Assembly: GCA_902554325.1 (NCBI GenBank)
Contig: CACDOH010000003.1
Coordinates: 1 to 64,000 of the forward strand
Direction of reading: 5' to 3'
From: an uncultured Pelagibacteraceae bacterium
GTDB taxonomy: Bacteria > Pseudomonadota > Alphaproteobacteria > Pelagibacterales > AG-422-B15
DNA length: 64,000 bases
Made by a program: the position numbers and the translations under genes. Below the pieces are notes generated by a model that was not told the origin of the DNA, did no database searches, and saw only the letters and a list, made by a program, of their open reading frames with translations. Positions within the stretch are counted from its first letter, which is position 1; each line of letters opens with the position of its first letter. Of the stretch, positions 1 to 64,000 are shown piece after piece.

Positions 1-3000
1 TTAGGTTTTCTCGCTTCAAATAGTTCAGCAACTCTAGGTAATCCTCCTGTAATATCTTTTGTTTTAGATGCAGCCTTAGGTGTTCTTGCTAAAACATCAC
101 CAGCATGCACTTCTGAACCATCAGTCACTGATAAAATTGAGTCAGGTGGTAAGAAATACCTAGCTTCATTACCATTTGCTACTTCACCTTTTTTATCTCT
201 CAAAGTAATTCTTGGCTTAAGATCAGCCCCTTTTGAGTCTAACTTCCAGTCCTTTACTTTGGTATACGTTAATCCTGTTTTTTCTTCAGTTTCTTCTATT
301 AAAGAAATGCCTTCTTCCATATCTACATAGTTAGCGGTACCTGATTTTTCAGAAATAACAGGGTTTGTAAATGGATCCCATTCGCAAATTTTAGTTCCAG
401 AAGACACCTTTGAGTCTTCTTCCACAAGTATTTTTGTTCCATAAGGAACTTTATAGTTTGCAAGCTCTCTATTATTTTCATCATGGATAGCTAATTGACA
501 GTTTCTTCCCATAACAATTAAATTTTTATTGCTATCTTCAACGGTATTCTTGTTTAGGATTTTGAAAATACCATCAGTACTAATTTCAATAAAAGATTGA
601 TCATTAATTTGAGCTGCTCCTCCTATATGGAATGTTCTCATCGTTAATTGTGTTCCTGGCTCACCAATAGACTGGGCTGCAATCATTCCTACGGCTTCAC
701 CCTCATTAACCATAAATCCTCTAGCAAGATCTCGTCCATAGCACTTCACACAGATACCTTTTTTACTATCGCAAGTTAATGGAGAGCGTATATTTGCGTT
801 TTGTATGCCAGCTGTTTCAATGTTCTCAGCAAGCATCTCATCTATATAATCATCTTTTTTTGCAACAATTTCATTAGTTACTGGATGAACAATATCTTTT
901 TGCAAAAATCTACCAAGTAATCTATCAGCAATTGATATTATTACTTCTCCACCTTCGACTACGTCAGATATCCATACACCACTATCAGTTCCACAGTCGT
1001 GATCTGAAATGGTGCAATCTTGTGCGACATCACATAATCTTCTAGTCAAGTAGCCAGAATTAGCTGTCTTCAATGCAGTATCAGCTAGTCCTTTCCTTGC
1101 TCCGTGAGTAGAATTAAAATATTCGAGTACATTTAAGCCCTCTTTAAAATTAGATATGATAGGAGTCTCGATTATATCTCCGGACGGTTTAGCCATAAGG
1201 CCACGCATTCCAGATAACTGCTTCATTTGTGCCGCTGAACCCCTGGCACCTGAATTTGCCATCATATATATAGAGTTAATAGGAAGTTCTCTTTTAGTTG
1301 CTTCATCCACTTTGACAGAGGAGATTTCATTCATCATTTCTTGTGCAACTCTGTCAGTACACTTTGCCCATGCATCAATTACTTTATTGTATTTTTCTCT
1401 ATTAGTAATTAAACCATCATTATATTGCTTTTCATATTTTTCAATTTGTACTGATGTTTCTGAAACCATTTTTTCTTTTGTCTCAGGTATTATCATATCA
1501 TCTTTTCCAAAAGAGATTCCAGCCTTATACGCGTAATGAAAACCAAGTGCCATTAATTGATCAGCAAATATAACTGTATCTTTTTGTCCACAGTATCTGT
1601 AGACGGTATCAATTAAGCTTGAAACTTCTTTCTTGCCGAGAAGACGATTAACTAGCTTTGGATCAAGATCTTTATGTTGAGGTATTAGGTTCCACAAAAG
1701 CATTCTACCCGGTGTAGTACTAATTCTTTTAGTATCAATATTCCCATCAGAATTAATATATTTAATTCTTGCTTCAACTTTTGCATGTACTGTAGTTACA
1801 CCATTTTCGATAGCTTGTTGAACTTCAAAAATATCTTTATACACTGCTCCCTGACCAGGTTCGTTATCTTTTTCCTGTGATAGAAAATATATACCTAGAA
1901 CTATGTCCTGACTTGGAACAATTACTGGCTTACCATTAGCTGGATTGAGTATATTATTTGTAGACATCATTAAAACTCTAGCTTCTAACTGTGCCTCCAG
2001 GCTAAGCGGTACATGGACAGCCATTTGATCTCCATCAAAATCTGCATTAAAAGCCGTACAAACTAGGGGGTGCAGTTGAATTGCTTTACCTTCAATTAAG
2101 GTAGGTTCAAATGCTTGAACACCTAACCTATGAAGCGTTGGTGCTCTATTTAAAATAATTGGATGTTCTCTTATGACTCTATCAAGAACGTCCCAAACTT
2201 CTGGTCTTTCTTTTTCTACCATTTTCTTAGCTTGCTTTAGTGTAGTTGCAAGACCCAATGATTCCAAACGTGCATATATAAATGGTTTAAATAATTCTAT
2301 TGCCATTTTTTTTGGCAGGCCACACTGGTGTAATTTGAGCTCTGGCCCTACAACAATGACTGATCTCCCAGAGTAATCAACTCTTTTCCCAAGAAGATTT
2401 TGCCTGAACCGACCTTGTTTACCCTTCAGCATTTCAGCAAGAGATTTGAGAGGCCTTTTATTGGTTCCAGTAATTACTCTGCCCCTTCGTCCATTATCAA
2501 ATAATGCATCTACTGACTCCTGAAGCATTCTCTTCTCATTTCTAATAATGATATCTGGTGCTCTTAATTCTATGAGTCTTGATAATCTATTATTTCTATT
2601 AATCACTCGTCTATATAAGTCATTTAAATCAGATGAAGCAAACCTTCCCCCATCCAAAGGTACTAGTGGTCTAAGTTCTGGTGGAATTACTGGTACGGAT
2701 GTTAAAATCATCCATTCAGGTCTATTTCCTGAAGATATAAAAGCTTCAAATATTTTAATCCTTTTAACAAGCTTTTCAGAAAGTGCGACTGCTTTGGTTT
2801 CAGCTAGCTTTGATTTTAATAACTCAAGTTCAGCCTCAAGCTCAACTCTTTCTAAAACTTTTCTTACAGCTTCTGCTCCGATTCCTGCAGAAAAGGAATC
2901 TACGCCATATTCTTCTTTCGCATTTTCTAATTCTTCTTCATCCAAGAGCTGGTTTTGGATCAATGGTGTTAAACCAGGCTCAGTCACCATAAACTTTTCA

Positions 3001-3425
3001 AAATATAGAACTTTTTCTAAATCTTTTAGTTTCATATCCATCATTAGAGCAATACGACTTGGTAATGATTTTAAAAACCAAATATGAGCTACGGGAGCAG
3101 CAAGTTGGATATGGCCCATGCGCTCTCTTCTTACATCTTTTTTTGTTACTTCAACTCCACATTTTTCACAGATTATGCCTTTGAATTTCATTCTCTTATA
3201 TTTACCACATAAGCACTCATAATCTTTTATCGGACCAAATATTCTTGCACAAAAAAGACCGTCCCTTTCTGGTTTAAATGTTCGATAATTAATTGTTTCT
3301 GGTTTTTTTATTTCACCATATGACCAAGACAAAATTCTCTCAGGACTTGCAATAGAGATTTTAACTTGATTAAAATCATCTCTTGATGCGGCGGGATTAA
3401 AAATATTCATTAAAGACTGGCTCAT
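1..3425 (-). CDS. rpoC: DNA-directed RNA polymerase subunit beta' (3' end outside window)
   Basis: Largest catalytic subunit of RNA polymerase. About 1141 residues are visible; the gene runs off the left edge, so roughly the last 250 residues of a normal ~1390-residue protein are missing. The N-terminal zinc-binding motif [20 protein letters not shown] is read near 3150-3215. The magnesium-binding catalytic motif NADFDGDQM is read at about 2025-2050. The start is the ATG at 3423-3425 ([11 protein letters not shown]), 10 bp after the rpoB stop, so the two are cotranscribed. Ordinary for the family; no insertion or break seen. The family assignment is certain; only the C-terminus is unseen. Confidence 0.98.
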
Positions 3426-3435
3426 ATATAATTTC

Positions 3436-6400
3436 CTAGTTTAAGTTTGATAATTCTATGTTAAGTCCAAGAGATCGTATCTCTTTAATCAAAACATTAA
3501 ATGATTCAGGTGTTCCTGATTGGAATACATCTTCACCTCTTATTATAGTCTCGTATACTTTTGTTCTTCCTGCAACATCATCAGATTTTACCGTCAAAAT
3601 CTCTTGTAAAGTATACGCAGCACCATAAGCCTCAAGGGCCCAGACCTCCATCTCTCCAAATCTTTGGCCACCAAATTGTGCTTTACCGCCTAAAGGTTGC
3701 TGAGTTACAAGGCTATACGGACCAATCGACCTTGCATGAATTTTATCATCTACTAAATGATGAAGCTTTAACATATAGATATATCCTACTGTAACTTTTC
3801 TCTCAAACTGCTCTCCAGTTAAGCCGTCCCATAAATGAGTTTGTCCACTCTTATCGAAACCTGCAACTTCTAACATCTCTGATATTTCATGCTCAGATGC
3901 TCCATCAAAAACTGGGGTTTTAATGGGAACTCCTGAAGAAATATTCATCGCAAGTTCTTTTTGCTCTGTCTTATTTAAAGGAGCAATTTCATTTTTATAC
4001 TGTTCAGATCCATAAACTTTTTCCAAAGATTTGCCAATATGTGAATGATCGTTTGTGGCGTTGTACTGTGCAATTGATTTATTTATTATTTCTCCAATAC
4101 CAGCGCATGCCCACCCTAAATGAGTTTCCAATATTTGTCCGACATTCATTCTGCTTGGCACTCCCAAAGGGTTTAATACTATATCAACAGTCCTTCCATC
4201 TTCTAGATAAGGCATATCTTCGACAGGAGCAATTTTACTTATGACACCTTTATTTCCGTGTCGGCCAGCCATTTTATCACCAGGTTGTAATTTTCTTTTA
4301 ACAGCAACAAAAACCTTAACCATTTTCATTACTCCAGGCAATAATTCATCTCCTCTTTGAACTTTATCCACCTTGTTATCAAAACGTGTTTGGATTGCAG
4401 ATCTTGCAACATCATACTGTTTTTTTAGATTGTTTATATCATCTTGATCTTTCTCATTTTGAAGCTTAACTTTCCATAGTGAATCTAGTTTTATAGAACT
4501 AAAAATATTTTCATCTAGAAATTTTTGATCACTTAAATCTTCAGGAAATTCTGATATATTTTTACCCTTAATGATGTTTCTTAATCTTTCTTTAATATTC
4601 CTATTAAGAATTCCCAATTCCGCTTCACGGTCATTTGCAAGCTTTTCTATTTCGTCTCTTTCGATTGAGAGAGCTCTATCATCTTTTTCTATTCCATATC
4701 TGTTAAAAACTTTTACATCTACAACGATACCGCTTGAGCCTGGCGGCAGTTTAAGTGATGTATCCTTTACGTCTGTAGCTTTTTCACCAAATATTGCTCT
4801 TAAAAGTTTCTCCTCAGGAGTTACTGGACTTTCACCTTTAGGTGTTACTTTTCCTACAAGAATGTCTCCAGGATTTACATCGGCACCAACATAAACAATG
4901 CCTGCTTCATCAAGATTACGTAATAATTCATCACCAGCATTTGGTATATCTCTCGTGATCTCTTCTGAACCTAATTTTGTATCTCTAGACATTACTTCAA
5001 ATTCTTCAATATGAATTGAGGTAAATTTGTCTTCTTGAACTATCTTTTCTGAAATTAGTATAGAATCTTCAAAGTTGTATCCTCTCCATGGCATAAAGGC
5101 GACGACTACATTTCTACCTAAGCCTAATTCCCCTAAGTGTGTTGATGGACCATCAGCGATGATATCTCCTTTGGAAACCTTATCACCAACTTTAACTAAC
5201 GGTCTCTGATTAATGCAGGTACTTTGATTTGATCTTTGGAACTTTAGTAAGGTATAAATATCAACTCCTGATTCACTTGTTTGTATTTTTTCTGTAACTC
5301 TAACAACAATTCTTTTGCCGTCAATTTTATCAACAATACCATCCCTGTCAGCAATGATGGTTACGCCTGAGTCTATTGCAACTACTTTCTCTACTCCTGT
5401 TCCAACAAGAGGGGACTCTGCCTGTATAAGAGGAACAGCTTGCCTCATCATATTAGAACCCATTAAAGCTCTATTCGCATCATCATTTTCAAGAAATGGT
5501 ATCAGTGAAGCTGCACAAGAAACGACTTGTTTTGGTGATACATCCATGTAGTTAATGTCATCAGGGATAGTCATTACAAAATCTCCATTACGCCTACATG
5601 AAACTAGTTTTGTAATAAAGTTTCCTTTTTCATCAATCTCACTATTTGCTTGAGCAATCGTATAGTCAGCCTCTTCCATTGCGGGCAAGTATTCAACATC
5701 ATTTGTAACTTTACCGTTTACAACTTTTCTATAGGGACTTTCAATAAACCCATACTGATTCACTCTTGCATGAGACGCCAAGCTGTTTATGAGTCCTATA
5801 TTTGGACCTTCTGGTGTTTCGATTGGACAAATCCTTCCATAGTGAGTAGGGTGAACATCCCTTACCTCAAAACCTGCTCTTTCTCTACTTAAGCCACCAG
5901 GCCCAAGTGCTGAAAGTCTTCTTTTGTGTGTTATCTCTGCCAGTGGATTAGTCTGGTCCATAAACTGAGAAAGTTGAGATGTTCCAAAAAATTCTTTTAA
6001 CGATGCAACTAATGGCTTGGCATTAATTATATCTTGTGGTGTGACAGCGTCAACTTCAAGTGAATTCATTCTTTCTTTAATTGATCTTTCCATTCTGATA
6101 AGGCCCATTCTAAATTGATTTTCAACAAGCTCACCAACAGATCTTACTCTTCTGTTTCCAAGATGATCGATATCATCAACCTCACCTTTTCCTGTTCTTA
6201 GATCCATGACAGTCTTTACAACTTCGATAATATCATCAGTTCTTAGAACAGTGGTTGTATCTGGACAATCAAGATTTAATCTATAATTAATTTTGACTCG
6301 CCCAACGTCAGATAGATCGTATTTTTCTGATTTAAAAAATAATGAATTAAATACTTCAAATGCTGTTTCTAAATTTGGTGGCTCACCTGGCCTCAGTACT

Positions 6401-7557
6401 TTATATATTTCAACAACTGCTTCTTCTGGACTTAAATTCTTATCGACTCTTAAAGTATCCCTTATAAATGAGCCAACATTAATGCCGTCGATTTCAAGTA
6501 TGGGTAATTTATTAATTTTTAGCTCTTTTATTTTTTCTAAAGACTCTTGAGTAATTTCATCTGAGGCTTCTAAATAAATTTCACCTGTTTTCTCATTTAT
6601 AATATCATCGGCAACAAACTTTCCAATTAATTCATCATCTTCTATAAGTAAACTCTTAAGTCCGTCATTGTATAATTTTTTGGCAATAGCTGGATTTATT
6701 TTCGTTCCTTGTTTTACAGCAACTTTTCCATTGGCAGCGTTAATTAGACTTTTTTGCAGCTTGCCAGTTTTAATATTTTTTGGGTTAAAATTAAATTTCC
6801 ATTTACCATCTTTAACATTCAAATTATAAACTTCTGTATTGTAGAATAAATTTAGTATCTCATCTCTTCTTACTCCCATTGACATTAGGAATGTAGTAAT
6901 TGGTATTTTTTTCTTTCTATCAATTCTACAATGTAAAATATCTTTATGATCAAATTCAATATCTAACCATGAACCTCTATAAGGTATCACTCTTGCTCCA
7001 AATAAAAGCTTTCCACTTGAATGTGTTTTGCCATTATCATGGTCAAAAAATACACCTGGACTGCGGTGCATTTGACTTACAACAACTCTCTCAGTGCCAT
7101 TGGTAATAAATGTTCCTTTTTGAGTCATTAGCGGTAAATCGCAAAGATATATCTCCTGTTCTTTTATATCCTTAACTGTTCTTGATTCAGTTTCTTCATC
7201 AATATCAAAGACAATAAGTCTTAACTTCACATTTAATGGAGCTGCATAAGTTTTATCTCTTTGACGACATTCATCAACATCAAACTTTGGTTCTTGTAGA
7301 CTATATTCAATATATTCTATTCTGGCAGAACCGGAAAAGTCTTCTAGTGGAAAAACACTTTTAAATACTTTTTGAAGTCCTCGATCTGGTCTTTTTGATG
7401 GATGGATTTCCTCCAAAAGAAACTCTTCGTAAGATTTTTTTTGTATTTCAATAAGGTTTGGAAATTTTGAAACTTCTTTGAGTTTTCCAAAGTTCTTACG
7501 AACTCTTTTTCTCTCAGTAAATGATAATGTATTAACCACTAATTTATATTCATCCAA
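3436..7557 (-). CDS. rpoB: DNA-directed RNA polymerase subunit beta
   Basis: Second-largest RNA polymerase subunit, forming one side of the active-site cleft and the rifampicin pocket. Its 1373 residues match alphaproteobacterial RpoB. The N-terminus [13 protein letters not shown], the rifampicin region ([17 protein letters not shown], then [12 protein letters not shown]) and the C-terminal [13 protein letters not shown] are all present. The start is unsettled: the longest frame begins with TTG at 7557 directly behind a hairpin, whereas a GTG at 7539 (giving [13 protein letters not shown]) lines up better with the usual alphaproteobacterial N-terminus. Neither has a strong Shine-Dalgarno sequence. 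It lies between rplL (47 bp upstream) and rpoC (10 bp downstream). Confidence 0.97.
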
Positions 7558-7560
7558 TCA

Positions 7561-7585
7561 TAATAGTTTGCTTAGCAAACTATTA
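7561..7585 (-). promoter_or_regulatory. Perfect hairpin in the rplL-rpoB gap
   Basis: An 11-bp perfect inverted repeat with a 3-nt loop (arms 7561-7571 and 7575-7585) ends 3 nt before the TTG start of rpoB. No T-tract follows on the minus strand, so it is not a standard intrinsic terminator. In E. coli the rplL-rpoB gap carries an attenuator and an RNase III processing site. A similar role in setting the ratio of ribosomal protein to polymerase, or control of rpoB translation, is an inference from position. Confidence 0.55.
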
Positions 7586-7604
7586 AGTAAAATATTAATT
7601 TAAT

Positions 7605-7982
7605 TTATTTAAGTTCTACAGTTGCGCCTGCAGCTTCAAGTTTTTCCTTGAAACCATTTGCTTCGTCCTTCGATACCCCTGTCTTCAATTCCTTTGGAGC
7701 ACCCTCTACCATATCTTTAGCTTCTTTTAGACCTAAACCAGTAATTGTTCTAACTTCTTTAATTACATTAATTTTCTTATCACCAGCAGCAGCCAAGACT
7801 ATTGTGAACTCATCTTTTTCTTCTTCCGCGGCATCTCCCGCAGGTGCAGCGCCAGCAGCGGCAACAGCCACAGGTGCGGCAGCAGAAACCCCCCACTTTT
7901 CTTCTAATAACTTTGAAAGCTCTGCAGCTTCTATAACTGTTAGATCAGATAATTGATCAACTATTTGTTGGAGGTCAGCCAT
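7605..7982 (-). CDS. rplL: 50S ribosomal protein L7/L12
   Basis: Acidic stalk protein of the large subunit that recruits translational GTPases. Its 125 residues are the normal length. The N-terminal dimerisation segment ([23 protein letters not shown]) is followed by an alanine-rich hinge ([15 protein letters not shown]) and the conserved C-terminal domain with [18 protein letters not shown] and the VEGAPK loop. ATG start at 7982 with a GGGAAAC-type purine stretch upstream. It follows rplJ by 31 bp, as in the classical rplKAJL-rpoBC order. Confidence 0.98.
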
Positions 7983-8013
7983 TTTGTTTCCCTTTCTTAT
8001 CTTAATTAAAATA

Positions 8014-8520
8014 TTATTTTGAACTATACGCGTTGAATATTCTTGCTAAGTCGCCTGATGGTGCAGTCAATACTGAAGCTATTTTCTGCGCAGGTGAACT
8101 AATCAAACCAATTAATTGTGCCCTTATTTCCTCGAGAGATGGCAATTTAGATAAAATTTCAATTTTTTCAACACTTAAAATTTCATTCTCCATTATTCCA
8201 CCCAGGACAACTAAGTTATTGTTATTCTTTGCAAAATCTACAAGTAACTTTGTTAACGAAGCTGGATCATTAGAGTATGCTATAGCTGTAGGACCGTCAA
8301 ATAAGTCAGATAATTCAACTTTGTCAGTTTCCTTAAGTGCTAATTTTGCAAGTCTATTATTTGTAACTTTTATATTACAGCCAGTATTGAATGATTGAAC
8401 TCTCAAATCTGTCATTTCATTCATCGACATGCCTCGGTAATGAAAAACAAGAATTAAACTATTCTCTCCTATAATAGTTTTTAAATTCTTAATAAAATCT
8501 TCTTTTTGCTCTCTCTTCAT
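8014..8520 (-). CDS. rplJ: 50S ribosomal protein L10
   Basis: Base of the ribosomal stalk; binds 23S rRNA and carries L7/L12 dimers on its C-terminal helix. It has 168 residues. Typical features include the N-terminal [15 protein letters not shown] region, [11 protein letters not shown], and the C-terminal helix ending [10 protein letters not shown]. The start is only 3 bp after the rplA stop, so no room remains for an L10 leader of the kind that mediates autoregulation in E. coli. Translation is probably coupled to rplA. Confidence 0.97.
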
Positions 8521-8523
8521 AAT

Positions 8524-9207
8524 TTATACACCTACAGTACTTATATCAACATTAACACTTGGTCCCATGGTGGGACTTATATATATTTTTTTTACAAAAT
8601 CCCCTTTTACACCAGAAGGTCGATCTTTTGAAATCTTCTCAACAAAAAATTGTATATTCTTTTTTATATCTTCCTTTGCAAAACTTGATTTTGCTATACC
8701 TGCCTGTATTAGTGTCTCACTACTTTTATATTCAATCTCTCCTGCCTTCGCATCATTAATTGCTTGCTTTATATCATTTGTAACAGTGCCCAGTTTGGGA
8801 TTTGGCATCAAATTTCTTGGCCCTAGAACCTTTCCTAATTTTCCAACTTTTGACATCATATCTGGCGAAGCTATACACCTGTCAAAGTCTGTAAAACCTG
8901 CTTCAACTTTTTGGACAAGTTCGTCAGAACCTACTATATCAGCGCCAGCATCCTTAGCTTCTTGCTGTTTATCTTCAGGAACAATGACGCACACTTTGAC
9001 TTGATTCCCTAAACTCTTTGGTAATTTTAATTTGCCTCGAACATTTTGTTCTCCATTTTTTGGATCAATATTTAAATTCATGCATATATCAATTGTTTCA
9101 TCAAATTTGGTAGTTGAAGATTTCATTGCCAGATCAATTGCATCACCTAAATTATATGATTTAGAAAAATCATTTTGACCCAAAATATCTTTCATTCTTT
9201 TATTCAT
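8524..9207 (-). CDS. rplA: 50S ribosomal protein L1
   Basis: L1 stalk protein next to the ribosomal E site. It has 227 residues with the family signature region around GPRNLMPNPKLGTV and the end GPSVNVDISTV. The ATG at 9205-9207 shares one base with the rplK stop, so translation is coupled. In many bacteria L1 also represses its own operon by binding the rplK leader; no such mimic was identified here by eye. Its position in rplKAJL is canonical. Confidence 0.98.
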   Translation of the reverse strand: MNKRMKDILGQNDFSKSYNLGDAIDLAMKSSTTKFDETIDICMNLNIDPKNGEQNVRGKLKLPKSLGNQVKVCVIVPEDKQQEAKDAGADIVGSDELVQKVEAGFTDFDRCIASPDMMSKVGKLGKVLGPRNLMPNPKLGTVTNDIKQAINDAKAGEIEYKSSETLIQAGIAKSSFAKEDIKKNIQFFVEKISKDRPSGVKGDFVKKIYISPTMGPSVNVDISTVGV

Positions 9208-9635
9208 TAGCTTGTTACCTCAATACCCATTGATTTTGCAGAACCAATAATGATCTTTGTACCTTGTTCAATAGTATTTGCATTTAGATCTTTTAATTTC
9301 TTTTCTGCAATGTCCCTACATTGTGATGTAGAAATAGTTGAAATCATATCTCTGCCAGGTTCTTTAGATCCTTTCTTTATCTTTAATGCTTCTTTGATAA
9401 AAAATGATGCCGGTGGTAGCTTAATTTCAATACTAAAACTTTTATCAGTGTTATATGTAACCACAACAGGCAACATCACGCCAGGCTGCTCCCCTTTACT
9501 TTTCTCATTAAATACTTTGCAGAAGTCCATAATATTAATACCCCTTTGACCAAGGGCTGGTCCAACTGGTGGAGACGGATTTGCTTGCCCGGCTGGGACT
9601 TGTAACTTTAACTTTCCTTCAATTTCTTTTGCCAT
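9207..9635 (-). CDS. rplK: 50S ribosomal protein L11
   Basis: L11 forms the GTPase-associated centre with 23S rRNA and is needed for RelA activation during amino-acid starvation. The protein is 142 residues, as usual. Diagnostic segments are [20 protein letters not shown] and [13 protein letters not shown] at the N-terminus, and the C-terminal [10 protein letters not shown]. It starts 1 bp after the nusG stop, so nusG-rplK-rplA are tightly coupled. Confidence 0.98.
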
Positions 9636-9636
9636 T

Positions 9637-10170
9637 TTATGCCTTTTCTACCTGTGTATATTCAAGTTCTACTGGTGTAGATCGACCAAATATTGAAACA
9701 GAAACTTTAACCCTAGATCTTTCTTCATCAATTTCCTCAACTAATCCATTAAATGAGGCAAAAGGTCCATCACTTACTCTGACTTGCTCACCTACTTCAA
9801 ATGTAATAGAAGGTTTTGGACTAGTTACACCTTCTTCTATGTCTTGTAAAATCTTATTTATCTCACTCTCAGGAACTGCTGAAGGTTTTCCTTGTGTATG
9901 TCCTAAAAAGCCACTGACCTTTGGCAGCGCCTTGACCATATGATATGTTTCGTCAGTCATTTCCATCTTGGTTAATACATAACCAGGAAAAAACTTTCTT
10001 TCAGCATTTCTCTTTTTGCCTTTTTTGACTTCTACAACTTCTTCAGTGGGAACAATAATCTCACTAAATGATGCCTCAATATTTTTAGTTTTAGCCTTAT
10101 CCAATATAGCCGTAGCTACTTTTTTTTCATAACCAGAATACGCATGCACTATGTACCATTTATGGGACAT
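9637..10170 (-). CDS. nusG: Transcription termination/antitermination protein NusG
   Basis: Elongation factor that binds RNA polymerase and links it to Rho or to ribosomal protein S10. It has 177 residues: an N-terminal NGN domain ([16 protein letters not shown], then [12 protein letters not shown]) and a C-terminal KOW domain ([19 protein letters not shown]). The ATG at 10170 directly abuts the secE stop at 10171, the usual secE-nusG pairing. Confidence 0.98.
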
Positions 10171-10359
10171 CTAAACTACAAGTCCTATCAATCTGTCTAG
10201 GCCAAAGCTAAAAATTTGGTCTATTATTAAAAAAAATACTGCAGCAAAAGCAGTAATAATGACGACCATCACTGATCCTGTAAGAGTTTCTCTTGAAGAA
10301 GGCCATGTTACTTTCCCGCCTTCTCTTCTCACCTCCTGTATAAACTTCAATGGCTTCAT
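10171..10359 (-). CDS. secE: Protein translocase subunit SecE
   Basis: Small inner-membrane subunit of the SecYEG translocon. With the ATG at 10359 (MKPLKFIQEVRREGGKVTWP) the product is 62 residues with one transmembrane helix (VMVVIITAFAAVFFLIIDQI), typical of short alphaproteobacterial SecE. The open frame extends upstream to 10404, but that extension would translate the 3' part of the tRNA-Trp gene, so I reject it. It sits between tRNA-Trp and nusG. Confidence 0.95.
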   Translation of the reverse strand: MKPLKFIQEVRREGGKVTWPSSRETLTGSVMVVIITAFAAVFFLIIDQIFSFGLDRLIGLVV

Positions 10360-10374
10360 AGTTTCTTTCTTAAG

Positions 10375-10450
10375 TGGCAGGAGCGAAGGGACTCGAACCC
10401 CCAACCCCCGGTTTTGGAGACCGGTGCTCTACCAGTTGAGCTACACTCCT
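10375..10450 (-). tRNA. tRNA-Trp(CCA)
   Basis: 76-nt cloverleaf on the minus strand with a 7-bp acceptor stem (AGGAGUG with CGCUCCU), discriminator G and genome-encoded CCA. The anticodon loop CUCCAAA gives anticodon CCA. It lies between tuf and secE, as in many bacteria, and is probably cut out of the tuf-secE transcript. Confidence 0.97.
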
Positions 10451-10454
10451 CCAG

Positions 10455-11645
10455 TTATGAAATAATTTCCGTTACAACACCAGAGCCAACTGTGCGACCA
10501 CCTTCTCTTATCGCAAAACGCACTCCTTTATCCATTGCAATAGGAGCAATCATTTCGACTTCCATTGAAATATTGTCTCCCGGCATAACCATTTCAGTTC
10601 CTTCAGGAAGCTGACAAACACCCGTTACATCAGTTGTTCTGAAGTAGAACTGAGGCCTGTAATTTGTAAAGAAAGGTGTATGTCTTCCACCCTCTTCTTT
10701 TTTAAGAACATAAGCTTCACATTTAAACTTTGTGTGAGGAGTAATAGTTCCAGGGTGTGCAAGTACTTGACCTCTCTCAACTTGATCCCTCTCGACACCT
10801 CTTAAAAGAGCGCCAATATTATCTCCGGCCTCTCCAGTGTCTAAAAGCTTTCTGAACATCTCTACACCAGTACAAGTAGTTTTTTGAGTATCTTTGATGC
10901 CAACGATCTCGAGCTCTTCTCCAACTTTAACAATTCCACTTTCTACTCTACCTGTGCAAACTGTTCCTCTTCCAGAAATTGAAAATACATCCTCAATAGG
11001 CATAAGGAATGGCTTATCCTTATCCCTCTCTGGTTGTGGAATAAATTCATCAACGGCTTTCATTAATTCTGCAATGGAGTTCTTACCGATTTCATCATCC
11101 CTGCTCTCAACTGCAGCTAATGCAGACCCTTTAACGATTGGAGTTGTATCACCAGGAAAATCATATTCATTAAGAATATCTCTTATTTCAACTTCAACAA
11201 GTTCAAGCAGTTCAGCATCATCAACCTGATCAACTTTGTTTAGATAAACAACAATTGCTGGAACACCTACTTGACGTGCTAATAGAATATGTTCACGTGT
11301 TTGCGGCATAGGACCGTCGGCTGCATTAACAACTAATATAGCCCCATCCATTTGAGCTGCTCCTGTTATCATGTTCTTAACATAATCGGCGTGGCCTGGG
11401 CAATCTACGTGAGCGTAGTGTCTTGCATCAGTTGTATATTCAACATGAGCTGTAGAAATTGTTATTCCCCGCTCTTTTTCTTCTGGTGCTTTATCAATTG
11501 CATCATATGCAGTAAATTCTGCGCCACCAGACTCAGATAATACTTTTGTAATTGCTGCGGTCAAAGTAGTTTTACCATGATCCACATGACCTATAGTTCC
11601 AACATTACAGTGCGGTTTACTACGATCGAATTTTTCTTTAGCCAT
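10455..11645 (-). CDS. tuf: Elongation factor Tu
   Basis: GTPase that brings aminoacyl-tRNA to the ribosome. The 396 residues contain the G1 motif GHVDHGKTT, effector-region RGITI, G3 DCPGHADY and G4 NKVD, followed by domains II and III ending [11 protein letters not shown]. It is preceded by tRNA-Tyr and tRNA-Gly and followed 4 bp later by tRNA-Trp, so the tRNAs and tuf probably share one transcript. Whether a second tuf copy exists elsewhere in the genome cannot be seen. Confidence 0.98.
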
Positions 11646-11681
11646 TTTTTTGTCCTCTCAGTTTTTAAACAACTTTAATTT

Positions 11682-11755
11682 TGGAGCGGGTGAAGGGAAT
11701 CGAACCCTCGTAATCAGCTTGGAAGGCTGGAGCTTTACCACTAAGCTACACCCGC
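11682..11755 (-). tRNA. tRNA-Gly(UCC)
   Basis: 74-nt cloverleaf with acceptor GCGGGUG paired to CACCCGC, discriminator U and encoded CCA. The anticodon loop CUUCCAA gives UCC. It is located 36 bp upstream of tuf and 34 bp downstream of tRNA-Tyr. Confidence 0.97.
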
Positions 11756-11789
11756 TTTTTCCTTCAAGCTACCCTAAGGTACCTTTACG

Positions 11790-11874
11790 TGGTGGAGGGG
11801 GTTGGATTCGAACCAACGTAAGCATAGCTAACGGGTTTACAGCCCGTCCCCTTTAACCACTCGGGCACCCCTCC
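11790..11874 (-). tRNA. tRNA-Tyr(GUA)
   Basis: 85-nt class II tRNA with a long variable arm, acceptor GGAGGGG paired with CCCCUCC, discriminator A and encoded CCA. Anticodon loop CUGUAAA gives GUA. It is the first gene of the tRNA-Tyr, tRNA-Gly, tuf, tRNA-Trp, secE series. Confidence 0.97.
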
Positions 11875-11941
11875 CGAGATAGTCTTTCAACTCCTCAAGA
11901 TAAGTTTCCCTAGACATTGTCTATTGAACCTTAAGGGGAGA

Positions 11942-11970
11942 TTTATATGTAAAAAAAGACCCTAAATCAA
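11942..11970 (-). promoter_or_regulatory. Candidate promoter for the tRNA-tuf-rpo block
   Basis: On the minus strand TTGATT (11965-11970) is separated by exactly 17 nt from TATAAA (11942-11947), followed by the C-rich discriminator TCTCCCC. This resembles a sigma-70-type promoter with a GC-rich discriminator, as in stringently controlled stable-RNA promoters. The spacing and sequence are seen directly; use as a promoter is inferred. It lies about 67 bp upstream of tRNA-Tyr. Confidence 0.5.
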
Positions 11971-12025
11971 TAAATATTAATATTTTTGAACCTAATTAAA
12001 TTAAAAATGCTAAATTCCTATATTC

Positions 12026-12799
12026 ATGAAGAATAGATTTAAAAAACTCCCTAAAAAAAGGCATAATTCAGACTACTGGATTTATGGCCATCATGCAGTT
12101 GTTGGGGCTCTAAACAATAATAATAGAGTAAAATATGAAATAAACTTCACAATTGAAGCGGAAAAAAAGCTCATTCAAGAAGTAGATATAAAAAAACTCA
12201 AATTTGCAAAAAGGAAGAAAACAAGAGAAGAGATTGAAAATCTATTAGGAGGCATTTCAAACCATCAAGGAATTTGCCTTAAAGTAGAAAAGCTTAAGAC
12301 TCCTGAGCTTAAGGAGTTTCTAGACTATTGTAATAAAGAAAATTCAATCATCGTCTTATTAGATCAATTAGAAGATTCGCAAAATGTTGGGGCAATTTTT
12401 CGTTCTGCCTTAGCATTCAAACTCGATGGCATAATACTTACGCATGATAACTCCATAAATGAGAATTCATTTTTAACAAAAGCTGCATCAAGTGGGGTAG
12501 ATAAAGTTCCTTTTACAAAAATTAAAAATATAAGTTCTTGTATAAAAAAATTAAAAGAAACTGGTTATTGGATTTATGGCTTAGAAATGAATGCTGAAAA
12601 ATCTCTAAAAGAAATAAAATTTCCAAAAAAAGTAGTAATTATTCTAGGTTCAGAAAGTAGAGGTCTAAGAAGGATAACTACAACTCTATGCGATGAAATA
12701 ATCAAAATTGGTATAAACGATGAATTGGAAAGTTTAAATGTTTCTAATACCGCTGCTATTGCATTTTATGATATTTCTAATTCAATTCTAAAATGCTAG
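12026..12799 (+). CDS. rlmB: 23S rRNA (guanosine-2'-O)-methyltransferase, TrmH/RlmB family
   Basis: SPOUT-class enzyme predicted to methylate the 2'-O of a 23S rRNA guanosine (G2251 in E. coli). The 257 residues begin with a basic segment, then the substrate-binding domain (YWIYGHHAVVGALNN), then the knotted catalytic domain with DQLEDSQNVGAIFRSA, GSESRGLR and LNVSNTAAIAFYDI, which correspond to SPOUT motifs 1-3. It is transcribed opposite to the tuf block. Its last 12 bp overlap the end of a small convergent ORF. RlmB is the best fit, but another TrmH-family target is possible. Confidence 0.85.
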   Translation: MKNRFKKLPKKRHNSDYWIYGHHAVVGALNNNNRVKYEINFTIEAEKKLIQEVDIKKLKFAKRKKTREEIENLLGGISNHQGICLKVEKLKTPELKEFLDYCNKENSIIVLLDQLEDSQNVGAIFRSALAFKLDGIILTHDNSINENSFLTKAASSGVDKVPFTKIKNISSCIKKLKETGYWIYGLEMNAEKSLKEIKFPKKVVIILGSESRGLRRITTTLCDEIIKIGINDELESLNVSNTAAIAFYDISNSILKC

Positions 12800-12886
12800 T
12801 GATATCATCGCTAATACAAGAATGAAAAATACCACAAGATAAGCCAAGGCAATTTGTCCACCGATAAACTCTAAAAATTTTTTCAT
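12788..12886 (-). CDS. Predicted 32-residue single-pass membrane peptide
   Basis: Small ORF starting ATG at 12886 with a Shine-Dalgarno-like GAAGG 5 nt upstream and ending TAG at 12788. The product begins MKKFLEFIGGQ, continues with a strongly hydrophobic stretch (IALAYLVVFFILVLAMISLAF) and stops. The form (two lysines, short amphipathic lead, one transmembrane helix) is typical of small inner-membrane proteins. It overlaps the rlmB 3' end by 12 bp in the opposite direction. Function unknown. The RBS and composition argue for reality; no homology test was possible. Confidence 0.55.
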   Translation of the reverse strand: MKKFLEFIGGQIALAYLVVFFILVLAMISLAF

Positions 12887-12957
12887 GTAACCTTCATAAT
12901 ATAAATAAATATAGACAAATAAAGCTTATAATTTTAAAAAGATTTGTGCATTAATGC

Positions 12958-13033
12958 GCCCCTATAGCTCAATTGGTAGAGCAATTGATTTGTAATCAAT
13001 AGGTTCGCGGTTCAAGTCCGTGTGGGGGCACCA
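12958..13033 (+). tRNA. tRNA-Thr(UGU)
   Basis: 76-nt cloverleaf: acceptor GCCCCUA with UGGGGGC, D-arm AGCUCAAUUGGUAGAGC, anticodon loop UUUGUAA (anticodon UGU), T-arm GGUUCAAGUCC, discriminator A and encoded CCA. It stands alone between the small membrane ORF and the hydroxylase gene. Confidence 0.97.
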
Positions 13034-13045
13034 TTAAAAACTTAT

Positions 13046-13666
13046 TTAATCTGTGTAACCGTTAATTGATTTAGTCGTAGGGCTTTTAGAAATAGATTTA
13101 TTATTTTTTAGAGTTTTGAAAAAATAGTCACCAATCATATTAGTGATTCCCCAATTATAATTTTCATTATGAAAATGGTGGCTCATATGCGCATCACGAA
13201 GACTTTTGCCAACATTTGTCAAAGGTTTATAATTTTTAGAATGGTGTGCTAGGTGAATCCACTCATACCAAAGATGGTAAATTAGATGTCCAGTAAATGG
13301 CACAATGGCGGCACCAAAGCTCCAAAAAATTAACGAATAAAATAAATATACCTGACCGTATGTATAAATTAGATATCTCCAAGGGGCAAACTGAAGTTTT
13401 ATATTGTCAGGATCTCGATGATGTCCATGATGAAGAACTATTTGGTATCTTCTATACCATCCATCTTTTTTTGTAAGTTCAGTATGTAGTTGATATTTAT
13501 GCACATACCATTCATAAAATGGAGCGAGTAAGATTGGAATAAATATCCAAATTAAATATTCATTTATAAGACCAGTATAGAATATATAAAGTACGCCTGA
13601 CACAGCCATCAAGATAAAGCCGATTACGGTGGAATGAGAAAAATAATTTTTGAATATACTACACAT
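13046..13666 (-). CDS. Membrane fatty acid hydroxylase / sterol desaturase superfamily protein
   Basis: Di-iron membrane oxygenase of 206 residues. The histidine clusters that bind iron are visible in order: HKYQLH, HHGHHRD, HLAHH and HMSHH. Hydrophobic helices lie at the N-terminus (TVIGFILMAVSGVLYIFYTGL) and mid-protein. The family hydroxylates or desaturates fatty acyl, sterol or carotenoid-like substrates; the exact substrate cannot be told. A carotenoid hydroxylase role is possible in a proteorhodopsin bearer, but no crt genes are nearby. It follows formate dehydrogenase on the same strand by 48 bp containing a strong hairpin, so cotranscription is uncertain. Confidence 0.8.
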   Translation of the reverse strand: MCSIFKNYFSHSTVIGFILMAVSGVLYIFYTGLINEYLIWIFIPILLAPFYEWYVHKYQLHTELTKKDGWYRRYQIVLHHGHHRDPDNIKLQFAPWRYLIYTYGQVYLFYSLIFWSFGAAIVPFTGHLIYHLWYEWIHLAHHSKNYKPLTNVGKSLRDAHMSHHFHNENYNWGITNMIGDYFFKTLKNNKSISKSPTTKSINGYTD

Positions 13667-13677
13667 GTTTATATTAT

Positions 13678-13703
13678 ATAGGACGGAATTTCCTCCGTCC
13701 TAT
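13678..13703. terminator. 10-bp perfect inverted repeat, possible terminator or mRNA-stability hairpin
   Basis: Arms 13678-13687 and 13694-13703 (ATAGGACGGA and its exact complement) with a 6-nt loop, between the formate dehydrogenase stop and the hydroxylase start. On the minus strand no T-tract follows the hairpin, so it is not a textbook intrinsic terminator. It may end or protect the upstream mRNA. Confidence 0.45.
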
Positions 13704-13714
13704 AGAAAAAACAA

Positions 13715-14914
13715 TTATTTTTTTTGGTACTTAGCCGCTTCTTCAGAGCCACCTGTTGCAGTCCCTTTACTGTAGGAATGAGCTCCCATGCCTGCTAGTT
13801 CACCATTTTGAACAATAAGATATGGGTCTCTTATAGGAGATCCGTCAAAGAAACATTCAAGAATTTCTCTTACACCTGCAGCATATCTCGCTTGAGCTGA
13901 TAGCGACGTTCCTGAAGTGTGTGGAGTCATTCCATGATGAGGCATTGTTCTCCATACATGATCATTTGGTGCTGGTTGAGGAAACCATACATCTCCCGCA
14001 TAACCACTGAGTTGACCAGAATCAAGCGCACGGGCAATTGCATCTTTATCGCAAATTTTACCTCTTGCAGTGTTTACAATGTATGCTCCTCTTTTCATCT
14101 TACCTATTAATTCATCATTAAACATATGCTCAGTTTCAGGATGTAGTGGACAATTAATTGTCACTACATCGCAAACTTTTACCATAGACTCGACTGTCTC
14201 ATGAAAAGTAAGGTTTAATTCTTTTTCAACTTCATCAGGAAGTTTATGTCGATCAAAGTAGTGCATATGAACATCAAAATGTTTTAATTTTCTGAGAGCG
14301 TCTAAACCAATGCGACCAGCTGCTACTGTTCCAACGTGCATACCTTCAAGGTCGTAAGAGCGCTGAACAGCATCAGCTATATTCCAGCCGCCTTCATTAA
14401 TAATTCTATGTTGATTATGGTAGTCTCTGACTAAAGATAAAATCTGCATAACAATATGTTCTGCAACTGATCTTGAGTTGCAAAAAGTTACCTCTACAAC
14501 ATCAACTTTACGATCCATTGCAGCTTGTAAATCAACATGATCTGATCCAATTCCTGCTGTAATGGCCATTTTAAGATTTGGAGCCGTCTCCATCTTTTCC
14601 CTTGTGAGATAGTAAGGAAAGAAGGGTTGAGATATAACTACATCTGCATCAACTAATTCTTTATCAGCTTGACAGCCATCGCCATCTTTATCAGATGTAA
14701 CAACAAGTGTATGTCCAGCATCTTCAAGAAACTTCCTTAGACCAAGCTCACCTGATACGCAGCCCAATAATTCTCCAGGTGTGAAATCTATTGCTTTAGG
14801 CGATGGAAGTGTCATACCATCAGGATACTTATCTAACTTTGGGATATCATCTAGAGCATATTTTGATGGCATCCCACCTTTAGGGTCGTCATATAGAACG
14901 CATAAAATTTTCAT
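13715..14914 (-). CDS. fdh: NAD-dependent formate dehydrogenase
   Basis: Oxidises formate to CO2 with NAD+ in the cytoplasm, without metal or molybdenum. The 399 residues match the length and signatures of the Pseudomonas sp. 101 type, a D-2-hydroxyacid dehydrogenase relative: N-terminal MKILCVLYDDPKGG, substrate-side ITAGIGSDHVDL, FCNSRSVAEH, dinucleotide-binding GTVAAGRIGLDALR, NTARGKICD with the catalytic Arg, and MTPHTSGTSLSAQ with the catalytic His. The start has a good GGAGAAA ribosome-binding site. It lies downstream of glpK and a class II aldolase, all minus, 88 bp after the latter. Likely role: NADH from environmental or C1-derived formate. Confidence 0.95.
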   Translation of the reverse strand: MKILCVLYDDPKGGMPSKYALDDIPKLDKYPDGMTLPSPKAIDFTPGELLGCVSGELGLRKFLEDAGHTLVVTSDKDGDGCQADKELVDADVVISQPFFPYYLTREKMETAPNLKMAITAGIGSDHVDLQAAMDRKVDVVEVTFCNSRSVAEHIVMQILSLVRDYHNQHRIINEGGWNIADAVQRSYDLEGMHVGTVAAGRIGLDALRKLKHFDVHMHYFDRHKLPDEVEKELNLTFHETVESMVKVCDVVTINCPLHPETEHMFNDELIGKMKRGAYIVNTARGKICDKDAIARALDSGQLSGYAGDVWFPQPAPNDHVWRTMPHHGMTPHTSGTSLSAQARYAAGVREILECFFDGSPIRDPYLIVQNGELAGMGAHSYSKGTATGGSEEAAKYQKK

Positions 14915-15002
14915 TACTTTCTCCTATTTAATAATCTTGAATATTCATTTTCCGAGAGAGACTATGTCTTTTATTAATGTAGACGTCAATTATAATTCAT
15001 TT

Positions 15003-15752
15003 CTAATTCATAAAAGATGGATCTAATTTTTCCATCTTTCTTCTGACCGCGGGCCATAAAAGTGCCCCTGCCATACCTTGCGTAGCTTCGCCTTGCTGTC
15101 TAGTAATTTCAATTGCCTCGGGCGATGGATTATTTAATTCTAATTTACCAGCCATTGCACGAACTTGGTAAGTGCACGCTCTTTCTAAAAAGTAGATGTA
15201 GGTAAACGCGTCTGCAACATTTTTACCTGCAGCTAAAGTACCGTGATTACGTAAAATCATTAAATTTTTGTCACCTAAGTCAGCAACAAGTCTTTTTTTC
15301 TCATCCTCAAGTAAAGCAACTCCCTCATAATCGTGATAAGCGATTTGGTTGCGTACAAGCATTCCAGTTTGCGCCAAGGGTAAGAGACCATCTTTTAACG
15401 AAGCAACTGCGACACCATCATCTGAATGTAAATGAACAATGCAATGAGCATCGCTTCTTGCTTCATGAATTGCACTATGAATAATAAATCCAGCTGGATT
15501 AATAGGATTGTTAGTCTCACTGATAATCTTGCCATTAATATCAACTTTTACTAAGTTTGAAGCTGTTATTTCATCAAACAAAAATCCATATGGGTTTATT
15601 AAAAAATGATCTTCGGTGCCTGGTACTCTTGCAGATATATGAGTAAAAATTAAATCATCCCAACCAAAGTAAGGTATTGTTCTATAAAAAGCTGCAAGAT
15701 CTACTCTTACATCCCATTCTTCTTTTGAAACTGAATTTTTTATATCAACCAT
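15003..15752 (-). CDS. Class II aldolase/adducin family protein
   Basis: Zinc-dependent aldolase-fold protein of 249 residues. Recognisable are FTHISARVPG, the phosphate/loop segment INPYGFLFDEIT, the metal-binding HLHSDDGVAVAS and the second metal-site segment RNHGTLAAGKNVADAF. Relatives include fuculose/ribulose-phosphate aldolases and many uncharacterised class II proteins; substrate unknown. It overlaps the end of glpK by 8 bp, indicating coupled expression with glycerol kinase, so a role in small sugar- or triose-phosphate metabolism is reasonable but inferred. Confidence 0.85.
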   Translation of the reverse strand: MVDIKNSVSKEEWDVRVDLAAFYRTIPYFGWDDLIFTHISARVPGTEDHFLINPYGFLFDEITASNLVKVDINGKIISETNNPINPAGFIIHSAIHEARSDAHCIVHLHSDDGVAVASLKDGLLPLAQTGMLVRNQIAYHDYEGVALLEDEKKRLVADLGDKNLMILRNHGTLAAGKNVADAFTYIYFLERACTYQVRAMAGKLELNNPSPEAIEITRQQGEATQGMAGALLWPAVRRKMEKLDPSFMN

Positions 15753-17238
15753 TGCTTATAAGTCTATCTATTATTTTCTTCCAGCCATCATAGAATTGCT
15801 CAGCTTGATCAATTGAAATTTTTGGCTCAAATATTTGATCAGTTTTCCATAATTTTTCTACGTCTGCAACATCTTTGTATATGCCAGCATAAATACCTGC
15901 TAAGTACGCCGCTCCAATTGCTGTAGACTCTTGGTTCGCAGGTCTTTCTATTTTAACCTGCAGAATATCAGACAAAAATTGCATCATCAAATTGTTGGTT
16001 GTCATTCCTCCGTCAACTCGAATTGTAAACTGCTCTCTCGTGAGATTTGAGTCATTTAAGAGACACTCAAATAAATCTCTAGTTTGAAAGCAAATAGATT
16101 TAAGAGCTGCCATCGCTATATCAGCTTTTGAAGTATCTCTTGTGATACCTGAAATTTGACCTCTAACATCTGACTTCCAATAAGGCGCTCCCAGGCCAGT
16201 AAATGCTGGGACAAAATGAATATCATTAACGCTTTTACTAGCTAAATTCTCAACCTCTGATGCTTTATTATAAAATTGAAGCTCATCACGCATCCATTGC
16301 ACAACTGTTCCGGCATTAAATATACTTCCTTCGATAGCGTAACTCTTGTTTCCATTAATGTTAAAAGCTATTGTAGAAAGTAGGTTGGATTGTGATTTTA
16401 TAATATTACTTCCTGTATTCATAAGTAAAAAGCAACCTGTTCCATAAGTTGATTTTACCATGCCTTCTTTAAAGCAAGACTGGCCAACTGAAGCTGCTTG
16501 CTGATCCCCAGCAACTCCACCAATTTGAATTTCATTTCCAAAAAATTTAGAACTAATTTTGCCAAAATCATCAACTGAGCTTTTAACGTATGGAAGAATA
16601 TTATTTGGTAATGCAAATATATCTAATAGCTCATCATCCCATGTATCTTTTACAATATTATAGAGCATAGTTCTTGATGCGTTAGTTACATCGGTAGAGT
16701 GCTCTGATCCTTTTGTGAAATTCCAGATCAACCAAGTATCGATTGTGCCAACTAATAAATTACCTTTACTGAGACTTTCCTTTGCTTCCTTAATATTTTC
16801 TATAATCCACTTTATTTTTGTAGCAGAAAAATATGGATCAATAACTAACCCTGTTTTTGATATAATTGTTTGTGTTAGATTTCTTTCTTTGAGTTCATTA
16901 CAATAATTTTCTGTACGTCTATCCTGCCAGACAATAGCATTGTAAACTGGTTTACCAGACAATTTATCCCAAGCGACGATTGTTTCTCTTTGATTAGTAA
17001 TGCCAGCTACAGCTATATCTTGCGCATTAATTCCAAGATCTTCTAAAACTTGCTTAATTGCGTCTGTTGTTGTTTTTATTATTTCAAGAGGATCATGTTC
17101 AACCCATCCGTTTTCTGGATAATATTGTTTAAATTCAATATTTTTTTGAGCAAGTATTTCCCCATTTTCGTTCAAAATTAAAGCCCTTGAGCTAGTTGTG
17201 CCTTGATCTATTGAGAGAATATAACCACTTAATGACAT
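15745..17238 (-). CDS. glpK: Glycerol kinase
   Basis: Phosphorylates glycerol to glycerol 3-phosphate using ATP; FGGY family. The 497 residues are full length, with the N-terminal IDQGTTSSRALI phosphate-binding motif, the GITNQRET segment, the WQDRRT loop, GTGCFLLMNTG, and the C-terminal adenine-side DGGMTTNNLMMQFLSDI. No glpF or glpD is adjacent. It heads a minus-strand unit with the class II aldolase. It is divergent from nadK with 79 bp between them, where its promoter must lie. Confidence 0.95.
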   Translation of the reverse strand: MSLSGYILSIDQGTTSSRALILNENGEILAQKNIEFKQYYPENGWVEHDPLEIIKTTTDAIKQVLEDLGINAQDIAVAGITNQRETIVAWDKLSGKPVYNAIVWQDRRTENYCNELKERNLTQTIISKTGLVIDPYFSATKIKWIIENIKEAKESLSKGNLLVGTIDTWLIWNFTKGSEHSTDVTNASRTMLYNIVKDTWDDELLDIFALPNNILPYVKSSVDDFGKISSKFFGNEIQIGGVAGDQQAASVGQSCFKEGMVKSTYGTGCFLLMNTGSNIIKSQSNLLSTIAFNINGNKSYAIEGSIFNAGTVVQWMRDELQFYNKASEVENLASKSVNDIHFVPAFTGLGAPYWKSDVRGQISGITRDTSKADIAMAALKSICFQTRDLFECLLNDSNLTREQFTIRVDGGMTTNNLMMQFLSDILQVKIERPANQESTAIGAAYLAGIYAGIYKDVADVEKLWKTDQIFEPKISIDQAEQFYDGWKKIIDRLISNG

Positions 17239-17317
17239 ATATACTTATTAATAAATTTTGATGTTCAATTAATGAGTATTTTAAGATAAAGAATTACTTT
17301 TTAGTAGGCAAATTAAC

Positions 17318-18085
17318 ATGAACTTGAATTATCCAGTGTTTTTAGCATCTAGTAATGATGAAGCTATCAAACAAAAAGAGGTTTTAGAGGAACAATACGG
17401 GAAAAATACGTTAGATAAATCTGATGTTATCGTTGTATTGGGTGGTGATGGATTTATGCTTGAGGCAATAAAGAGTCAAATGTCACAAAACCTTCCTCTC
17501 TTTGGTTTAAATTATGGAAGTATTGGATTTTTAATGAACTCTTCAAATCAAAACGATTTGTTAAATAGAATTAATCAATCCCAATCAATTAAAATATCTC
17601 CCTTGATAATGAAAGCAATGAGTGTCAACGGCTCTATTCATGAAGCAATTGCTATTAATGAAGTTTCATTACTAAGAGAAACACACCAAGCATCAAAAAT
17701 TAAAATTTCAGTTGATGGCAATGTTAGATTGGATGAACTTATCTGCGATGGTATATTGATTTCAACTCCATCGGGAAGCACAGCTTATAATTTATCCGCT
17801 CATGGTCCAATACTGCCAATAAATGCAGATGTTCTTGCATTAACTCCTATAAGTGCTTTTCGACCTAGAAGATGGAAAGGTGCAATACTTAACAATGAGT
17901 CAAATGTGAAATTTGAGATTATTGAAAGTAAGAAAAGACCCGTAAGTGCTGTAGCTGATAGTACTGAGTTTAGAGATATAAGTTCAGTTGAAGTACATCA
18001 AAGTAAAGATCAAGTAGTAGAACTTCTCTTCGATGAGAATCATTCTTTTGACGAGCGTATACTAAATGAACAATTTAAGTTTTAA
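17318..18085 (+). CDS. nadK: NAD kinase
   Basis: Phosphorylates NAD+ to NADP+. At 255 residues it is the short alphaproteobacterial form. The catalytic GGDGFMLEAI motif (GGDG type) is near residue 47, the NE/D motif INEVSL is mid-protein, and the glycine-rich DGILISTPSGSTAYNLSAHGP block defines the family. Convergent with the secreted-protein gene: the two stop codons overlap by a few bases. Confidence 0.95.
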   Translation: MNLNYPVFLASSNDEAIKQKEVLEEQYGKNTLDKSDVIVVLGGDGFMLEAIKSQMSQNLPLFGLNYGSIGFLMNSSNQNDLLNRINQSQSIKISPLIMKAMSVNGSIHEAIAINEVSLLRETHQASKIKISVDGNVRLDELICDGILISTPSGSTAYNLSAHGPILPINADVLALTPISAFRPRRWKGAILNNESNVKFEIIESKKRPVSAVADSTEFRDISSVEVHQSKDQVVELLFDENHSFDERILNEQFKF

Positions 18086-18942
18086 TCGGTAGATATAACT
18101 GCCTGAAAAGGACCGCTACCAAAAACAATTCTATTTGAACCATTGTTATACATTGACATGCCTTCTCCAACATTGAATGACATTGTAATCGTAGTTGTAG
18201 TTTCTGTAAAATTTACTGGTGATGCAAAGGTGGCTGCACCAATGAGTTTATCAACATCTGCATCATCTTCTGCCAGATAAGAATTCGTATCTATTAAATA
18301 ACCCTTAATACTTGCTGATGTTCCATTTAAATTTTCTCCTTCCGCGGTTCCTGAAAAGGATCCACTATCAAAACTAGTTAATAACTCCGTAAATTTTCCT
18401 GCACTTATTTCTGAAGCTCCACACTCAGAAGTACCTGAGGGAACTGCACCTGTACCGTATGTGCCAGAACCACTTTTTGTTCCACAATAAACACCTGAAT
18501 TACCATCCTGGTCAGTGACAGCTTCGTCAAATTGTAATGATGCGGTTATTCCAAATGAATTATCTATCAACATAACTCCATGTGTGTAAGTACCATTTGG
18601 AGGTCGAGTCATTGTACCTGGCACATCGACAGTCGCATTCTGTTGAACTGAAAGCGTAGCCCCTGAACTTAATTCCCAGTTTTTATAACAATTTGATAAG
18701 TCCATTACTGTTGTAGTGGTAGGAGCCGCTGGTTCAGTGGTGCATAAATACAGTTCATATGCAATTATTTCATAAGCAGATGGGGCACTTGCACAATATC
18801 CCTCGTCAATTACTTGGGTCTTGTCATATATACCCCCGGTAATTGTACAACTATCAACGTGACTATCAGCATAAGAAAAATTTATAGCTGACAGATTTAA
18901 AACTAAAATTAAATATAAAAACTTTATAAATGATCTTACCAT
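18082..18942 (-). CDS. Secreted six-cysteine protein of unknown function
   Basis: I do not recognise a named family. The 286 residues start with a clear Sec signal peptide (about 1-25, predicted cleavage after SYA). The mature part is rich in Thr, Ser, Gly and Asp and has exactly six cysteines (C32, C50, C67, C85, C153, C174), consistent with up to three disulfides in the periplasm or outside the cell. No lipobox and no C-terminal membrane anchor are seen. It lies 3 bp downstream of an intimin-type beta-barrel gene on the same strand, so the two are almost certainly cotranscribed. A surface-exposed partner of that barrel is an inference. Phe, Ser and beta-strand-like alternation suggest a beta-rich fold. 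Confidence 0.75.
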   Translation of the reverse strand: MVRSFIKFLYLILVLNLSAINFSYADSHVDSCTITGGIYDKTQVIDEGYCASAPSAYEIIAYELYLCTTEPAAPTTTTVMDLSNCYKNWELSSGATLSVQQNATVDVPGTMTRPPNGTYTHGVMLIDNSFGITASLQFDEAVTDQDGNSGVYCGTKSGSGTYGTGAVPSGTSECGASEISAGKFTELLTSFDSGSFSGTAEGENLNGTSASIKGYLIDTNSYLAEDDADVDKLIGAATFASPVNFTETTTTITMSFNVGEGMSMYNNGSNRIVFGSGPFQAVISTD

Positions 18943-18945
18943 AAC

Positions 18946-19833
18946 TTAGAATCCACTTGCCTTAACATTTAATGTTGTTGTTACAACTTTTATTTTATTT
19001 TCTCTCTTAACAGGTTCATACATTCTATCAGCAACAGATACGTACTCGAAATAATCAGAAGAGTTATTTGAAAAAGAACCATTCCTACCAAGAGGTATCA
19101 CATAACTTAGATTTGCAAATGAACCATCACCTGTTTTGTTATCATCGATATATCCAAATTCTAAATCAAGATTATTACTAATTATATTAAGACCATATTT
19201 TTCCCCTTCTACTTCAAATGAACCTGCGGCATTTTCAAATTCAAATAATCCAGCAAATAGTCTTGCATTTGCTTTAATTGGTAAATGATAATCAAGACGT
19301 GCGTCCCATCCGTCCATCGCCTCTTCATCTTTACCTGTTGAAACTGTTTCGATGCCAGATGTGGAGTCATAAATATTAGATCTCAAATCAAAAACACTAC
19401 TTATAACCTCGAGGCCCGCTCCATTTCTCTGATGTGAGTCATCAAATGCATAATCAAAAAATACATTTAATCCAAATATAACTTTATCATCGTTCAGAAG
19501 AGTTCTGTGTCCTATACCTAGATTAATTGTTTGATCATTATTATGCAGATTAAGAGAGTTTTGATTAAAAATAGCGCTACTGCCATACTCTGATATCATA
19601 TTTACATTCGTAAGTGATATAGTTGGCTTTAAATGCTCTTGCACACCTAAGTTTAAATCGAGGTACTTCACCCTACTATTTTCACTCAATAATGATGAAA
19701 CACTTGTGCTTAAACTATTGGCTAAACCATTAAAATATGAAGTAACTCTATTTTCCAAATTGGAGGCATTTGAAATCCCAATTAACAAAAAAATACCAAA
19801 GATTGAGTAAATATAAGTTTTAAAATTTCTCAT
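18946..19833 (-). CDS. Inverse autotransporter (intimin/invasin-type) beta-barrel protein without passenger
   Basis: Outer-membrane protein of 295 residues with a signal peptide (about 1-23). The middle carries the hallmarks of the inverse-autotransporter beta domain: LNLGVQEHL, GLNVFFDYAFDDSHQRNGAG (121-140), AMDGWDARLDYHLPI (172-186) and a last strand near FANLSYVIPLG (239-249). The post-barrel segment DRMYEPVKRENKI resembles the linker that follows intimin-family barrels. In known members this linker leads to Ig-like passenger domains; here the protein ends about 15 residues later at a terminal Phe. The gene is followed 3 bp later by a secreted-protein gene that may supply the extracellular part. 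Domain call made from motif memory. Confidence 0.8.
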   Translation of the reverse strand: MRNFKTYIYSIFGIFLLIGISNASNLENRVTSYFNGLANSLSTSVSSLLSENSRVKYLDLNLGVQEHLKPTISLTNVNMISEYGSSAIFNQNSLNLHNNDQTINLGIGHRTLLNDDKVIFGLNVFFDYAFDDSHQRNGAGLEVISSVFDLRSNIYDSTSGIETVSTGKDEEAMDGWDARLDYHLPIKANARLFAGLFEFENAAGSFEVEGEKYGLNIISNNLDLEFGYIDDNKTGDGSFANLSYVIPLGRNGSFSNNSSDYFEYVSVADRMYEPVKRENKIKVVTTTLNVKASGF

Positions 19834-19889
19834 AGATTATTTATAACAAATCATACGAAAATTTCACTTATAAATATTATCTGATTGTT

Positions 19890-19977
19890 TGGTGGCCTCA
19901 CCCGGACTCGAACCGGGACGGGAATAAATCCCAAAGGATTTTAAGTCCTTTGCGTCTACCAATTCCGCCATGAGGCC
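19890..19977 (-). tRNA. tRNA-Leu(UAA)
   Basis: 88-nt class II tRNA with a long variable arm, acceptor GGCCUCA paired to UGAGGCC, discriminator A and encoded CCA. The anticodon loop CUUAAAA gives UAA. It lies between the proteorhodopsin terminator and the intimin-barrel gene. Confidence 0.97.
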
Positions 19978-20036
19978 AATTCTATTATTTTATAGCTATT
20001 TATTTAATGAACTACTAGTTCTTTAATATTTTGTGT

Positions 20037-20065
20037 AAAAAAAAAGGGGCCCGAAGGCCCCTTTT
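20037..20065 (-). terminator. Intrinsic terminator after proteorhodopsin
   Basis: On the minus strand a GGGGCC stem, a TTCG tetraloop and GGCCCC are followed by nine T residues: a textbook Rho-independent terminator 20 bp past the proteorhodopsin stop. A shorter T-run on the other side could allow weak function in both directions. Confidence 0.93.
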
Positions 20066-20085
20066 ATTATCTGCTTTGCAGAAAC

Positions 20086-20778
20086 TTAATTGCTGTCTGA
20101 TACTGCAGCTACATAAATAGCCATACCAAATGCAATTTTGTTAACAAAGTCAGCAAGGTTATAGATTAAGTTCAGTGAACCAGCGTCTACGCCGCCACCA
20201 AAGTAACCTACTGCATAACCTATTGGATAGATCGCCCAACCTACTGTAACAATCAATCTCAACGCGTTGAACGCAGCTTGACCAGCAGCATTTCCACTAC
20301 CAGCACTTGCCTTGCTTGCCTCTCCTGCAAAAATTTCATAGATGATATATAACCATCCGGCCATTCCTATTACGAAGGCTAGAGTTACATTCATCGCTCC
20401 AACTTCACCTAGATAACCACCAACCAACATCACTATAGATGCGATTAACAGTCTCCAGAATAAGCCTGAAGCAACAGCAGTCATTGCCGCAAGAATTACA
20501 TAAAACTCTACAATTTGTAGAGGCACAGTGATCAACCAGTCAATATATCGAAGGACTGTTGGTGAATCACCAGTAGCAACCCATACGCCTCTCATGTAGA
20601 AATAGTGCCACGCCGCAACACCAGTAACCAAACCAGCTACTGTGAGGGACGTCTTCCATTTAGCTGCTACTCTGTCTCTTTCAAGAAAGAAGAAAGCTGT
20701 AGCTGCAACCATGGCCATAGAGATTAACCAAAACGATATGGCTACGTGATCTCCGGGATTTAGCATTAATACTTTCAT
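20086..20778 (-). CDS. Proteorhodopsin, blue-type light-driven proton pump
   Basis: Seven-helix retinal protein pumping protons across the inner membrane. The 230 residues carry the Schiff-base lysine K214 (DFVNKIAFG), proton acceptor D80 and donor E91 (RYIDWLITVPLQIVE), and the H58 partner (AAWHYFYMRG); these match D97, E108, K231 and H75 of the reference protein with a constant offset of 17. The spectral-tuning position (105 in the reference) is Gln88, the blue-absorbing variant. The offset of 17 equals the missing N-terminal signal peptide, which is absent here. A GGGGAG ribosome-binding site precedes the ATG. It is monocistronic with its own terminator; no blh or crt genes are in the window. 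Confidence 0.97.
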   Translation of the reverse strand: MKVLMLNPGDHVAISFWLISMAMVAATAFFFLERDRVAAKWKTSLTVAGLVTGVAAWHYFYMRGVWVATGDSPTVLRYIDWLITVPLQIVEFYVILAAMTAVASGLFWRLLIASIVMLVGGYLGEVGAMNVTLAFVIGMAGWLYIIYEIFAGEASKASAGSGNAAGQAAFNALRLIVTVGWAIYPIGYAVGYFGGGVDAGSLNLIYNLADFVNKIAFGMAIYVAAVSDSN

Positions 20779-20902
20779 TATTATACTCCCCTTAATTTTA
20801 TAAAATTAGGCAATTATTATTGAGAAACTGGTTTAAGTAAAGTAGAAAAAACTAATAATATATAATTAAATCAATATTTTAGATGATTGTGGATAAAAAT
20901 TA

Positions 20903-21625
20903 TTAATACTTAGTATCATAATTTTTCATTAATTCCTTCAAATCAGACTCACAATTTTTGAGCTTTTCCTCATCAGAAGACCGCATAACTAGCGAAGTCC
21001 CAAAGCGATTATCCTTATTAAAAGGGTAGCTTCCTATTTCAACTTCAGAATATTTATTTTGCAGATCAGTTAGTGCGTCAGCAACGTTGCTTTCAGGAGT
21101 AAAAACGTCAATTGATTTTGACTTCACCACTTCGCCAACAGCTAGGTGCTTTCTTGCCCCTTCGAGCATGCCCTGCATGATGCTTGGTATCCCAGCTAAT
21201 ACAAATACATTATCCATTTTAAAACCAGGTGCTCTACTGACTGGATTCTCAATAAGTTCGGAACCTACAGGCATTTTGGTCATTTTCATTCTTGCATCAG
21301 TCAATTCGCCGTCTTTATAGTATTCTTTTAAAATGCCTAATGCCCCTGAATTGATCTCTAATTCAACTCCAAAAGCTTTAGCTATACATAAAGAAGTAAT
21401 ATCGTCATGAGTAGGCCCTATGCCACCCGTAGTAAATACGTAATCATAAGTTGATCTGAGATAATTGACAGTCTCTACAACTATTTCTTCCTCATCTCTA
21501 ATTACCCTTACTTCTGATAGTTGAATTCCTATTTCATTCAACCAATTTGCGAGATATGATAGATTTTTATCTTGCGTACGACCGGATAAGATTTCGTTAC
21601 CGATAATTATAAGTGATGCTTTCAT
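20903..21625 (-). CDS. CinA-like molybdopterin-binding domain protein
   Basis: A stand-alone MoCF/MoeA-type domain protein of 240 residues, related to the N-terminal half of CinA. Signatures: IIIGNEILSGRTQDKN, the TTGGIGPTHDDIT nucleotide/cofactor-binding loop, and SRAPGFKMDNVFVLAGIP. CinA N-terminal domains act as ADP-ribose pyrophosphatases in some bacteria; the role of the solitary form is not established, and no C-terminal nicotinamide-nucleotide deamidase domain is present. Divergent from sfsA with only 6 bp between start codons, so their promoters must overlap the coding ends. Confidence 0.85.
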   Translation of the reverse strand: MKASLIIIGNEILSGRTQDKNLSYLANWLNEIGIQLSEVRVIRDEEEIVVETVNYLRSTYDYVFTTGGIGPTHDDITSLCIAKAFGVELEINSGALGILKEYYKDGELTDARMKMTKMPVGSELIENPVSRAPGFKMDNVFVLAGIPSIMQGMLEGARKHLAVGEVVKSKSIDVFTPESNVADALTDLQNKYSEVEIGSYPFNKDNRFGTSLVMRSSDEEKLKNCESDLKELMKNYDTKY

Positions 21626-21631
21626 AAAACC

Positions 21632-22339
21632 ATGTCAAAAATTGCAAATCAATATATCTCAGGGAGATTGATTAAAAGGTATAAGAGATTTTTTGCAGAT
21701 ATTCAACTTGATAATAATAAAGAGACCGTAACTGCACATTGTCCCAACACAGGTTCTATGCAAGGTCTTCTTGATGAAGGCAATCCTGTTTTTGTTACAA
21801 AAGCAAACGATCCAAAACGTAAGTTAAAATATACTCTTGAAATTATAAAATCTGGAACAGCAAACGTTGGAGTTAACACACACAAAGCGAATAGAATTGT
21901 GGAGGATGCAATCGAAATGCATCTAATTCCTGAATTAGGTAAATACGATAAATTTAAAAGAGAAGTTAAATACGGAATCAACTCTAGAATTGATTTTCTT
22001 TTGAGTGATGGAGCTAAGCAAACTTATGTAGAGGTAAAGAATGTAACGTTATCAAGAAAAAAAGAAACTGCTGAATTTCCAGATGCAATTACAGAGAGAG
22101 GCTCCAAGCATTTGATCGAACTTTCAAAACTACCTGATAAAAATACGAGGGCAGTCATGCTTTTTCTTATTCAAAGGGATGATTGCAAAAAATTTCAAAT
22201 CGCGAGAGATATTGATCAGGCATACTATGACAACTTTAAAAAAGTCATAAAAAAAGGAGTAGAAATCATATGTTATAACTGTTCTTTTGAAAGTGACGAG
22301 ATTCGTGTAAATAAAAAAATAAAACTCATTAATGAATAA
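21632..22339 (+). CDS. sfsA: SfsA family DNA/RNA nuclease
   Basis: The 235-residue protein matches SfsA, first described as a sugar-fermentation stimulation factor and carrying a PD-(D/E)XK-like nuclease core. Visible motifs: HCPNTGSMQGLL near the N-terminus, SRIDFLLSDG and YVEVKNVTLS (catalytic Asp and Glu-x-Lys), and FPDAITERGSKHL. The stop overlaps the start of map by 8 bp. Cellular role remains poorly defined for the family. Confidence 0.93.
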   Translation: MSKIANQYISGRLIKRYKRFFADIQLDNNKETVTAHCPNTGSMQGLLDEGNPVFVTKANDPKRKLKYTLEIIKSGTANVGVNTHKANRIVEDAIEMHLIPELGKYDKFKREVKYGINSRIDFLLSDGAKQTYVEVKNVTLSRKKETAEFPDAITERGSKHLIELSKLPDKNTRAVMLFLIQRDDCKKFQIARDIDQAYYDNFKKVIKKGVEIICYNCSFESDEIRVNKKIKLINE

Positions 22340-23102
22340 TACGTTACACAATAATAAAGATTTTGAAGGCATGCGAAAAGCTGGCAATTTAGCTGCATCC
22401 ACTCTTGATCTTTTGGTTGAACATGTAAAGCCTGGAGTATCTACCGATGAGCTTGATTACTTTGCTTTTGAGTTCATTACAAAAAATGGCGGCTTGATTG
22501 CTCCCTTATTTTATAAGGGCTTTCCAAAATCTATTTGTACATCAATTAACCATGTCATTTGTCATGGAATTCCATCTTCTAGAATATTAGAAGAAGGAGA
22601 TATCGTTAATATAGATGTAACTGTTATCGTTGATGGTTGGCATGGAGATACCAGTCGTATGTTCCCGGTAGGCAAAATAAATGCAAAAGCACAAAAATTA
22701 ATTGATTGCACTTTTGAATCAATGCATGAGGGGATTAAAGCAGCGCACCCAAAATCCCGTCTTGGTGACATTGGTTATGCAATTCAGAGTTATGCTGAAA
22801 AACAAAATTATAGTGTCGTGAGAGATTTTTGTGGGCATGGACTCGGTAAAGTGTTCCATGAATTTCCAAATATATTGCACTACGGTGAAGAAAATACAGG
22901 TGATCAAATTGAAGAAGGTATGTTCTTTACTGTAGAACCCATGATTAATGTTGGCAATTATGATGTAAGAATGCTGAAGGACGGATGGACAGCTGTAACA
23001 AAAGATAAGAGTTTATCTGCTCAATTTGAGCATAGTATCGGTATTACCAAAGACGGATTTGAAATTTTTACTAAATCTCCTGCAGGACTTGATAAACCCT
23101 AA
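22332..23102 (+). CDS. map: Methionine aminopeptidase type I
   Basis: Removes the N-terminal Met from nascent proteins; a di-metal cytosolic enzyme. The 256 residues have the active-site His in VICHGIPSS, metal ligands in IDVTVIVDGWHGDTSRM, the GHGLGKVFHEFPN motif, FFTVEPM and a final Glu ligand in QFEHSIGITKDG. It overlaps sfsA by 8 bp and is followed by purB after 24 bp, forming a plus-strand run. Confidence 0.97.
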   Translation: MNNTLHNNKDFEGMRKAGNLAASTLDLLVEHVKPGVSTDELDYFAFEFITKNGGLIAPLFYKGFPKSICTSINHVICHGIPSSRILEEGDIVNIDVTVIVDGWHGDTSRMFPVGKINAKAQKLIDCTFESMHEGIKAAHPKSRLGDIGYAIQSYAEKQNYSVVRDFCGHGLGKVFHEFPNILHYGEENTGDQIEEGMFFTVEPMINVGNYDVRMLKDGWTAVTKDKSLSAQFEHSIGITKDGFEIFTKSPAGLDKP

Positions 23103-23126
23103 ATTAAAGATTAAAAAAGTATTTAT

Positions 23127-24419
23127 ATGATCCCTCGATATTCAAGAGCTCCTATGACCGATATCTGGAGTTCTAAATCAAGATTTAAAATTTGGCTAGA
23201 TATTGAACTTTATGCTTGTGAAGCTATGGAAAAATTGGGCACTGTTCCAAAAGGCACAAGTAGAAAAGTTAAGTCAAAAGCTAAAATAAATGAGAAGAGA
23301 ATTGATGCTATTGAAAAGAAAGTTAAACACGATGTCATAGCATTTCTTACATCTATATCAGAATATGCTGGACCACCTGCGCGTTTTCTTCATCAAGGCT
23401 TAACCTCATCAGATATTTTAGATACAGCATTCAACATACAACTTATGCAATCATCTAAAATTATTGAAAAAGAAATAGCTCAGCTTCTTAAATCACTCAA
23501 AAAAATAGCTCTCAAATATAAAAATACGCCTTGCATCGGACGAAGTCATGGTATTCATGCAGAACCAACAACCTTTGGTATAAAAATGGCAAACTTCTAT
23601 GCAGATTTTGAGCGAAATCACGCGCGTTTTAAAAAGGCGACAGAAGAAATATCTGTGTGCGCAATTTCAGGTGCTGTAGGCAATTATGCCAACATAGATC
23701 CTCGCGTTGAACAGTTTGTTGCAAAAAAATTAGGCATGAAGGCTGAAACTATATCTACTCAAGTTATCCCACGTGACCGACACGCTGTTTATTTCAGTAC
23801 CCTTGGAATTATTGCCAGCTCAATTGAGCGCCTTGCTACAGAAATCAGACATTTACAGAGAACAGAGGTTCTTGAAGTTGAAGAATTTTTTTCAAAAGGT
23901 CAAAAAGGATCATCTGCCATGCCACACAAAAGAAATCCTGTACTAACTGAAAATTTAACTGGCCTTTCAAGATTAATTCGAGGCTACACAATACCCGCTT
24001 TAGAAAATGTTTCTTTATGGCATGAAAGAGATATCTCGCACTCAAGTGTGGAAAGAATAATGGCTCCTGATGCCAACATCATCATTGATTTTGCACTAGC
24101 ACGTTTGAATAATGTAATCGCAAACCTTGTTGTTTATCCTAAAAATATGAAAACTAATTTAGATAAACTTAGAAAACTACCCATGTCAGAGGGTCTTATG
24201 CTCGCGATGATTCAAAAAGGATTATCTCGAGAGAAGGCCTATAAAATTGTACAGCGTAACGCCATGAAAGTATGGAAATCTGATCTAGACTTTGAAACCG
24301 TGCTGGATGCGGATAATGAATTAAAAAAATATTTAAATAAAAAAGAAATATCTAAAATATTAGACCTTAAGCACGCAACAAGAAGAACGGATTATATTTT
24401 TAAAAAAGTATTTAAATAA
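23127..24419 (+). CDS. purB: Adenylosuccinate lyase
   Basis: Catalyses two beta-eliminations in purine synthesis: SAICAR to AICAR, and adenylosuccinate to AMP. It has 430 residues. Family signatures are MIPRYSRAPMTDIWS at the N-terminus, the TSSDILDTAFNIQL segment, GRSHGIHAEPTTFG with catalytic His, and the signature GSSAMPHKRNPVL. It is close to, but not in one operon with, purCSQL: two minus-strand genes lie between. Confidence 0.97.
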   Translation: MIPRYSRAPMTDIWSSKSRFKIWLDIELYACEAMEKLGTVPKGTSRKVKSKAKINEKRIDAIEKKVKHDVIAFLTSISEYAGPPARFLHQGLTSSDILDTAFNIQLMQSSKIIEKEIAQLLKSLKKIALKYKNTPCIGRSHGIHAEPTTFGIKMANFYADFERNHARFKKATEEISVCAISGAVGNYANIDPRVEQFVAKKLGMKAETISTQVIPRDRHAVYFSTLGIIASSIERLATEIRHLQRTEVLEVEEFFSKGQKGSSAMPHKRNPVLTENLTGLSRLIRGYTIPALENVSLWHERDISHSSVERIMAPDANIIIDFALARLNNVIANLVVYPKNMKTNLDKLRKLPMSEGLMLAMIQKGLSREKAYKIVQRNAMKVWKSDLDFETVLDADNELKKYLNKKEISKILDLKHATRRTDYIFKKVFK

Positions 24420-24420
24420 T

Positions 24421-24666
24421 TTATTGCGAATAATAAATAGCTAGTGCAAACACTCCAAATATAAGAATATAACCCCCTACATAATAATTCTGATTTAAAC
24501 TAGAATCCCGAATTACATTACTATTATTCTTTTTTGGCTTAGGTTTAGAAGCTCTCTTCTTTTTTTTAATTACAGATTTCTTTTTTTTTGTAATTTTTGA
24601 AGCTGCTCTCTTTTTAACCACTTTCTTTTTTGAAGACTTTTTTGTGGTTGCATATTTAATGTACAT
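24421..24666 (-). CDS. Lysine-rich protein with C-terminal membrane helix, unknown function
   Basis: 81 residues of extreme composition: in residues 1-46 there are 21 Lys and 2 Arg, arranged in runs with Ala, Ser and Thr like an H1-type histone tail. Then comes a short polar spacer and one predicted transmembrane helix (about 63-79, VGGYILIFGVFALAIYY) ending SQ. A basic soluble tail followed by a C-terminal anchor suggests the tail stays in the cytoplasm at the membrane, where it could touch nucleic acid or acidic lipid; that is inference. It is 14 bp downstream of the DUF1476 gene and abuts the purB stop. A-rich homopolymers make the frame sensitive to sequencing error. Confidence 0.65.
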   Translation of the reverse strand: MYIKYATTKKSSKKKVVKKRAASKITKKKKSVIKKKKRASKPKPKKNNSNVIRDSSLNQNYYVGGYILIFGVFALAIYYSQ

Positions 24667-24680
24667 GTGGAATGTAATGA

Positions 24681-25010
24681 TTAGATATTATCTTTACCAA
24701 TGATCTCTTCTTTTGCCTGAAGTAAAAATTGGTCCATACTCTGTCTAAGTTCATCATCTGTTATGGATATTCCTTTTTCATCAAAATCTTTTCTAACTTT
24801 TCTGAAAACATCCATATCTCCATCCTCTTCAAGATCAGATTTGATCACTTCTGCAAAATATTCTTCAACTGCTGGTCCCGATAAACGAAGTTTTTCTGCA
24901 GCCCAGACACCAAGATACTTATTTCGACGAGCCAAAATCTTAAATTCCAACTCTTGATCTCGAGCAAATTTACCCTCAAAACCTTTTTTTCGTTCATCTA
25001 GTTTTTTCAC
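24681..25010 (-). CDS. DUF1476 protein, ATP synthase zeta-inhibitor type
   Basis: 109 residues matching the alphaproteobacterial DUF1476 family, whose Paracoccus member (zeta subunit) inhibits F1-ATPase rotation in the hydrolysis direction. The N-terminus has DERKKGFEGKFARDQELEF, the presumed inhibitory segment, followed by KYLGVWAAEKLRLSG and an acidic four-helix bundle region. Divergent placement beside purC is a common alphaproteobacterial arrangement. ATPase inhibition in this organism is inferred from the family. Confidence 0.9.
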   Translation of the reverse strand: MKKLDERKKGFEGKFARDQELEFKILARRNKYLGVWAAEKLRLSGPAVEEYFAEVIKSDLEEDGDMDVFRKVRKDFDEKGISITDDELRQSMDQFLLQAKEEIIGKDNI

Positions 25011-25083
25011 TGTTTCTTTATACTTTTAATTAGAATTGATTTGAATTACATTTCTATCATAACAAATTTTTACACTACCTGCA

Positions 25084-25803
25084 ATGACATCATCGAAGAC
25101 TTTATATGAAGGTAAGGCCAAAAAAATAATTAAAGGCCCGAAAAAAAACACACTTATTCAGATTTTTAAAGACGATGCTACTGCCTATAATAAAAAAAAG
25201 CATAAGATATTTAAAGGCAAAGGGGTCATCAATAATAAAATTTCTGAGCACATTATGGAATTCCTTAAAAGTAAAAAGATTCCAACTCATTTTGAAAAAA
25301 GATTAAATGATCGAGAACAATTGATAAAAAAATGTCAGATTATTCCTATAGAGTTTGTTGTTCGAAATGTTGTTGCTGGTTCTATTGCTAAAAAATTAGG
25401 ACTAAAAGAAGGAACCAAGTTAAAAAAACCGTTATTAGAGTATTATTACAAAGAAGACAGTTTAGATGATCCAATGATTTCTAGAGATCATGTAGAAACA
25501 TTTGGCTGGGCTAATAGATCAGAGTTAAAAAAAATAGATGCCATGTCTCTTAAAATTAATTCTTTACTCACTAATTTATTTAAAAAGAAAAATATCATTC
25601 TAGTAGATTTTAAAATTGAATTTGGGAGGCTTGCCTCTGACCCAAAAAAAATCGTCCTTGCGGATGAGATTAGTCCTGACTCTTGCAGATTGTGGGATAT
25701 AAAATCAAAACAGAAACTAGATAAAGACGTTTTCAGAAGAAGCTTGGGTAGCCTCATGGGTGCCTATGAAGAGGTTGCCTCACGATTAGGAATCGTGCAT
25801 TAA
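25084..25803 (+). CDS. purC: SAICAR synthetase (phosphoribosylaminoimidazole-succinocarboxamide synthase)
   Basis: Joins CAIR and aspartate with ATP in purine synthesis. The 239 residues include LYEGKAKKI at the start, the PIEFVVRNVVAGS motif, SRDHVETFGW, the IEFGRLA segment and ADEISPDSCRLWD. It opens the purC-purS-purQ-purL operon, with purS 7 bp on. Confidence 0.97.
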   Translation: MTSSKTLYEGKAKKIIKGPKKNTLIQIFKDDATAYNKKKHKIFKGKGVINNKISEHIMEFLKSKKIPTHFEKRLNDREQLIKKCQIIPIEFVVRNVVAGSIAKKLGLKEGTKLKKPLLEYYYKEDSLDDPMISRDHVETFGWANRSELKKIDAMSLKINSLLTNLFKKKNIILVDFKIEFGRLASDPKKIVLADEISPDSCRLWDIKSKQKLDKDVFRRSLGSLMGAYEEVASRLGIVH

Positions 25804-25810
25804 AGGTTAG

Positions 25811-26050
25811 ATGCTAGCCAAAATCTATATCACACTTAAAAAAGACGTTCTCGACCCCCAAGGCTCAGTTATTGCCAATTCCCTCAAGTCGTTGGGTTTC
25901 AATAACATAGAGGATGTCAGGCAAGGTAAATATATTGAAATAAAACTAGATAGTGAAAATGAAGAATCAGCCAATAAACAAATTAATGAAATGTGCGAGA
26001 AGCTTTTGGCAAACTTGGTTATTGAAGATTATAAAGTAGAGATAAATTAA
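25811..26050 (+). CDS. purS: Phosphoribosylformylglycinamidine synthase subunit PurS
   Basis: Small structural subunit of the three-part FGAM synthase, bridging PurQ and PurL. The 79 residues follow the pattern KIYITLKKDVLDPQG and LGFNNIEDVRQGKYIEI. Presence of separate PurS and PurQ with a short PurL excludes the gammaproteobacterial single-chain form. It sits 7 bp after purC and 4 bp before purQ. Confidence 0.96.
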   Translation: MLAKIYITLKKDVLDPQGSVIANSLKSLGFNNIEDVRQGKYIEIKLDSENEESANKQINEMCEKLLANLVIEDYKVEIN

Positions 26051-26054
26051 ATTA

Positions 26055-26726
26055 ATGAAGTCACACGTTATCGTTTTTCCAGGATCAAATTGTGATCGTG
26101 ATGTAGCGGTAGCTATCAAAAATATTTCTGGTCATCAACCGCAAATGGTATGGCACAAAGAAACGTCAATTGATAAATCTGATCTGATTGTTGTGCCAGG
26201 CGGGTTCTCTTATGGCGATTATTTAAGATGTGGCGCCATGGCTTCAACGTCCCCTATTATGCAAGATGTTGTGAAAAAGGCTAAAGAAGGTGTTCCTGTA
26301 ATGGGGATTTGCAACGGATTCCAAATTCTGATTGAAAGTGGATTATTAGATGGTGCGTTGATGAGAAATAGTAGTCTGAGCTTTATATGCAGAGACATAT
26401 TAATTAAGCCCAAAAATCAAAGTTCAGTATTCACAAAAAAAACTCAAGTGGCAAAAATGCCAATAGCACATAATGAAGGTAATTTTTTTGTAACTTCTGA
26501 ACAATTGAAAAAGATTCGAGACAACGACCAAATAGCCTTCCAGTATTGTGATGAAAATGGAAATGTCAGTGAACATTCAAATCCTAATGGATCACTTGAG
26601 AATATTGCTGGCATTCTTAATGAAAATAAGAATGTGTTAGGCATGATGCCACACCCAGAAAGAGCTGCTGAATTGGCACACGGATGTGAAGACGGTAAGA
26701 CTATTTTTGAAAGTATCTTAAATTAA
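26055..26726 (+). CDS. purQ: Phosphoribosylformylglycinamidine synthase glutaminase subunit PurQ
   Basis: Class I glutamine amidotransferase subunit that feeds ammonia to PurL. The 223 residues contain [10 protein letters not shown] at the start, the nucleophile Cys in [18 protein letters not shown], and the catalytic His/Glu near [11 protein letters not shown]. The stop overlaps the purL start by 1 base, coupling the subunits. Confidence 0.97.
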
Positions 26727-28930
26727 TGACAAACCACAATTGGCAATTTCAAACAGAGCAGTCTCTTGTTGAAAATCATGGTCTCAAACTTGATGAGTTT
26801 GAAAAAATAGTAGAAGGCTTAGGCAGAGAACCTAATCTTACTGAATTGGGCATCTTTAGTGCTATGTGGAATGAACATTGTTCTTATAAATCCTCAAAAT
26901 TTTGGCTCAAAAAACTGCCAACATCAGGTGAACGCGTTGTACAAGGGCCAGGAGAAAATGCTGGAGTGATTGATATTGATGACGGAGATGTTGCTGTCTT
27001 TAAAATGGAAAGCCATAATCACCCTTCTTTCCTTGAGCCATATCAAGGTGCGGCTACTGGAGTTGGTGGCATACTTCGAGATGTCTTCACAATGGGTGCT
27101 CGCCCCGTAGCTAATTTAAATGCCTTGAGATTTGGAGAACCCAACCATCCAAAAACAAAACATTTATTATCGGGCGTTGTCAGCGGTATTGGTGGATATG
27201 GCAATTGTATTGGCGTGCCAACCGTCGGCGGTGAAGTCAATTTTCATCCTTCATACAACGGTAATATTTTAGTAAATGCCATGACAGTTGGGATCGCAAA
27301 GAAAGATAAAATCTTTTACTCTGCAGCGGCAGGAATTGGAAACCCCGTTGTATATGTGGGATCAAAGACTGGACGTGATGGCATTCACGGTGCAACCATG
27401 GCATCTGCTGAATTCGACGAAGATTCAGAAGATAAAAAGCCAACTGTTCAGGTTGGGGATCCATTCACTGAAAAATTATTGTTAGAAGCTTGTCTCGAAT
27501 TGATGAAAGAAGAAGCGATTATTGCAATTCAAGATATGGGGGCAGCTGGATTAACTTCTTCTTCAATTGAAATGGCGTCCAAAGGTGATGTGGGTTTAGA
27601 AATTGATCTTTCAAAAGTGCCAATGCGTGCACAAAATATGTCAGCATACGAATTAATGTTGTCAGAAAGCCAAGAGCGCATGCTTATGGTCCTCGATCCA
27701 TCGAAAGAAGAAATGGCCAGAGATATATTTAAGAAGTGGGATCTTGAATTTGAAGTGATTGGCAAAGTAACAGATACAAAAAGACTTATACTCATGATGA
27801 ACGGCAAAGAAGAAGCCAGCATACCTATTAATATATTAGTTGAAGATGCTCCTGAATATCAAAGAGATTATATTGTTGAAGAACCAACTCCAATTAAAGA
27901 ATACAAATCAGAAGACTTCGATCAGAATAATATTTTAAAGGACTTAAACACCATGATTATGCATCCTGATCTTAGTAGCCGGAAATGGATATGGGAACAA
28001 TATGATCATATGGTCATGGCAGATACTGTGGTAAGACCTGGATCCGATGCAGCAGTAGTGCGTGTTCACGGAACTAATAAAGGTCTGGCCATGAGCACAG
28101 ACTGTTCTCCAGTATATTGCAAACACAACCCTTATGAAGGTGGTAAACATGCAGTTGTTGAAACATGGAGAAACATAATAGCTTCAGGCGCCCTACCAAT
28201 TGCAATTACAGATTGTATGAATTTTGGTAATCCCGAGAAACCTGAAATCATGGGACAATTTGTAGAGTGTATTCGAGGCATGGGCGATGCTTGTTCAAAA
28301 TTAAATTATCCTGTCGTTTCAGGAAACGTTTCACTCTACAACGAAACTAATGGCGAAGGCATATATCCAACACCAGCCATAGGAGGTGTTGGGTTAATCA
28401 AAGATTTATCAAATGTAAAAACTCTTTCATTAAAAGAAGATGGTAATTTTCTATGCGTGGTAGGGAAAACAGCTAATCACTTAGGCAGTTCAAAGTATAT
28501 ATCTATTATCCAATCTAAAGAAGAAGGCGGAACACCTGAAATTAACTTAGACACTGAATTAAGAAATGGAAATTTTGTAATGGATGCAATAAATAAAAAA
28601 TTAATTGCTTCAGCACATGACGTCGGAGAAGGAGGTATTTTAGTGGCTATATCGGAGATGTGTATGTCAGGAAATCTTGGAATAATAATAGAAATTGAAA
28701 CAAATTTTCCTCATGGCTATTTTTTTGCAGAAGATCAGTCACGTTATCTAATAGAAGTAAGTCCCAATAATTATGATAAATGCCAAAAATTAGCAAATAA
28801 TAATGATGTTCATTTTGAAAAAATAGGAATAGTTGGTGGAGACAAAATCAGTATTAAAAATATAGGTGATCAACACATTTCTGCTTTGAAACGCAGTTTC
28901 GAAAAGAGCATTAAACAGATATCTCAATAG
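26726..28930 (+). CDS. purL: Phosphoribosylformylglycinamidine synthase subunit PurL
   Basis: ATP-dependent synthetase subunit converting FGAR to FGAM. The 734-residue small form has two AIRS-like halves; typical segments are [34 protein letters not shown], and, in the second half, [14 protein letters not shown] and [11 protein letters not shown]. It is the last gene of purCSQL. In many alphaproteobacteria bolA and grxD follow; here grxD follows after 78 bp without bolA. Confidence 0.97.
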
Positions 28931-29008
28931 TAAATAATCAAAACTAAAGGAATTTTTTATAGAATATTTATTATTGAATAAATATTAAAAGCAGTTAATT
29001 GTAGTGTT

Positions 29009-29338
29009 ATGAACGAAACAGTACAAAATAATATCAAAGACATAGTTGATCAAAATGATGTTGTTCTTTTTATGAAAGGCACCAAAGTTCAACCTGAATG
29101 TGGATTTTCTAATGCTGTTGTAAATGCCCTATCATTTATGAATATCGAATATAAAGACGTTAATGTTTTAGAAAGTGACGAATTAAGACAAGGAATAAAA
29201 GATTTTACAAATTGGCCAACAATTCCTCAGCTTTATGTAAAGGGAGAATTTATTGGTGGTTGTGACATTATATTAGATATGCATAAAACTGGTGAATTAT
29301 CAGAGGTATTAAAAGAAAAGAATATCGCCCGCGATTAA
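29009..29338 (+). CDS. grxD: Monothiol glutaredoxin, CGFS type
   Basis: Iron-sulfur cluster carrier of 109 residues. The active site PECGFSNAVV has the single Cys of the CGFS class; KGTKVQPECGF, NWPTIPQLYVKGEFIGGCDI and the C-terminal helix complete the fold. Such proteins hold a [2Fe-2S] cluster with glutathione, normally alone or with BolA. No bolA is adjacent. Glutathione supply is consistent with gshA in this window. The stop overlaps the convergent DUF2817 gene by 4 bp. Confidence 0.95.
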   Translation: MNETVQNNIKDIVDQNDVVLFMKGTKVQPECGFSNAVVNALSFMNIEYKDVNVLESDELRQGIKDFTNWPTIPQLYVKGEFIGGCDIILDMHKTGELSEVLKEKNIARD

Positions 29339-30441
29339 TCGAGCTTTGATAAATATTCCTGAACAGACTTAAAGACAGCATTGCCCCTGCTGATTAGATC
29401 TTGCTGCCAACGCTTGTTGTTTGGATTGAATGTATTCAATAGATTTTTTCTACTCCAATGATTCATTATATCTTTTTCATTATTCAATTGATTGTTTTGT
29501 GTCCATCTATTTTCAGCCCTTAAATTTTTGAAAACAGTTGTAGGACCAAATGTTCCAAACTCTTGGGTGATTGTTAACCACTCAATTGATGAAAATTCTT
29601 TTACTATACCAGAATGAATATCTCCTGTTATTCGGTAACCCACTCCTTGAGTTGGATCAAGTGGAGATACATGGTCACCAAAAAGTGAGACTAGTATATT
29701 ATATTGATCTTCTTTGATATCATCAGGCACAAGTATAGTGTCATATCCTGATTTGCCTAATCCAGTATGTAAATCTATACCAAAAACCTTTTTTGTATTA
29801 TTAAGATTTTTTTTAAGCCAATCCAAAATCATCTTAGGTCCTTGTTGAAGCGTATCACCGCCATATTGTAAACTCTGCGGTCTCGTATATTGCCCCTGTG
29901 CAAACCATTGCTTCACATTGGTGAACCCATACTTCAACAATAAACTAATACCCCGAGGTAAAAACATAAGATCTAATTTTGATGGAATACTCTTTGGGTT
30001 TAAGAAAGTATCTATTTTCTCATACCCTTCAGGTTCACCTTGATGATCCTTTATAAAGTTTCTATTCATATCAACATTATTTTCATTCACCCTTCTGTAC
30101 CATGCCATGCCATAAGGGTTAATGATATGAACAAAAACTATACAATAATCAGTAATTGGATTGGCGTTTTTGAGTTGATCTAAAACTGATAATTGAATAG
30201 CTGAACCTGCAAATCCCTCAACACCATGAATGCCGGAACTGTATAGTAATAGATTATCGCTATTGATGGACCCAATAGTTGCAATATCGATGAAAAGATT
30301 TTCTTGATTAGGGCCTTTGCAATCTAAAGTAAGTACATCATGACTAACTTGGTGACCTTGACCCTTCAGTTCATTAATAGATTTAATGAATCTATCTCTT
30401 GCTTGAAAGTAATCTTTTGAAAAAAAGTGCGATGCACTCAT
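29335..30441 (-). CDS. DUF2817 family protein, putative zinc carboxypeptidase-like hydrolase
   Basis: 368 residues similar to DUF2817, a branch of the M14/succinylglutamate-desuccinylase-aspartoacylase fold. Likely zinc ligands are the H and E in SSGIHGVEGFAGSAIQ and a later His in GIDLHTGLG; VHIINPYGMAWYRRVNENN and VDMNRNF form the substrate-binding Arg/Asn region. No signal peptide is seen, so it is predicted cytosolic. Substrate unknown; peptide or N-acyl amino-acid cleavage is plausible. It lies 7 bp downstream of rpsD on the same strand and may be cotranscribed with it. Confidence 0.8.
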   Translation of the reverse strand: MSASHFFSKDYFQARDRFIKSINELKGQGHQVSHDVLTLDCKGPNQENLFIDIATIGSINSDNLLLYSSGIHGVEGFAGSAIQLSVLDQLKNANPITDYCIVFVHIINPYGMAWYRRVNENNVDMNRNFIKDHQGEPEGYEKIDTFLNPKSIPSKLDLMFLPRGISLLLKYGFTNVKQWFAQGQYTRPQSLQYGGDTLQQGPKMILDWLKKNLNNTKKVFGIDLHTGLGKSGYDTILVPDDIKEDQYNILVSLFGDHVSPLDPTQGVGYRITGDIHSGIVKEFSSIEWLTITQEFGTFGPTTVFKNLRAENRWTQNNQLNNEKDIMNHWSRKNLLNTFNPNNKRWQQDLISRGNAVFKSVQEYLSKLD

Positions 30442-30448
30442 TTGAGAT

Positions 30449-31066
30449 TTATCGAGAATAATACTCGATGACTAGTTTTGGATCCATCTGCGTTGCATAT
30501 GGAACTTCAGCAAACTGAGGTGTACGAATAAATGTTGAAGAACATTTCTTTTCATCAACAGTAATATAGCCTGGAATATCGCGCTCTTGACTTTTCATTG
30601 CTTCAACAACAATCGCCATTTCTTTAGACTTATCTTTAACTTCAATGACATCGCCTTCAGTAACACGATAGCTTGAAATATTTACTCTTTTACCATTTAC
30701 TTTGACATGACCATGATTGATGAATTGTCGTGCTGCAAAAACAGTTGGGACAAACTTTGAACGATAAACAATCGTATCTAGTCTTCTTTCTAGAAGCGCG
30801 ATTAAATTTTCTCCTGAGTCACCCTTTTGTCTGATGGCCTCTTTATAACAATTACGGAATTGTCTTTCATTTAGGTTGCCATAATAGCCTTTTAATTTTT
30901 GCTTAGCATGTAACTGAACACCATAGTCAGATAGTTTTCCAGTATGCTTCTGTCCATGTTGGCCAGGTCTGTATTTTCTTAAATTAAACGGGCTTTTGGG
31001 TCTTCCCCATAGGTTAACACTTAGACGTCTATCGATTTTGTGTTTTTGTGCTATTCGTTTTGTCAT
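30449..31066 (-). CDS. rpsD: 30S ribosomal protein S4
   Basis: Primary binder of 16S rRNA that nucleates 30S assembly. The 205 residues include [24 protein letters not shown] and the S4 RNA-binding domain ([32 protein letters not shown]). It sits apart from the other ribosomal operons, as common in alphaproteobacteria, between trmJ and a DUF2817 gene. Confidence 0.97.
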
Positions 31067-31119
31067 ATATTGTGATCCGTGGTTTATACTGTTTTCCTGA
31101 ATATTGTCAAACCAGAATA

Positions 31120-31857
31120 CTAAATTTCCTCAGTTTTCCTATAATCTGACAGAACCGTGACTACTCCTCTCAGTGTTGCAATTTCCCTATCGCTGAGATC
31201 AGCCCGGTGAAAGATATTCCTGAGATTTTGCTTCATTTTTGGCATTTTTTCTTCGGGTTGAAAGAAACCTCTGTTTTCCAACTCTTTTTCAATATGATCA
31301 AAAAAATGCATCAGTTCATTTTGATTGCCGCGCGTCAGTGAATTCTCATCAACTACTTTTTCATCATCATACATTAATGAAAATATAGAATAACAAAATA
31401 CATTGACGGCATGTGAAAGATTCAAGGATGAAAAGTTCTCATGCGTATCAATCGTCACACACCTTGTCACTAAAGAAAGATGGTCATTGGTCAAGCCTGA
31501 AGCTTCACCGCCAAAAACAACAGCTAACTTATCATTACTGTGTTCATCATGTATTTCCTTAATAATAGATTTATTATCAGTAAACTGTTTACTCATATCG
31601 CGTTTTCGAGCTGTATAAGCAATGGAGAGTGTGGAATCACTGAGTGCCTCTCTCAAGGTAGTGTAAACTTTTGCACTCTCTATAATAGATTTGGCATCGA
31701 CTGATACTGCATGTGCCTTCTCTGATGGCCAATCTAATTTAGGATTGACCAACCTCAAGTCAGAAAAACCAAAATTATACATGGAACGTGCAACCAGACC
31801 TATATTTTCAGGAAGTTGAGTATCAACCAAGATAATTGAAATATTATTTGAAGACAT
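31120..31857 (-). CDS. trmJ: tRNA (cytidine/uridine-2'-O)-methyltransferase TrmJ family
   Basis: SPOUT methyltransferase of 245 residues predicted to modify the 2'-O of nucleotide 32 in tRNAs. Motifs 1-3 are present: [25 protein letters not shown] and [17 protein letters not shown]. The C-terminal region of about 80 residues is helical, as in E. coli TrmJ. It follows cimA by 3 bp and ends the nadE-gltX-cysS-cimA-trmJ unit. Confidence 0.9.
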
Positions 31858-31860
31858 GTA

Positions 31861-33459
31861 CTAACTAAGAACCGTAGCCTTTTCTTTCATCAATTTGTAC
31901 TCAACACTGTCAATCAGTGCCCTAAAGGAGGCTTCTATAATATTTTCTGAAACACCAATTGTGTACCAACTCTTTTTATCTTTATCAGAACTTTCAATTG
32001 ATACTCTGGTGATCGCATCGGTTCCTGTGTTTAAGATTCTCACCTTATAGTCGATAAGAGATAGATCCTTGATCAATTCAGCATAACCGCTTGATTGAAA
32101 GTTATTCCTCAAAGCATTGTCTAATGCATTAACCGGTCCTACACCTTGCCCCGTACCTATAAGTTCTTCTTTACCAAATTTTAATTTAACTTCGGCATCT
32201 GATATTGTTTTACCTTCCCCACCTGAATTCTTTACATTCACATTAAAATTAACAACTTCAAAATAAGTTGGCATTTCGGAAATTACCTTCTTCACTAATA
32301 TTTCAAATGAAGCATCTGCACCATCGTATGAATATCCAATAAATTCACGTTCTTTCACTCGATCAAGAATTTTTTGTATAGTTTCATCATCCTCATTGAT
32401 CTGAATTCCTGTAGACTTTAATCGTGCAAGAATATTTGATTTTCCTGATTGTTCTGAAATGATGATTTGGCGATGATTGCCCACTAACTCAGGATCGATA
32501 TGCTCATAAGTTTTAGGATCTTTGTTTACTGCTGAAACGTGCAATCCTCCTTTATGCGCAAATGCTGCCGAGCCTACATAAGGTGCTGTTCTATTGGGTA
32601 CACGATTTAATATTTCATCTAAAAGTCTTGAAAGTTCCGTTAACTGACCAAGATTTTTAGTATCAATGGATAGATCAAATTTATCGATATATTCATCCTT
32701 AAAAGCAAAAGTAGGAAGAAGAGTAATTAAATTAGCATTTCCGCATCGTTCACCAAGTCCATTAATCGTACCTTGTACTTGTCTGACCCCAGCATGAACT
32801 GCGGCTAATGAATTTGCTACAGCATTTCCGGTATCATTATGTGCGTGAATACCAAGTTGATCGCCTGGAATATCCTTCACAACTTCTGAAACAATCTGTT
32901 CTACTTCATGGGGTAATGTGCCTCCGTTGGTATCACAAAGAACCATCCACCTTGCTCCATTGTCTTGTGCAGCTTTTAAACACTTTACCGCATATTGAGG
33001 ATTAGCTTTGTAGCCATCAAAGAAATGTTCAGCATCAAAATGAACTTCCTTCTTGCTGCTTGATAAAAAGTTAACAGACTCCGCAATATTTACTAAGTTT
33101 TCATCATTGGAAATTCCTAGGGCTAAATCTACATGGAAATCCCAAGACTTGCCCACTACACAAGCTGACGGGGCGCTTACGTTAATCATGGCAGCTAAAC
33201 CAGGATCATTTTCAACACTCCTCCCTGTCTTTTTGGTCATGCCAAAAGCCGTAAACGTAGAATTTTTAAATTCCATTTTTTCAGCGAAAAATTGTGTATC
33301 AGTTTCGTTTGCACCAGGCCATCCACCCTCAATATAATCAACGCCTAAGGCATCAAGTTTTGATGCAAGAATTTTTTTCTCATCTACGTTAAAATCAACA
33401 CCGTAAGTTTGTGCTCCGTCTCTCAATGTCGTATCAAATATAAATAACTTATCTTTCAT
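31861..33459 (-). CDS. cimA: Citramalate synthase
   Basis: Condenses pyruvate and acetyl-CoA to (R)-citramalate, the threonine-independent entry to isoleucine. The 532 residues show the DRE-TIM core: FDTTLRDGAQTYGV, YIEGGWPGAN, GIHAHNDTGNAVANS and GTINGLGERCGNANL, then the regulatory LeuA dimer-like domain at the C-terminus. The GGWPGAN sequence and length fit the CimA branch rather than LeuA. Packed directly against cysS (no gap) and trmJ. Confidence 0.93.
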   Translation of the reverse strand: MKDKLFIFDTTLRDGAQTYGVDFNVDEKKILASKLDALGVDYIEGGWPGANETDTQFFAEKMEFKNSTFTAFGMTKKTGRSVENDPGLAAMINVSAPSACVVGKSWDFHVDLALGISNDENLVNIAESVNFLSSSKKEVHFDAEHFFDGYKANPQYAVKCLKAAQDNGARWMVLCDTNGGTLPHEVEQIVSEVVKDIPGDQLGIHAHNDTGNAVANSLAAVHAGVRQVQGTINGLGERCGNANLITLLPTFAFKDEYIDKFDLSIDTKNLGQLTELSRLLDEILNRVPNRTAPYVGSAAFAHKGGLHVSAVNKDPKTYEHIDPELVGNHRQIIISEQSGKSNILARLKSTGIQINEDDETIQKILDRVKEREFIGYSYDGADASFEILVKKVISEMPTYFEVVNFNVNVKNSGGEGKTISDAEVKLKFGKEELIGTGQGVGPVNALDNALRNNFQSSGYAELIKDLSLIDYKVRILNTGTDAITRVSIESSDKDKKSWYTIGVSENIIEASFRALIDSVEYKLMKEKATVLS

Positions 33460-34824
33460 TTACTTAGTTTTCCATGTGGTTTCTGTACCTTTATCTTCTA
33501 GTACTATTCCTAAATTTTCCAACTCATCTCTAATTCTATCAGCTTCAGCAAAATCTTTATTTGCTCTTGCAGTGTTTCTTTGAGTAATTAATGACTCAAT
33601 CTTATTTTGATCTACAATTATATTTTCTTTACCCCATGATAACCATTGAGAAGGTTCATCATTCATCAATCCAAGAAATTGAGCCGAAATTAAAAATTGA
33701 TTTAATGAATCGCGATCATTACTTTTACAATTTTTGAATAATTTATGCAATTCAGCTATTGCCTGAGGCGTATTCATGTCATCATTTAGTGCGTTCATTA
33801 CATTTTCATCAATCTTCACACTTAAGTCAGGCTTAAAATCAAATTCAGAAAAATATTGGTACCACTTATCCAGTGTTTTTTTGCTTTCTTGTAGATTATC
33901 ATTTGTCCAATTCAATGGCTGACGATAATGAGTGAGTATCATGGTTAATCTAATAACCTCTCCTTGGTATTTCTCTTTAAGCTCATTCACTGTTACAAAA
34001 TTTCCATCAGATTTTGACATTTTACTTCCTTCAACCGTAACAAAGCCATTATGAACCCAGTAATTTGCAAATTTTTCTCCGTTTGCACACTCACTTTGAG
34101 CGATTTCATTTTCGTGATGTGGGAAAATTAAATCTTGCCCACCACCATGAATATCAAATGTTTTACCTAATAATTTTTCACTCATTGCTGAACACTCTAT
34201 ATGCCATCCAGGCCTTCCCTTGCCCCATGGACTGTCCCATCCAGGCTCGTTATCTTTAGAAGGCTTCCATAGTATAAAATCTGAGGCTTCTTGCTTATAA
34301 CTTTCAACATCGACTCTTGATCCAGCAATCATTTCTTCAAGGTTTTTACCTGATAATGATCCGTATTTAGAAAATTTAGTAGATGAGAAAAGAATGTTAT
34401 TCTCAGCAACATAGGCATAATTTTTTTCAATTAAAGTCTCAATAATATTGATCATTTCATCTATGTGATCTGTAGCTCTGGGCTCAAAAGAGGGCTCCAT
34501 TGCTCCTATATATTTCGCATCAGTGTGAAAATAATTAATGGTTCTTGAAGTTAATTCATTGATGTCTTCATTATTTTCTTGGGAAGCATTTATAATCTTA
34601 TCATCAACATCTGTTATATTTCTCACATATGTTACATGCTCTGTACCGTATAAGTTTTGAAGAATTCGAAATAAAATATCAAAAACTATAACAGGTCTTG
34701 CATTTCCTACGTGTGGATAGTCGTATACTGTGGGACCACAAACATACATTCTGATATTTTTTGGATCAATTGGTTCAAACTTTTTTTTTGAGTTTGAGAA
34801 TGTGTCGTATAAATTCAGTGACAT
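33460..34824 (-). CDS. cysS: Cysteinyl-tRNA synthetase
   Basis: Class I synthetase charging tRNA-Cys. It has 454 residues. The start is MSLNLYDTFSNSKKKF; the CGPTVYDYPHVGNARP segment has the HIGH motif (HVGN) and a zinc-ligand Cys. GRPGWHIECSAMS and FPHHENEIAQSE supply the remaining zinc-site residues, and KMSKSDGN is the KMSKS loop. The stop and start codons of cimA and gltX directly abut it. Confidence 0.97.
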   Translation of the reverse strand: MSLNLYDTFSNSKKKFEPIDPKNIRMYVCGPTVYDYPHVGNARPVIVFDILFRILQNLYGTEHVTYVRNITDVDDKIINASQENNEDINELTSRTINYFHTDAKYIGAMEPSFEPRATDHIDEMINIIETLIEKNYAYVAENNILFSSTKFSKYGSLSGKNLEEMIAGSRVDVESYKQEASDFILWKPSKDNEPGWDSPWGKGRPGWHIECSAMSEKLLGKTFDIHGGGQDLIFPHHENEIAQSECANGEKFANYWVHNGFVTVEGSKMSKSDGNFVTVNELKEKYQGEVIRLTMILTHYRQPLNWTNDNLQESKKTLDKWYQYFSEFDFKPDLSVKIDENVMNALNDDMNTPQAIAELHKLFKNCKSNDRDSLNQFLISAQFLGLMNDEPSQWLSWGKENIIVDQNKIESLITQRNTARANKDFAEADRIRDELENLGIVLEDKGTETTWKTK

Positions 34825-36153
34825 TTATAACTCAACTCTTTCTATGATTTTTTCTCTGCCCAGTAATTGAATAAGTAGTTTCATTTCTGGACCATGATTA
34901 AGTCCTGTAAAGGCTTCTCTAAGAGGTAAGAATAACTCTTTTCCTTTTCTGCCAGTTTTCTCTTTTATGGCCGAAGTCCATAGTCCCCATGTTTCATCAT
35001 TCCATGGATCATCAGGGATCAATTCCATTGCAATCTTAATATAATCTTTATCAGAAGGCTTAATGGTCTCACTATTAAATACAATGTCCGTCCATTGTTT
35101 TATATCTTCAACAACATTCAGATTGCCTCTGATTGTTTCCCAAAACTTTTGATCAATTTTTTCATCAATCTTTTTTAATCTCTCTTCGATCTCACTAAAA
35201 TTGTATTTTTGAACCTGTTTTTTATTGAGAGCATTCAATACATCAATTTCAATTCGACCAGGTGACGTTGAAATTGTACTCAATTTAAATTCACTTTTTA
35301 TTTGATCTATATTGTCTTTTAATTCGATAGAATTAGACGTGCCGATAGTCGCCAATAAACTTAGTATTGATATAGGCTCCATATTCGCCTCCCTGAAACT
35401 ACTAATGGATATGACATTGTCTCGTTTTGACAATTTATCTCCACTTGATGCTTTTAGTAAGGCGTGATGGGCAAAAGTTATTTTATTTTGGTCCAACGCA
35501 TTGATAATTTCTACTTGAACAGCTGTATTGCTTGTATGGTCGTCTCCTCTAATTACGTTGGTTATATCGTAGTCAATATCATCTACAGCTGAACTAAAAG
35601 TATACAAAGGAACTCCGTCCTCTCTAAACAAAACAGGGTCAGACAAACTGGTGAGGTCTATATCTATTTCACCTTTAAGTAAATCATCCCATTTCATACG
35701 TTCAGTTTTTAATAAGAATCTCCAGTGGGGTTTTCTTCCTTCTGCTTCGTAGTCTTTCTTTTGTTGGTCTGTTAATTCCATTGCAGACCGGTCGTAAACT
35801 TGCTTGCCACCAGCTGCGATGAGCAATTTTCTTTTTCTTTCAAGTTCTTCGGGTGTTTCATAGCAAGGGTAAATTCTGCCATCAGCTTTTAATTTCTCGA
35901 ATTGCTCCCTGTATCTGTCGAAACGAGACGATTGATTGAACGTTTCATCATAATCAATCCCTAGCCAATCAAGATCATATTTGATCTGAGAAATATATTC
36001 ATCTTTTGATCGTTCTAAATCAGTATCATCAATTCTTAAAATGAATTTCCCGTTGTTGGTTCGTGCATACAGCCAATTAATTAATGCCGTTCTGATGTTT
36101 CCAAGATGTAATAAACCTGTTGGACTTGGTGCAAACCTTGTTACTGTTGTCAT
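34825..36153 (-). CDS. gltX: Glutamyl-tRNA synthetase
   Basis: Class I synthetase of 442 residues. The HIGH motif lies in FAPSPTGLLHLGNIRTAL and the KMSKS equivalent in DKLSKRDN. Other family segments are FILRIDDTDLERS and YDITNVIRGDDH. Alphaproteobacteria often have two GltX copies, one possibly charging tRNA-Gln with Glu; which type this is cannot be decided here. Head-to-tail with nadE and cysS without spacing. Confidence 0.95.
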   Translation of the reverse strand: MTTVTRFAPSPTGLLHLGNIRTALINWLYARTNNGKFILRIDDTDLERSKDEYISQIKYDLDWLGIDYDETFNQSSRFDRYREQFEKLKADGRIYPCYETPEELERKRKLLIAAGGKQVYDRSAMELTDQQKKDYEAEGRKPHWRFLLKTERMKWDDLLKGEIDIDLTSLSDPVLFREDGVPLYTFSSAVDDIDYDITNVIRGDDHTSNTAVQVEIINALDQNKITFAHHALLKASSGDKLSKRDNVISISSFREANMEPISILSLLATIGTSNSIELKDNIDQIKSEFKLSTISTSPGRIEIDVLNALNKKQVQKYNFSEIEERLKKIDEKIDQKFWETIRGNLNVVEDIKQWTDIVFNSETIKPSDKDYIKIAMELIPDDPWNDETWGLWTSAIKEKTGRKGKELFLPLREAFTGLNHGPEMKLLIQLLGREKIIERVEL

Positions 36154-37800
36154 TTAATTTTCCATATCTCTAAATGCGTTCGTGATCGGATATCTTCTGT
36201 CATAGCCAAAATTTCTCTCAGAAATCTTCACGCCTGGTGCTGCTTGTCTTCTTTTATATTCTGAATTGTAGAGTAGATTTTGAATTCTTTTAACTAATTC
36301 TTTATCAAATCCTTGATCTACAATTTCTTTTACTGAACTTTCTTTTTCCACAAGATGGTACAATACTTTATCCAATACATCATAGGGTGGAAGTGAGTCA
36401 CTGTCTTTCTGATCTTCTTTTAATTCAGCTGTAGGTTCCTTGGTTATAATATTATTTGGTATAATCTCATTTTTATCGAGCAACGATAAAGAGGGCTTAT
36501 TTTTGTTTCTCCATTCTGACAATTTAAATAAATCAGTTTTGTAAATATCTTTAACGACTGAGAATCCTCCACACATATCTCCATAGAGTGTCGAATAGCC
36601 AACAGATACCTCAGATTTATTACCATTGGTGATAACCATGTGGCCAAATTTGTTTGAATAGGCCATCAAAATCGCTCCTCTTGTTCGCGATTGAATATTT
36701 TCTTCAGTGATGTCTTTTTCTGTTCCAGAAAATAGATCATTAAGTGTGTTGTCGTATGAATTGACAATTTCATTGATAGATATGTTCATGAGTTCAATGC
36801 CCAAATTATTACCTAATTCTGATGCATCTTTATTGCTCTCAATGCTTGTATATTTTGAGGGCATTAAGATACCTTTTACTCTTGAAGGTCCAAGTGCATC
36901 AGTAGCAACGGCTGCACTAAAGGCACTATCAATACCTCCTGATATTCCCAATACAACGCCTGGAAAATTATTCTTTTCAACATAATCTCTTAGACCCAAG
37001 ATTAAACTGGAGTAAATGACATCATTCATATCTGTATGATCAGAGAACGTATCTTCTATTAAAAATTTATGGTCTTCATCAAATAAAAATTCCTTAGACT
37101 CTAACTGACAGTGCTTAAGTTTGTAGATAACTTTTTCTTGATCATTCAGGAATGAGCTTCCATCAAAGACTATTTCATCCTGACCTCCTACTTGATTAAC
37201 ATAGATGAGAGGTGCAGCGATAGATTTTGAAAATTCGATAGCTTTCTTTTCTCTTTCGTTGATTTTATTGATATCAAAAGGAGACGCATTGAGAGAAACA
37301 GCAAGATCGATCTGTTTTTCACCAATTTCAGTGATGGTTTGATTTACCCAAATATCTTCACAAATAAATATCCCTAAATTAATACCTTTAAAATCTATAA
37401 CACTTACTTTTTCACCATTTGAAAATATTCTCTTTTCATCAAATACTCCATAGTTTGGAAGTGCCATCTTGTAATGTTTATGCAAGATCTTTCCATCATG
37501 AATAACTACTGCAGCATTAAATAAATTACCTTCATCTAACCAGGGTGTACCTAGTACAATAGTTGGGTGCTTCCCTTTCGATAGATTGACAATTTCATGA
37601 ACCGCTTCATGAACTTTTTTCATAAAAGCAGGCTTCAAAATTAAATCCTCTGGCGGGTAACCAGTTAACATAAGCTCTGAAAATAAAATTAGATCAGAAT
37701 TATTATTTTGTAAGTGGTCAATAACGATCTGTTTGTTGAATGCAATATTCCCAACAACTGGGTTTGATTGGACTACTAATACTGAAATTTTTTCTGTCAT
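36154..37800 (-). CDS. nadE: Glutamine-dependent NAD+ synthetase
   Basis: Amidates nicotinate adenine dinucleotide to NAD+ using ammonia made from glutamine. The 548 residues fuse an N-terminal nitrilase-type glutaminase (catalytic Glu in LFSELMLTGYPPED, Lys in HKHYKMALPNYG, Cys in GIFICEDIW) to a C-terminal ATP-binding synthetase (GVVLGISGGIDSAFSA, then the KSEVSVGYSTLYGD region). It is the first gene of the packed nadE-gltX-cysS-cimA-trmJ unit. Confidence 0.97.
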   Translation of the reverse strand: MTEKISVLVVQSNPVVGNIAFNKQIVIDHLQNNNSDLILFSELMLTGYPPEDLILKPAFMKKVHEAVHEIVNLSKGKHPTIVLGTPWLDEGNLFNAAVVIHDGKILHKHYKMALPNYGVFDEKRIFSNGEKVSVIDFKGINLGIFICEDIWVNQTITEIGEKQIDLAVSLNASPFDINKINEREKKAIEFSKSIAAPLIYVNQVGGQDEIVFDGSSFLNDQEKVIYKLKHCQLESKEFLFDEDHKFLIEDTFSDHTDMNDVIYSSLILGLRDYVEKNNFPGVVLGISGGIDSAFSAAVATDALGPSRVKGILMPSKYTSIESNKDASELGNNLGIELMNISINEIVNSYDNTLNDLFSGTEKDITEENIQSRTRGAILMAYSNKFGHMVITNGNKSEVSVGYSTLYGDMCGGFSVVKDIYKTDLFKLSEWRNKNKPSLSLLDKNEIIPNNIITKEPTAELKEDQKDSDSLPPYDVLDKVLYHLVEKESSVKEIVDQGFDKELVKRIQNLLYNSEYKRRQAAPGVKISERNFGYDRRYPITNAFRDMEN

Positions 37801-37835
37801 TTGACTGATATTACAACTAATTAATTTAGTCGCAA

Positions 37836-39215
37836 TTACTTGGCAATTATAATTTTTGACTTGTGGGGTTCTTGAGATTCTCTGAGCTTATCAGATATTA
37901 AGAAGGCAAGTTCTAATGCCTGGTTTGCGTTAAGTCTAGGGTCACAATGAGTATGGTATCTGGCAGATAAATCTTCGTCTTTTATCGCTTGGGCACCACC
38001 AATGCACTCAGTCACGTTTTGCCCTGTCATCTCCAAATGCACTCCACCAGGATATGTTCCTAAAGAGTGATGAATATCAAAAAATGACTCAACTTCTTGA
38101 ATAACTCTCTCGAAAGGTCTGGTCTTAAAGCCAGAATTAGCTTTCATAGTATTACCGTGCATGGGGTCGCATGACCAAACAAGGTTGTAATCTGAGTTGG
38201 CAAAAGGTCCAATTAGTTTGGGCAATTTCTCTTCAACATTATCAACCCCAAATCTACAAATGAGGGTAATTTTACCAGCTTCATTTTCGGGATTTAATAC
38301 ATCGATCAATTTCTTTAATTCATCAGGATCTAAAGTTGGACCGCACTTAATTCCAATAGGGTTTTTGATACCTCTACAAAATTCTACGTGCGCTCCATCA
38401 AGTTGTCTTGTCCTATCACCAATCCATACCATATGAGCAGATGTATCGTAAACTTCACCAGTTGTACTATCTGTACGTGTTAAACATTCTTCATATGGTA
38501 AAAGGAGTGCTTCATGACTTGTAAAAAAATCAACGTTTCTTAATCTTTTTGTATTGCCAGATGAGATACCTATGGCATCCATAAAAGATAATGTATCTGA
38601 TATTTTGTCAGCTAGATCTCTGAATTTTTTTCCTTGAGGACTCTCATCAACAAAACCCATATTCCATTGGTGAACTTTATTAAGGTCAGAAAAACCACCC
38701 TTTGCAAAAGCGCGTAATAAATTGAGAGTTGCTGCTGATTGAGTGTATGCTCTGATCATTCGTTGAGGATCAGGCACTCTTGAAGACTCAGTAAACTCCA
38801 TATCGTTAATGATATCGCCTTTATAACTATCTAACTCAACTCCATCAATTTCTTCTTTGGGTGAACTCCTTGGTTTAGCAAATTGTCCTGCCATTCTTCC
38901 AACTTTAACAACGGGGCAATTGCCTGCTGCTGTAAGTGTCACAGACATTTGTAAAAGAACTTTGAAGGTATCCCTTATGTAATCAGCATTAAAGTCGTCG
39001 AAACTTTCTGCGCAATCTCCACCTTGCAATAGAAACGCTTTTCCTTCTGAGACTCTAGCAAGATGTCTTTTTAAATCTCTTGCTTCACCTGCAAAAACTA
39101 GTGGCGGATATGTTTTAAGTTGGCTTTCAGTTTTCTCTAACTCTGATTTATCTGGATATTCAGGAATATGTTTTGCCTTGTATCCTCTCCAACTATTTGA
39201 TGTCCATTTGGTCAT
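37836..39215 (-). CDS. aroG: 3-deoxy-7-phosphoheptulonate synthase, class II
   Basis: First step of the shikimate pathway: phosphoenolpyruvate plus erythrose 4-phosphate. The 459 residues belong to the plant/Mycobacterium-like class II family: [60 protein letters not shown] and [13 protein letters not shown]. It is followed downstream by nadE after 35 bp on the same strand. Symbol use varies for class II (aroG/aroF/aroH). Confidence 0.95.
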
Positions 39216-39311
39216 TTTTAAAAACTCTATATTTTTCAGCCTTATAGTACCAAATAATCTAAATTACTAGAGTCTTAGCTAAATATATTGATTTTATTAG
39301 ATAAATTTGAT

Positions 39312-39995
39312 TTACCCAACAGGTGAGGTGATTTGTTCTATACCTTTGCTAATTTTAGGCAACACGTCTTCCTGATCGAGTTTCTTAGTTTGATCATATT
39401 GAGGGTGTGCCAAAGTTGCTAAATCTTTAGCTTTGGCTAGGGCGATATCATAAAAACTTTCAGGACTTGCAACTTCATCAATATATCCTGGTTCAATCGA
39501 ATCTTTTATTAAATACATTTCAGCATTAAGTAGCGCCCTTTGCTTGTGTGATTTGGTTAATTTAAATTTTGCAATTTCTAAAATAGGTGTTGGTACAATC
39601 ATATTGTTTCTTAATTCATTTGCCCCAATCTTAAAGTCGCCTGCACAACCAACACGGTAATCACTGCTGCATAAAAGAAAAGCCCCGAGGGCAATAGCGT
39701 GTCCACTACATGCAGCAACTACAGGACGAGGAAATGAGAAAACTCTTTTCAACATTAAGAAACCAGATTTTACCATAGCGGCAGCATTTTCAGGACTCGA
39801 CATCATAACCTTTAAATCAAATCCAGCTGAAAACATTCCAGGTCTCCCTGTAATTAAAACTGAACCCTTATCGGTTGGTATTTGATCCATAATTTTTTCG
39901 AAATTTTGAATCATCTCTGGTGAAAAAACATTTACTTTTCCATCATCCATGTGAATGATTGATACATCGCCTTCTGTTTTGAGAGTTACTGTCAT
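39312..39995 (-). CDS. Crotonase/enoyl-CoA hydratase family protein
   Basis: Crotonase-fold protein of 227 residues, shorter than the usual ~260. The oxyanion-hole segments are TGRPGMFSAGFDLKVM and CSGHAIALGAFLLCSSDYRVG. The region where classical hydratases place the second catalytic Glu (LPGxGGTQRL) reads ANELRNNMIVPTPILEIA instead, so true hydratase activity is doubtful; isomerase, hydrolase or another acyl-CoA reaction is possible. It stands alone between aroG and a DUF6632 gene. Confidence 0.82.
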   Translation of the reverse strand: MTVTLKTEGDVSIIHMDDGKVNVFSPEMIQNFEKIMDQIPTDKGSVLITGRPGMFSAGFDLKVMMSSPENAAAMVKSGFLMLKRVFSFPRPVVAACSGHAIALGAFLLCSSDYRVGCAGDFKIGANELRNNMIVPTPILEIAKFKLTKSHKQRALLNAEMYLIKDSIEPGYIDEVASPESFYDIALAKAKDLATLAHPQYDQTKKLDQEDVLPKISKGIEQITSPVG

Positions 39996-40143
39996 AAAAC
40001 TTATAATAATTTATTTTTAAATATCGTATAGTATAAAAAAGAGACTATTAATGTCTTGGGTATTTGGTGTTTTTTTATCCAAGATTTATCTGTAGGCTTA
40101 TTCCACTGTTGTCGATTGCTTGATAACATTAAATAAGGCTTTA

Positions 40144-40518
40144 TTAATTATTTACCTGTTCCTTTCTAAGACTATAACTAGCTAATATAGCTAGAATAAA
40201 TAATACTGGTATATCTCCTAAAAAATGTCCCATTTCATGCGTATCAATAACTGCTTGATAAGCCATAATCCCACCATGAACAACACTACTCCAAACAACA
40301 AACCATACAAACATTGCGTTTTTTACTGGATCTTTTGCTGCAATTATCATCATAATCCCAAGAGTCATATAAATTCCTTGAATCATCATCTCATATTCCC
40401 ATTGTCCTGGACTCCAAGCCCAGCCACCTAAAGGGTCTAGCTTCATCACTGGTATAATTAATATAAATGCTATTCCAAAAACTCTTAAAGTATTTTTTAA
40501 TAATGATAAATTATTCAT
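40144..40518 (-). CDS. DUF6632-like small membrane protein
   Basis: 124 residues with four hydrophobic helices: LRVFGIAFILIIPVM, MIQGIYMTLGIMMIIAA, AMFVWFVVWSSVVHGGIMAYQAV and IPVLFILAILAS. The order of motifs (DPLGGWAWSP..WEYEMMIQGIY, then DPxxN, then HGGIM and HEMGHFLGD) resembles the DUF6632 family of uncharacterised membrane proteins. Conserved His and Glu in the last loop could bind metal, but that is speculative. It precedes nothing obvious: 148 bp without a gene lie downstream and glmS is 34 bp upstream on the same strand. Confidence 0.7.
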   Translation of the reverse strand: MNNLSLLKNTLRVFGIAFILIIPVMKLDPLGGWAWSPGQWEYEMMIQGIYMTLGIMMIIAAKDPVKNAMFVWFVVWSSVVHGGIMAYQAVIDTHEMGHFLGDIPVLFILAILASYSLRKEQVNN

Positions 40519-40552
40519 ATTTTCCTCTCTAGCGTTAATTTACTGTTGTGAA

Positions 40553-42376
40553 CTATTCAACTGTAACTGATTTTGCAAGATTGCGGGGTTGATCTACATC
40601 ATTGCCTAGTTCAACAGCTGTATAGTACGCCAACATGTGTATTGGAACAGAATATACTATGGCTTCAATAGATTTTGGCGTTTTTGGCAATCTAAAAATC
40701 TTCCATATATTTTCTGAACTGGATTCAAGACTTTCATCATCCGTGATCATTAATATTCTCCCTCCTCGAGCAATCACCTCTTGAATATTGGATACTGTTT
40801 TATGAAATAGAGGGCCTGGTGGAACTATACAAACTACTGGCAAATCTTTCTCAATCAGGGCAAGTGGACCATGTTTCATCTCTCCAGCTGGATAACCTTC
40901 CGCATGTATATAAGAGATTTCTTTAAATTTGAGCGCTCCTTCTAGTGCCAGAGGAAAGGATGTGCCTCTTCCTAAATACATTACACCTTTTGAATCTATA
41001 ATCGCTTTCGCAGTTTCTTTTAATTCATAAGATCTTTTTATTGCCTTATCTAGAATTTGTGGAGCTTGCATAATTTCTTTGCAAATCTCTCTATTCTGCT
41101 CAATTGTAACATTGTTATTCTTGGTGCCACAATGTAGTGCCATTGACAACAGCACCGACAATTGCGCCGTAAATGCTTTTGTGGAAGCTACGCCAATTTC
41201 TGCTCCCGCTTTAGTATATAAACAATAATCACTTTCGCGTGCAATTGAGCTATTCATAACATTTACAATACTGAGTGTTCTGACCTTGGCGTCTTTGCAA
41301 TAATCTAATGCCGCTTTTGTGTCAGCTGTTTCACCTGATTGAGAAACAAATATATATAATGCCCTATTATCAAGAACAGGGTCACGGTATCTAAACTCAG
41401 ATGCCATATCACACTCTACGGGCAGTCTTGCATATTGTTCAAAATAATATTTTGCAACCAAGCAAGAGTAGTATGCTGTACCACAGGCAATTAAATGTAC
41501 CTTTGAAATATCGTTGAAATTTAGTCCTATATCATCAACTGAAATTATACCCTGATCATGATCAATGAATTGTCTAAATGTTTCACCAACAGCCTTGGGA
41601 TGCTCATGAATCTCTTTTTCCATAAAATGATTGTATGATCCCTTGCTGACTTCTGTATCCATAATACCAATGTCAACAAATTCTCTATTAGCTCGATCTC
41701 CTGATGAGTTATAGATCTCAACATTTTCTCTACTTAGCACAACAATGTCACCATCTTCTAGATAACATACCTGTTTGGCAATTGAACTTAATGCTATTGA
41801 GTCAGATCCTAATGAGCTGGAGTTGCCGTCAGTTCCCGCTACCAAAGGACTTCCATTCCTTGCGCCAATTATTTTATCCTTAAGGTCACTAAAGATGATA
41901 GCTAGTGCGTAAGAACCCTCCAATAATGATATAGTTTGCTTTACTGACTCCATATGATTATGGCCCTCATTGAGATAATGAGTAATTAGGGCCGTAATAA
42001 CTTCAGAGTCAGTATCTGAATCAAAATTGTAGCTTTTTAATTCTGTTCTACCTTTTAGTTCCGATGCATTTTCAATAATTCCGTTGTGAACGAGTGAAAC
42101 TCTTCGCGATGAGTGAGGATGAGCATTTCTTTCAGATGGCTCACCATGAGTAGCCCATCTCGTATGGCCAATCCCAACCTTTCCATCAAAACCATCTTTT
42201 TGAAGGGACAGTATTAAGTTATCAAGCTTACCTTTCGCTTTTTTTTGTTGAATTTGACTCTCAGTATTAATAGCTATGCCGGCTGAATCGTAACCTCGGT
42301 ACTCAAGTTTCTTCAAGGCACCAATTATGTTTGAAGAAACAGATTCATTTGCTGTGATACCTACTATTCCACACAT
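40553..42376 (-). CDS. glmS: Glucosamine-fructose-6-phosphate aminotransferase (isomerising)
   Basis: Makes glucosamine 6-phosphate from fructose 6-phosphate and glutamine for cell-wall synthesis. The 607 residues have a class II glutaminase domain starting at nucleophile Cys2 (MCGIVGI, then RWATHGEPSERNAHPH) and two SIS isomerase domains (HLIACGTAYYSC, IFVSQSGETADT), ending KSVTVE. It follows glmU by 4 bp, so the two amino-sugar genes form one operon. Confidence 0.97.
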   Translation of the reverse strand: MCGIVGITANESVSSNIIGALKKLEYRGYDSAGIAINTESQIQQKKAKGKLDNLILSLQKDGFDGKVGIGHTRWATHGEPSERNAHPHSSRRVSLVHNGIIENASELKGRTELKSYNFDSDTDSEVITALITHYLNEGHNHMESVKQTISLLEGSYALAIIFSDLKDKIIGARNGSPLVAGTDGNSSSLGSDSIALSSIAKQVCYLEDGDIVVLSRENVEIYNSSGDRANREFVDIGIMDTEVSKGSYNHFMEKEIHEHPKAVGETFRQFIDHDQGIISVDDIGLNFNDISKVHLIACGTAYYSCLVAKYYFEQYARLPVECDMASEFRYRDPVLDNRALYIFVSQSGETADTKAALDYCKDAKVRTLSIVNVMNSSIARESDYCLYTKAGAEIGVASTKAFTAQLSVLLSMALHCGTKNNNVTIEQNREICKEIMQAPQILDKAIKRSYELKETAKAIIDSKGVMYLGRGTSFPLALEGALKFKEISYIHAEGYPAGEMKHGPLALIEKDLPVVCIVPPGPLFHKTVSNIQEVIARGGRILMITDDESLESSSENIWKIFRLPKTPKSIEAIVYSVPIHMLAYYTAVELGNDVDQPRNLAKSVTVE

Positions 42377-42380
42377 AAAA

Positions 42381-43685
42381 TTACTTTTTATTTTTCCTCT
42401 TGGCCCAATTTTTTACTTCCATTTGAACTGATCTTTCAACAGCCAGACTATCTTGTTTAACTTTCTTTGTTATCGTTGAGCCAGAGCCAATGTATGCATT
42501 TTTGCCAACTTCTAATGGTGCAACAAGTGATGAATTTGATCCGATAAAGGCATTGTCTTTAATAACTGTTTTATATTTTGCTTTTCCATCGTAATTACAT
42601 GTTATTGTCCCTGCTCCAACATTAACATTTTTTCCAATCATTGAGTCTCCAACATAAGATAGGTGGTTAATTTTTGAATTTGCGTTAATTGTAGAATTCT
42701 TAACTTCAACAAAATTTCCAATTTTTGCATGCTCATTAATCTGTGTGCCTGGCCTTATACGGGCGTAGGGTCCTATGCTAGCCCTCTTTCCAATCTTACA
42801 GTCTTCTAAATGTGAAAAAGAATAAATCTCAGCCCCATTTAAGATTTTTACATTATTACCAATCACAACAAAAGGGTGAATAATTACATCTTTTCCTATT
42901 TTTGTGTCTTCTGATAAATATACAGTACAGGGGTCATGCATTGTTACCCCAGCTTTAAGATGTTTAGCTCTTAAATTTTCCTGAAATTCATTTTCTGCCA
43001 TGGCTAAATCCTTTTTATCATTGATGCCCTGAACTTCTTTCTCAGATGTAATTACTGACTTAATTTTGATATCACTATTTGATGCCATTTTGAAGATATC
43101 TGTTAAATAATATTCTTTCTTCATATTTTTATTATTTATTTTTGGCATTAATTTTTGAAGAAGTGATGAGTGTATTGAAAAAATCCCAGAATTACATAGG
43201 TAGAAGTTCTCTTTTCTTTTAAGCTCTTTTTGTTCAATTATCTCATAAACCAAACCATTAGTTCCCAATACAACTTTCCCATAATTATTTTGCTCTTCTT
43301 TATTAAAACAAAGAATAGGGATTTCATTTTTTTTGAACTTAATTATTTTCTTTAAAGTGGATGAATGAGTGAGTGGAACATCTCCATAAAGGACAAGAAT
43401 ATTAGAATTTTTTTGAAAACTTTTTATGGCCACGTTAATTGCATCGCCAGTTCCTAATTGTTTTTTTTGTATTATTAAATTGATTTTATTTTTTAAGTGA
43501 ACAAATTCATTTTTTATTTCTTTATTAAGTATTAAATGAATTTTCTTTGGCTTTAAAGATCGTGCGGTATCTAGAACATGTTCAATTATGGGTTTCCCGC
43601 CCAAAGGATGCAATACTTTTGGGATACTAGAATTCATTCTAGTTCCCTTCCCAGCTGCAAGTATTACAATTTCTAAATTATTCAT
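42381..43685 (-). CDS. glmU: Bifunctional UDP-N-acetylglucosamine pyrophosphorylase / glucosamine-1-phosphate N-acetyltransferase
   Basis: Produces UDP-GlcNAc for peptidoglycan and LPS. The 434 residues consist of an N-terminal nucleotidyltransferase (AAGKGTRM, PKVLHPLGGKPI, LYGDVPL) and a C-terminal left-handed beta-helix of hexapeptide repeats with the acetyl-transfer site region HLSYVGDSMIGKNVNVGAG and TCNYDGKAK. Slightly shorter than the E. coli enzyme (456), mostly at the C-terminus, which is common in alphaproteobacteria. Confidence 0.96.
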   Translation of the reverse strand: MNNLEIVILAAGKGTRMNSSIPKVLHPLGGKPIIEHVLDTARSLKPKKIHLILNKEIKNEFVHLKNKINLIIQKKQLGTGDAINVAIKSFQKNSNILVLYGDVPLTHSSTLKKIIKFKKNEIPILCFNKEEQNNYGKVVLGTNGLVYEIIEQKELKRKENFYLCNSGIFSIHSSLLQKLMPKINNKNMKKEYYLTDIFKMASNSDIKIKSVITSEKEVQGINDKKDLAMAENEFQENLRAKHLKAGVTMHDPCTVYLSEDTKIGKDVIIHPFVVIGNNVKILNGAEIYSFSHLEDCKIGKRASIGPYARIRPGTQINEHAKIGNFVEVKNSTINANSKINHLSYVGDSMIGKNVNVGAGTITCNYDGKAKYKTVIKDNAFIGSNSSLVAPLEVGKNAYIGSGSTITKKVKQDSLAVERSVQMEVKNWAKRKNKK

Positions 43686-43765
43686 TGGATTTTGAATGAA
43701 AAATAAACAATATGTTATTAATTGTATCGTAAAAATTTATTTCAGAGGCTTACTTTAATTTAACT

Positions 43766-44425
43766 ATGAAAAACAAAAAATTGTTTATTTTCGACCTCGA
43801 TGGCACGCTGGTAGATACAGCTCCAGACTTTAAAAATTCTCTGAACTATATGCTTTCTGAACTCGACTATCCATTAGTCTCGATAGAGGAAATAAGAAAT
43901 CTGGTCGGCTATGGTGCGCGTGAATTAATACGACGAACTGCTGTTACAAAAAATATTGAACACGATGATGCAAAATTGAATGAAATGTTAAAAATATTTT
44001 TACTACATTATACGCACAATATTGATGATGACAGTATACTTTTTAACAATGTAAGAGAAGTTTTAGAGTTTCTTAAGTCTAGAGAAATTAAATTAGCAGT
44101 GTGCACTAATAAAATGGAAAAATTAAGTGTCATGCTTTTAGAGAAGTTAGATGTATTAAAGTACTTTGATTTTCTTGTTGGAGGAGATACGTATATTAAA
44201 AGTAAACCAGATCCTCTCCCTTTAATTGAAATCTGTAACTACCTCAAAATTAGTCAATCTGATTCAATTATGATTGGAGACAGTGCTACAGATTTAAATG
44301 CAGGTCATAATGCAAATATGCCAGTTGTTTTAGTTGAGTATGGATATACAGATAATAAAAATATTTACAAAGAGGCTGATATGGTGATAAATAATTTCTC
44401 TCAATTAAAAGATTTGATCACATAG
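43766..44425 (+). CDS. gph: HAD-family phosphatase, phosphoglycolate phosphatase-like
   Basis: 219-residue HAD hydrolase. The nucleophile motif FDLDGTLVDTAPDF, the helical cap with YGARELIRR, motif II VCTNK, Lys motif III KSKPDP, and motif IV MIGDSATDLNAG are all intact, and the cap fits phosphoglycolate phosphatase. Substrate assignment within HADs is not certain. It starts a plus-strand pair with the SDR gene 9 bp downstream and is divergent from glmU. Confidence 0.85.
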   Translation: MKNKKLFIFDLDGTLVDTAPDFKNSLNYMLSELDYPLVSIEEIRNLVGYGARELIRRTAVTKNIEHDDAKLNEMLKIFLLHYTHNIDDDSILFNNVREVLEFLKSREIKLAVCTNKMEKLSVMLLEKLDVLKYFDFLVGGDTYIKSKPDPLPLIEICNYLKISQSDSIMIGDSATDLNAGHNANMPVVLVEYGYTDNKNIYKEADMVINNFSQLKDLIT

Positions 44426-44434
44426 GAGTTAAAA

Positions 44435-45337
44435 ATGACAATAAGTTTTAAAGATAAAGTAGCAATAGTAACGGGTGCTGGGGGTGGATTAGGAAGATGC
44501 CATGCTCTTCAATTTGCTGAGAGAGGTGCTAAAGTTATTGTTAATGATCTAGGTGGCTCTGTGGATGGATCAGGTGGATCAAGTGAAGCAGCTGATAAGG
44601 TTGTTGAAGAAATTAAAGCTATGGGTGGCGATGCAATTTCAAATGGATCAAGTGTAACTGATAAAGCTGGTGTAAAAAAACTGGTAGATGACGCAATGGC
44701 AGCTTATGGAAGAATTGACATCCTTGTAAATAATGCTGGTGTCTTGAGAGATAAATCTTTTGCAAAAGTAACTTTAGATGATTTTGAATTTGTGGTTGAT
44801 GTACATATGATGGGATCTGTCTATTGCACTAAAGCTGTATGGCCTATTATGGTTGAACAGAAATATGGCCGAATAGTTATGACATCTTCTTCGTCAGGGA
44901 TATTTGGTAATTTTGGACAGTCTAATTACGGATCAGCTAAAATGGGAGTTGTTGGATTAATGAATACTCTTAGAATTGAGGGACAAAAAAATAACATCAA
45001 AGTAAATTCACTTGTACCTGTTGCAGCTACAAGAATGACAGAAAATCTTGGAATGCCTGACGCAGTATTTGATAGCCTTAAGCCTGAGTCTGTATCTCCC
45101 GCGGTAATATTCATGTCATCTGAAGATGCACCTGATGGTGTAATGATTTCTGCTGGAGCGGGTGTGTTTGCAATGGCTGAAATAGTTCATTCTGAAGGAA
45201 TAGCTCTTAAAGGAGATGATCTAAATGCTGATATGCTTGCTGAAAAATGGTCAGAAGCTTCTGATATGACAAATGGTAAAGCTCTTAGAAGTGGTGCGGA
45301 GCACACTGCCCATATATTTAAAAAGCTATCAGAGTAG
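44435..45337 (+). CDS. SDR-family 3-hydroxyacyl-CoA dehydrogenase, MFE-2 dehydrogenase-domain type
   Basis: 300-residue short-chain dehydrogenase resembling the dehydrogenase domain of peroxisomal multifunctional enzyme 2 (HSD17B4). Cofactor motif TGAGGGLGRCHA, the extended NDLGGSVDGSGGSSEAAD insertion typical of that group, LVNNAGVLRDKSF, active-site Ser in TSSSSGIFGNFGQ and the YGSAK catalytic pair are present. The predicted reaction is NAD-linked oxidation of 3-hydroxyacyl-CoA. It is convergent with an acyl-CoA dehydrogenase pair, in line with a beta-oxidation role. Confidence 0.85.
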   Translation: MTISFKDKVAIVTGAGGGLGRCHALQFAERGAKVIVNDLGGSVDGSGGSSEAADKVVEEIKAMGGDAISNGSSVTDKAGVKKLVDDAMAAYGRIDILVNNAGVLRDKSFAKVTLDDFEFVVDVHMMGSVYCTKAVWPIMVEQKYGRIVMTSSSSGIFGNFGQSNYGSAKMGVVGLMNTLRIEGQKNNIKVNSLVPVAATRMTENLGMPDAVFDSLKPESVSPAVIFMSSEDAPDGVMISAGAGVFAMAEIVHSEGIALKGDDLNADMLAEKWSEASDMTNGKALRSGAEHTAHIFKKLSE

Positions 45338-45349
45338 GAAATTAGTTAT

Positions 45350-46528
45350 CTAAGAAAGATTAATTCCGTCGTCTTCATTTATTGACTGAATATTAGATTG
45401 TGTCAAATCAGTGTATCTTTTCATGTGAAAATCAACATTGCCAAAAAGAATACCGATCATTGTTGCTCTTTTAAAAAAGTGACTGATCATATACTCGTCT
45501 ACAACACCCATACCACCGTGTAATTGAATGGCATTTTCACCAACAAATTTAATAGCTTTTCCAATACGAGCTTTCGCAGCCGATGCAGCCTTTCTTCTTT
45601 CATCTGAATTACTAAGGTCTGCTGTAATAGCCATATAAAGAATAGATTTTGCTTGCTCATATTCAATCATCATGTCAACAAGGCGGTGCTGTATCGCTTG
45701 ATTTGCACTGATAGATTGCCCAAATTGTTTTCTATTTTTACAATAATCATTCGTAGAGTCTTTTAGCACTTGTAATATGCCGACAGCTTCAGAGCAAATT
45801 GCAATTGTAGATAAATCTACTTGTTCTTCTATTGCTTCATAAGAATTACCCAGCTCGCCTAAAATATTTTCTTTCGACACAGTTAAATTCTCAATAACAA
45901 CTTCAGATGCTCTGTACTCATCTATTGTTGGATAATTCTGCAAAGTGATACCATCAGATTTTATATCAACCAAAAATAGTGTAATTCCTGATTTTGACCT
46001 TTGATCTCCATCAGTTCTTGCTGAAATAATTAGGTGAGTTGCCATTCCAGCTCCAAAGACTACTGACTTAAATCCATTAATAATGTAATTATCACCGTCA
46101 AGTGTTGCCGAGCATTTAATATCAAATAAATCAAACCTACTCTGAGGCTCTGCGTATGCAAAAACATAACGTCTATCACCTGAAATAATTTCTGGAATAA
46201 TTGAATTTTTTTGATCTGCTGATCCAAGTTTAGAGATGAGACCTCCAGCTAGAATTATTGAGGGCATGTAGGGCTCTACAACAAGGCCTTTTCCAAATTG
46301 CTCCATCACAATCATTATATCAGTGGCTTCACCACCTAATCCACCTTGATCCTCATCGAAAGGAACACCTAAAAGTCCAAGTTCAGCAAACTTCTTCCAG
46401 TTTTCTTCTTTCCATCCCTCTTCAGTTTTCACAATTGAGCATCTTGTATCCCAATCATAGTCATCCCTTACAAACGAGGTGACCATGTTTTCAAGAAGAG
46501 TCTGTTCTTCTGTATAATCAAAATTCAT
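45350..46528 (-). CDS. Acyl-CoA dehydrogenase, catalytic-Glu-lacking partner subunit (pair 1)
   Basis: 392-residue flavoprotein-fold protein: N-terminal helical domain (FDYTEEQTLLENMVTSFVRDDYDWDTR), middle beta domain (RYVFAYAEPQSRFDL), C-terminal helical domain with KQFGQSISANQAIQHRLVDM and QLHGGMGVVDEYMISHFFKRA. Where isovaleryl-type enzymes have the helix-G catalytic Glu it reads IEEQVDLSTIAICSEAVG, and the alternative YEGT Glu is absent. With the next gene it fits the two-subunit (alpha2beta2) acyl-CoA dehydrogenases known from steroid side-chain degradation. The upstream partner ends 41 bp before. Confidence 0.85.
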   Translation of the reverse strand: MNFDYTEEQTLLENMVTSFVRDDYDWDTRCSIVKTEEGWKEENWKKFAELGLLGVPFDEDQGGLGGEATDIMIVMEQFGKGLVVEPYMPSIILAGGLISKLGSADQKNSIIPEIISGDRRYVFAYAEPQSRFDLFDIKCSATLDGDNYIINGFKSVVFGAGMATHLIISARTDGDQRSKSGITLFLVDIKSDGITLQNYPTIDEYRASEVVIENLTVSKENILGELGNSYEAIEEQVDLSTIAICSEAVGILQVLKDSTNDYCKNRKQFGQSISANQAIQHRLVDMMIEYEQAKSILYMAITADLSNSDERRKAASAAKARIGKAIKFVGENAIQLHGGMGVVDEYMISHFFKRATMIGILFGNVDFHMKRYTDLTQSNIQSINEDDGINLS

Positions 46529-46569
46529 GGAGATAGTCCTATATATTGACAGCTAAAATGTCAAAAATT

Positions 46570-47772
46570 TTATAATCCGAGTACCATCTTAGCGATAATA
46601 TTTCTCTGAATTTCATTAGAGCCACCATAAATAGATGCTTTTCTGAAATTAAAGTATGACCCTGATAAGTTGGTTGCATAATCTGGTCCTACATATTCAT
46701 TACTCAATGTAGTGCCCAAATGAGGGTTGGCGTAATACCCGACCGCCTCCATCGCAAGTTCAGTAACCATTTGTTGAATATCAGTTCCCTTAATTTTCAG
46801 AAGTGATGACTCTGGCCCAGGACCTTTACCTGCTGAGTCTTTCGCTAAAGTTCTGAGTTCAGTATATTCTAAAGAACTTAACTCAAGTTCAGCATTTGCT
46901 ATTTTGGATTTAAATGCTGGATCTTGTATTAATGGTTCACCATAAGACATCTCGGCACTAGCAATTTGCTTTATTCTTTCTAAAGCTTTTTTAGACCTCG
47001 CTACACCCGCAATGCCTGATCTTTCATGTGCTAATAAAAATTTCGCGTAAGTCCAGCCCATATTTTCTTGTCCAATTAGATTCTCAACTGGTACCTTTAC
47101 ATTATCAAACCAGGTTTCGTTAACTTCGTGAGATCCATCCATAAGCTTGATTGGGCGAACAGTAATGCCTGGAGTTTTCATATCAATCAAAAGAAATGAG
47201 ATTCCCTGTTGAGGTTTTTCTGCATCTGGGTTTGTTCTTACTAGGCAAAAAATCCAATCTGCATGCTGTGCAAGAGTAGTCCAAGTTTTTTGACCGTTAA
47301 CAACATAATGGTCACCTTCTTTGACTGCACTTGTTTTAAGAGATGCTAAATCAGAACCTGACCCCGGCTCTGAATATCCCTGGCACCAAAATACATCTCC
47401 ACTTAGAATTCCTGGAAGATGTTTTGCTTTTTGTTCGTCATTACCAAATGTATAAATAACTGGACCAACCATATTAACACCAAAAGGCATTATGTATTGA
47501 CATTCAGCTCGAGCACACTCTTGCTCAAATATATATTTTTGCGTTGGAGAAAATTCTGCTCCACCATACTGTTTAGGCCATCCAGGCGCAGACCAGCCAT
47601 TGTGTTTACCTAAGATTTTATGCCAAGACATTAAGTCATCGCGGGACAACTCTTTTCCAGTTTTTCTTTTTGTACCGATTGAGTCTTTCAGTTCTTTTGG
47701 GTAGTTGTTTGAAATAAATTCTCTTACCTCTAATTGAAATTTTAAATCTTCACTTGAGAATGCTGTATCCAT
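46570..47772 (-). CDS. Acyl-CoA dehydrogenase, catalytic subunit (pair 1)
   Basis: 400 residues with the FAD/substrate segments FWCQGYSEPGSGSDLASLKT and WTTLAQHADWIFCLVRT, and C-terminal IYGGSNEIQRNIIAKMVLGL. The catalytic Glu is probably in FLLAHERSGIAGV, the helix-G position used by isovaleryl-CoA dehydrogenase, because the C-terminal position that is Glu in MCAD (YEGT) is Gly here. It is cotranscribed with the Glu-lacking partner 41 bp downstream. The acyl-CoA substrate is unknown; bulky or branched chains are suggested by the heteromeric type. Confidence 0.88.
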   Translation of the reverse strand: MDTAFSSEDLKFQLEVREFISNNYPKELKDSIGTKRKTGKELSRDDLMSWHKILGKHNGWSAPGWPKQYGGAEFSPTQKYIFEQECARAECQYIMPFGVNMVGPVIYTFGNDEQKAKHLPGILSGDVFWCQGYSEPGSGSDLASLKTSAVKEGDHYVVNGQKTWTTLAQHADWIFCLVRTNPDAEKPQQGISFLLIDMKTPGITVRPIKLMDGSHEVNETWFDNVKVPVENLIGQENMGWTYAKFLLAHERSGIAGVARSKKALERIKQIASAEMSYGEPLIQDPAFKSKIANAELELSSLEYTELRTLAKDSAGKGPGPESSLLKIKGTDIQQMVTELAMEAVGYYANPHLGTTLSNEYVGPDYATNLSGSYFNFRKASIYGGSNEIQRNIIAKMVLGL

Positions 47773-47838
47773 GGAATCACCTAATATTTAATTTTAAAAA
47801 TATATAATGCCTTAAAATACTGATTTCAACTCTATTTT

Positions 47839-48354
47839 TTAAGCATTATTGCCAAAAATCATACGTTTATTGATGATATCGTAGATTAAAAAAGCTCCCA
47901 TTCCATACAAAATACTTGAAATAAATGTGTTTTGAACGAAAGGCAGCCCCATCAAGTAGCAAGTCATGAGACCTGAAATATTAAACTCGTACATTCCTGA
48001 TCCATACCATACCGCAAAGTTTGTTATTAAAAAAAATAAAAGCACACCAAAACTTAAACTTAAAATAGAGTTTAGAACTGATACTTTTGACTCAATTAGT
48101 GTTCCTATAAGAACGCACACTGCTAAAGAAAAATATATTATCGGCATACTTGCATGAAAACCTAAGTACAAATCACTAAGAAGCATAGCAGCTAAAGGAA
48201 TTATATAAGCTACTAATTTGTGATTAATTATAGCGCCAGAAAATACAGCCATTCCAAGTATTGGCGTAAAGTTGGGTGGATGTGGTATAAGCCTGCTTAA
48301 AGCTAGCATAAATATTATAACAAACCCTGTTATTAAATGGCTATTAAGCTTCAT
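47839..48354 (-). CDS. DUF6580-like membrane protein, candidate cobalamin permease component
   Basis: 171 residues with five to six hydrophobic helices (LITGFVIIFMLALSRLI, NFTPILGMAVFSGAII, LVAYIIPLAAMLLSDLYLGF, IIYFSLAVCVLIGTL, SILSLSFGVLLFFLITNF, and a last region near TFISSILYGMGAFLIYDI). Size and topology match solitary S-components of ECF-type vitamin transporters. It starts 24 bp after the stop of a cobalamin-riboswitch-controlled TonB receptor on the same strand, so it is probably under the same B12 control. A role in moving a corrinoid or its precursor over the inner membrane is inferred from context. Confidence 0.7.
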   Translation of the reverse strand: MKLNSHLITGFVIIFMLALSRLIPHPPNFTPILGMAVFSGAIINHKLVAYIIPLAAMLLSDLYLGFHASMPIIYFSLAVCVLIGTLIESKVSVLNSILSLSFGVLLFFLITNFAVWYGSGMYEFNISGLMTCYLMGLPFVQNTFISSILYGMGAFLIYDIINKRMIFGNNA

Positions 48355-48378
48355 ATCTCATTTTATAACTTTTAATAA

Positions 48379-50625
48379 TCAAAAAGTATATCCTAAATTA
48401 AAAAACAGATTTCTACCTGGTAATGGATATACATTGGATAATCCATAATGAGCATCATCATGAAAAGTACTTGAAACTGCAAAATCATAGATTTGCTCAT
48501 CAAACATATTATTTACCCCAAACGATAAAATGTATGGTCCATTTATTGAACTTAATGTTGAATTGACAATATAGTAATCAGGGATTTGTGGTTCAATATT
48601 TTCCTGATCATTAGAAACATATTTTTCATCTGTATAATTAATGCTCACATTTAAATCGATATTATTATCTAACTGTCGAATATAATTTAAATTGTATGTC
48701 CATGGAGAGACCAAAGGTACTTTTCGTCCTGCTAAGCTTATTGATTGATTTGCTGTGCCATCAGAACCTAGATAATCTACTGCAGTGTTAGTCAAATAAC
48801 CATAAGTTTCATTATTATTGTAATAACGTGTTCCGAAATATTCATAAGAACCAGTGCCCATAGATAGAGTCCCACTGGTAAACTCAGCATTTACATAACC
48901 AATTGATGCTAAAAATTTATTTTTATTGTCTGGTTGTAATTCAAAATCAAAATTAATGCCCTCACGCTTGATAGGATCGAGGTTTGTATTTACAGATTGA
49001 TCGTATTGAATTTCATTTAAAGTATCAATTTCAAAGTAATTAATATTGAAGTTAATGAATTCGTTTGAGTAAATAATTCCTAGCTCAATTCCATCTGACT
49101 CCTGGTCCTTAAGTGCAAACGAACCACTCGTAGTTGCTAAGATTCTTTCATCAATATTTGGTATTCTAAAGGATTCAGAATAATTACCGTAAAGTGAAAA
49201 GTTTTTGTCTACTTTTTTTTCTATACCAAAATTCAAGGCTTGATTTGTACTGGAACTTTCAAACGTATCGTGGTCAGTTGCCTCATAGGATTGTGTAAAA
49301 CCTGATACAGTCCTATCGACCTCGTCTCTTGCGCCAAAATCAGACTCTTCAGATCTCACTCCAAATGATAAAGAAGTATCTATTTCATTTAAATATGTTG
49401 TATTTTGAAAGTACAGAGACTGAACTTTAAGATCAGCATCATAATTTTGTCCAACTGGTTCATCTTCTTTTCTATGACGTTTTGAATCGTAAAAACTGTG
49501 CGCGTGATCTAAACCAATACTTAAAATATTTGTATACGCCTCCTCAATATTTCTAGCTTCGTATCTGGCATTATAAATGTTTCCATCAATTGTTGTATTT
49601 AGGTATCTATCTCCATTATTTGCAGTTTCTTTCGTATTGCCATTGGCTGCAAGAAAGGCTTTATTATTTTTTTTCTTATACCCTATATTCAGATAGATTT
49701 TTTTTAGGCTGTCAATTTCTTGAAGAATACCTAAATTTATTCTTTCATTTTCTAAGTTTGAATAATCATCTCTTTGATCGATGTTACATGTATCCCCGTT
49801 TGAAGCGAAAGATCCGCCAATATGTTTTGCAGTCTTACTATCTTCATACCGATTGCAAAAATGATAATTATAAACAGCACCTCCTTTTACTCGAGGGCCT
49901 GGCAAATCTTGCTCTCTGTTAGAGGAAAAAATATCTAAATTAATTTTAGTTTGATCAAAACTATTTTTAACATTCAAAATAAAGTTTTCATCTGAATAAT
50001 CTGCTGCATTACGAAAGGTATCGCTTGAAAACCCAGATCCTGATAGAGAAACTACTCCTTTTTCACCAAATTGATTACTCAATGAAAAGTCAGCGCCTGT
50101 TCTATTATATGTTCCAAAGGATAGTTGACCACGATTTTGCAAAACATCATTTGTGGTAACTATATTTACTGCTCCACCAATAGCCCCAGAACCATACAAT
50201 GTTCCTGCCGAACCTCCCCTAATGATTTCAATCCTTTCAATGGAATCAATGGGTATGTTTGATAAATTTACATTAGACATATCAATATCATTCAACCGAA
50301 TACCATTAACTAAGATTAATGAATTAGATTTAGATGCTTCACCAAATCCTCTTATGTCTAATGATGAGTTCGTTCCACCGACACCATCATAGAGACGGCG
50401 TACATTAATTCCTGAATAAGTATCTAAAATTTGGGGTAAGTTTTTTCCATACTGTGTCTTTAAATCTTCTTTACTTACAATAGTTATGTTTGATCCAGAT
50501 AAACCAGATGACAACCTAGTATATTCTTCGCTGCTAGGGTTTATTAAAATCTCTGGTGTTTCAGCACTTAAATTGCCAATGAAAGTTATAAATATAAATA
50601 CAGATAGTACTAATTTTTTAGTCAT
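48379..50625 (-). CDS. TonB-dependent outer-membrane receptor, BtuB-like (cobalamin uptake)
   Basis: 748 residues from the ATG at 50625, which has a GGAGG ribosome-binding site; a longer frame from 50658 is rejected. Signal peptide about 1-20 (MTKKLVLSVFIFITFIGNLSA). The plug domain includes NLPQILDTYSGINVRRLYDG, SSLDIRGFGEAS, LILVNGIRLND and IIRGGSAGTLYGSGAIGGAVNI; a 22-strand barrel follows, ending in GRNLFFNLGYTF with terminal Phe. The gene lies directly behind a cobalamin riboswitch, so the substrate is most likely vitamin B12 or a related corrinoid. Repressed when cobalamin is abundant, if the switch works as usual. Confidence 0.93.
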   Translation of the reverse strand: MTKKLVLSVFIFITFIGNLSAETPEILINPSSEEYTRLSSGLSGSNITIVSKEDLKTQYGKNLPQILDTYSGINVRRLYDGVGGTNSSLDIRGFGEASKSNSLILVNGIRLNDIDMSNVNLSNIPIDSIERIEIIRGGSAGTLYGSGAIGGAVNIVTTNDVLQNRGQLSFGTYNRTGADFSLSNQFGEKGVVSLSGSGFSSDTFRNAADYSDENFILNVKNSFDQTKINLDIFSSNREQDLPGPRVKGGAVYNYHFCNRYEDSKTAKHIGGSFASNGDTCNIDQRDDYSNLENERINLGILQEIDSLKKIYLNIGYKKKNNKAFLAANGNTKETANNGDRYLNTTIDGNIYNARYEARNIEEAYTNILSIGLDHAHSFYDSKRHRKEDEPVGQNYDADLKVQSLYFQNTTYLNEIDTSLSFGVRSEESDFGARDEVDRTVSGFTQSYEATDHDTFESSSTNQALNFGIEKKVDKNFSLYGNYSESFRIPNIDERILATTSGSFALKDQESDGIELGIIYSNEFINFNINYFEIDTLNEIQYDQSVNTNLDPIKREGINFDFELQPDNKNKFLASIGYVNAEFTSGTLSMGTGSYEYFGTRYYNNNETYGYLTNTAVDYLGSDGTANQSISLAGRKVPLVSPWTYNLNYIRQLDNNIDLNVSINYTDEKYVSNDQENIEPQIPDYYIVNSTLSSINGPYILSFGVNNMFDEQIYDFAVSSTFHDDAHYGLSNVYPLPGRNLFFNLGYTF

Positions 50626-50700
50626 GTTTTGCCTCCAGTTTGAAGTCACCGCAAACAAATTGTGCCCAAATGATTATCCCGATCACGTGTGGATGACTAT

Positions 50701-50857
50701 GTTTTGTTGGTAGGTCTCCTGACTTCTCCGTCAAAATTTGAATACGCCTTCCCAATAAAATCAGTGGCATCTGTATTCAAACTCTGGAGTTACAGTTGCG
50801 GGTACAGCTAAGGATTTAAACCTTATTCCCTGTTATTCACTTTACGTGAACCAACGG
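50701..50857 (-). ncRNA. Cobalamin (AdoCbl) riboswitch
   Basis: Read on the minus strand the conserved blocks occur in order: a GGTTCACG leader stem, AACAGGGAATAAGG, AATCCTTAGCTGTACCCGCAACTGTAA, the B12-box-like GCCACTG...GGGAAGGC (50745-50768) and GTCAGGAGACCTACC. These are the hallmarks of the cobalamin riboswitch family. The leader continues about 75 nt to the receptor start codon; a regulatory stem that hides the GGAGG site is likely but was not folded. It controls the TonB receptor and probably the DUF6580 gene. This fills most of the 273-bp gap between the receptor and the divergent phosphomutase gene. Confidence 0.93.
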
Positions 50858-50898
50858 TATAAATATGTTATATTCTTTAAAAATACGCAACACTTAAA

Positions 50899-52413
50899 AT
50901 GGAAATATTTAAATCACAATCAGGCCTCAGTTTTGACTTTGATGAAGAACATGAAGCTGCAAATATTTCGCCCTATGGATTTAGAGAATATGATGCCAGG
51001 TGGCTCTATCCAGATCAGATAAATAAAAAAGGCCTTGAGGTTTTTGGTTACGGTTTAGGCCAATATATATCTGATATAAAAGGGAGTGGGTCATCAATCG
51101 TTGTTGGTCATGATTATAGGTCATACAGCGAAGAGGTAAAATATCATGTTGTAAAAGGTTTGTTGTCCTCAGGTTTAAAAGTAATGGATGTCGGACTTTC
51201 AGTGTCACCCATGGTTTATTTTGCTCAACACCATTTAAATACTGACAGTTTAGCCATGATCACTGCAAGTCATAATGAAAATGGCTGGACCGGCATTAAA
51301 TGCGGTATTGAAAAATCACTTACCTTTGGGCCTGAAGAAGTGAAATCAATTAAAAAAATTGTTAATAACAATCATAACGTTACGATGGAAAATAATGGGG
51401 AGTATCAATTTATTCCTGGGGTGAAGGATAAATACATTGAATACCTTGCTTCAGATGTAAAAATTAATAAAGGAATTAAAGTTGTAGTTGCATGTGGTAA
51501 TGGAACTGCTGGAGCTTTTGCACCAGAATTATTGAAACGTTTGGGCTGTGAAGTGATTGAGTTACACTGTGATTTAGATTTTAAATTTCCACACTATAAC
51601 CCAAACCCTGAAGACCTAGTAATGCTTAAGGATTTATCAGAAAATGTTATTAAGCATAATGCTGATGTAGGCTTTGCTTTTGACGGTGATGGTGACAGGC
51701 TTGGTGTAGTAGATGATAAAGGGGAAGAAATATTTTCCGATAAAATAGGTTTATTACTATCTGAGTTTTTGTCAGATGGTTATCCAGGATCAAAGTTTGT
51801 AATCGATGTTAAATCTACAGGACTTTATTTTGAAAGTTCAATACTTAAGAAAAATAATTGCACAGTCGATATGTGGAAAACAGGACATTCTCATATAAAA
51901 AGAAGGGTTAAAGAAATTAGCGCGCTGTGTGGTTTTGAAAAAAGTGGTCATTTTTTTATTAACGAGCCATTGGGATTAGGTTTTGATGATGGATTAAAAT
52001 CTGCATGTTTAATGCTTCAATATTTAAGTAATGGCATAACTAAAAAACTATCAGTTAAGAAATTGGAAATTAAAAAGACTTTTCAGTCACCAACGATGGC
52101 CCCTTTCTGCGAAGATGGTGAAAAGTATCAAGTTGTAGACTCAATTATAAAAAAAATCACAGAGACAGAAGAAAAGGGGGGGAAGGTTGGAAATCAGAAT
52201 ATTGAGAAAATAACGACAATCAATGGTATTCGGTTTGAACTTTCAAATGGGTCCTGGGGACTGGTCAGGGCCTCTTCTAATAAACCATCTTTGGTCATTG
52301 TTATTGAAAGCTTTGATTCTGATAATGAAGTTGAGTTAATCTTTAATTATATAAATGCACTTCTCGATCAGACAGGTAAAGTTGGTGAATATGATCAGAA
52401 ATTAACTGGTTAA
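50899..52413 (+). CDS. Phosphomannomutase/phosphoglucomutase
   Basis: Alpha-D-phosphohexomutase of 504 residues (ManB/AlgC type) interconverting hexose 1- and 6-phosphates for LPS and exopolysaccharide precursors. Substrate loop FREYDARWL, catalytic phosphoserine in ITASHNENGWTGIK, magnesium site FAFDGDGDRLG, sugar-binding FEKSGHFFINEP and the C-terminal phosphate-binding SNGSWGLVRASSNKP define it. It is about 40 residues longer than AlgC. Its 3' end overlaps the convergent TauE gene by 12 bp. Confidence 0.92.
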   Translation: MEIFKSQSGLSFDFDEEHEAANISPYGFREYDARWLYPDQINKKGLEVFGYGLGQYISDIKGSGSSIVVGHDYRSYSEEVKYHVVKGLLSSGLKVMDVGLSVSPMVYFAQHHLNTDSLAMITASHNENGWTGIKCGIEKSLTFGPEEVKSIKKIVNNNHNVTMENNGEYQFIPGVKDKYIEYLASDVKINKGIKVVVACGNGTAGAFAPELLKRLGCEVIELHCDLDFKFPHYNPNPEDLVMLKDLSENVIKHNADVGFAFDGDGDRLGVVDDKGEEIFSDKIGLLLSEFLSDGYPGSKFVIDVKSTGLYFESSILKKNNCTVDMWKTGHSHIKRRVKEISALCGFEKSGHFFINEPLGLGFDDGLKSACLMLQYLSNGITKKLSVKKLEIKKTFQSPTMAPFCEDGEKYQVVDSIIKKITETEEKGGKVGNQNIEKITTINGIRFELSNGSWGLVRASSNKPSLVIVIESFDSDNEVELIFNYINALLDQTGKVGEYDQKLTG

Positions 52414-53253
52414 TGATAACCATTCCAGATAGAACCGAATCGACATAAACAAGATAAATATTCCAAAGAGAAGATTTAACTTACTTTTAGATAAATAGTG
52501 AGCAAACCTAACTCCAATCGGTGCGCCAATTATTGTAATAGGTGTAATTAATATAAGTCCTACAAGGCTTACATAGCCAAAGGATAATGGCAAATCGACA
52601 TTGTTTTGTAAGCCAGCAATCATAAATCCTATTGTTCCAGGTACAGCAACAATAGTTCCAATTCCAGCTGCTGTTCCGATCGCTTTATGTATTTCAAAAT
52701 TATATAGTTTAAGTATAGGGATACTTATTGACCCGCCACCTACTCCAATGATCACTGAAAGGAATCCAATAACTGAACCGAATCCATGACCAGTCATATT
52801 TTTAGGAAAAGAAGACGATAATCTCCATTTATCTTGCCAGAAAAAAAACTGCGCAGCGACAAACAGTAATATTATTGAGTAAATCAAAATTAGTGTGCTT
52901 CCCTCTAGATAAGACACTGCAATAGAGCCACAAGTAACACCCACAATTATTGAAACAAATATAAACTTTAAGAAATCTATATTTACGAAATTCTTCCTAG
53001 CATGGCTTACTGCAGAAATAATTGATATTGGGACGATATTTGCAAGTGATGTTCCAACTGCTAAGTGCATTCTTATACTTTCATCTACCTCAGCCAGAGT
53101 AAAAATATAATATAGCGCGGGCACTACAACGACGCCTCCTCCAATGCCAAAAAGACCTGCTATAAAACCAGCAAAAATGCCTGTACCGATCAATAAAGAA
53201 ATAGAAAAGAGCAAGTCGCCTGAAGCGACATTGCTAAAAATTGTACTGAACAC
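52402..53253 (-). CDS. TauE/SafE family membrane permease
   Basis: 283 residues with about eight transmembrane helices in two related halves. The first opens with GIFAGFIAGLFGIGGGVVVVPAL and the second with VIGFLSVIIGVGGGSISIPIL, the internally repeated glycine-rich motif of the TauE/SafE (DUF81) family. Members export sulfite, sulfoacetate or other small organic anions; the substrate here is unknown. It lies 10 bp downstream of an acyl-CoA dehydrogenase gene on the same strand and may be cotranscribed. Confidence 0.88.
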   Translation of the reverse strand: MFSTIFSNVASGDLLFSISLLIGTGIFAGFIAGLFGIGGGVVVVPALYYIFTLAEVDESIRMHLAVGTSLANIVPISIISAVSHARKNFVNIDFLKFIFVSIIVGVTCGSIAVSYLEGSTLILIYSIILLFVAAQFFFWQDKWRLSSSFPKNMTGHGFGSVIGFLSVIIGVGGGSISIPILKLYNFEIHKAIGTAAGIGTIVAVPGTIGFMIAGLQNNVDLPLSFGYVSLVGLILITPITIIGAPIGVRFAHYLSKSKLNLLFGIFILFMSIRFYLEWLSLTS

Positions 53254-53263
53254 TTAACTGATA

Positions 53264-54547
53264 TTAGTTTTTACCAGACGGCAACTCATTGAAAGGCAGT
53301 TTTTTATCTGACCTTTCATCCTGCGGCAAACCTAAAACTCTTTCTGCAATAATATTTCTTAAAACCTCATCGGTACCACCAGCAATTCTCATGGCAGCAG
53401 AGAAAAAATAACCATTTTGGAATAAGTTTTTAAGAATTGGATTTTGATCTTGGTGAACCATGCCTGACATGTCCATTAAATCCAGAGCATAAGAAGATAC
53501 ATCTTGCATTTTCGATGCTGTAACTAGTTTACTTATTGAGAGCTCTGGTCCTGGCGTTTGACCTTTTGACAGTGCCGTCATACTTCTATATTTAGTATAT
53601 TGCAAACCACGCGACTGAATATACCAGTCAGCCATTTTTTGTCTTACTTCACTATTTTTAACAGCAAGGCCATCTTCAACTTCAATTTCTTTGGAGGCTT
53701 CAAAAATTTGATCGAAATCCAAACCTGGAGGATCCCCTACCGCTAATCTTTCATTCATTAAAGTAGTAAGTGATACTTTCCAACCATCACCCTCTGCACC
53801 AATTCTTTGACTGTCAGGTATGCGGACGTCATTGAAAAACACTTCATTGAAATTAGCTGAACCAGAGATCTGTTTAATAGGTTTAGCTTCAATACCTGGT
53901 GTTTTCATATCAACATAGAAATATGTAAGCCCTTTATGTTTTAGGGCGGTAGGGTCAGATCGGGCAACAATCATTCCATAATCGGCAAAATGAGCTCCTG
54001 AAGTCCATACCTTTTGACCATTTAGTACCCATTCATCACCGTCTTTTTCAGCCTTCATTCTGATACCAGCTAAATCTGATCCAGCTGAAGGTTCAGAAAA
54101 TAATTGGCACCAAATTTCTTCGCCTGTAATCATTTTTGGTAGGAATCTTTTTTTATCTTCATCTTTGCCCCAAGCCATCATAGTTGGCCCAAGCATGCCT
54201 ATTCCAATTTCAAAATATCCTGAATGAACAAAATAGTCGTGTTCTTCTTGAGCGTATATAACTTGCTCTATAGGCGTTCCTCCGTAACCTCCAAATTCCT
54301 TTGGCCATAGTATAGCAGCAAATCCAGCATCAGCCTTTTTTCTTTGCCATTCTTTAGCATTGTCTAGCGCTACCTTTGCAGCATCTTCACCTTTTACAGT
54401 TTCTGGTGCTCCAGCGCTTGAAATAGAAGATCCTGAGTCGCCCTTTGGCTTTGCAGCTAGAGTAGATCTTTTTTCTGCATTTGCTTCTAGAAAAGATCTT
54501 ACTTTTTTTCTAAATTCAGCTTCTTGAGGTGTATCGTTAAAATCCAT
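53264..54547 (-). CDS. Acyl-CoA dehydrogenase, catalytic subunit (pair 2)
   Basis: 427 residues with a charged and Gly/Ser-rich insertion near the N-terminus (about residues 25-55, KPKGDSGSSISSAGAPE) not seen in pair 1. Core motifs: WCQLFSEPSAGSDLAGIRM, VWTSGAHFADYGMIVARS, and the probable helix-G Glu in TTLMNERLAVGD; the C-terminal AGGTDEVLRNIIAERVLGL has Gly where MCAD has its base. It abuts the Glu-lacking partner gene (2 bp apart), forming the second heteromeric pair of this window. Confidence 0.88.
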   Translation of the reverse strand: MDFNDTPQEAEFRKKVRSFLEANAEKRSTLAAKPKGDSGSSISSAGAPETVKGEDAAKVALDNAKEWQRKKADAGFAAILWPKEFGGYGGTPIEQVIYAQEEHDYFVHSGYFEIGIGMLGPTMMAWGKDEDKKRFLPKMITGEEIWCQLFSEPSAGSDLAGIRMKAEKDGDEWVLNGQKVWTSGAHFADYGMIVARSDPTALKHKGLTYFYVDMKTPGIEAKPIKQISGSANFNEVFFNDVRIPDSQRIGAEGDGWKVSLTTLMNERLAVGDPPGLDFDQIFEASKEIEVEDGLAVKNSEVRQKMADWYIQSRGLQYTKYRSMTALSKGQTPGPELSISKLVTASKMQDVSSYALDLMDMSGMVHQDQNPILKNLFQNGYFFSAAMRIAGGTDEVLRNIIAERVLGLPQDERSDKKLPFNELPSGKN

Positions 54548-54549
54548 TC

Positions 54550-55680
54550 TTAAACTATATTCCTTTTTTCAAGATTTGAAATTAAATTTTCTTTCCACTG
54601 ACGAATACTGCCAATATTTAAAGAAAGTAGTTTCGATCTTCGATAAAACAAGTGGCAGTCATATTCCCAAGTAAAACCAACACCTCCATGTATTTGAATA
54701 TTTTCCTGAGACGCGTAATTGTAAGCTTCTGAGGCACTCACCCTTGCACCAGCAGCAGCAATTGGCAATTCATTTGAATCTGTGCTTAGTGCCCAGGCAC
54801 CATAATAAGCATTAGATCTTGCTAATTCAATTTTGACATACATGTCCGCCATCTTATGCTTTAAAGCTTGAAACGCACCTATCTGCTTTCCAAAAGCGAA
54901 TCGCTCAAGTGAATATTTTTTTGCTTCATCAAGTGAGACCTGTGCCCCACCCACTTGCTCGAAAGAAAATAAAACAGCTGCTCTATTAAAAATATTATCA
55001 ATCATCTCCCAACCACTTCCTTCATCACCGAGTCTTTCACATGCAACATTTTCTAAATCTACTGTGCAAGCAGGTCTCGTGGGATCGATGGTGTCTAAGT
55101 TTGAAATACTTACACCTGGGTCGTTTCTATCAATAATAAAAAGAGAGAGAGAATTATAATTTGAATTACTATCAGAATTTGCTGCAACAATGATATAGTC
55201 TGCTGACTCTCCATCAGAAACGGGATTTTTAGATCCGTTTAATTTACCTGTTGCATGCTGTGTATTTATATTGCTTGGTTTTGGTTTCCCATTAGTTTCT
55301 GATAAAGCAAATGTCCCAATTTTTTCACCAGATGCAATGTGTGGTAAATATTTTTTCTTTTGTTCATCCGTACCATACGATTTTAAAAATTCAGCAAAAA
55401 TATATATCGAAGAAGAAAATGGTGTGGGCGCAAGAGCTCTGCCTAGCTCTTCAGCTATTACACATAATTCCAACATACCTAGACCAAGTCCTCCATATTC
55501 TTCTGGTATTGCGGTACCAGTCCAACCTAATTCGGAAATTTGAGACCAAAGATCAGAATCATAGTTTTTCTGATTATCTTCTAAGATACTTCTTACAGAC
55601 TTACGGTCGCATTTATCTTGTAAAAACTTTCTAGCTTGATCGCGCAAAAGCTTTTGATCATCTGAAAAGTCAAAATTCAT
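54550..55680 (-). CDS. Acyl-CoA dehydrogenase, catalytic-Glu-lacking partner subunit (pair 2)
   Basis: 376 residues: N-terminal FDFSDDQKLLRDQARKFLQ, WTGTAIPEEYGGLGLGML, middle domain with TFALSETNGKPKPSN in place of the usual EPxxGSD loop, and C-terminal FGKQIGAFQALKHKMADMYV plus QIHGGVGFTWEYDCHLFYRRS. The helix-G region NIFNRAAVLFSFEQVGGAQ has no Glu at the catalytic place. As in FadE-type alpha2beta2 enzymes, it likely serves as structural and FAD-binding partner of the next gene. The start lies 5 bp after the rpoZ stop, an unusual neighbour. Confidence 0.86.
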   Translation of the reverse strand: MNFDFSDDQKLLRDQARKFLQDKCDRKSVRSILEDNQKNYDSDLWSQISELGWTGTAIPEEYGGLGLGMLELCVIAEELGRALAPTPFSSSIYIFAEFLKSYGTDEQKKKYLPHIASGEKIGTFALSETNGKPKPSNINTQHATGKLNGSKNPVSDGESADYIIVAANSDSNSNYNSLSLFIIDRNDPGVSISNLDTIDPTRPACTVDLENVACERLGDEGSGWEMIDNIFNRAAVLFSFEQVGGAQVSLDEAKKYSLERFAFGKQIGAFQALKHKMADMYVKIELARSNAYYGAWALSTDSNELPIAAAGARVSASEAYNYASQENIQIHGGVGFTWEYDCHLFYRRSKLLSLNIGSIRQWKENLISNLEKRNIV

Positions 55681-55685
55681 GGTAG

Positions 55686-56402
55686 TTATTCTTTAGGAGT
55701 ATTGTCTTCTTCAATGTCAGATGTAACTTCTTCAATGTCAGATGTAACTTCAGGCAACTCTTCGACATTAATAACTTCATCTTCATTTGTATCTTCTAGC
55801 TGATCACTCGTAACAAAACTTTCTTCTTCAGAAGATTGGTTTTCCTCAATTGGATCAAATGTAGTTTGATCAGTTGTTTCCTCATGAGCTGTTTCAACAC
55901 TTCCCGCAATTGGAGCTTCAACTTCTGATGTATCTAATACATCCTGAGTGTCATCAGGATCTGGAGATTCATTTATATTATCTGAACTCATAGGAACGGC
56001 TTCTAAATCACTTACCGTATCTTCAATTGGCTTAGCTCTCGTTTCAACTCTAGGCGATCTTGCTGTAAATTTGCGTGTTGCAGACTTTTCCATTTCAGAT
56101 TTTGACAATCCACCCTGATACATCTGTCTAAACGTATCATTATCTACTTCCTCTAATTCCTCTTCTTCTTCATAATCTGGAATTTGTCTTAGTTTAGAAA
56201 CAATACTTTCTTTTAGCTCTTCGGCTGTAATCTTAGATTCACTGATTTCTCTGAGCGCTATTACAGGCTTCTTGTCGTTTTCAGGGTCAACAGCGGGAGT
56301 AGCTCCTCTACCCAATTGAACTGCTCTTTCTTTAGCAAGAATAACCAAATCATACTGATTATTAATAAGCTTTATGCAATCCTCAACGGTAATACGAGCC
56401 AT
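55686..56402 (-). CDS. rpoZ: RNA polymerase omega subunit with long acidic C-terminal extension
   Basis: Residues 1 to about 75 are a normal alphaproteobacterial omega: MARITVEDCIKLINNQYDL, LAKERAVQLGRGATPAV and KKPVIALREISESKIT. Omega helps assemble and stabilise the polymerase and in many bacteria forms part of a ppGpp site. The protein then continues to 238 residues, about twice the usual alphaproteobacterial length, with a low-complexity tail rich in Glu, Asp, Ser and Thr, predicted disordered. The end carries a perfect 7-residue duplication VTSDIEE. A basic patch (KSATRKFTARSPRVETRAK, about 106-124) separates omega from the acidic tail. It starts after a 59-bp gap divergent from the DUF1289 gene. 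Confidence 0.9.
   Translation of the reverse strand: MARITVEDCIKLINNQYDLVILAKERAVQLGRGATPAVDPENDKKPVIALREISESKITAEELKESIVSKLRQIPDYEEEEELEEVDNDTFRQMYQGGLSKSEMEKSATRKFTARSPRVETRAKPIEDTVSDLEAVPMSSDNINESPDPDDTQDVLDTSEVEAPIAGSVETAHEETTDQTTFDPIEENQSSEEESFVTSDQLEDTNEDEVINVEELPEVTSDIEEVTSDIEEDNTPKE
55706..55747 (-). repeat. Perfect 21-bp tandem duplication in the rpoZ tail
   Basis: Two identical, adjacent 21-bp units (55706-55726 and 55727-55747), in frame, encoding VTSDIEE twice. A recent duplication or replication slippage in the acidic tail; copy number may vary between strains. Confidence 0.95.
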
Positions 56403-56461
56403 ATAATTATTTGAAATTGAAGTTGCTTTTTATTGTAATATATAAATAAATCAAGCTTTAT

Positions 56462-56668
56462 ATGATTAAAAAAGAAATATGTGTAGATAGTCCATGCGTC
56501 AAAATATGTAAGTATAATGAGGCTTTTATGGACGGCAAGGTCTGTATTGGGTGCTTTAGAGAGCAGTTTGAAATCACTAATTGGCTAAGAATGCACGATG
56601 AAGAAAAAGCCTTAGCACTAAAAGATGCTAATGAAAGAAGAGAGGAATTTAAGAAATTTGATGCTTGA
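56462..56668 (+). CDS. DUF1289 domain protein
   Basis: 68-residue protein with the DUF1289 pattern DSPCVKICKYNEAFMDGKVCIGCFR: four cysteines that likely bind zinc or an iron-sulfur cluster. The rest is a short charged helix (EITNWLRMHDEEKALALKDAN). Function unknown; common in Proteobacteria. The next gene starts inside its last codons. Confidence 0.88.
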   Translation: MIKKEICVDSPCVKICKYNEAFMDGKVCIGCFREQFEITNWLRMHDEEKALALKDANERREEFKKFDA

Positions 56669-57086
56669 TATTAGTTGGACTTGTAAAGCAACATGGAAGA
56701 CTGCAAGCTATAATACTTTGTGGTGTCTTCTTGGATGCAGTATTGGAGACTTTGGCACAATATTTTATTTTCAAATGATAGATCATTCCTTGTCAATTTA
56801 TCTTGTGATGCTAATTGCCATATTCAACGGACTTGTAACAAGTATTTTGCTAGAGACTTTTATTTTGATGAAAAGTTTTCCATTTTCTGAAGCTTTGAAT
56901 ATCGCTTTTAAAATGAGCTTCATTAGCATGGTAGCAATGGAGATTTCAATGAATTTAACAGATCTTATTTTTGCAGGTGGTGTGTTAACCATTACTATTA
57001 TTCCTTTCATGCTCTTAGCAGGATTTGTCACCCCGCTGCCCTATAATTACTATAGGCTTAAAAAATACAATGAATCATGTCACTGA
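56661..57086 (+). CDS. DUF4396-like membrane protein
   Basis: 141 residues from the ATG at 56661 (MLDISWTCKATWKTAS), overlapping the DUF1289 gene by 8 bp; an earlier in-frame ATG at 56625 would overlap far more and is less likely. Motifs WCLLGCSIGDFGTIFYF and AMEISMNLTDLIF match the DUF4396 pattern. Four hydrophobic helices; two conserved Cys in helix 1. Function unknown. Translational coupling to DUF1289 suggests joint expression. Confidence 0.78.
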   Translation: MLDISWTCKATWKTASYNTLWCLLGCSIGDFGTIFYFQMIDHSLSIYLVMLIAIFNGLVTSILLETFILMKSFPFSEALNIAFKMSFISMVAMEISMNLTDLIFAGGVLTITIIPFMLLAGFVTPLPYNYYRLKKYNESCH

Positions 57087-57090
57087 GTAA

Positions 57091-57951
57091 ATGCTAGAAA
57101 AAGAATTTGAACTAGGATCTGAAAAGATAGTTACATACAAGAAGGAAAATCCCGGTGCAGATAAATTTTACTTTTCTCATGCAAATGGATTTAGTGGTAA
57201 AGTCTATAACAAACTATTATCAAACATTAGTGATAGTTACGAAGTAATAACTTATGATATGCGGGGTCATGGAAATACCACTCTAAAAGCCGATCCAAAC
57301 AAATTAAAATCTTGGTACACTTTTAAAAATGACCTAATAGAACTTATCAAAATAGAAAATAAACCTGTTGTGCTTTCAGGCCATTCAATGGGTGGAACAG
57401 CAAGTTTGCTTGTGGCTTTGTCTAATCCTGATCTTGTGAGTAAGTTAATACTTGTTGATCCAGTAATGTTACCCTTGAGATATATTTTAACTTATAAGTT
57501 TTTACAATTTACTGGCCTTTCTCATTTAGTGAATCCACTAGCAAAAAATGCATCTATAAGAAGAAATGGATGGTCAAGTAAAGATGATGCTTTTCAATAT
57601 TTCTCAAAAAAAAATTTATTTAAACATATTGATGAACAAATTATCAGAGATTACGTCGAATATTGCACCTATACTGACCAAGACAATGAGCTCAAACTTA
57701 AATGCGAACCAAGCTGGGAATCAGCTTGCTTCAAGTTGACATCGCATGAAGTTTGGTTTGATCTAAAAAGAATAAACATACCTTTAAAAATAATTCTCAC
57801 TCCTAACAGTGTGGTCTGCAATAAGCTGAGTCAGAAGAGAATTAAGAAATATAACCCTCAAACGGAAATATGCTTTATTAAAGACACAAGTCACATGCTT
57901 CCTTTGGAGAAAACAACTGAAGTATCAAGAGAAATCAATAATTTTCTGTAA
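57091..57951 (+). CDS. Alpha/beta hydrolase
   Basis: 286-residue alpha/beta-hydrolase fold protein. The nucleophile elbow is GHSMGG with its catalytic Ser, the oxyanion region is FSHANGFSGKVYNKLL, YDMRGHGNT is typical, and DTSHMLPLEKT holds the catalytic His near the end. No signal peptide, so cytosolic. Substrate not identifiable; esters or lactones are general possibilities. It starts 4 bp after the DUF4396 gene. Confidence 0.87.
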   Translation: MLEKEFELGSEKIVTYKKENPGADKFYFSHANGFSGKVYNKLLSNISDSYEVITYDMRGHGNTTLKADPNKLKSWYTFKNDLIELIKIENKPVVLSGHSMGGTASLLVALSNPDLVSKLILVDPVMLPLRYILTYKFLQFTGLSHLVNPLAKNASIRRNGWSSKDDAFQYFSKKNLFKHIDEQIIRDYVEYCTYTDQDNELKLKCEPSWESACFKLTSHEVWFDLKRINIPLKIILTPNSVVCNKLSQKRIKKYNPQTEICFIKDTSHMLPLEKTTEVSREINNFL

Positions 57952-57998
57952 ATTAACTATATCTATTATCTGAATGCCAAATCAGTTAAAATAATAGA

Positions 57999-59087
57999 AT
58001 GGATAATTTTTTAGACTTAGTTTCATCAGTTTGGTCACAAGGAGTGTTTGGAGTAGATTTCAATAATGTACTAATCGGTATTCTAATTCTTATACTTTTT
58101 GTCTTATTCAGATCTTTATTTTCAAAGATTGTTGTTGGTAGATTGAAAGCTATTGTAAAAAAATCTTCAACTCAAATTGATGACGAGGTTTTAGAAGCCT
58201 TTGATGGTCCACTGAGATTTTTTCCAATCGTAATCGGGGTATACATCAGCACTCAATATTTAAATTTAAACAGTACACTTGAAATAATTGCCGCAAATCT
58301 AAATACATCACTCATAACAATTCAAATATTCTGGTTCCTTTATAAAGTAATTGATCCTTTTTCTTTTTTTATTCATAAATTTGGTGAACTGTTAACGTAT
58401 GATTTAATTGATTGGGGTGTAAGGATACTTAAATTCTTTATCTTTATTATTGGAGGTGCGGCAGTACTTGAAATATGGGGTATTAAGGTTGGACCCATAT
58501 TGGCTGGTCTTGGATTATTAAGTGTTGCTGTTGCTTTAGGTGCTCAAGATTTATTTAAAAACTTAATTTCAGGTATACTGATACTTCTTGAAAAAAGATT
58601 TCAAAACGGTGATTGGATAAAAGTAGAAAATATAGTTGAAGGCACTGTAGAAAAAATTGGATTTCGCTCAACGCTAGTAAGAAGATTTGACTCCTCGCCG
58701 GTAATGGTCCCAAACTTTAATTTTGCCGAAAACGCCGTAACAAACTTTAGTAATATGAAAAGTCGCCGAATTTATTGGACCATTGGTTTAGAATATCGAA
58801 CAACACATGATCAGTTAAGAAAAATAAGAGACGAGATTGAAAAATATTTAACGGATAATGGAAATTTTGTTAAATCAACCGAACAACCATTGTTTGTTAG
58901 AATAGAAAAATTCTCTGACAGCTCTATTGATTTGTTGGTTTATTGTTTTGCTACCACTACAAATTGGGGAGAATGGTTAGAGATAAAAGAAAACTTAGCT
59001 TTCGAGATTAAAGGTATTGTTGAGAAGAATGATGCTGGCTTTGCTTTCCCTTCTCAATCTATATATATAGAAAAAGGAACAACCTAA
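57999..59087 (+). CDS. MscS-family mechanosensitive ion channel
   Basis: 362 residues: four or five N-terminal hydrophobic helices, the pore-lining helix VGPILAGLGLLSVAVALGAQ followed by DLFKNLISGILILLEKRFQ, then the beta domain beginning NGDWIKVENIVEGTVEKIGFRST and the C-terminal alpha/beta domain. Such channels open under membrane tension and let small solutes escape during osmotic downshock. The extra N-terminal helices place it among the longer MscS-like forms. Convergent overlap of 4 bp with gshA. Confidence 0.92.
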   Translation: MDNFLDLVSSVWSQGVFGVDFNNVLIGILILILFVLFRSLFSKIVVGRLKAIVKKSSTQIDDEVLEAFDGPLRFFPIVIGVYISTQYLNLNSTLEIIAANLNTSLITIQIFWFLYKVIDPFSFFIHKFGELLTYDLIDWGVRILKFFIFIIGGAAVLEIWGIKVGPILAGLGLLSVAVALGAQDLFKNLISGILILLEKRFQNGDWIKVENIVEGTVEKIGFRSTLVRRFDSSPVMVPNFNFAENAVTNFSNMKSRRIYWTIGLEYRTTHDQLRKIRDEIEKYLTDNGNFVKSTEQPLFVRIEKFSDSSIDLLVYCFATTTNWGEWLEIKENLAFEIKGIVEKNDAGFAFPSQSIYIEKGTT

Positions 59088-60418
59088 AAAGACTCCTTTT
59101 GAAAAAGCTCTTTGTGATTAAGGGTATCTTGTGCATAGTAGTTTTTAATCATTCGCATTGAATTAGACTCTTTGTTCTTAATAATATCTTTTAGAAAATC
59201 TAAATGAACTGCTTCACTATCACCATATAAATTTAATTTTCCACGTCTGTTTAAGCCCTCTGAGGAAATTTTTACTATTTGTTCTGCTAAATCCCATCCT
59301 TCAATATTATTAATAGTTGAGTTGAGACCATTCTTTAAAACGTCTGCTCTAAAATTCATTAAATCAGTGTAATGGAGCTGTCTTGTGATGCTCAAAGCTT
59401 CCTCAAGAGCAGTCTCATCATAAAGTATGCCTGTCCAAAAAGCTGGTAATGCACATAGTGTTTTGTACCCTCCTGCGTCAGCTCCTCTCATTTCAATAAA
59501 TGTTTTTAATCTTACTTCAGTGAATATGGTAGAAATATGATCAGCCCAATCTTTAATTGTAATTTGATCTTTGGAAAATTCGTTATGCTTACCCTCAATT
59601 AAGTCTGCGAATGAATAATCTGTGCATCTTATATAATTACCATCTCTTATAAGAGCATAAACAGGAATATCTAAAGCAAAGTCTACATACTTTTCAAAAC
59701 TCATGTTTGGCTCAGTAAGAAATTTAGGTATGCCCGTCCGATCTGAATCTGTTCTTGTCCACACATGTCCTCTATAACTTTCAAATCCTGATAGTTGGTT
59801 ATTTTTAAATGGTGAGTTAGCAAATAAGCCTGTCACTAATGGTTGAATTACAGATGAAACATTGATTTTTTTTCCCATATCTTCTTCTGAAGTAAAATCA
59901 AAATTAGCTTGCACTGTTGCAGATTGATACATCATCTCTAAACCCAATCCACCAAGCGACCTCATATAGGGAGTCATAATTTCTGCATATCTTTTTTTGG
60001 GAACCATTGTTATTTCTTCAAGAGTACCTATGGGTAAGAAGCCAATTCCTAAAAATCCAATATTATATTTTTTTTCTAATTTTTTAGTTAAATCCAGATG
60101 ACTGTTGATTTCACTACATGTTTCATGAACTGATTTAAGTGGAGCGCCGGACAACTCAAATTGACCTCCAGGTTCAAGAGTTATACTTGCATTATTCTTT
60201 GAGAGAGCAATTGTATTGTTACCTTCTTTAACTTCTTTCCAGCCATCTTTCACAAAATCTTGAAAGATAGCTTGAATACTCACATCGCCATCATAGGGGA
60301 TCAAAGATAAATCATTTTGCTTAAAAATAAATTTCTCATGCTCAGTACCTATCCTGAGAGTGCTATCTTTCTTTATTCCTTCACTGAAGTAATTTACTAA
60401 ATCTTGTTTATTAATCAT
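59084..60418 (-). CDS. gshA: Glutamate-cysteine ligase, plant/alphaproteobacterial type
   Basis: First enzyme of glutathione synthesis. The 444 residues belong to the group shared by plants and alphaproteobacteria: RIGTEHEKFIFKQNDLSLIPYDGD, ITLEPGGQFELSGAPL, and MRGADAGGYKTLCALPAFW. Two cysteines used for redox control in plants are not obviously kept. It overlaps rsmE by 8 bp on the same strand (rsmE-gshA unit). gshB is not in the window. Confidence 0.95.
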   Translation of the reverse strand: MINKQDLVNYFSEGIKKDSTLRIGTEHEKFIFKQNDLSLIPYDGDVSIQAIFQDFVKDGWKEVKEGNNTIALSKNNASITLEPGGQFELSGAPLKSVHETCSEINSHLDLTKKLEKKYNIGFLGIGFLPIGTLEEITMVPKKRYAEIMTPYMRSLGGLGLEMMYQSATVQANFDFTSEEDMGKKINVSSVIQPLVTGLFANSPFKNNQLSGFESYRGHVWTRTDSDRTGIPKFLTEPNMSFEKYVDFALDIPVYALIRDGNYIRCTDYSFADLIEGKHNEFSKDQITIKDWADHISTIFTEVRLKTFIEMRGADAGGYKTLCALPAFWTGILYDETALEEALSITRQLHYTDLMNFRADVLKNGLNSTINNIEGWDLAEQIVKISSEGLNRRGKLNLYGDSEAVHLDFLKDIIKNKESNSMRMIKNYYAQDTLNHKELFQKESF

Positions 60419-61130
60419 TATATATGCTGTTCATTACTAGCGAGGAAGCAACAACTCCAGCTGTTTCAGATTTAAGAATATTACTACCAAGGGTTACTGG
60501 TACAGAATTCTTTATGCTTCCTAAATCTGTCATTTCGTTTGGAGAAAAATCACCTTCTGGACCGATTACAATTCCAATACTTTCATTAAGTAATAAATTT
60601 ATTTTATTAATTGCGCTAGTATTTTTTTCAAGTGAGCAGAAAATAAGTTTATCATAACTCATTGTTTTAATCATTTCACTAAAAGAGATTAAATAATTAA
60701 ATGAAGGCAAATTTACTCTACTCGACTGCTCGCATGCCTCAATAGAGATTAGTCTTAATCTCTCAAGATTAATTTTTTTATTATTTGTTCTCTCCATTAA
60801 TACTGGCTGGAAAGAAGTTATTCCAATCTCTGTACATTTCTGCACCATAAACTCCATAGGAGATCTCTTTATAGGTGAGAAAAATAGAGTAATATTGTGT
60901 CTATCGATCTCATTTTCTTTACATTCCTTTAATTTCAGCTTACATATTTTTTTTGAATTGCTCACAACTTCAGCTATACATTCAAATTTGTCATTAAAAA
61001 GTGAAATATGGTCTCCAATTTTACACCTAATAACATTGTTTACATAATGAGATTTATCATCTTCTAAAGAAACAGTTTCTCCTGACTTTAAGGCTGAAGT
61101 TATAAAAATTCTATTTTTTATCTTAGTCAT
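60411..61130 (-). CDS. rsmE: 16S rRNA (uracil-1498-N3)-methyltransferase
   Basis: SPOUT-class enzyme methylating N3 of U1498 in the decoding site. The 239 residues have an N-terminal PUA-like domain (RIFITSALKSGETVSLEDDKSHYVNNVIR) and the catalytic domain with KRSPMEFMVQKCTEIGI, IGPEGDFSPNEM and the final LGSNILKSETAGVVAS knot motif. It heads the rsmE-gshA unit, divergent from ubiA by 29 bp. Confidence 0.94.
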   Translation of the reverse strand: MTKIKNRIFITSALKSGETVSLEDDKSHYVNNVIRCKIGDHISLFNDKFECIAEVVSNSKKICKLKLKECKENEIDRHNITLFFSPIKRSPMEFMVQKCTEIGITSFQPVLMERTNNKKINLERLRLISIEACEQSSRVNLPSFNYLISFSEMIKTMSYDKLIFCSLEKNTSAINKINLLLNESIGIVIGPEGDFSPNEMTDLGSIKNSVPVTLGSNILKSETAGVVASSLVMNSIYND

Positions 61131-61159
61131 TTATATATATTAAATTCATAATATTAGTT

Positions 61160-62026
61160 TTGAGGAAATACAAGTTGCAGAAGTATATTCATTTATTAAG
61201 ACTCCATCAGCCCAATGGATTTATGTTACTAATGTTACCATGTTTTTGGGGAATATTTGCAGCTTTTAGCTCGTTTAAAGATATACATAACAATCTTCTC
61301 ACCATTATCTTATTCGCCATTGGCTCGGTCGTGATGAGATCTGCAGGTTGTGTAATAAATGATATATTTGATAAAGATCTTGATAAGCATGTAAGCAGAA
61401 CATCAAAAAGACCTTTGGCAAGTGGAGCTATCAGCACAATTGAAGCAATCACAATATTTTGTCTATTGTGTCTTGTCGGACTTGCAATATTGCTTTCATT
61501 AAACAAGACGGCAATTATGATTGGATTTATTTCATTTTTTCTTTTTATATTATACCCTCTTATGAAAAGGATTACATATTGGCCACAGCTATTTCTTGGT
61601 CTAACTTTTAATATTGGTGTTATTATTGGATATGTATCCATTAATGGGAATATTTCTTTATCTATCTTCTTCTTATATCTTGCAGGAATTTTTTGGACTT
61701 TAGGTTACGATACAATATATGCCCATCAGGACCGGGAGGATGACTTAAGAATTGGAATAAAATCAACAGCTATTTTGTTTGGAAATAATTCAAAATTATG
61801 GATTTCTTCTTTTTATTTGTTAATGATTATCTGCCTATTAATCTTTGGCCAATTATCTGATTTTAAATATTTATATTATACTTCTCTTCTTCTCGTAGGA
61901 TTTCATTTGTTATTTCAATTATTCAAACTAGATATTTATAATAGTGAAGTGTGTCTAGAAATTTTTAAAAGTAATCGGTATACTGGCGCATTAATTATGT
62001 TCTCTTTACTACTAACACTGATTTGA
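61160..62026 (+). CDS. ubiA: 4-hydroxybenzoate polyprenyltransferase
   Basis: Inner-membrane enzyme attaching the polyprenyl chain to 4-hydroxybenzoate in ubiquinone synthesis. The 288 residues have eight to nine helices and both aspartate motifs, NDIFDKDLDKHVSRTSKRPL and YDTIYAHQDREDD. The frame begins with TTG at 61160 (RKYKLQKYIHLLRLHQPNGF); no ATG is found close upstream in frame, so TTG is the likely start. pmbA begins 3 bp after the stop. Confidence 0.94.
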   Translation: MRKYKLQKYIHLLRLHQPNGFMLLMLPCFWGIFAAFSSFKDIHNNLLTIILFAIGSVVMRSAGCVINDIFDKDLDKHVSRTSKRPLASGAISTIEAITIFCLLCLVGLAILLSLNKTAIMIGFISFFLFILYPLMKRITYWPQLFLGLTFNIGVIIGYVSINGNISLSIFFLYLAGIFWTLGYDTIYAHQDREDDLRIGIKSTAILFGNNSKLWISSFYLLMIICLLIFGQLSDFKYLYYTSLLLVGFHLLFQLFKLDIYNSEVCLEIFKSNRYTGALIMFSLLLTLI

Positions 62027-62029
62027 TAT

Positions 62030-63361
62030 ATGAATTTTGAAATCACAGCTCAAAAAATTATTGAAAAGACTCTCAAAAGTGGAGCTACTGATTGCGATGT
62101 TGTGCTTGCAAAGGCAAGTGGGAAATCAATCAGCTGCAGAAAACAGAATATAGAAGATCTTGAAGAGTCAAATGATAGCACCATTGGAATAAGAGCGCTG
62201 GTTGATCAGAAGCAAGCTTTTGTTTCTTCATCTGAAGTAGATGATGATAATATAGAAACACTTGTAAACAAGTGTGTATCCATGGCAAAATTAGCACCCA
62301 TTGACGATACGGCTGTCTTGGGCGATAGTTCATTATTCGAGAGCGAAATAGGTAATTTAGAATTACATCAAAGTGAAGAGACTTACACTGAAGTTCTAAT
62401 AGACTCAGTTAAGGAGTGTGAAGAAGCAGCTCTTTCAGTGCCTGGGATAAGTAATTCAGAAGGGGCTGGAGCATCTTTTTCACAGGGCGAATTCTACTTA
62501 GCGACTAGTAATGGATTCCAGGGAGGATACAAATCATCAACCAATTCTATATCTTGTTCTGTTCTAGCTGGTGATGGACAAAGTATGGAAAGAGATTATG
62601 ATTACTCTGTATCAAGACATTTTTCAGATTTGCGATCAGCTAAAGAAATTGGAACATCAGCGGCAAACAAAACATTAAAACGTTTAAATCCAAAAAAAAT
62701 AAAATCAACAAAACTTCCGGTAATATTTGATAAAAGAATTAGTAATGGCTTAATCGGATATCTTGCTGGAGCAATATCAGGTCCATCTATCGCAAGAGGA
62801 ACAAGTTTTCTAAAGGATAGTCTTGGAAAACAAATTTTCAAAAAAGATGTAACTATAATCGATGATCCGGGAATTCTCAAAGGGTTGGGCTCTAAACCGT
62901 TTGATGGAGAAGGAATTCAGGTCAGTAAAAAAGAAATTGTGTCCAATGGAAAACTCAATACTTGGATTTTAAATACCTCAACAGCAAAGAAGCTTAACTT
63001 TAAAACAACAGGAAACGCATCACGTTCTGTTGGAGCACCTCCAGGTGTATCAACATCAAATTTTTTTATGACTAATGGAATACTGTCCTATGATGATATG
63101 ATCAAATCTATTAAATATGGTTTTTATGCAAATGAACTAATTGGAATGGGCGTTAACTTAGTTACAGGCGATTATAGTATGGGTGCTAGTGGCATGCTGA
63201 TTGAAAATGGCGAAATTACTCATGCTGTAAGTGAAGTAACTATAGCTTCAAATCTTACAGAAATGTTTTTAAATTTATCCGCTGCTAATGATCTTGAGTT
63301 CAAGTACCGAACCAACGCTCCTACAGTTCTAATTGAGCATATGACACTGGCAGGAAAATAA
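62030..63361 (+). CDS. pmbA: TldE/PmbA family metalloprotease-like protein
   Basis: 443 residues of the TldD/TldE family. PmbA (TldE) forms a heterodimer with TldD that processes ribosomally made peptides such as microcin B17 and degrades CcdA. It lacks the HExxxH motif of TldD, as expected for TldE. Family segments: SRQxxE-like region near residue 35 (SCRKQNIEDLEES), SNSEGAG, RSVGAPPGVSTSNFFM, and GANELIGMGVNLVTGDYSMGASGMLIENGE-like end. The partner tldD is not in the window. Confidence 0.92.
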   Translation: MNFEITAQKIIEKTLKSGATDCDVVLAKASGKSISCRKQNIEDLEESNDSTIGIRALVDQKQAFVSSSEVDDDNIETLVNKCVSMAKLAPIDDTAVLGDSSLFESEIGNLELHQSEETYTEVLIDSVKECEEAALSVPGISNSEGAGASFSQGEFYLATSNGFQGGYKSSTNSISCSVLAGDGQSMERDYDYSVSRHFSDLRSAKEIGTSAANKTLKRLNPKKIKSTKLPVIFDKRISNGLIGYLAGAISGPSIARGTSFLKDSLGKQIFKKDVTIIDDPGILKGLGSKPFDGEGIQVSKKEIVSNGKLNTWILNTSTAKKLNFKTTGNASRSVGAPPGVSTSNFFMTNGILSYDDMIKSIKYGFYANELIGMGVNLVTGDYSMGASGMLIENGEITHAVSEVTIASNLTEMFLNLSAANDLEFKYRTNAPTVLIEHMTLAGK

Positions 63362-63426
63362 GCTTTTTAGCCATAAACCAATATTTAGATTTAAATTTTC
63401 TGTAATAGTATTATGAATACCTTCTC

Positions 63427-64000
63427 ATGACTGGATCGCAGATATTAACAAGGTTATTCAGAGATAGTATAAAACCTTACGCATCAAGATTAGCAAGCTC
63501 CTTATTCTTTATGGTAATAATAGCCCTATCAACAGGTGCGACTGCTTGGCTGCTTGACCCTGCAATTGACAAAATTTTTCTTGATAAAGATGAGTCAATG
63601 TTGTTATTAATTCCAATTGCAATAATTCTTACACTGCTTATTAAAAGTGTTGCAACCTACATCCAGGTTGTGCTTTTAAATGGTGTAGCGCAAAATATTA
63701 TTGCAGACACACAAATAAAATTATTCAAAAAAATTATCAATGCTGACTTATCTTGGCTTCATAAGATACACTCAGCAAAGATAATTTCTAATTTTCTGTA
63801 TGACGTTACTTTACTTCAAGATGCAGTTAGTAGCAGTCTTGCTAATGGAGTTAAGGATTTACTGACACTCATTTGCCTACTTGGCGTTATGTATTACCAA
63901 GACTGGCAACTAGCAACTATAGCAATTATAGCTTTCCCTTTAGTCGGAGTATTGACAAGAAGATTGGGCAAAAGAGTAAAAAAAGCCTCGACAGAAACAC
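63427..64000 (+). CDS. MsbA-type ABC exporter, N-terminal part (3' end outside window)
   Basis: About 191 residues are visible from the ATG at 63427, running off the right edge. They form the first transmembrane helices and coupling loops of a type IV ABC exporter: SSLFFMVIIALSTGATAWLLDPAIDKIF is the typical MsbA opening, and KIINADLSWLHKIHSAKIISNFLYDV corresponds to the intracellular loop. Likely a lipid A/phospholipid flippase with a C-terminal ATPase outside the window. An earlier ATG at 63413 hits a stop after five codons. Confidence 0.85.
   Translation, partial: MTGSQILTRLFRDSIKPYASRLASSLFFMVIIALSTGATAWLLDPAIDKIFLDKDESMLLLIPIAIILTLLIKSVATYIQVVLLNGVAQNIIADTQIKLFKKIINADLSWLHKIHSAKIISNFLYDVTLLQDAVSSSLANGVKDLLTLICLLGVMYYQDWQLATIAIIAFPLVGVLTRRLGKRVKKASTET

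Follow-up and report, generated by a model that had tools for sequence, protein, structure and literature searches.

In two-partner secretion (type Vb), the genes for a barrel and its secreted partner adjoin one another, TpsB and TpsA being strictly paired, and in Slam/surface lipoprotein pairs an outer-membrane barrel is likewise encoded beside a surface protein; the locus described here shares this arrangement with both. It comes from SAR11 bacteria, which are among the most abundant marine cells and of which, to our knowledge, few surface proteins are known. In intimin, an inverse autotransporter (IAT, type Ve), the linker traverses the pore and ends in a strand that joins loops 4 and 5 in a small sheet on the outside (PMC13078405). 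Tsai et al. (2010; PMC3008723) found members of the Int/Inv family consisting of the barrel alone in alphaproteobacteria, cyanobacteria and chlorobi, and suggested that their passengers might be non-covalent. Apart from Yfr4, Ahy1, cluster B and Sen2, they report no telling gene context for the short members. In two operons described there, those of Yfr4 in Yersinia frederiksenii and of Ahy1 in Aeromonas hydrophila, the authors take ORFs that follow the IAT gene to supply or extend the passenger (PMC3008723).

The window, by which we mean the whole 64,000-nucleotide stretch of Pelagibacteraceae DNA that was analyzed, contains an inverse-autotransporter barrel gene adjoined by the gene of a secreted-type protein, its partner. 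Barrel and partner genes very probably constitute one functional unit, and we lean, with modest confidence, towards a split inverse autotransporter in which the barrel would anchor a separately made, non-covalent passenger and display it at the cell surface.

The barrel, its linker and the adjoining gene

The features of the locus, in window coordinates, are as follows.
19890..19977 (-), tRNA-Leu directly upstream of the pair (ARAGORN)
18946..19833 (-), passenger-less inverse-autotransporter barrel, 295 aa, ATG start, from the PF11924 match and a 12-strand model
19768..19833 (-), barrel signal peptide, residues ~1-22, a hydrophobic run by eye and helix 2-21 in the model
19099..19671 (-), twelve barrel strands, residues 55-245, from DSSP of the model
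18988..19026 (-), pore-threading linker RMYEPVKRENKIK, residues ~270-282, with invariant residues; counterpart of the intimin linker (PMC13078405)
18949..18987 (-), exit strand and C-terminal tail VVTTTLNVKASGF, residues 283-295, a putative docking peptide with conserved G294/F295
18082..18942 (-), partner, a secreted-type all-beta protein of 286 aa with six Cys, 3 bp beyond the barrel stop, adjacency conserved
18868..18942 (-), partner signal peptide, residues ~1-25, a hydrophobic run by eye and helix 2-20 in the model

The first-pass annotation had called the longer gene an inverse-autotransporter barrel with a signal peptide, and both calls are borne out, the latter by the hydrophobic run and the N-terminal helix of the model. 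PF11924 (IAT_beta) matches 18946-19833(-) with E=3.2e-28 and 99.5 bits against a Pfam cut-off of 22.3, and covers residues 37-279, corresponding to profile positions 30-279 of 279 and thus including the last. It is the sole Pfam match up to E=10; no POTRA, ShlB-type, Slam barrel or LysM domain was detected by Pfam. In NCBIfam, eight IAT models were listed (SinH, Inv, YchO/YchP, intimin and others), none of which came near its cut-off. Among solved chains, the invasin barrel 4e1t is nearest in sequence (E=2.1e-6), and the predicted structure, with 12 long strands (pLDDT 79.9, pTM 0.73), has invasin 4e1t and intimin 4e1s as its top PDB matches, at target-normalized TM scores of 0.78 and 0.80.

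The ORF carries no covalent C-terminal passenger. The EPVKREN linker noted earlier is present, and the stop, previously placed about 15 residues further at a terminal Phe, lies 16 residues past N279, at Phe295. Linker residues V275, R277, N279 and I281 are invariant across 67 aligned barrels, and with the linker kept, the pore would be expected to be plugged. The model then has a short strand at 283-286, which our own alignment to intimin suggests to be the exit strand; another nine residues lead to the stop. Tail residues 288-295 have pLDDT <50 in the lone-barrel model; G294 and F295 are invariant in 18 aligned relatives and conserved at >=90% in the 67 aligned barrels. The terminal Phe was also considered as a beta-signal, an idea that was dropped because many relatives terminate in other residues.

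The gene noted 3 bp downstream is present as well, at 18082-18942(-), and its product has an N-terminal hydrophobic segment. A strongly hydrophobic run of 11 residues occurs within the first 50 residues of 136/136 automatically detected partners and of 56% of 1411 ORFs longer than 150 aa, so that this is a weak test; no lipobox was seen by eye in the window partner. Its model (pLDDT 85.8, pTM 0.80) is all-beta, the exceptions being the signal helix and a handful of other helices, all short. The description "six-cysteine protein" fits the window partner and fails as a general one, the count ranging from 4 to 10 among partners. C67 and C85 are found in 76/76 aligned partners, C32 and C50 in 47/76, C153 in 67/76 and C174 in 30/76.

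Database searches returned little for this protein. The window partner has no Pfam or NCBIfam match and no TPS domain (Pfam), while 19 diverse relatives gave three Pfam families with one member each, best E=0.013. There was no convincing match by sequence in PHROGs, and none to plasmids and phages by tblastn with the window partner. Against PDB sequences, neither the single sequence nor profile A4 found a match, and the best hits of profile A2 were unrelated enzymes at E=0.46. Foldseek returned nothing below E=0.001 in PDB or BFVD for the partner model. A second structure comparison gave CfaA (Z 3.3), MbnP (Z 3.2, 142 residues) and an adenovirus fibre head (Z 2.7), none of them above noise level, and we make no claim to a novel fold. 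Among the matches listed in open-licence full-text literature, no report of the family was found.

Pairing of short barrels with a partner gene

Judged by sequence, the barrel-partner pair of the window is not a lone oddity but is general within the order. Across 297 genomes of the order, PF11924 gave 136 matches in 104 genomes, 135 of them in open frames that span 201-358 residues and are in some cases broken or cut by contig ends, and one (G024) in a frame of 513; by these matches, SAR11 genomes holding the system contain one to five barrels. The partner profile A4 gave 109 matches in 86 of the same genomes, of which 105 directly follow a barrel, in the same orientation, and the other four are two contig starts (G003, G020) and two fragments of 52-63 residues (G489, G415). 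An A4-matching partner accompanies 104 of the 136 barrels. The profile misses the partners of the remaining 32, whose neighborhoods were examined in sets of 18 and 13, the 32nd (G023) being a contig end. Partner-type ORFs were found beside 29 of these 31, the criteria being their position, a hydrophobic start and a YxVx(5-7)LC...C layout in place of a full profile match; of the other two, one barrel (G493) is broken and without partner and one (G548) lies at a contig end. In the 8-Cys partner type near tRNA-Thr, the C-terminal end alone matches A4, with E of ~1e-4 to 1e-5. A partner therefore stands beside 133 of the 134 evaluable barrels of the order when the shortened G001 barrel (L107) is counted in, and the gene order that the first-pass annotation proposed to survey is conserved. 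A frameshift joining the two genes, which it had named as contrary evidence, was found in none of the loci examined, nor was any in-frame fusion of barrel to partner.

Other samples agree on this point. Among 97 relatives, the barrel query matches 57 genomes and the partner query 36. A partner-type ORF lies at -11 to +14 bp in 76 of 78 distinct barrels, the usual distance being <15 bp; the other two are a barrel at a contig end (L024) and the shortened L107 barrel, whose partner is 139 bp on. In a further set, the best 80 of 114 loci, mostly Pelagibacteraceae records, a downstream partner is missing from only two of 86 barrels, L163 (contig end) and L174, although this set overlaps the genomes counted above and its counts are not independent. 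From its nearest relatives, the window would belong to a Pelagibacterales (SAR11) genome close to AG-422-B15. Two records labelled as Gammaproteobacteria and Flavobacteriales MAGs (L172, L181) are suspected of misbinning. Pooling loci by distinct barrel end gave 193 barrels, namely 144 complete ones of 240-370 aa, 21 longer and 28 incomplete or otherwise unused. Among the complete short barrels, 136 were paired automatically and eight were checked by hand, and 141 of 142 evaluable ones are paired. In the hand-checked group, the partners of L228 and L082 had been missed by the motif, L174 is reversed, the partner starts of L115 and L226 had been called inside the barrel, L239 lies at a contig end, L227 is broken and L120 has no partner. 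The loose partner motif is not specific, being found in 280/1411 ORFs, partners included. At L227:423-1220, the C-terminal end of the barrel is broken and a partner is missing, as though both had been lost together.

Outside the order, an IAT is present in 30 of 289 genomes of the class, the window's own included. Seven of eight evaluable short barrels from alphaproteobacteria outside the order have a partner (L111, L112, L113, L115, L116, L118 and L255, the last from a 329-genome phylum sample). The exception, L120, is an intact short barrel and counts against the split explanation; L121, cut by a contig end, and G220, a broken 85-residue frame, fall outside the count. A partner profile built from the order only matches, among these seven sequences, L116 (5e-59), L113 (2.5e-51), L112 (1.1e-48), L111 (1e-25) and L118 (2.5e-4). 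It leaves L115 and L255 unmatched, and the assignment of those two by layout alone also speaks against a split inverse autotransporter. Profile A4 matches five of the 289 class genomes, all with an adjacent barrel and all five being rows of A4 itself; that the other 284 give no match is informative, within the limit that the partners of G375 and G286 escape this profile.

Short barrels with a partner and longer IATs appear nearly mutually exclusive. A partner was found for 1/20 evaluable longer IATs (L061), in a sample of 21 of which seven are gammaproteobacterial and of YchO size (458-495 aa), one (L247) was excluded for having only 63 nt downstream, and three to five others have ~0.5 kb of downstream sequence; many other long IATs of the class, among them most of those in G271 and G366, fall outside it. 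The partner profile had no match in 20 re-fetched regions around long or doubtful class members, and L274-L277 gave neither a barrel at the barrel-profile cut-off nor a partner-profile match.

L061, the long frame of G024, lies at a Rho-linked site and encodes a barrel of 510 aa with two Big_12 Ig domains beyond the linker and two tandem partners downstream. Its C-terminus, TITIKGYAT, resembles the tails of short relatives (TVRIVGY). A tail pattern, composed after L061 was seen, occurs in 86/142 barrel ORFs and 0/665 other ORFs; it is missing from 56/142 barrel ORFs, so that the tail is not one motif, a point against the split explanation. If the tail docks the partner, the Ig stalk between linker and tail in L061 would set the docking point outside the cell, a hint that we regard as suggestive only.

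Genomic settings and exchange of partner alleles

Pairs are found in at least six genomic settings, some of them beside tRNA-Leu (the window), tRNA-Thr or tRNA-Met. In the window, the region upstream of the pair holds, beyond the tRNA-Leu, a proteorhodopsin-like gene of the bacteriorhodopsin family (20086-20778). In L174 the order is reversed, with the partner upstream, 2 bp before the barrel. In L112, a 56-nt 3' part of tRNA-Val recurs with 91% identity 2296 bp on (971-1026, 3267-3322), and between tRNA and copy lie only the two genes of the pair, with no other gene and no integrase evident. This repeat looks like the mark of an element inserted site-specifically at a tRNA, although it may also be no more than a second copy of the tRNA. 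In L112, whose barrel is among the 141 paired ones, a stop after the signal peptide interrupts the barrel; this islet copy may be damaged, which counts against the split explanation. Of the four regions compared, only L112 has tRNA 3'-end copies around the pair, none being found at the window, L065 or L087.

Several other neighborhoods were recorded. At L096:2-4608, an operon consists of an ABC exporter (PF00005), HlyD (PF13437), barrel, partner and an APS-kinase-like gene (Pfam), and L088, L093, L100 and L102 have the same exporter-HlyD-pair operon type by similar ORFs; loci of this type are thereby linked to type I export. In other genomes of the genus (L085, L087, L091 and L080) the 8-Cys-type pair lies near tRNA-Thr, with an rlmB-like gene adjoining in the first three. 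The counterpart of this tRNA-Thr site in the window (12799-13046) has no ORF of >=120 aa, so that close relatives differ in whether they carry the 8-Cys-type pair. Upstream of 4-6 Cys pairs in L234, L235, L237 and L086 is a cut ORF of 450-600 aa with beta-propeller-like repeats, perhaps a further surface protein. Three barrel-partner pairs are clustered at L228:800-8769, and L242:2137-9494 has two pairs with secreted KPGRFFEDQPDV-type proteins in between. Viral contigs searched against the barrel alignment matched 41 patterns and yielded no relative. Plasmids gave 81 records for the barrel, all <60% identity and none reaching 80% query coverage; coverage is <=42% among the matches listed, which are mostly from enterobacteria.

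Distances within one genus indicate that partner alleles are exchanged within conserved flanks. Its 23 loci contain six partner classes, with a mean between-class nucleotide distance of 0.36 as compared to 0.07-0.18 in the flanks. Distances in the flanks and in barrel residues 1-120 barely track those of the partner (rho -0.01 to 0.20; NAD kinase 0.20, p 0.037), while barrel residues 127-281 (rho 0.70) and the tail (rho 0.78) do; the N-terminal half of the barrel goes with the flanks and the C-terminal half with the partner. Followed along the locus in sliding windows, rho drops from 0.77 to 0.26 at the first window fully in the NAD kinase gene and lies between -0.01 and 0.38 beyond it. The window's own site holds, in other genera and in the congener G019, a partner of 357-381 aa with 8-9 Cys beside a barrel 55-62% identical.

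Co-inheritance of the barrel end with its partner is not general. In 18 loci of a second clade, barrel distances do not track those of the partner (rho 0.09), which is exchanged almost alone; the idea that the C-terminal half of the barrel always moves with the partner, which held in the 23 loci, was given up, and its failure to repeat counts against the split explanation. The class-linked barrel residues of the first clade number 24, of which 13 are in the linker and tail, 8 in the segment before the pore linker and 3 in extracellular loops. With only 3/24 there, the idea that they mark extracellular loops is not supported, and linkage alone could yield this distribution, again to the detriment of a split inverse autotransporter. 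Both barrel and partner genes are under purifying selection, with dN/dS of 0.075-0.10; diversifying selection on the partner is unsupported by these values, a point against the split explanation.

Placement of the partner protein and known systems

The first-pass annotation had suggested a split, two-gene form of the intimin system. The IAT match, the conserved adjacency and the lack of a joining frameshift uphold its two-gene part, while the export of the partner and its retention at the surface belong to a proposed mechanism. In this mechanism, BAM would insert the barrel into the outer membrane, the linker would fill the pore and so place the short conserved tail outside, and the separately exported partner would be retained at that place by non-covalent contacts, to which the tail might contribute through strand addition. 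Candidate routes for the partner over the outer membrane are its own barrel, a barrel-BAM hybrid pore or some other path. Once outside, the partner would serve as an exchangeable passenger in contact with phage, grazers or ligands. The adjacency of the genes, their complementarity with long IATs, their behavior as a unit, the exchange of partners and L061 all support this explanation. A more specific version is tentative, and we would sooner doubt than assert it: a distinct type V branch with barrel and passenger separate and exchangeable, and with the outer C-terminal tail as a docking strand acting by strand addition. If it were true, the exposed protein could be swapped by recombination with the anchor untouched, offering one to five changeable surface proteins against phage or grazers, and the pair could move as a two-gene islet.

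The main rival, which we consider unlikely but worth serious attention, has the barrel as an outer-membrane port and the partner as a soluble protein on the periplasmic side, acting as plug, chaperone or ligand carrier. The partner's signal peptide, seen by eye, and the lack of a visible anchor suit such a role, as does the location of 8/24 class-linked barrel residues in the pre-linker segment, which presumably faces the periplasm; the weak likeness to MbnP would fit too, though it is within noise. Yet a port is hard to reconcile with retention of the linker that blocks the pore of intimin, and a periplasmic partner would leave the almost exclusive distribution of partnered short barrels and longer IATs unaccounted for. 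Allele swapping within conserved flanks would, moreover, be commoner for exposed proteins.

A lower probability still attaches to export with release, that is, two-partner secretion built upon an IAT barrel. The strict gene pairing recalls TpsB/TpsA and some pairs sit in ABC exporter-HlyD operons, but the barrel has PF11924 only and no POTRA domain, the partner is small and without any Pfam match, and the retained linker would need to vacate the pore. The plain porin or structural outer-membrane protein that the first-pass annotation also entertained, with the partner doing a separate job and sharing only the operon, is weakened by strict pairing across settings and now seems very improbable. 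Contact between barrel and partner is not directly evidenced, which favors it; against it, the two co-occur in at least six settings, in reversed order once and alone between tRNA copies once, and the only barrel-less partner matches in the 297 genomes are contig starts and fragments. Finally, an artefact (a broken full-length IAT, an assembly error or a frameshift) can be regarded as refuted for the window gene, since the stop position and the pairing recur over many separate assemblies with dN/dS of ~0.08 in both genes, and the broken relatives (L107, L227, L112) have no parallel in the window.

A split inverse autotransporter would be a naturally occurring example of an intimin-type barrel separated from its passenger, with which the idea of non-covalent passengers put forward in 2010 (PMC3008723) becomes testable. 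As a widespread and strictly paired unit, the two genes also supply a definite candidate for a SAR11 protein that is displayed or exported and meets phage or grazers.

The pair departs from each of the known systems. In type Vb secretion the barrel is of another family, with POTRA domains and a TpsA-like partner, none of which the window pair has. Slam pairs, compared via Pfam only, also employ another barrel family, and their surface lipoproteins differ from the window partner, in which no lipobox was seen by eye. Intimin and invasin (type Ve, TC 1.B.54) have the barrel fold, linker motif and exit strand in common with the window barrel; they bear a covalent passenger, where the window barrel has a separate partner gene instead. 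The downstream ORFs of the Yfr4 and Ahy1 operons contain passenger-type repeats, whereas the window partner belongs to another, cysteine-bearing family without a Pfam match. This partner family appears to be new, while barrel-only IATs and non-covalent passengers had already been proposed in 2010, as the available part of PMC3008723 attests. For the barrel-only Int/Inv proteins no conserved partner is named in that part of the source, whereas the kind found in the window has one.
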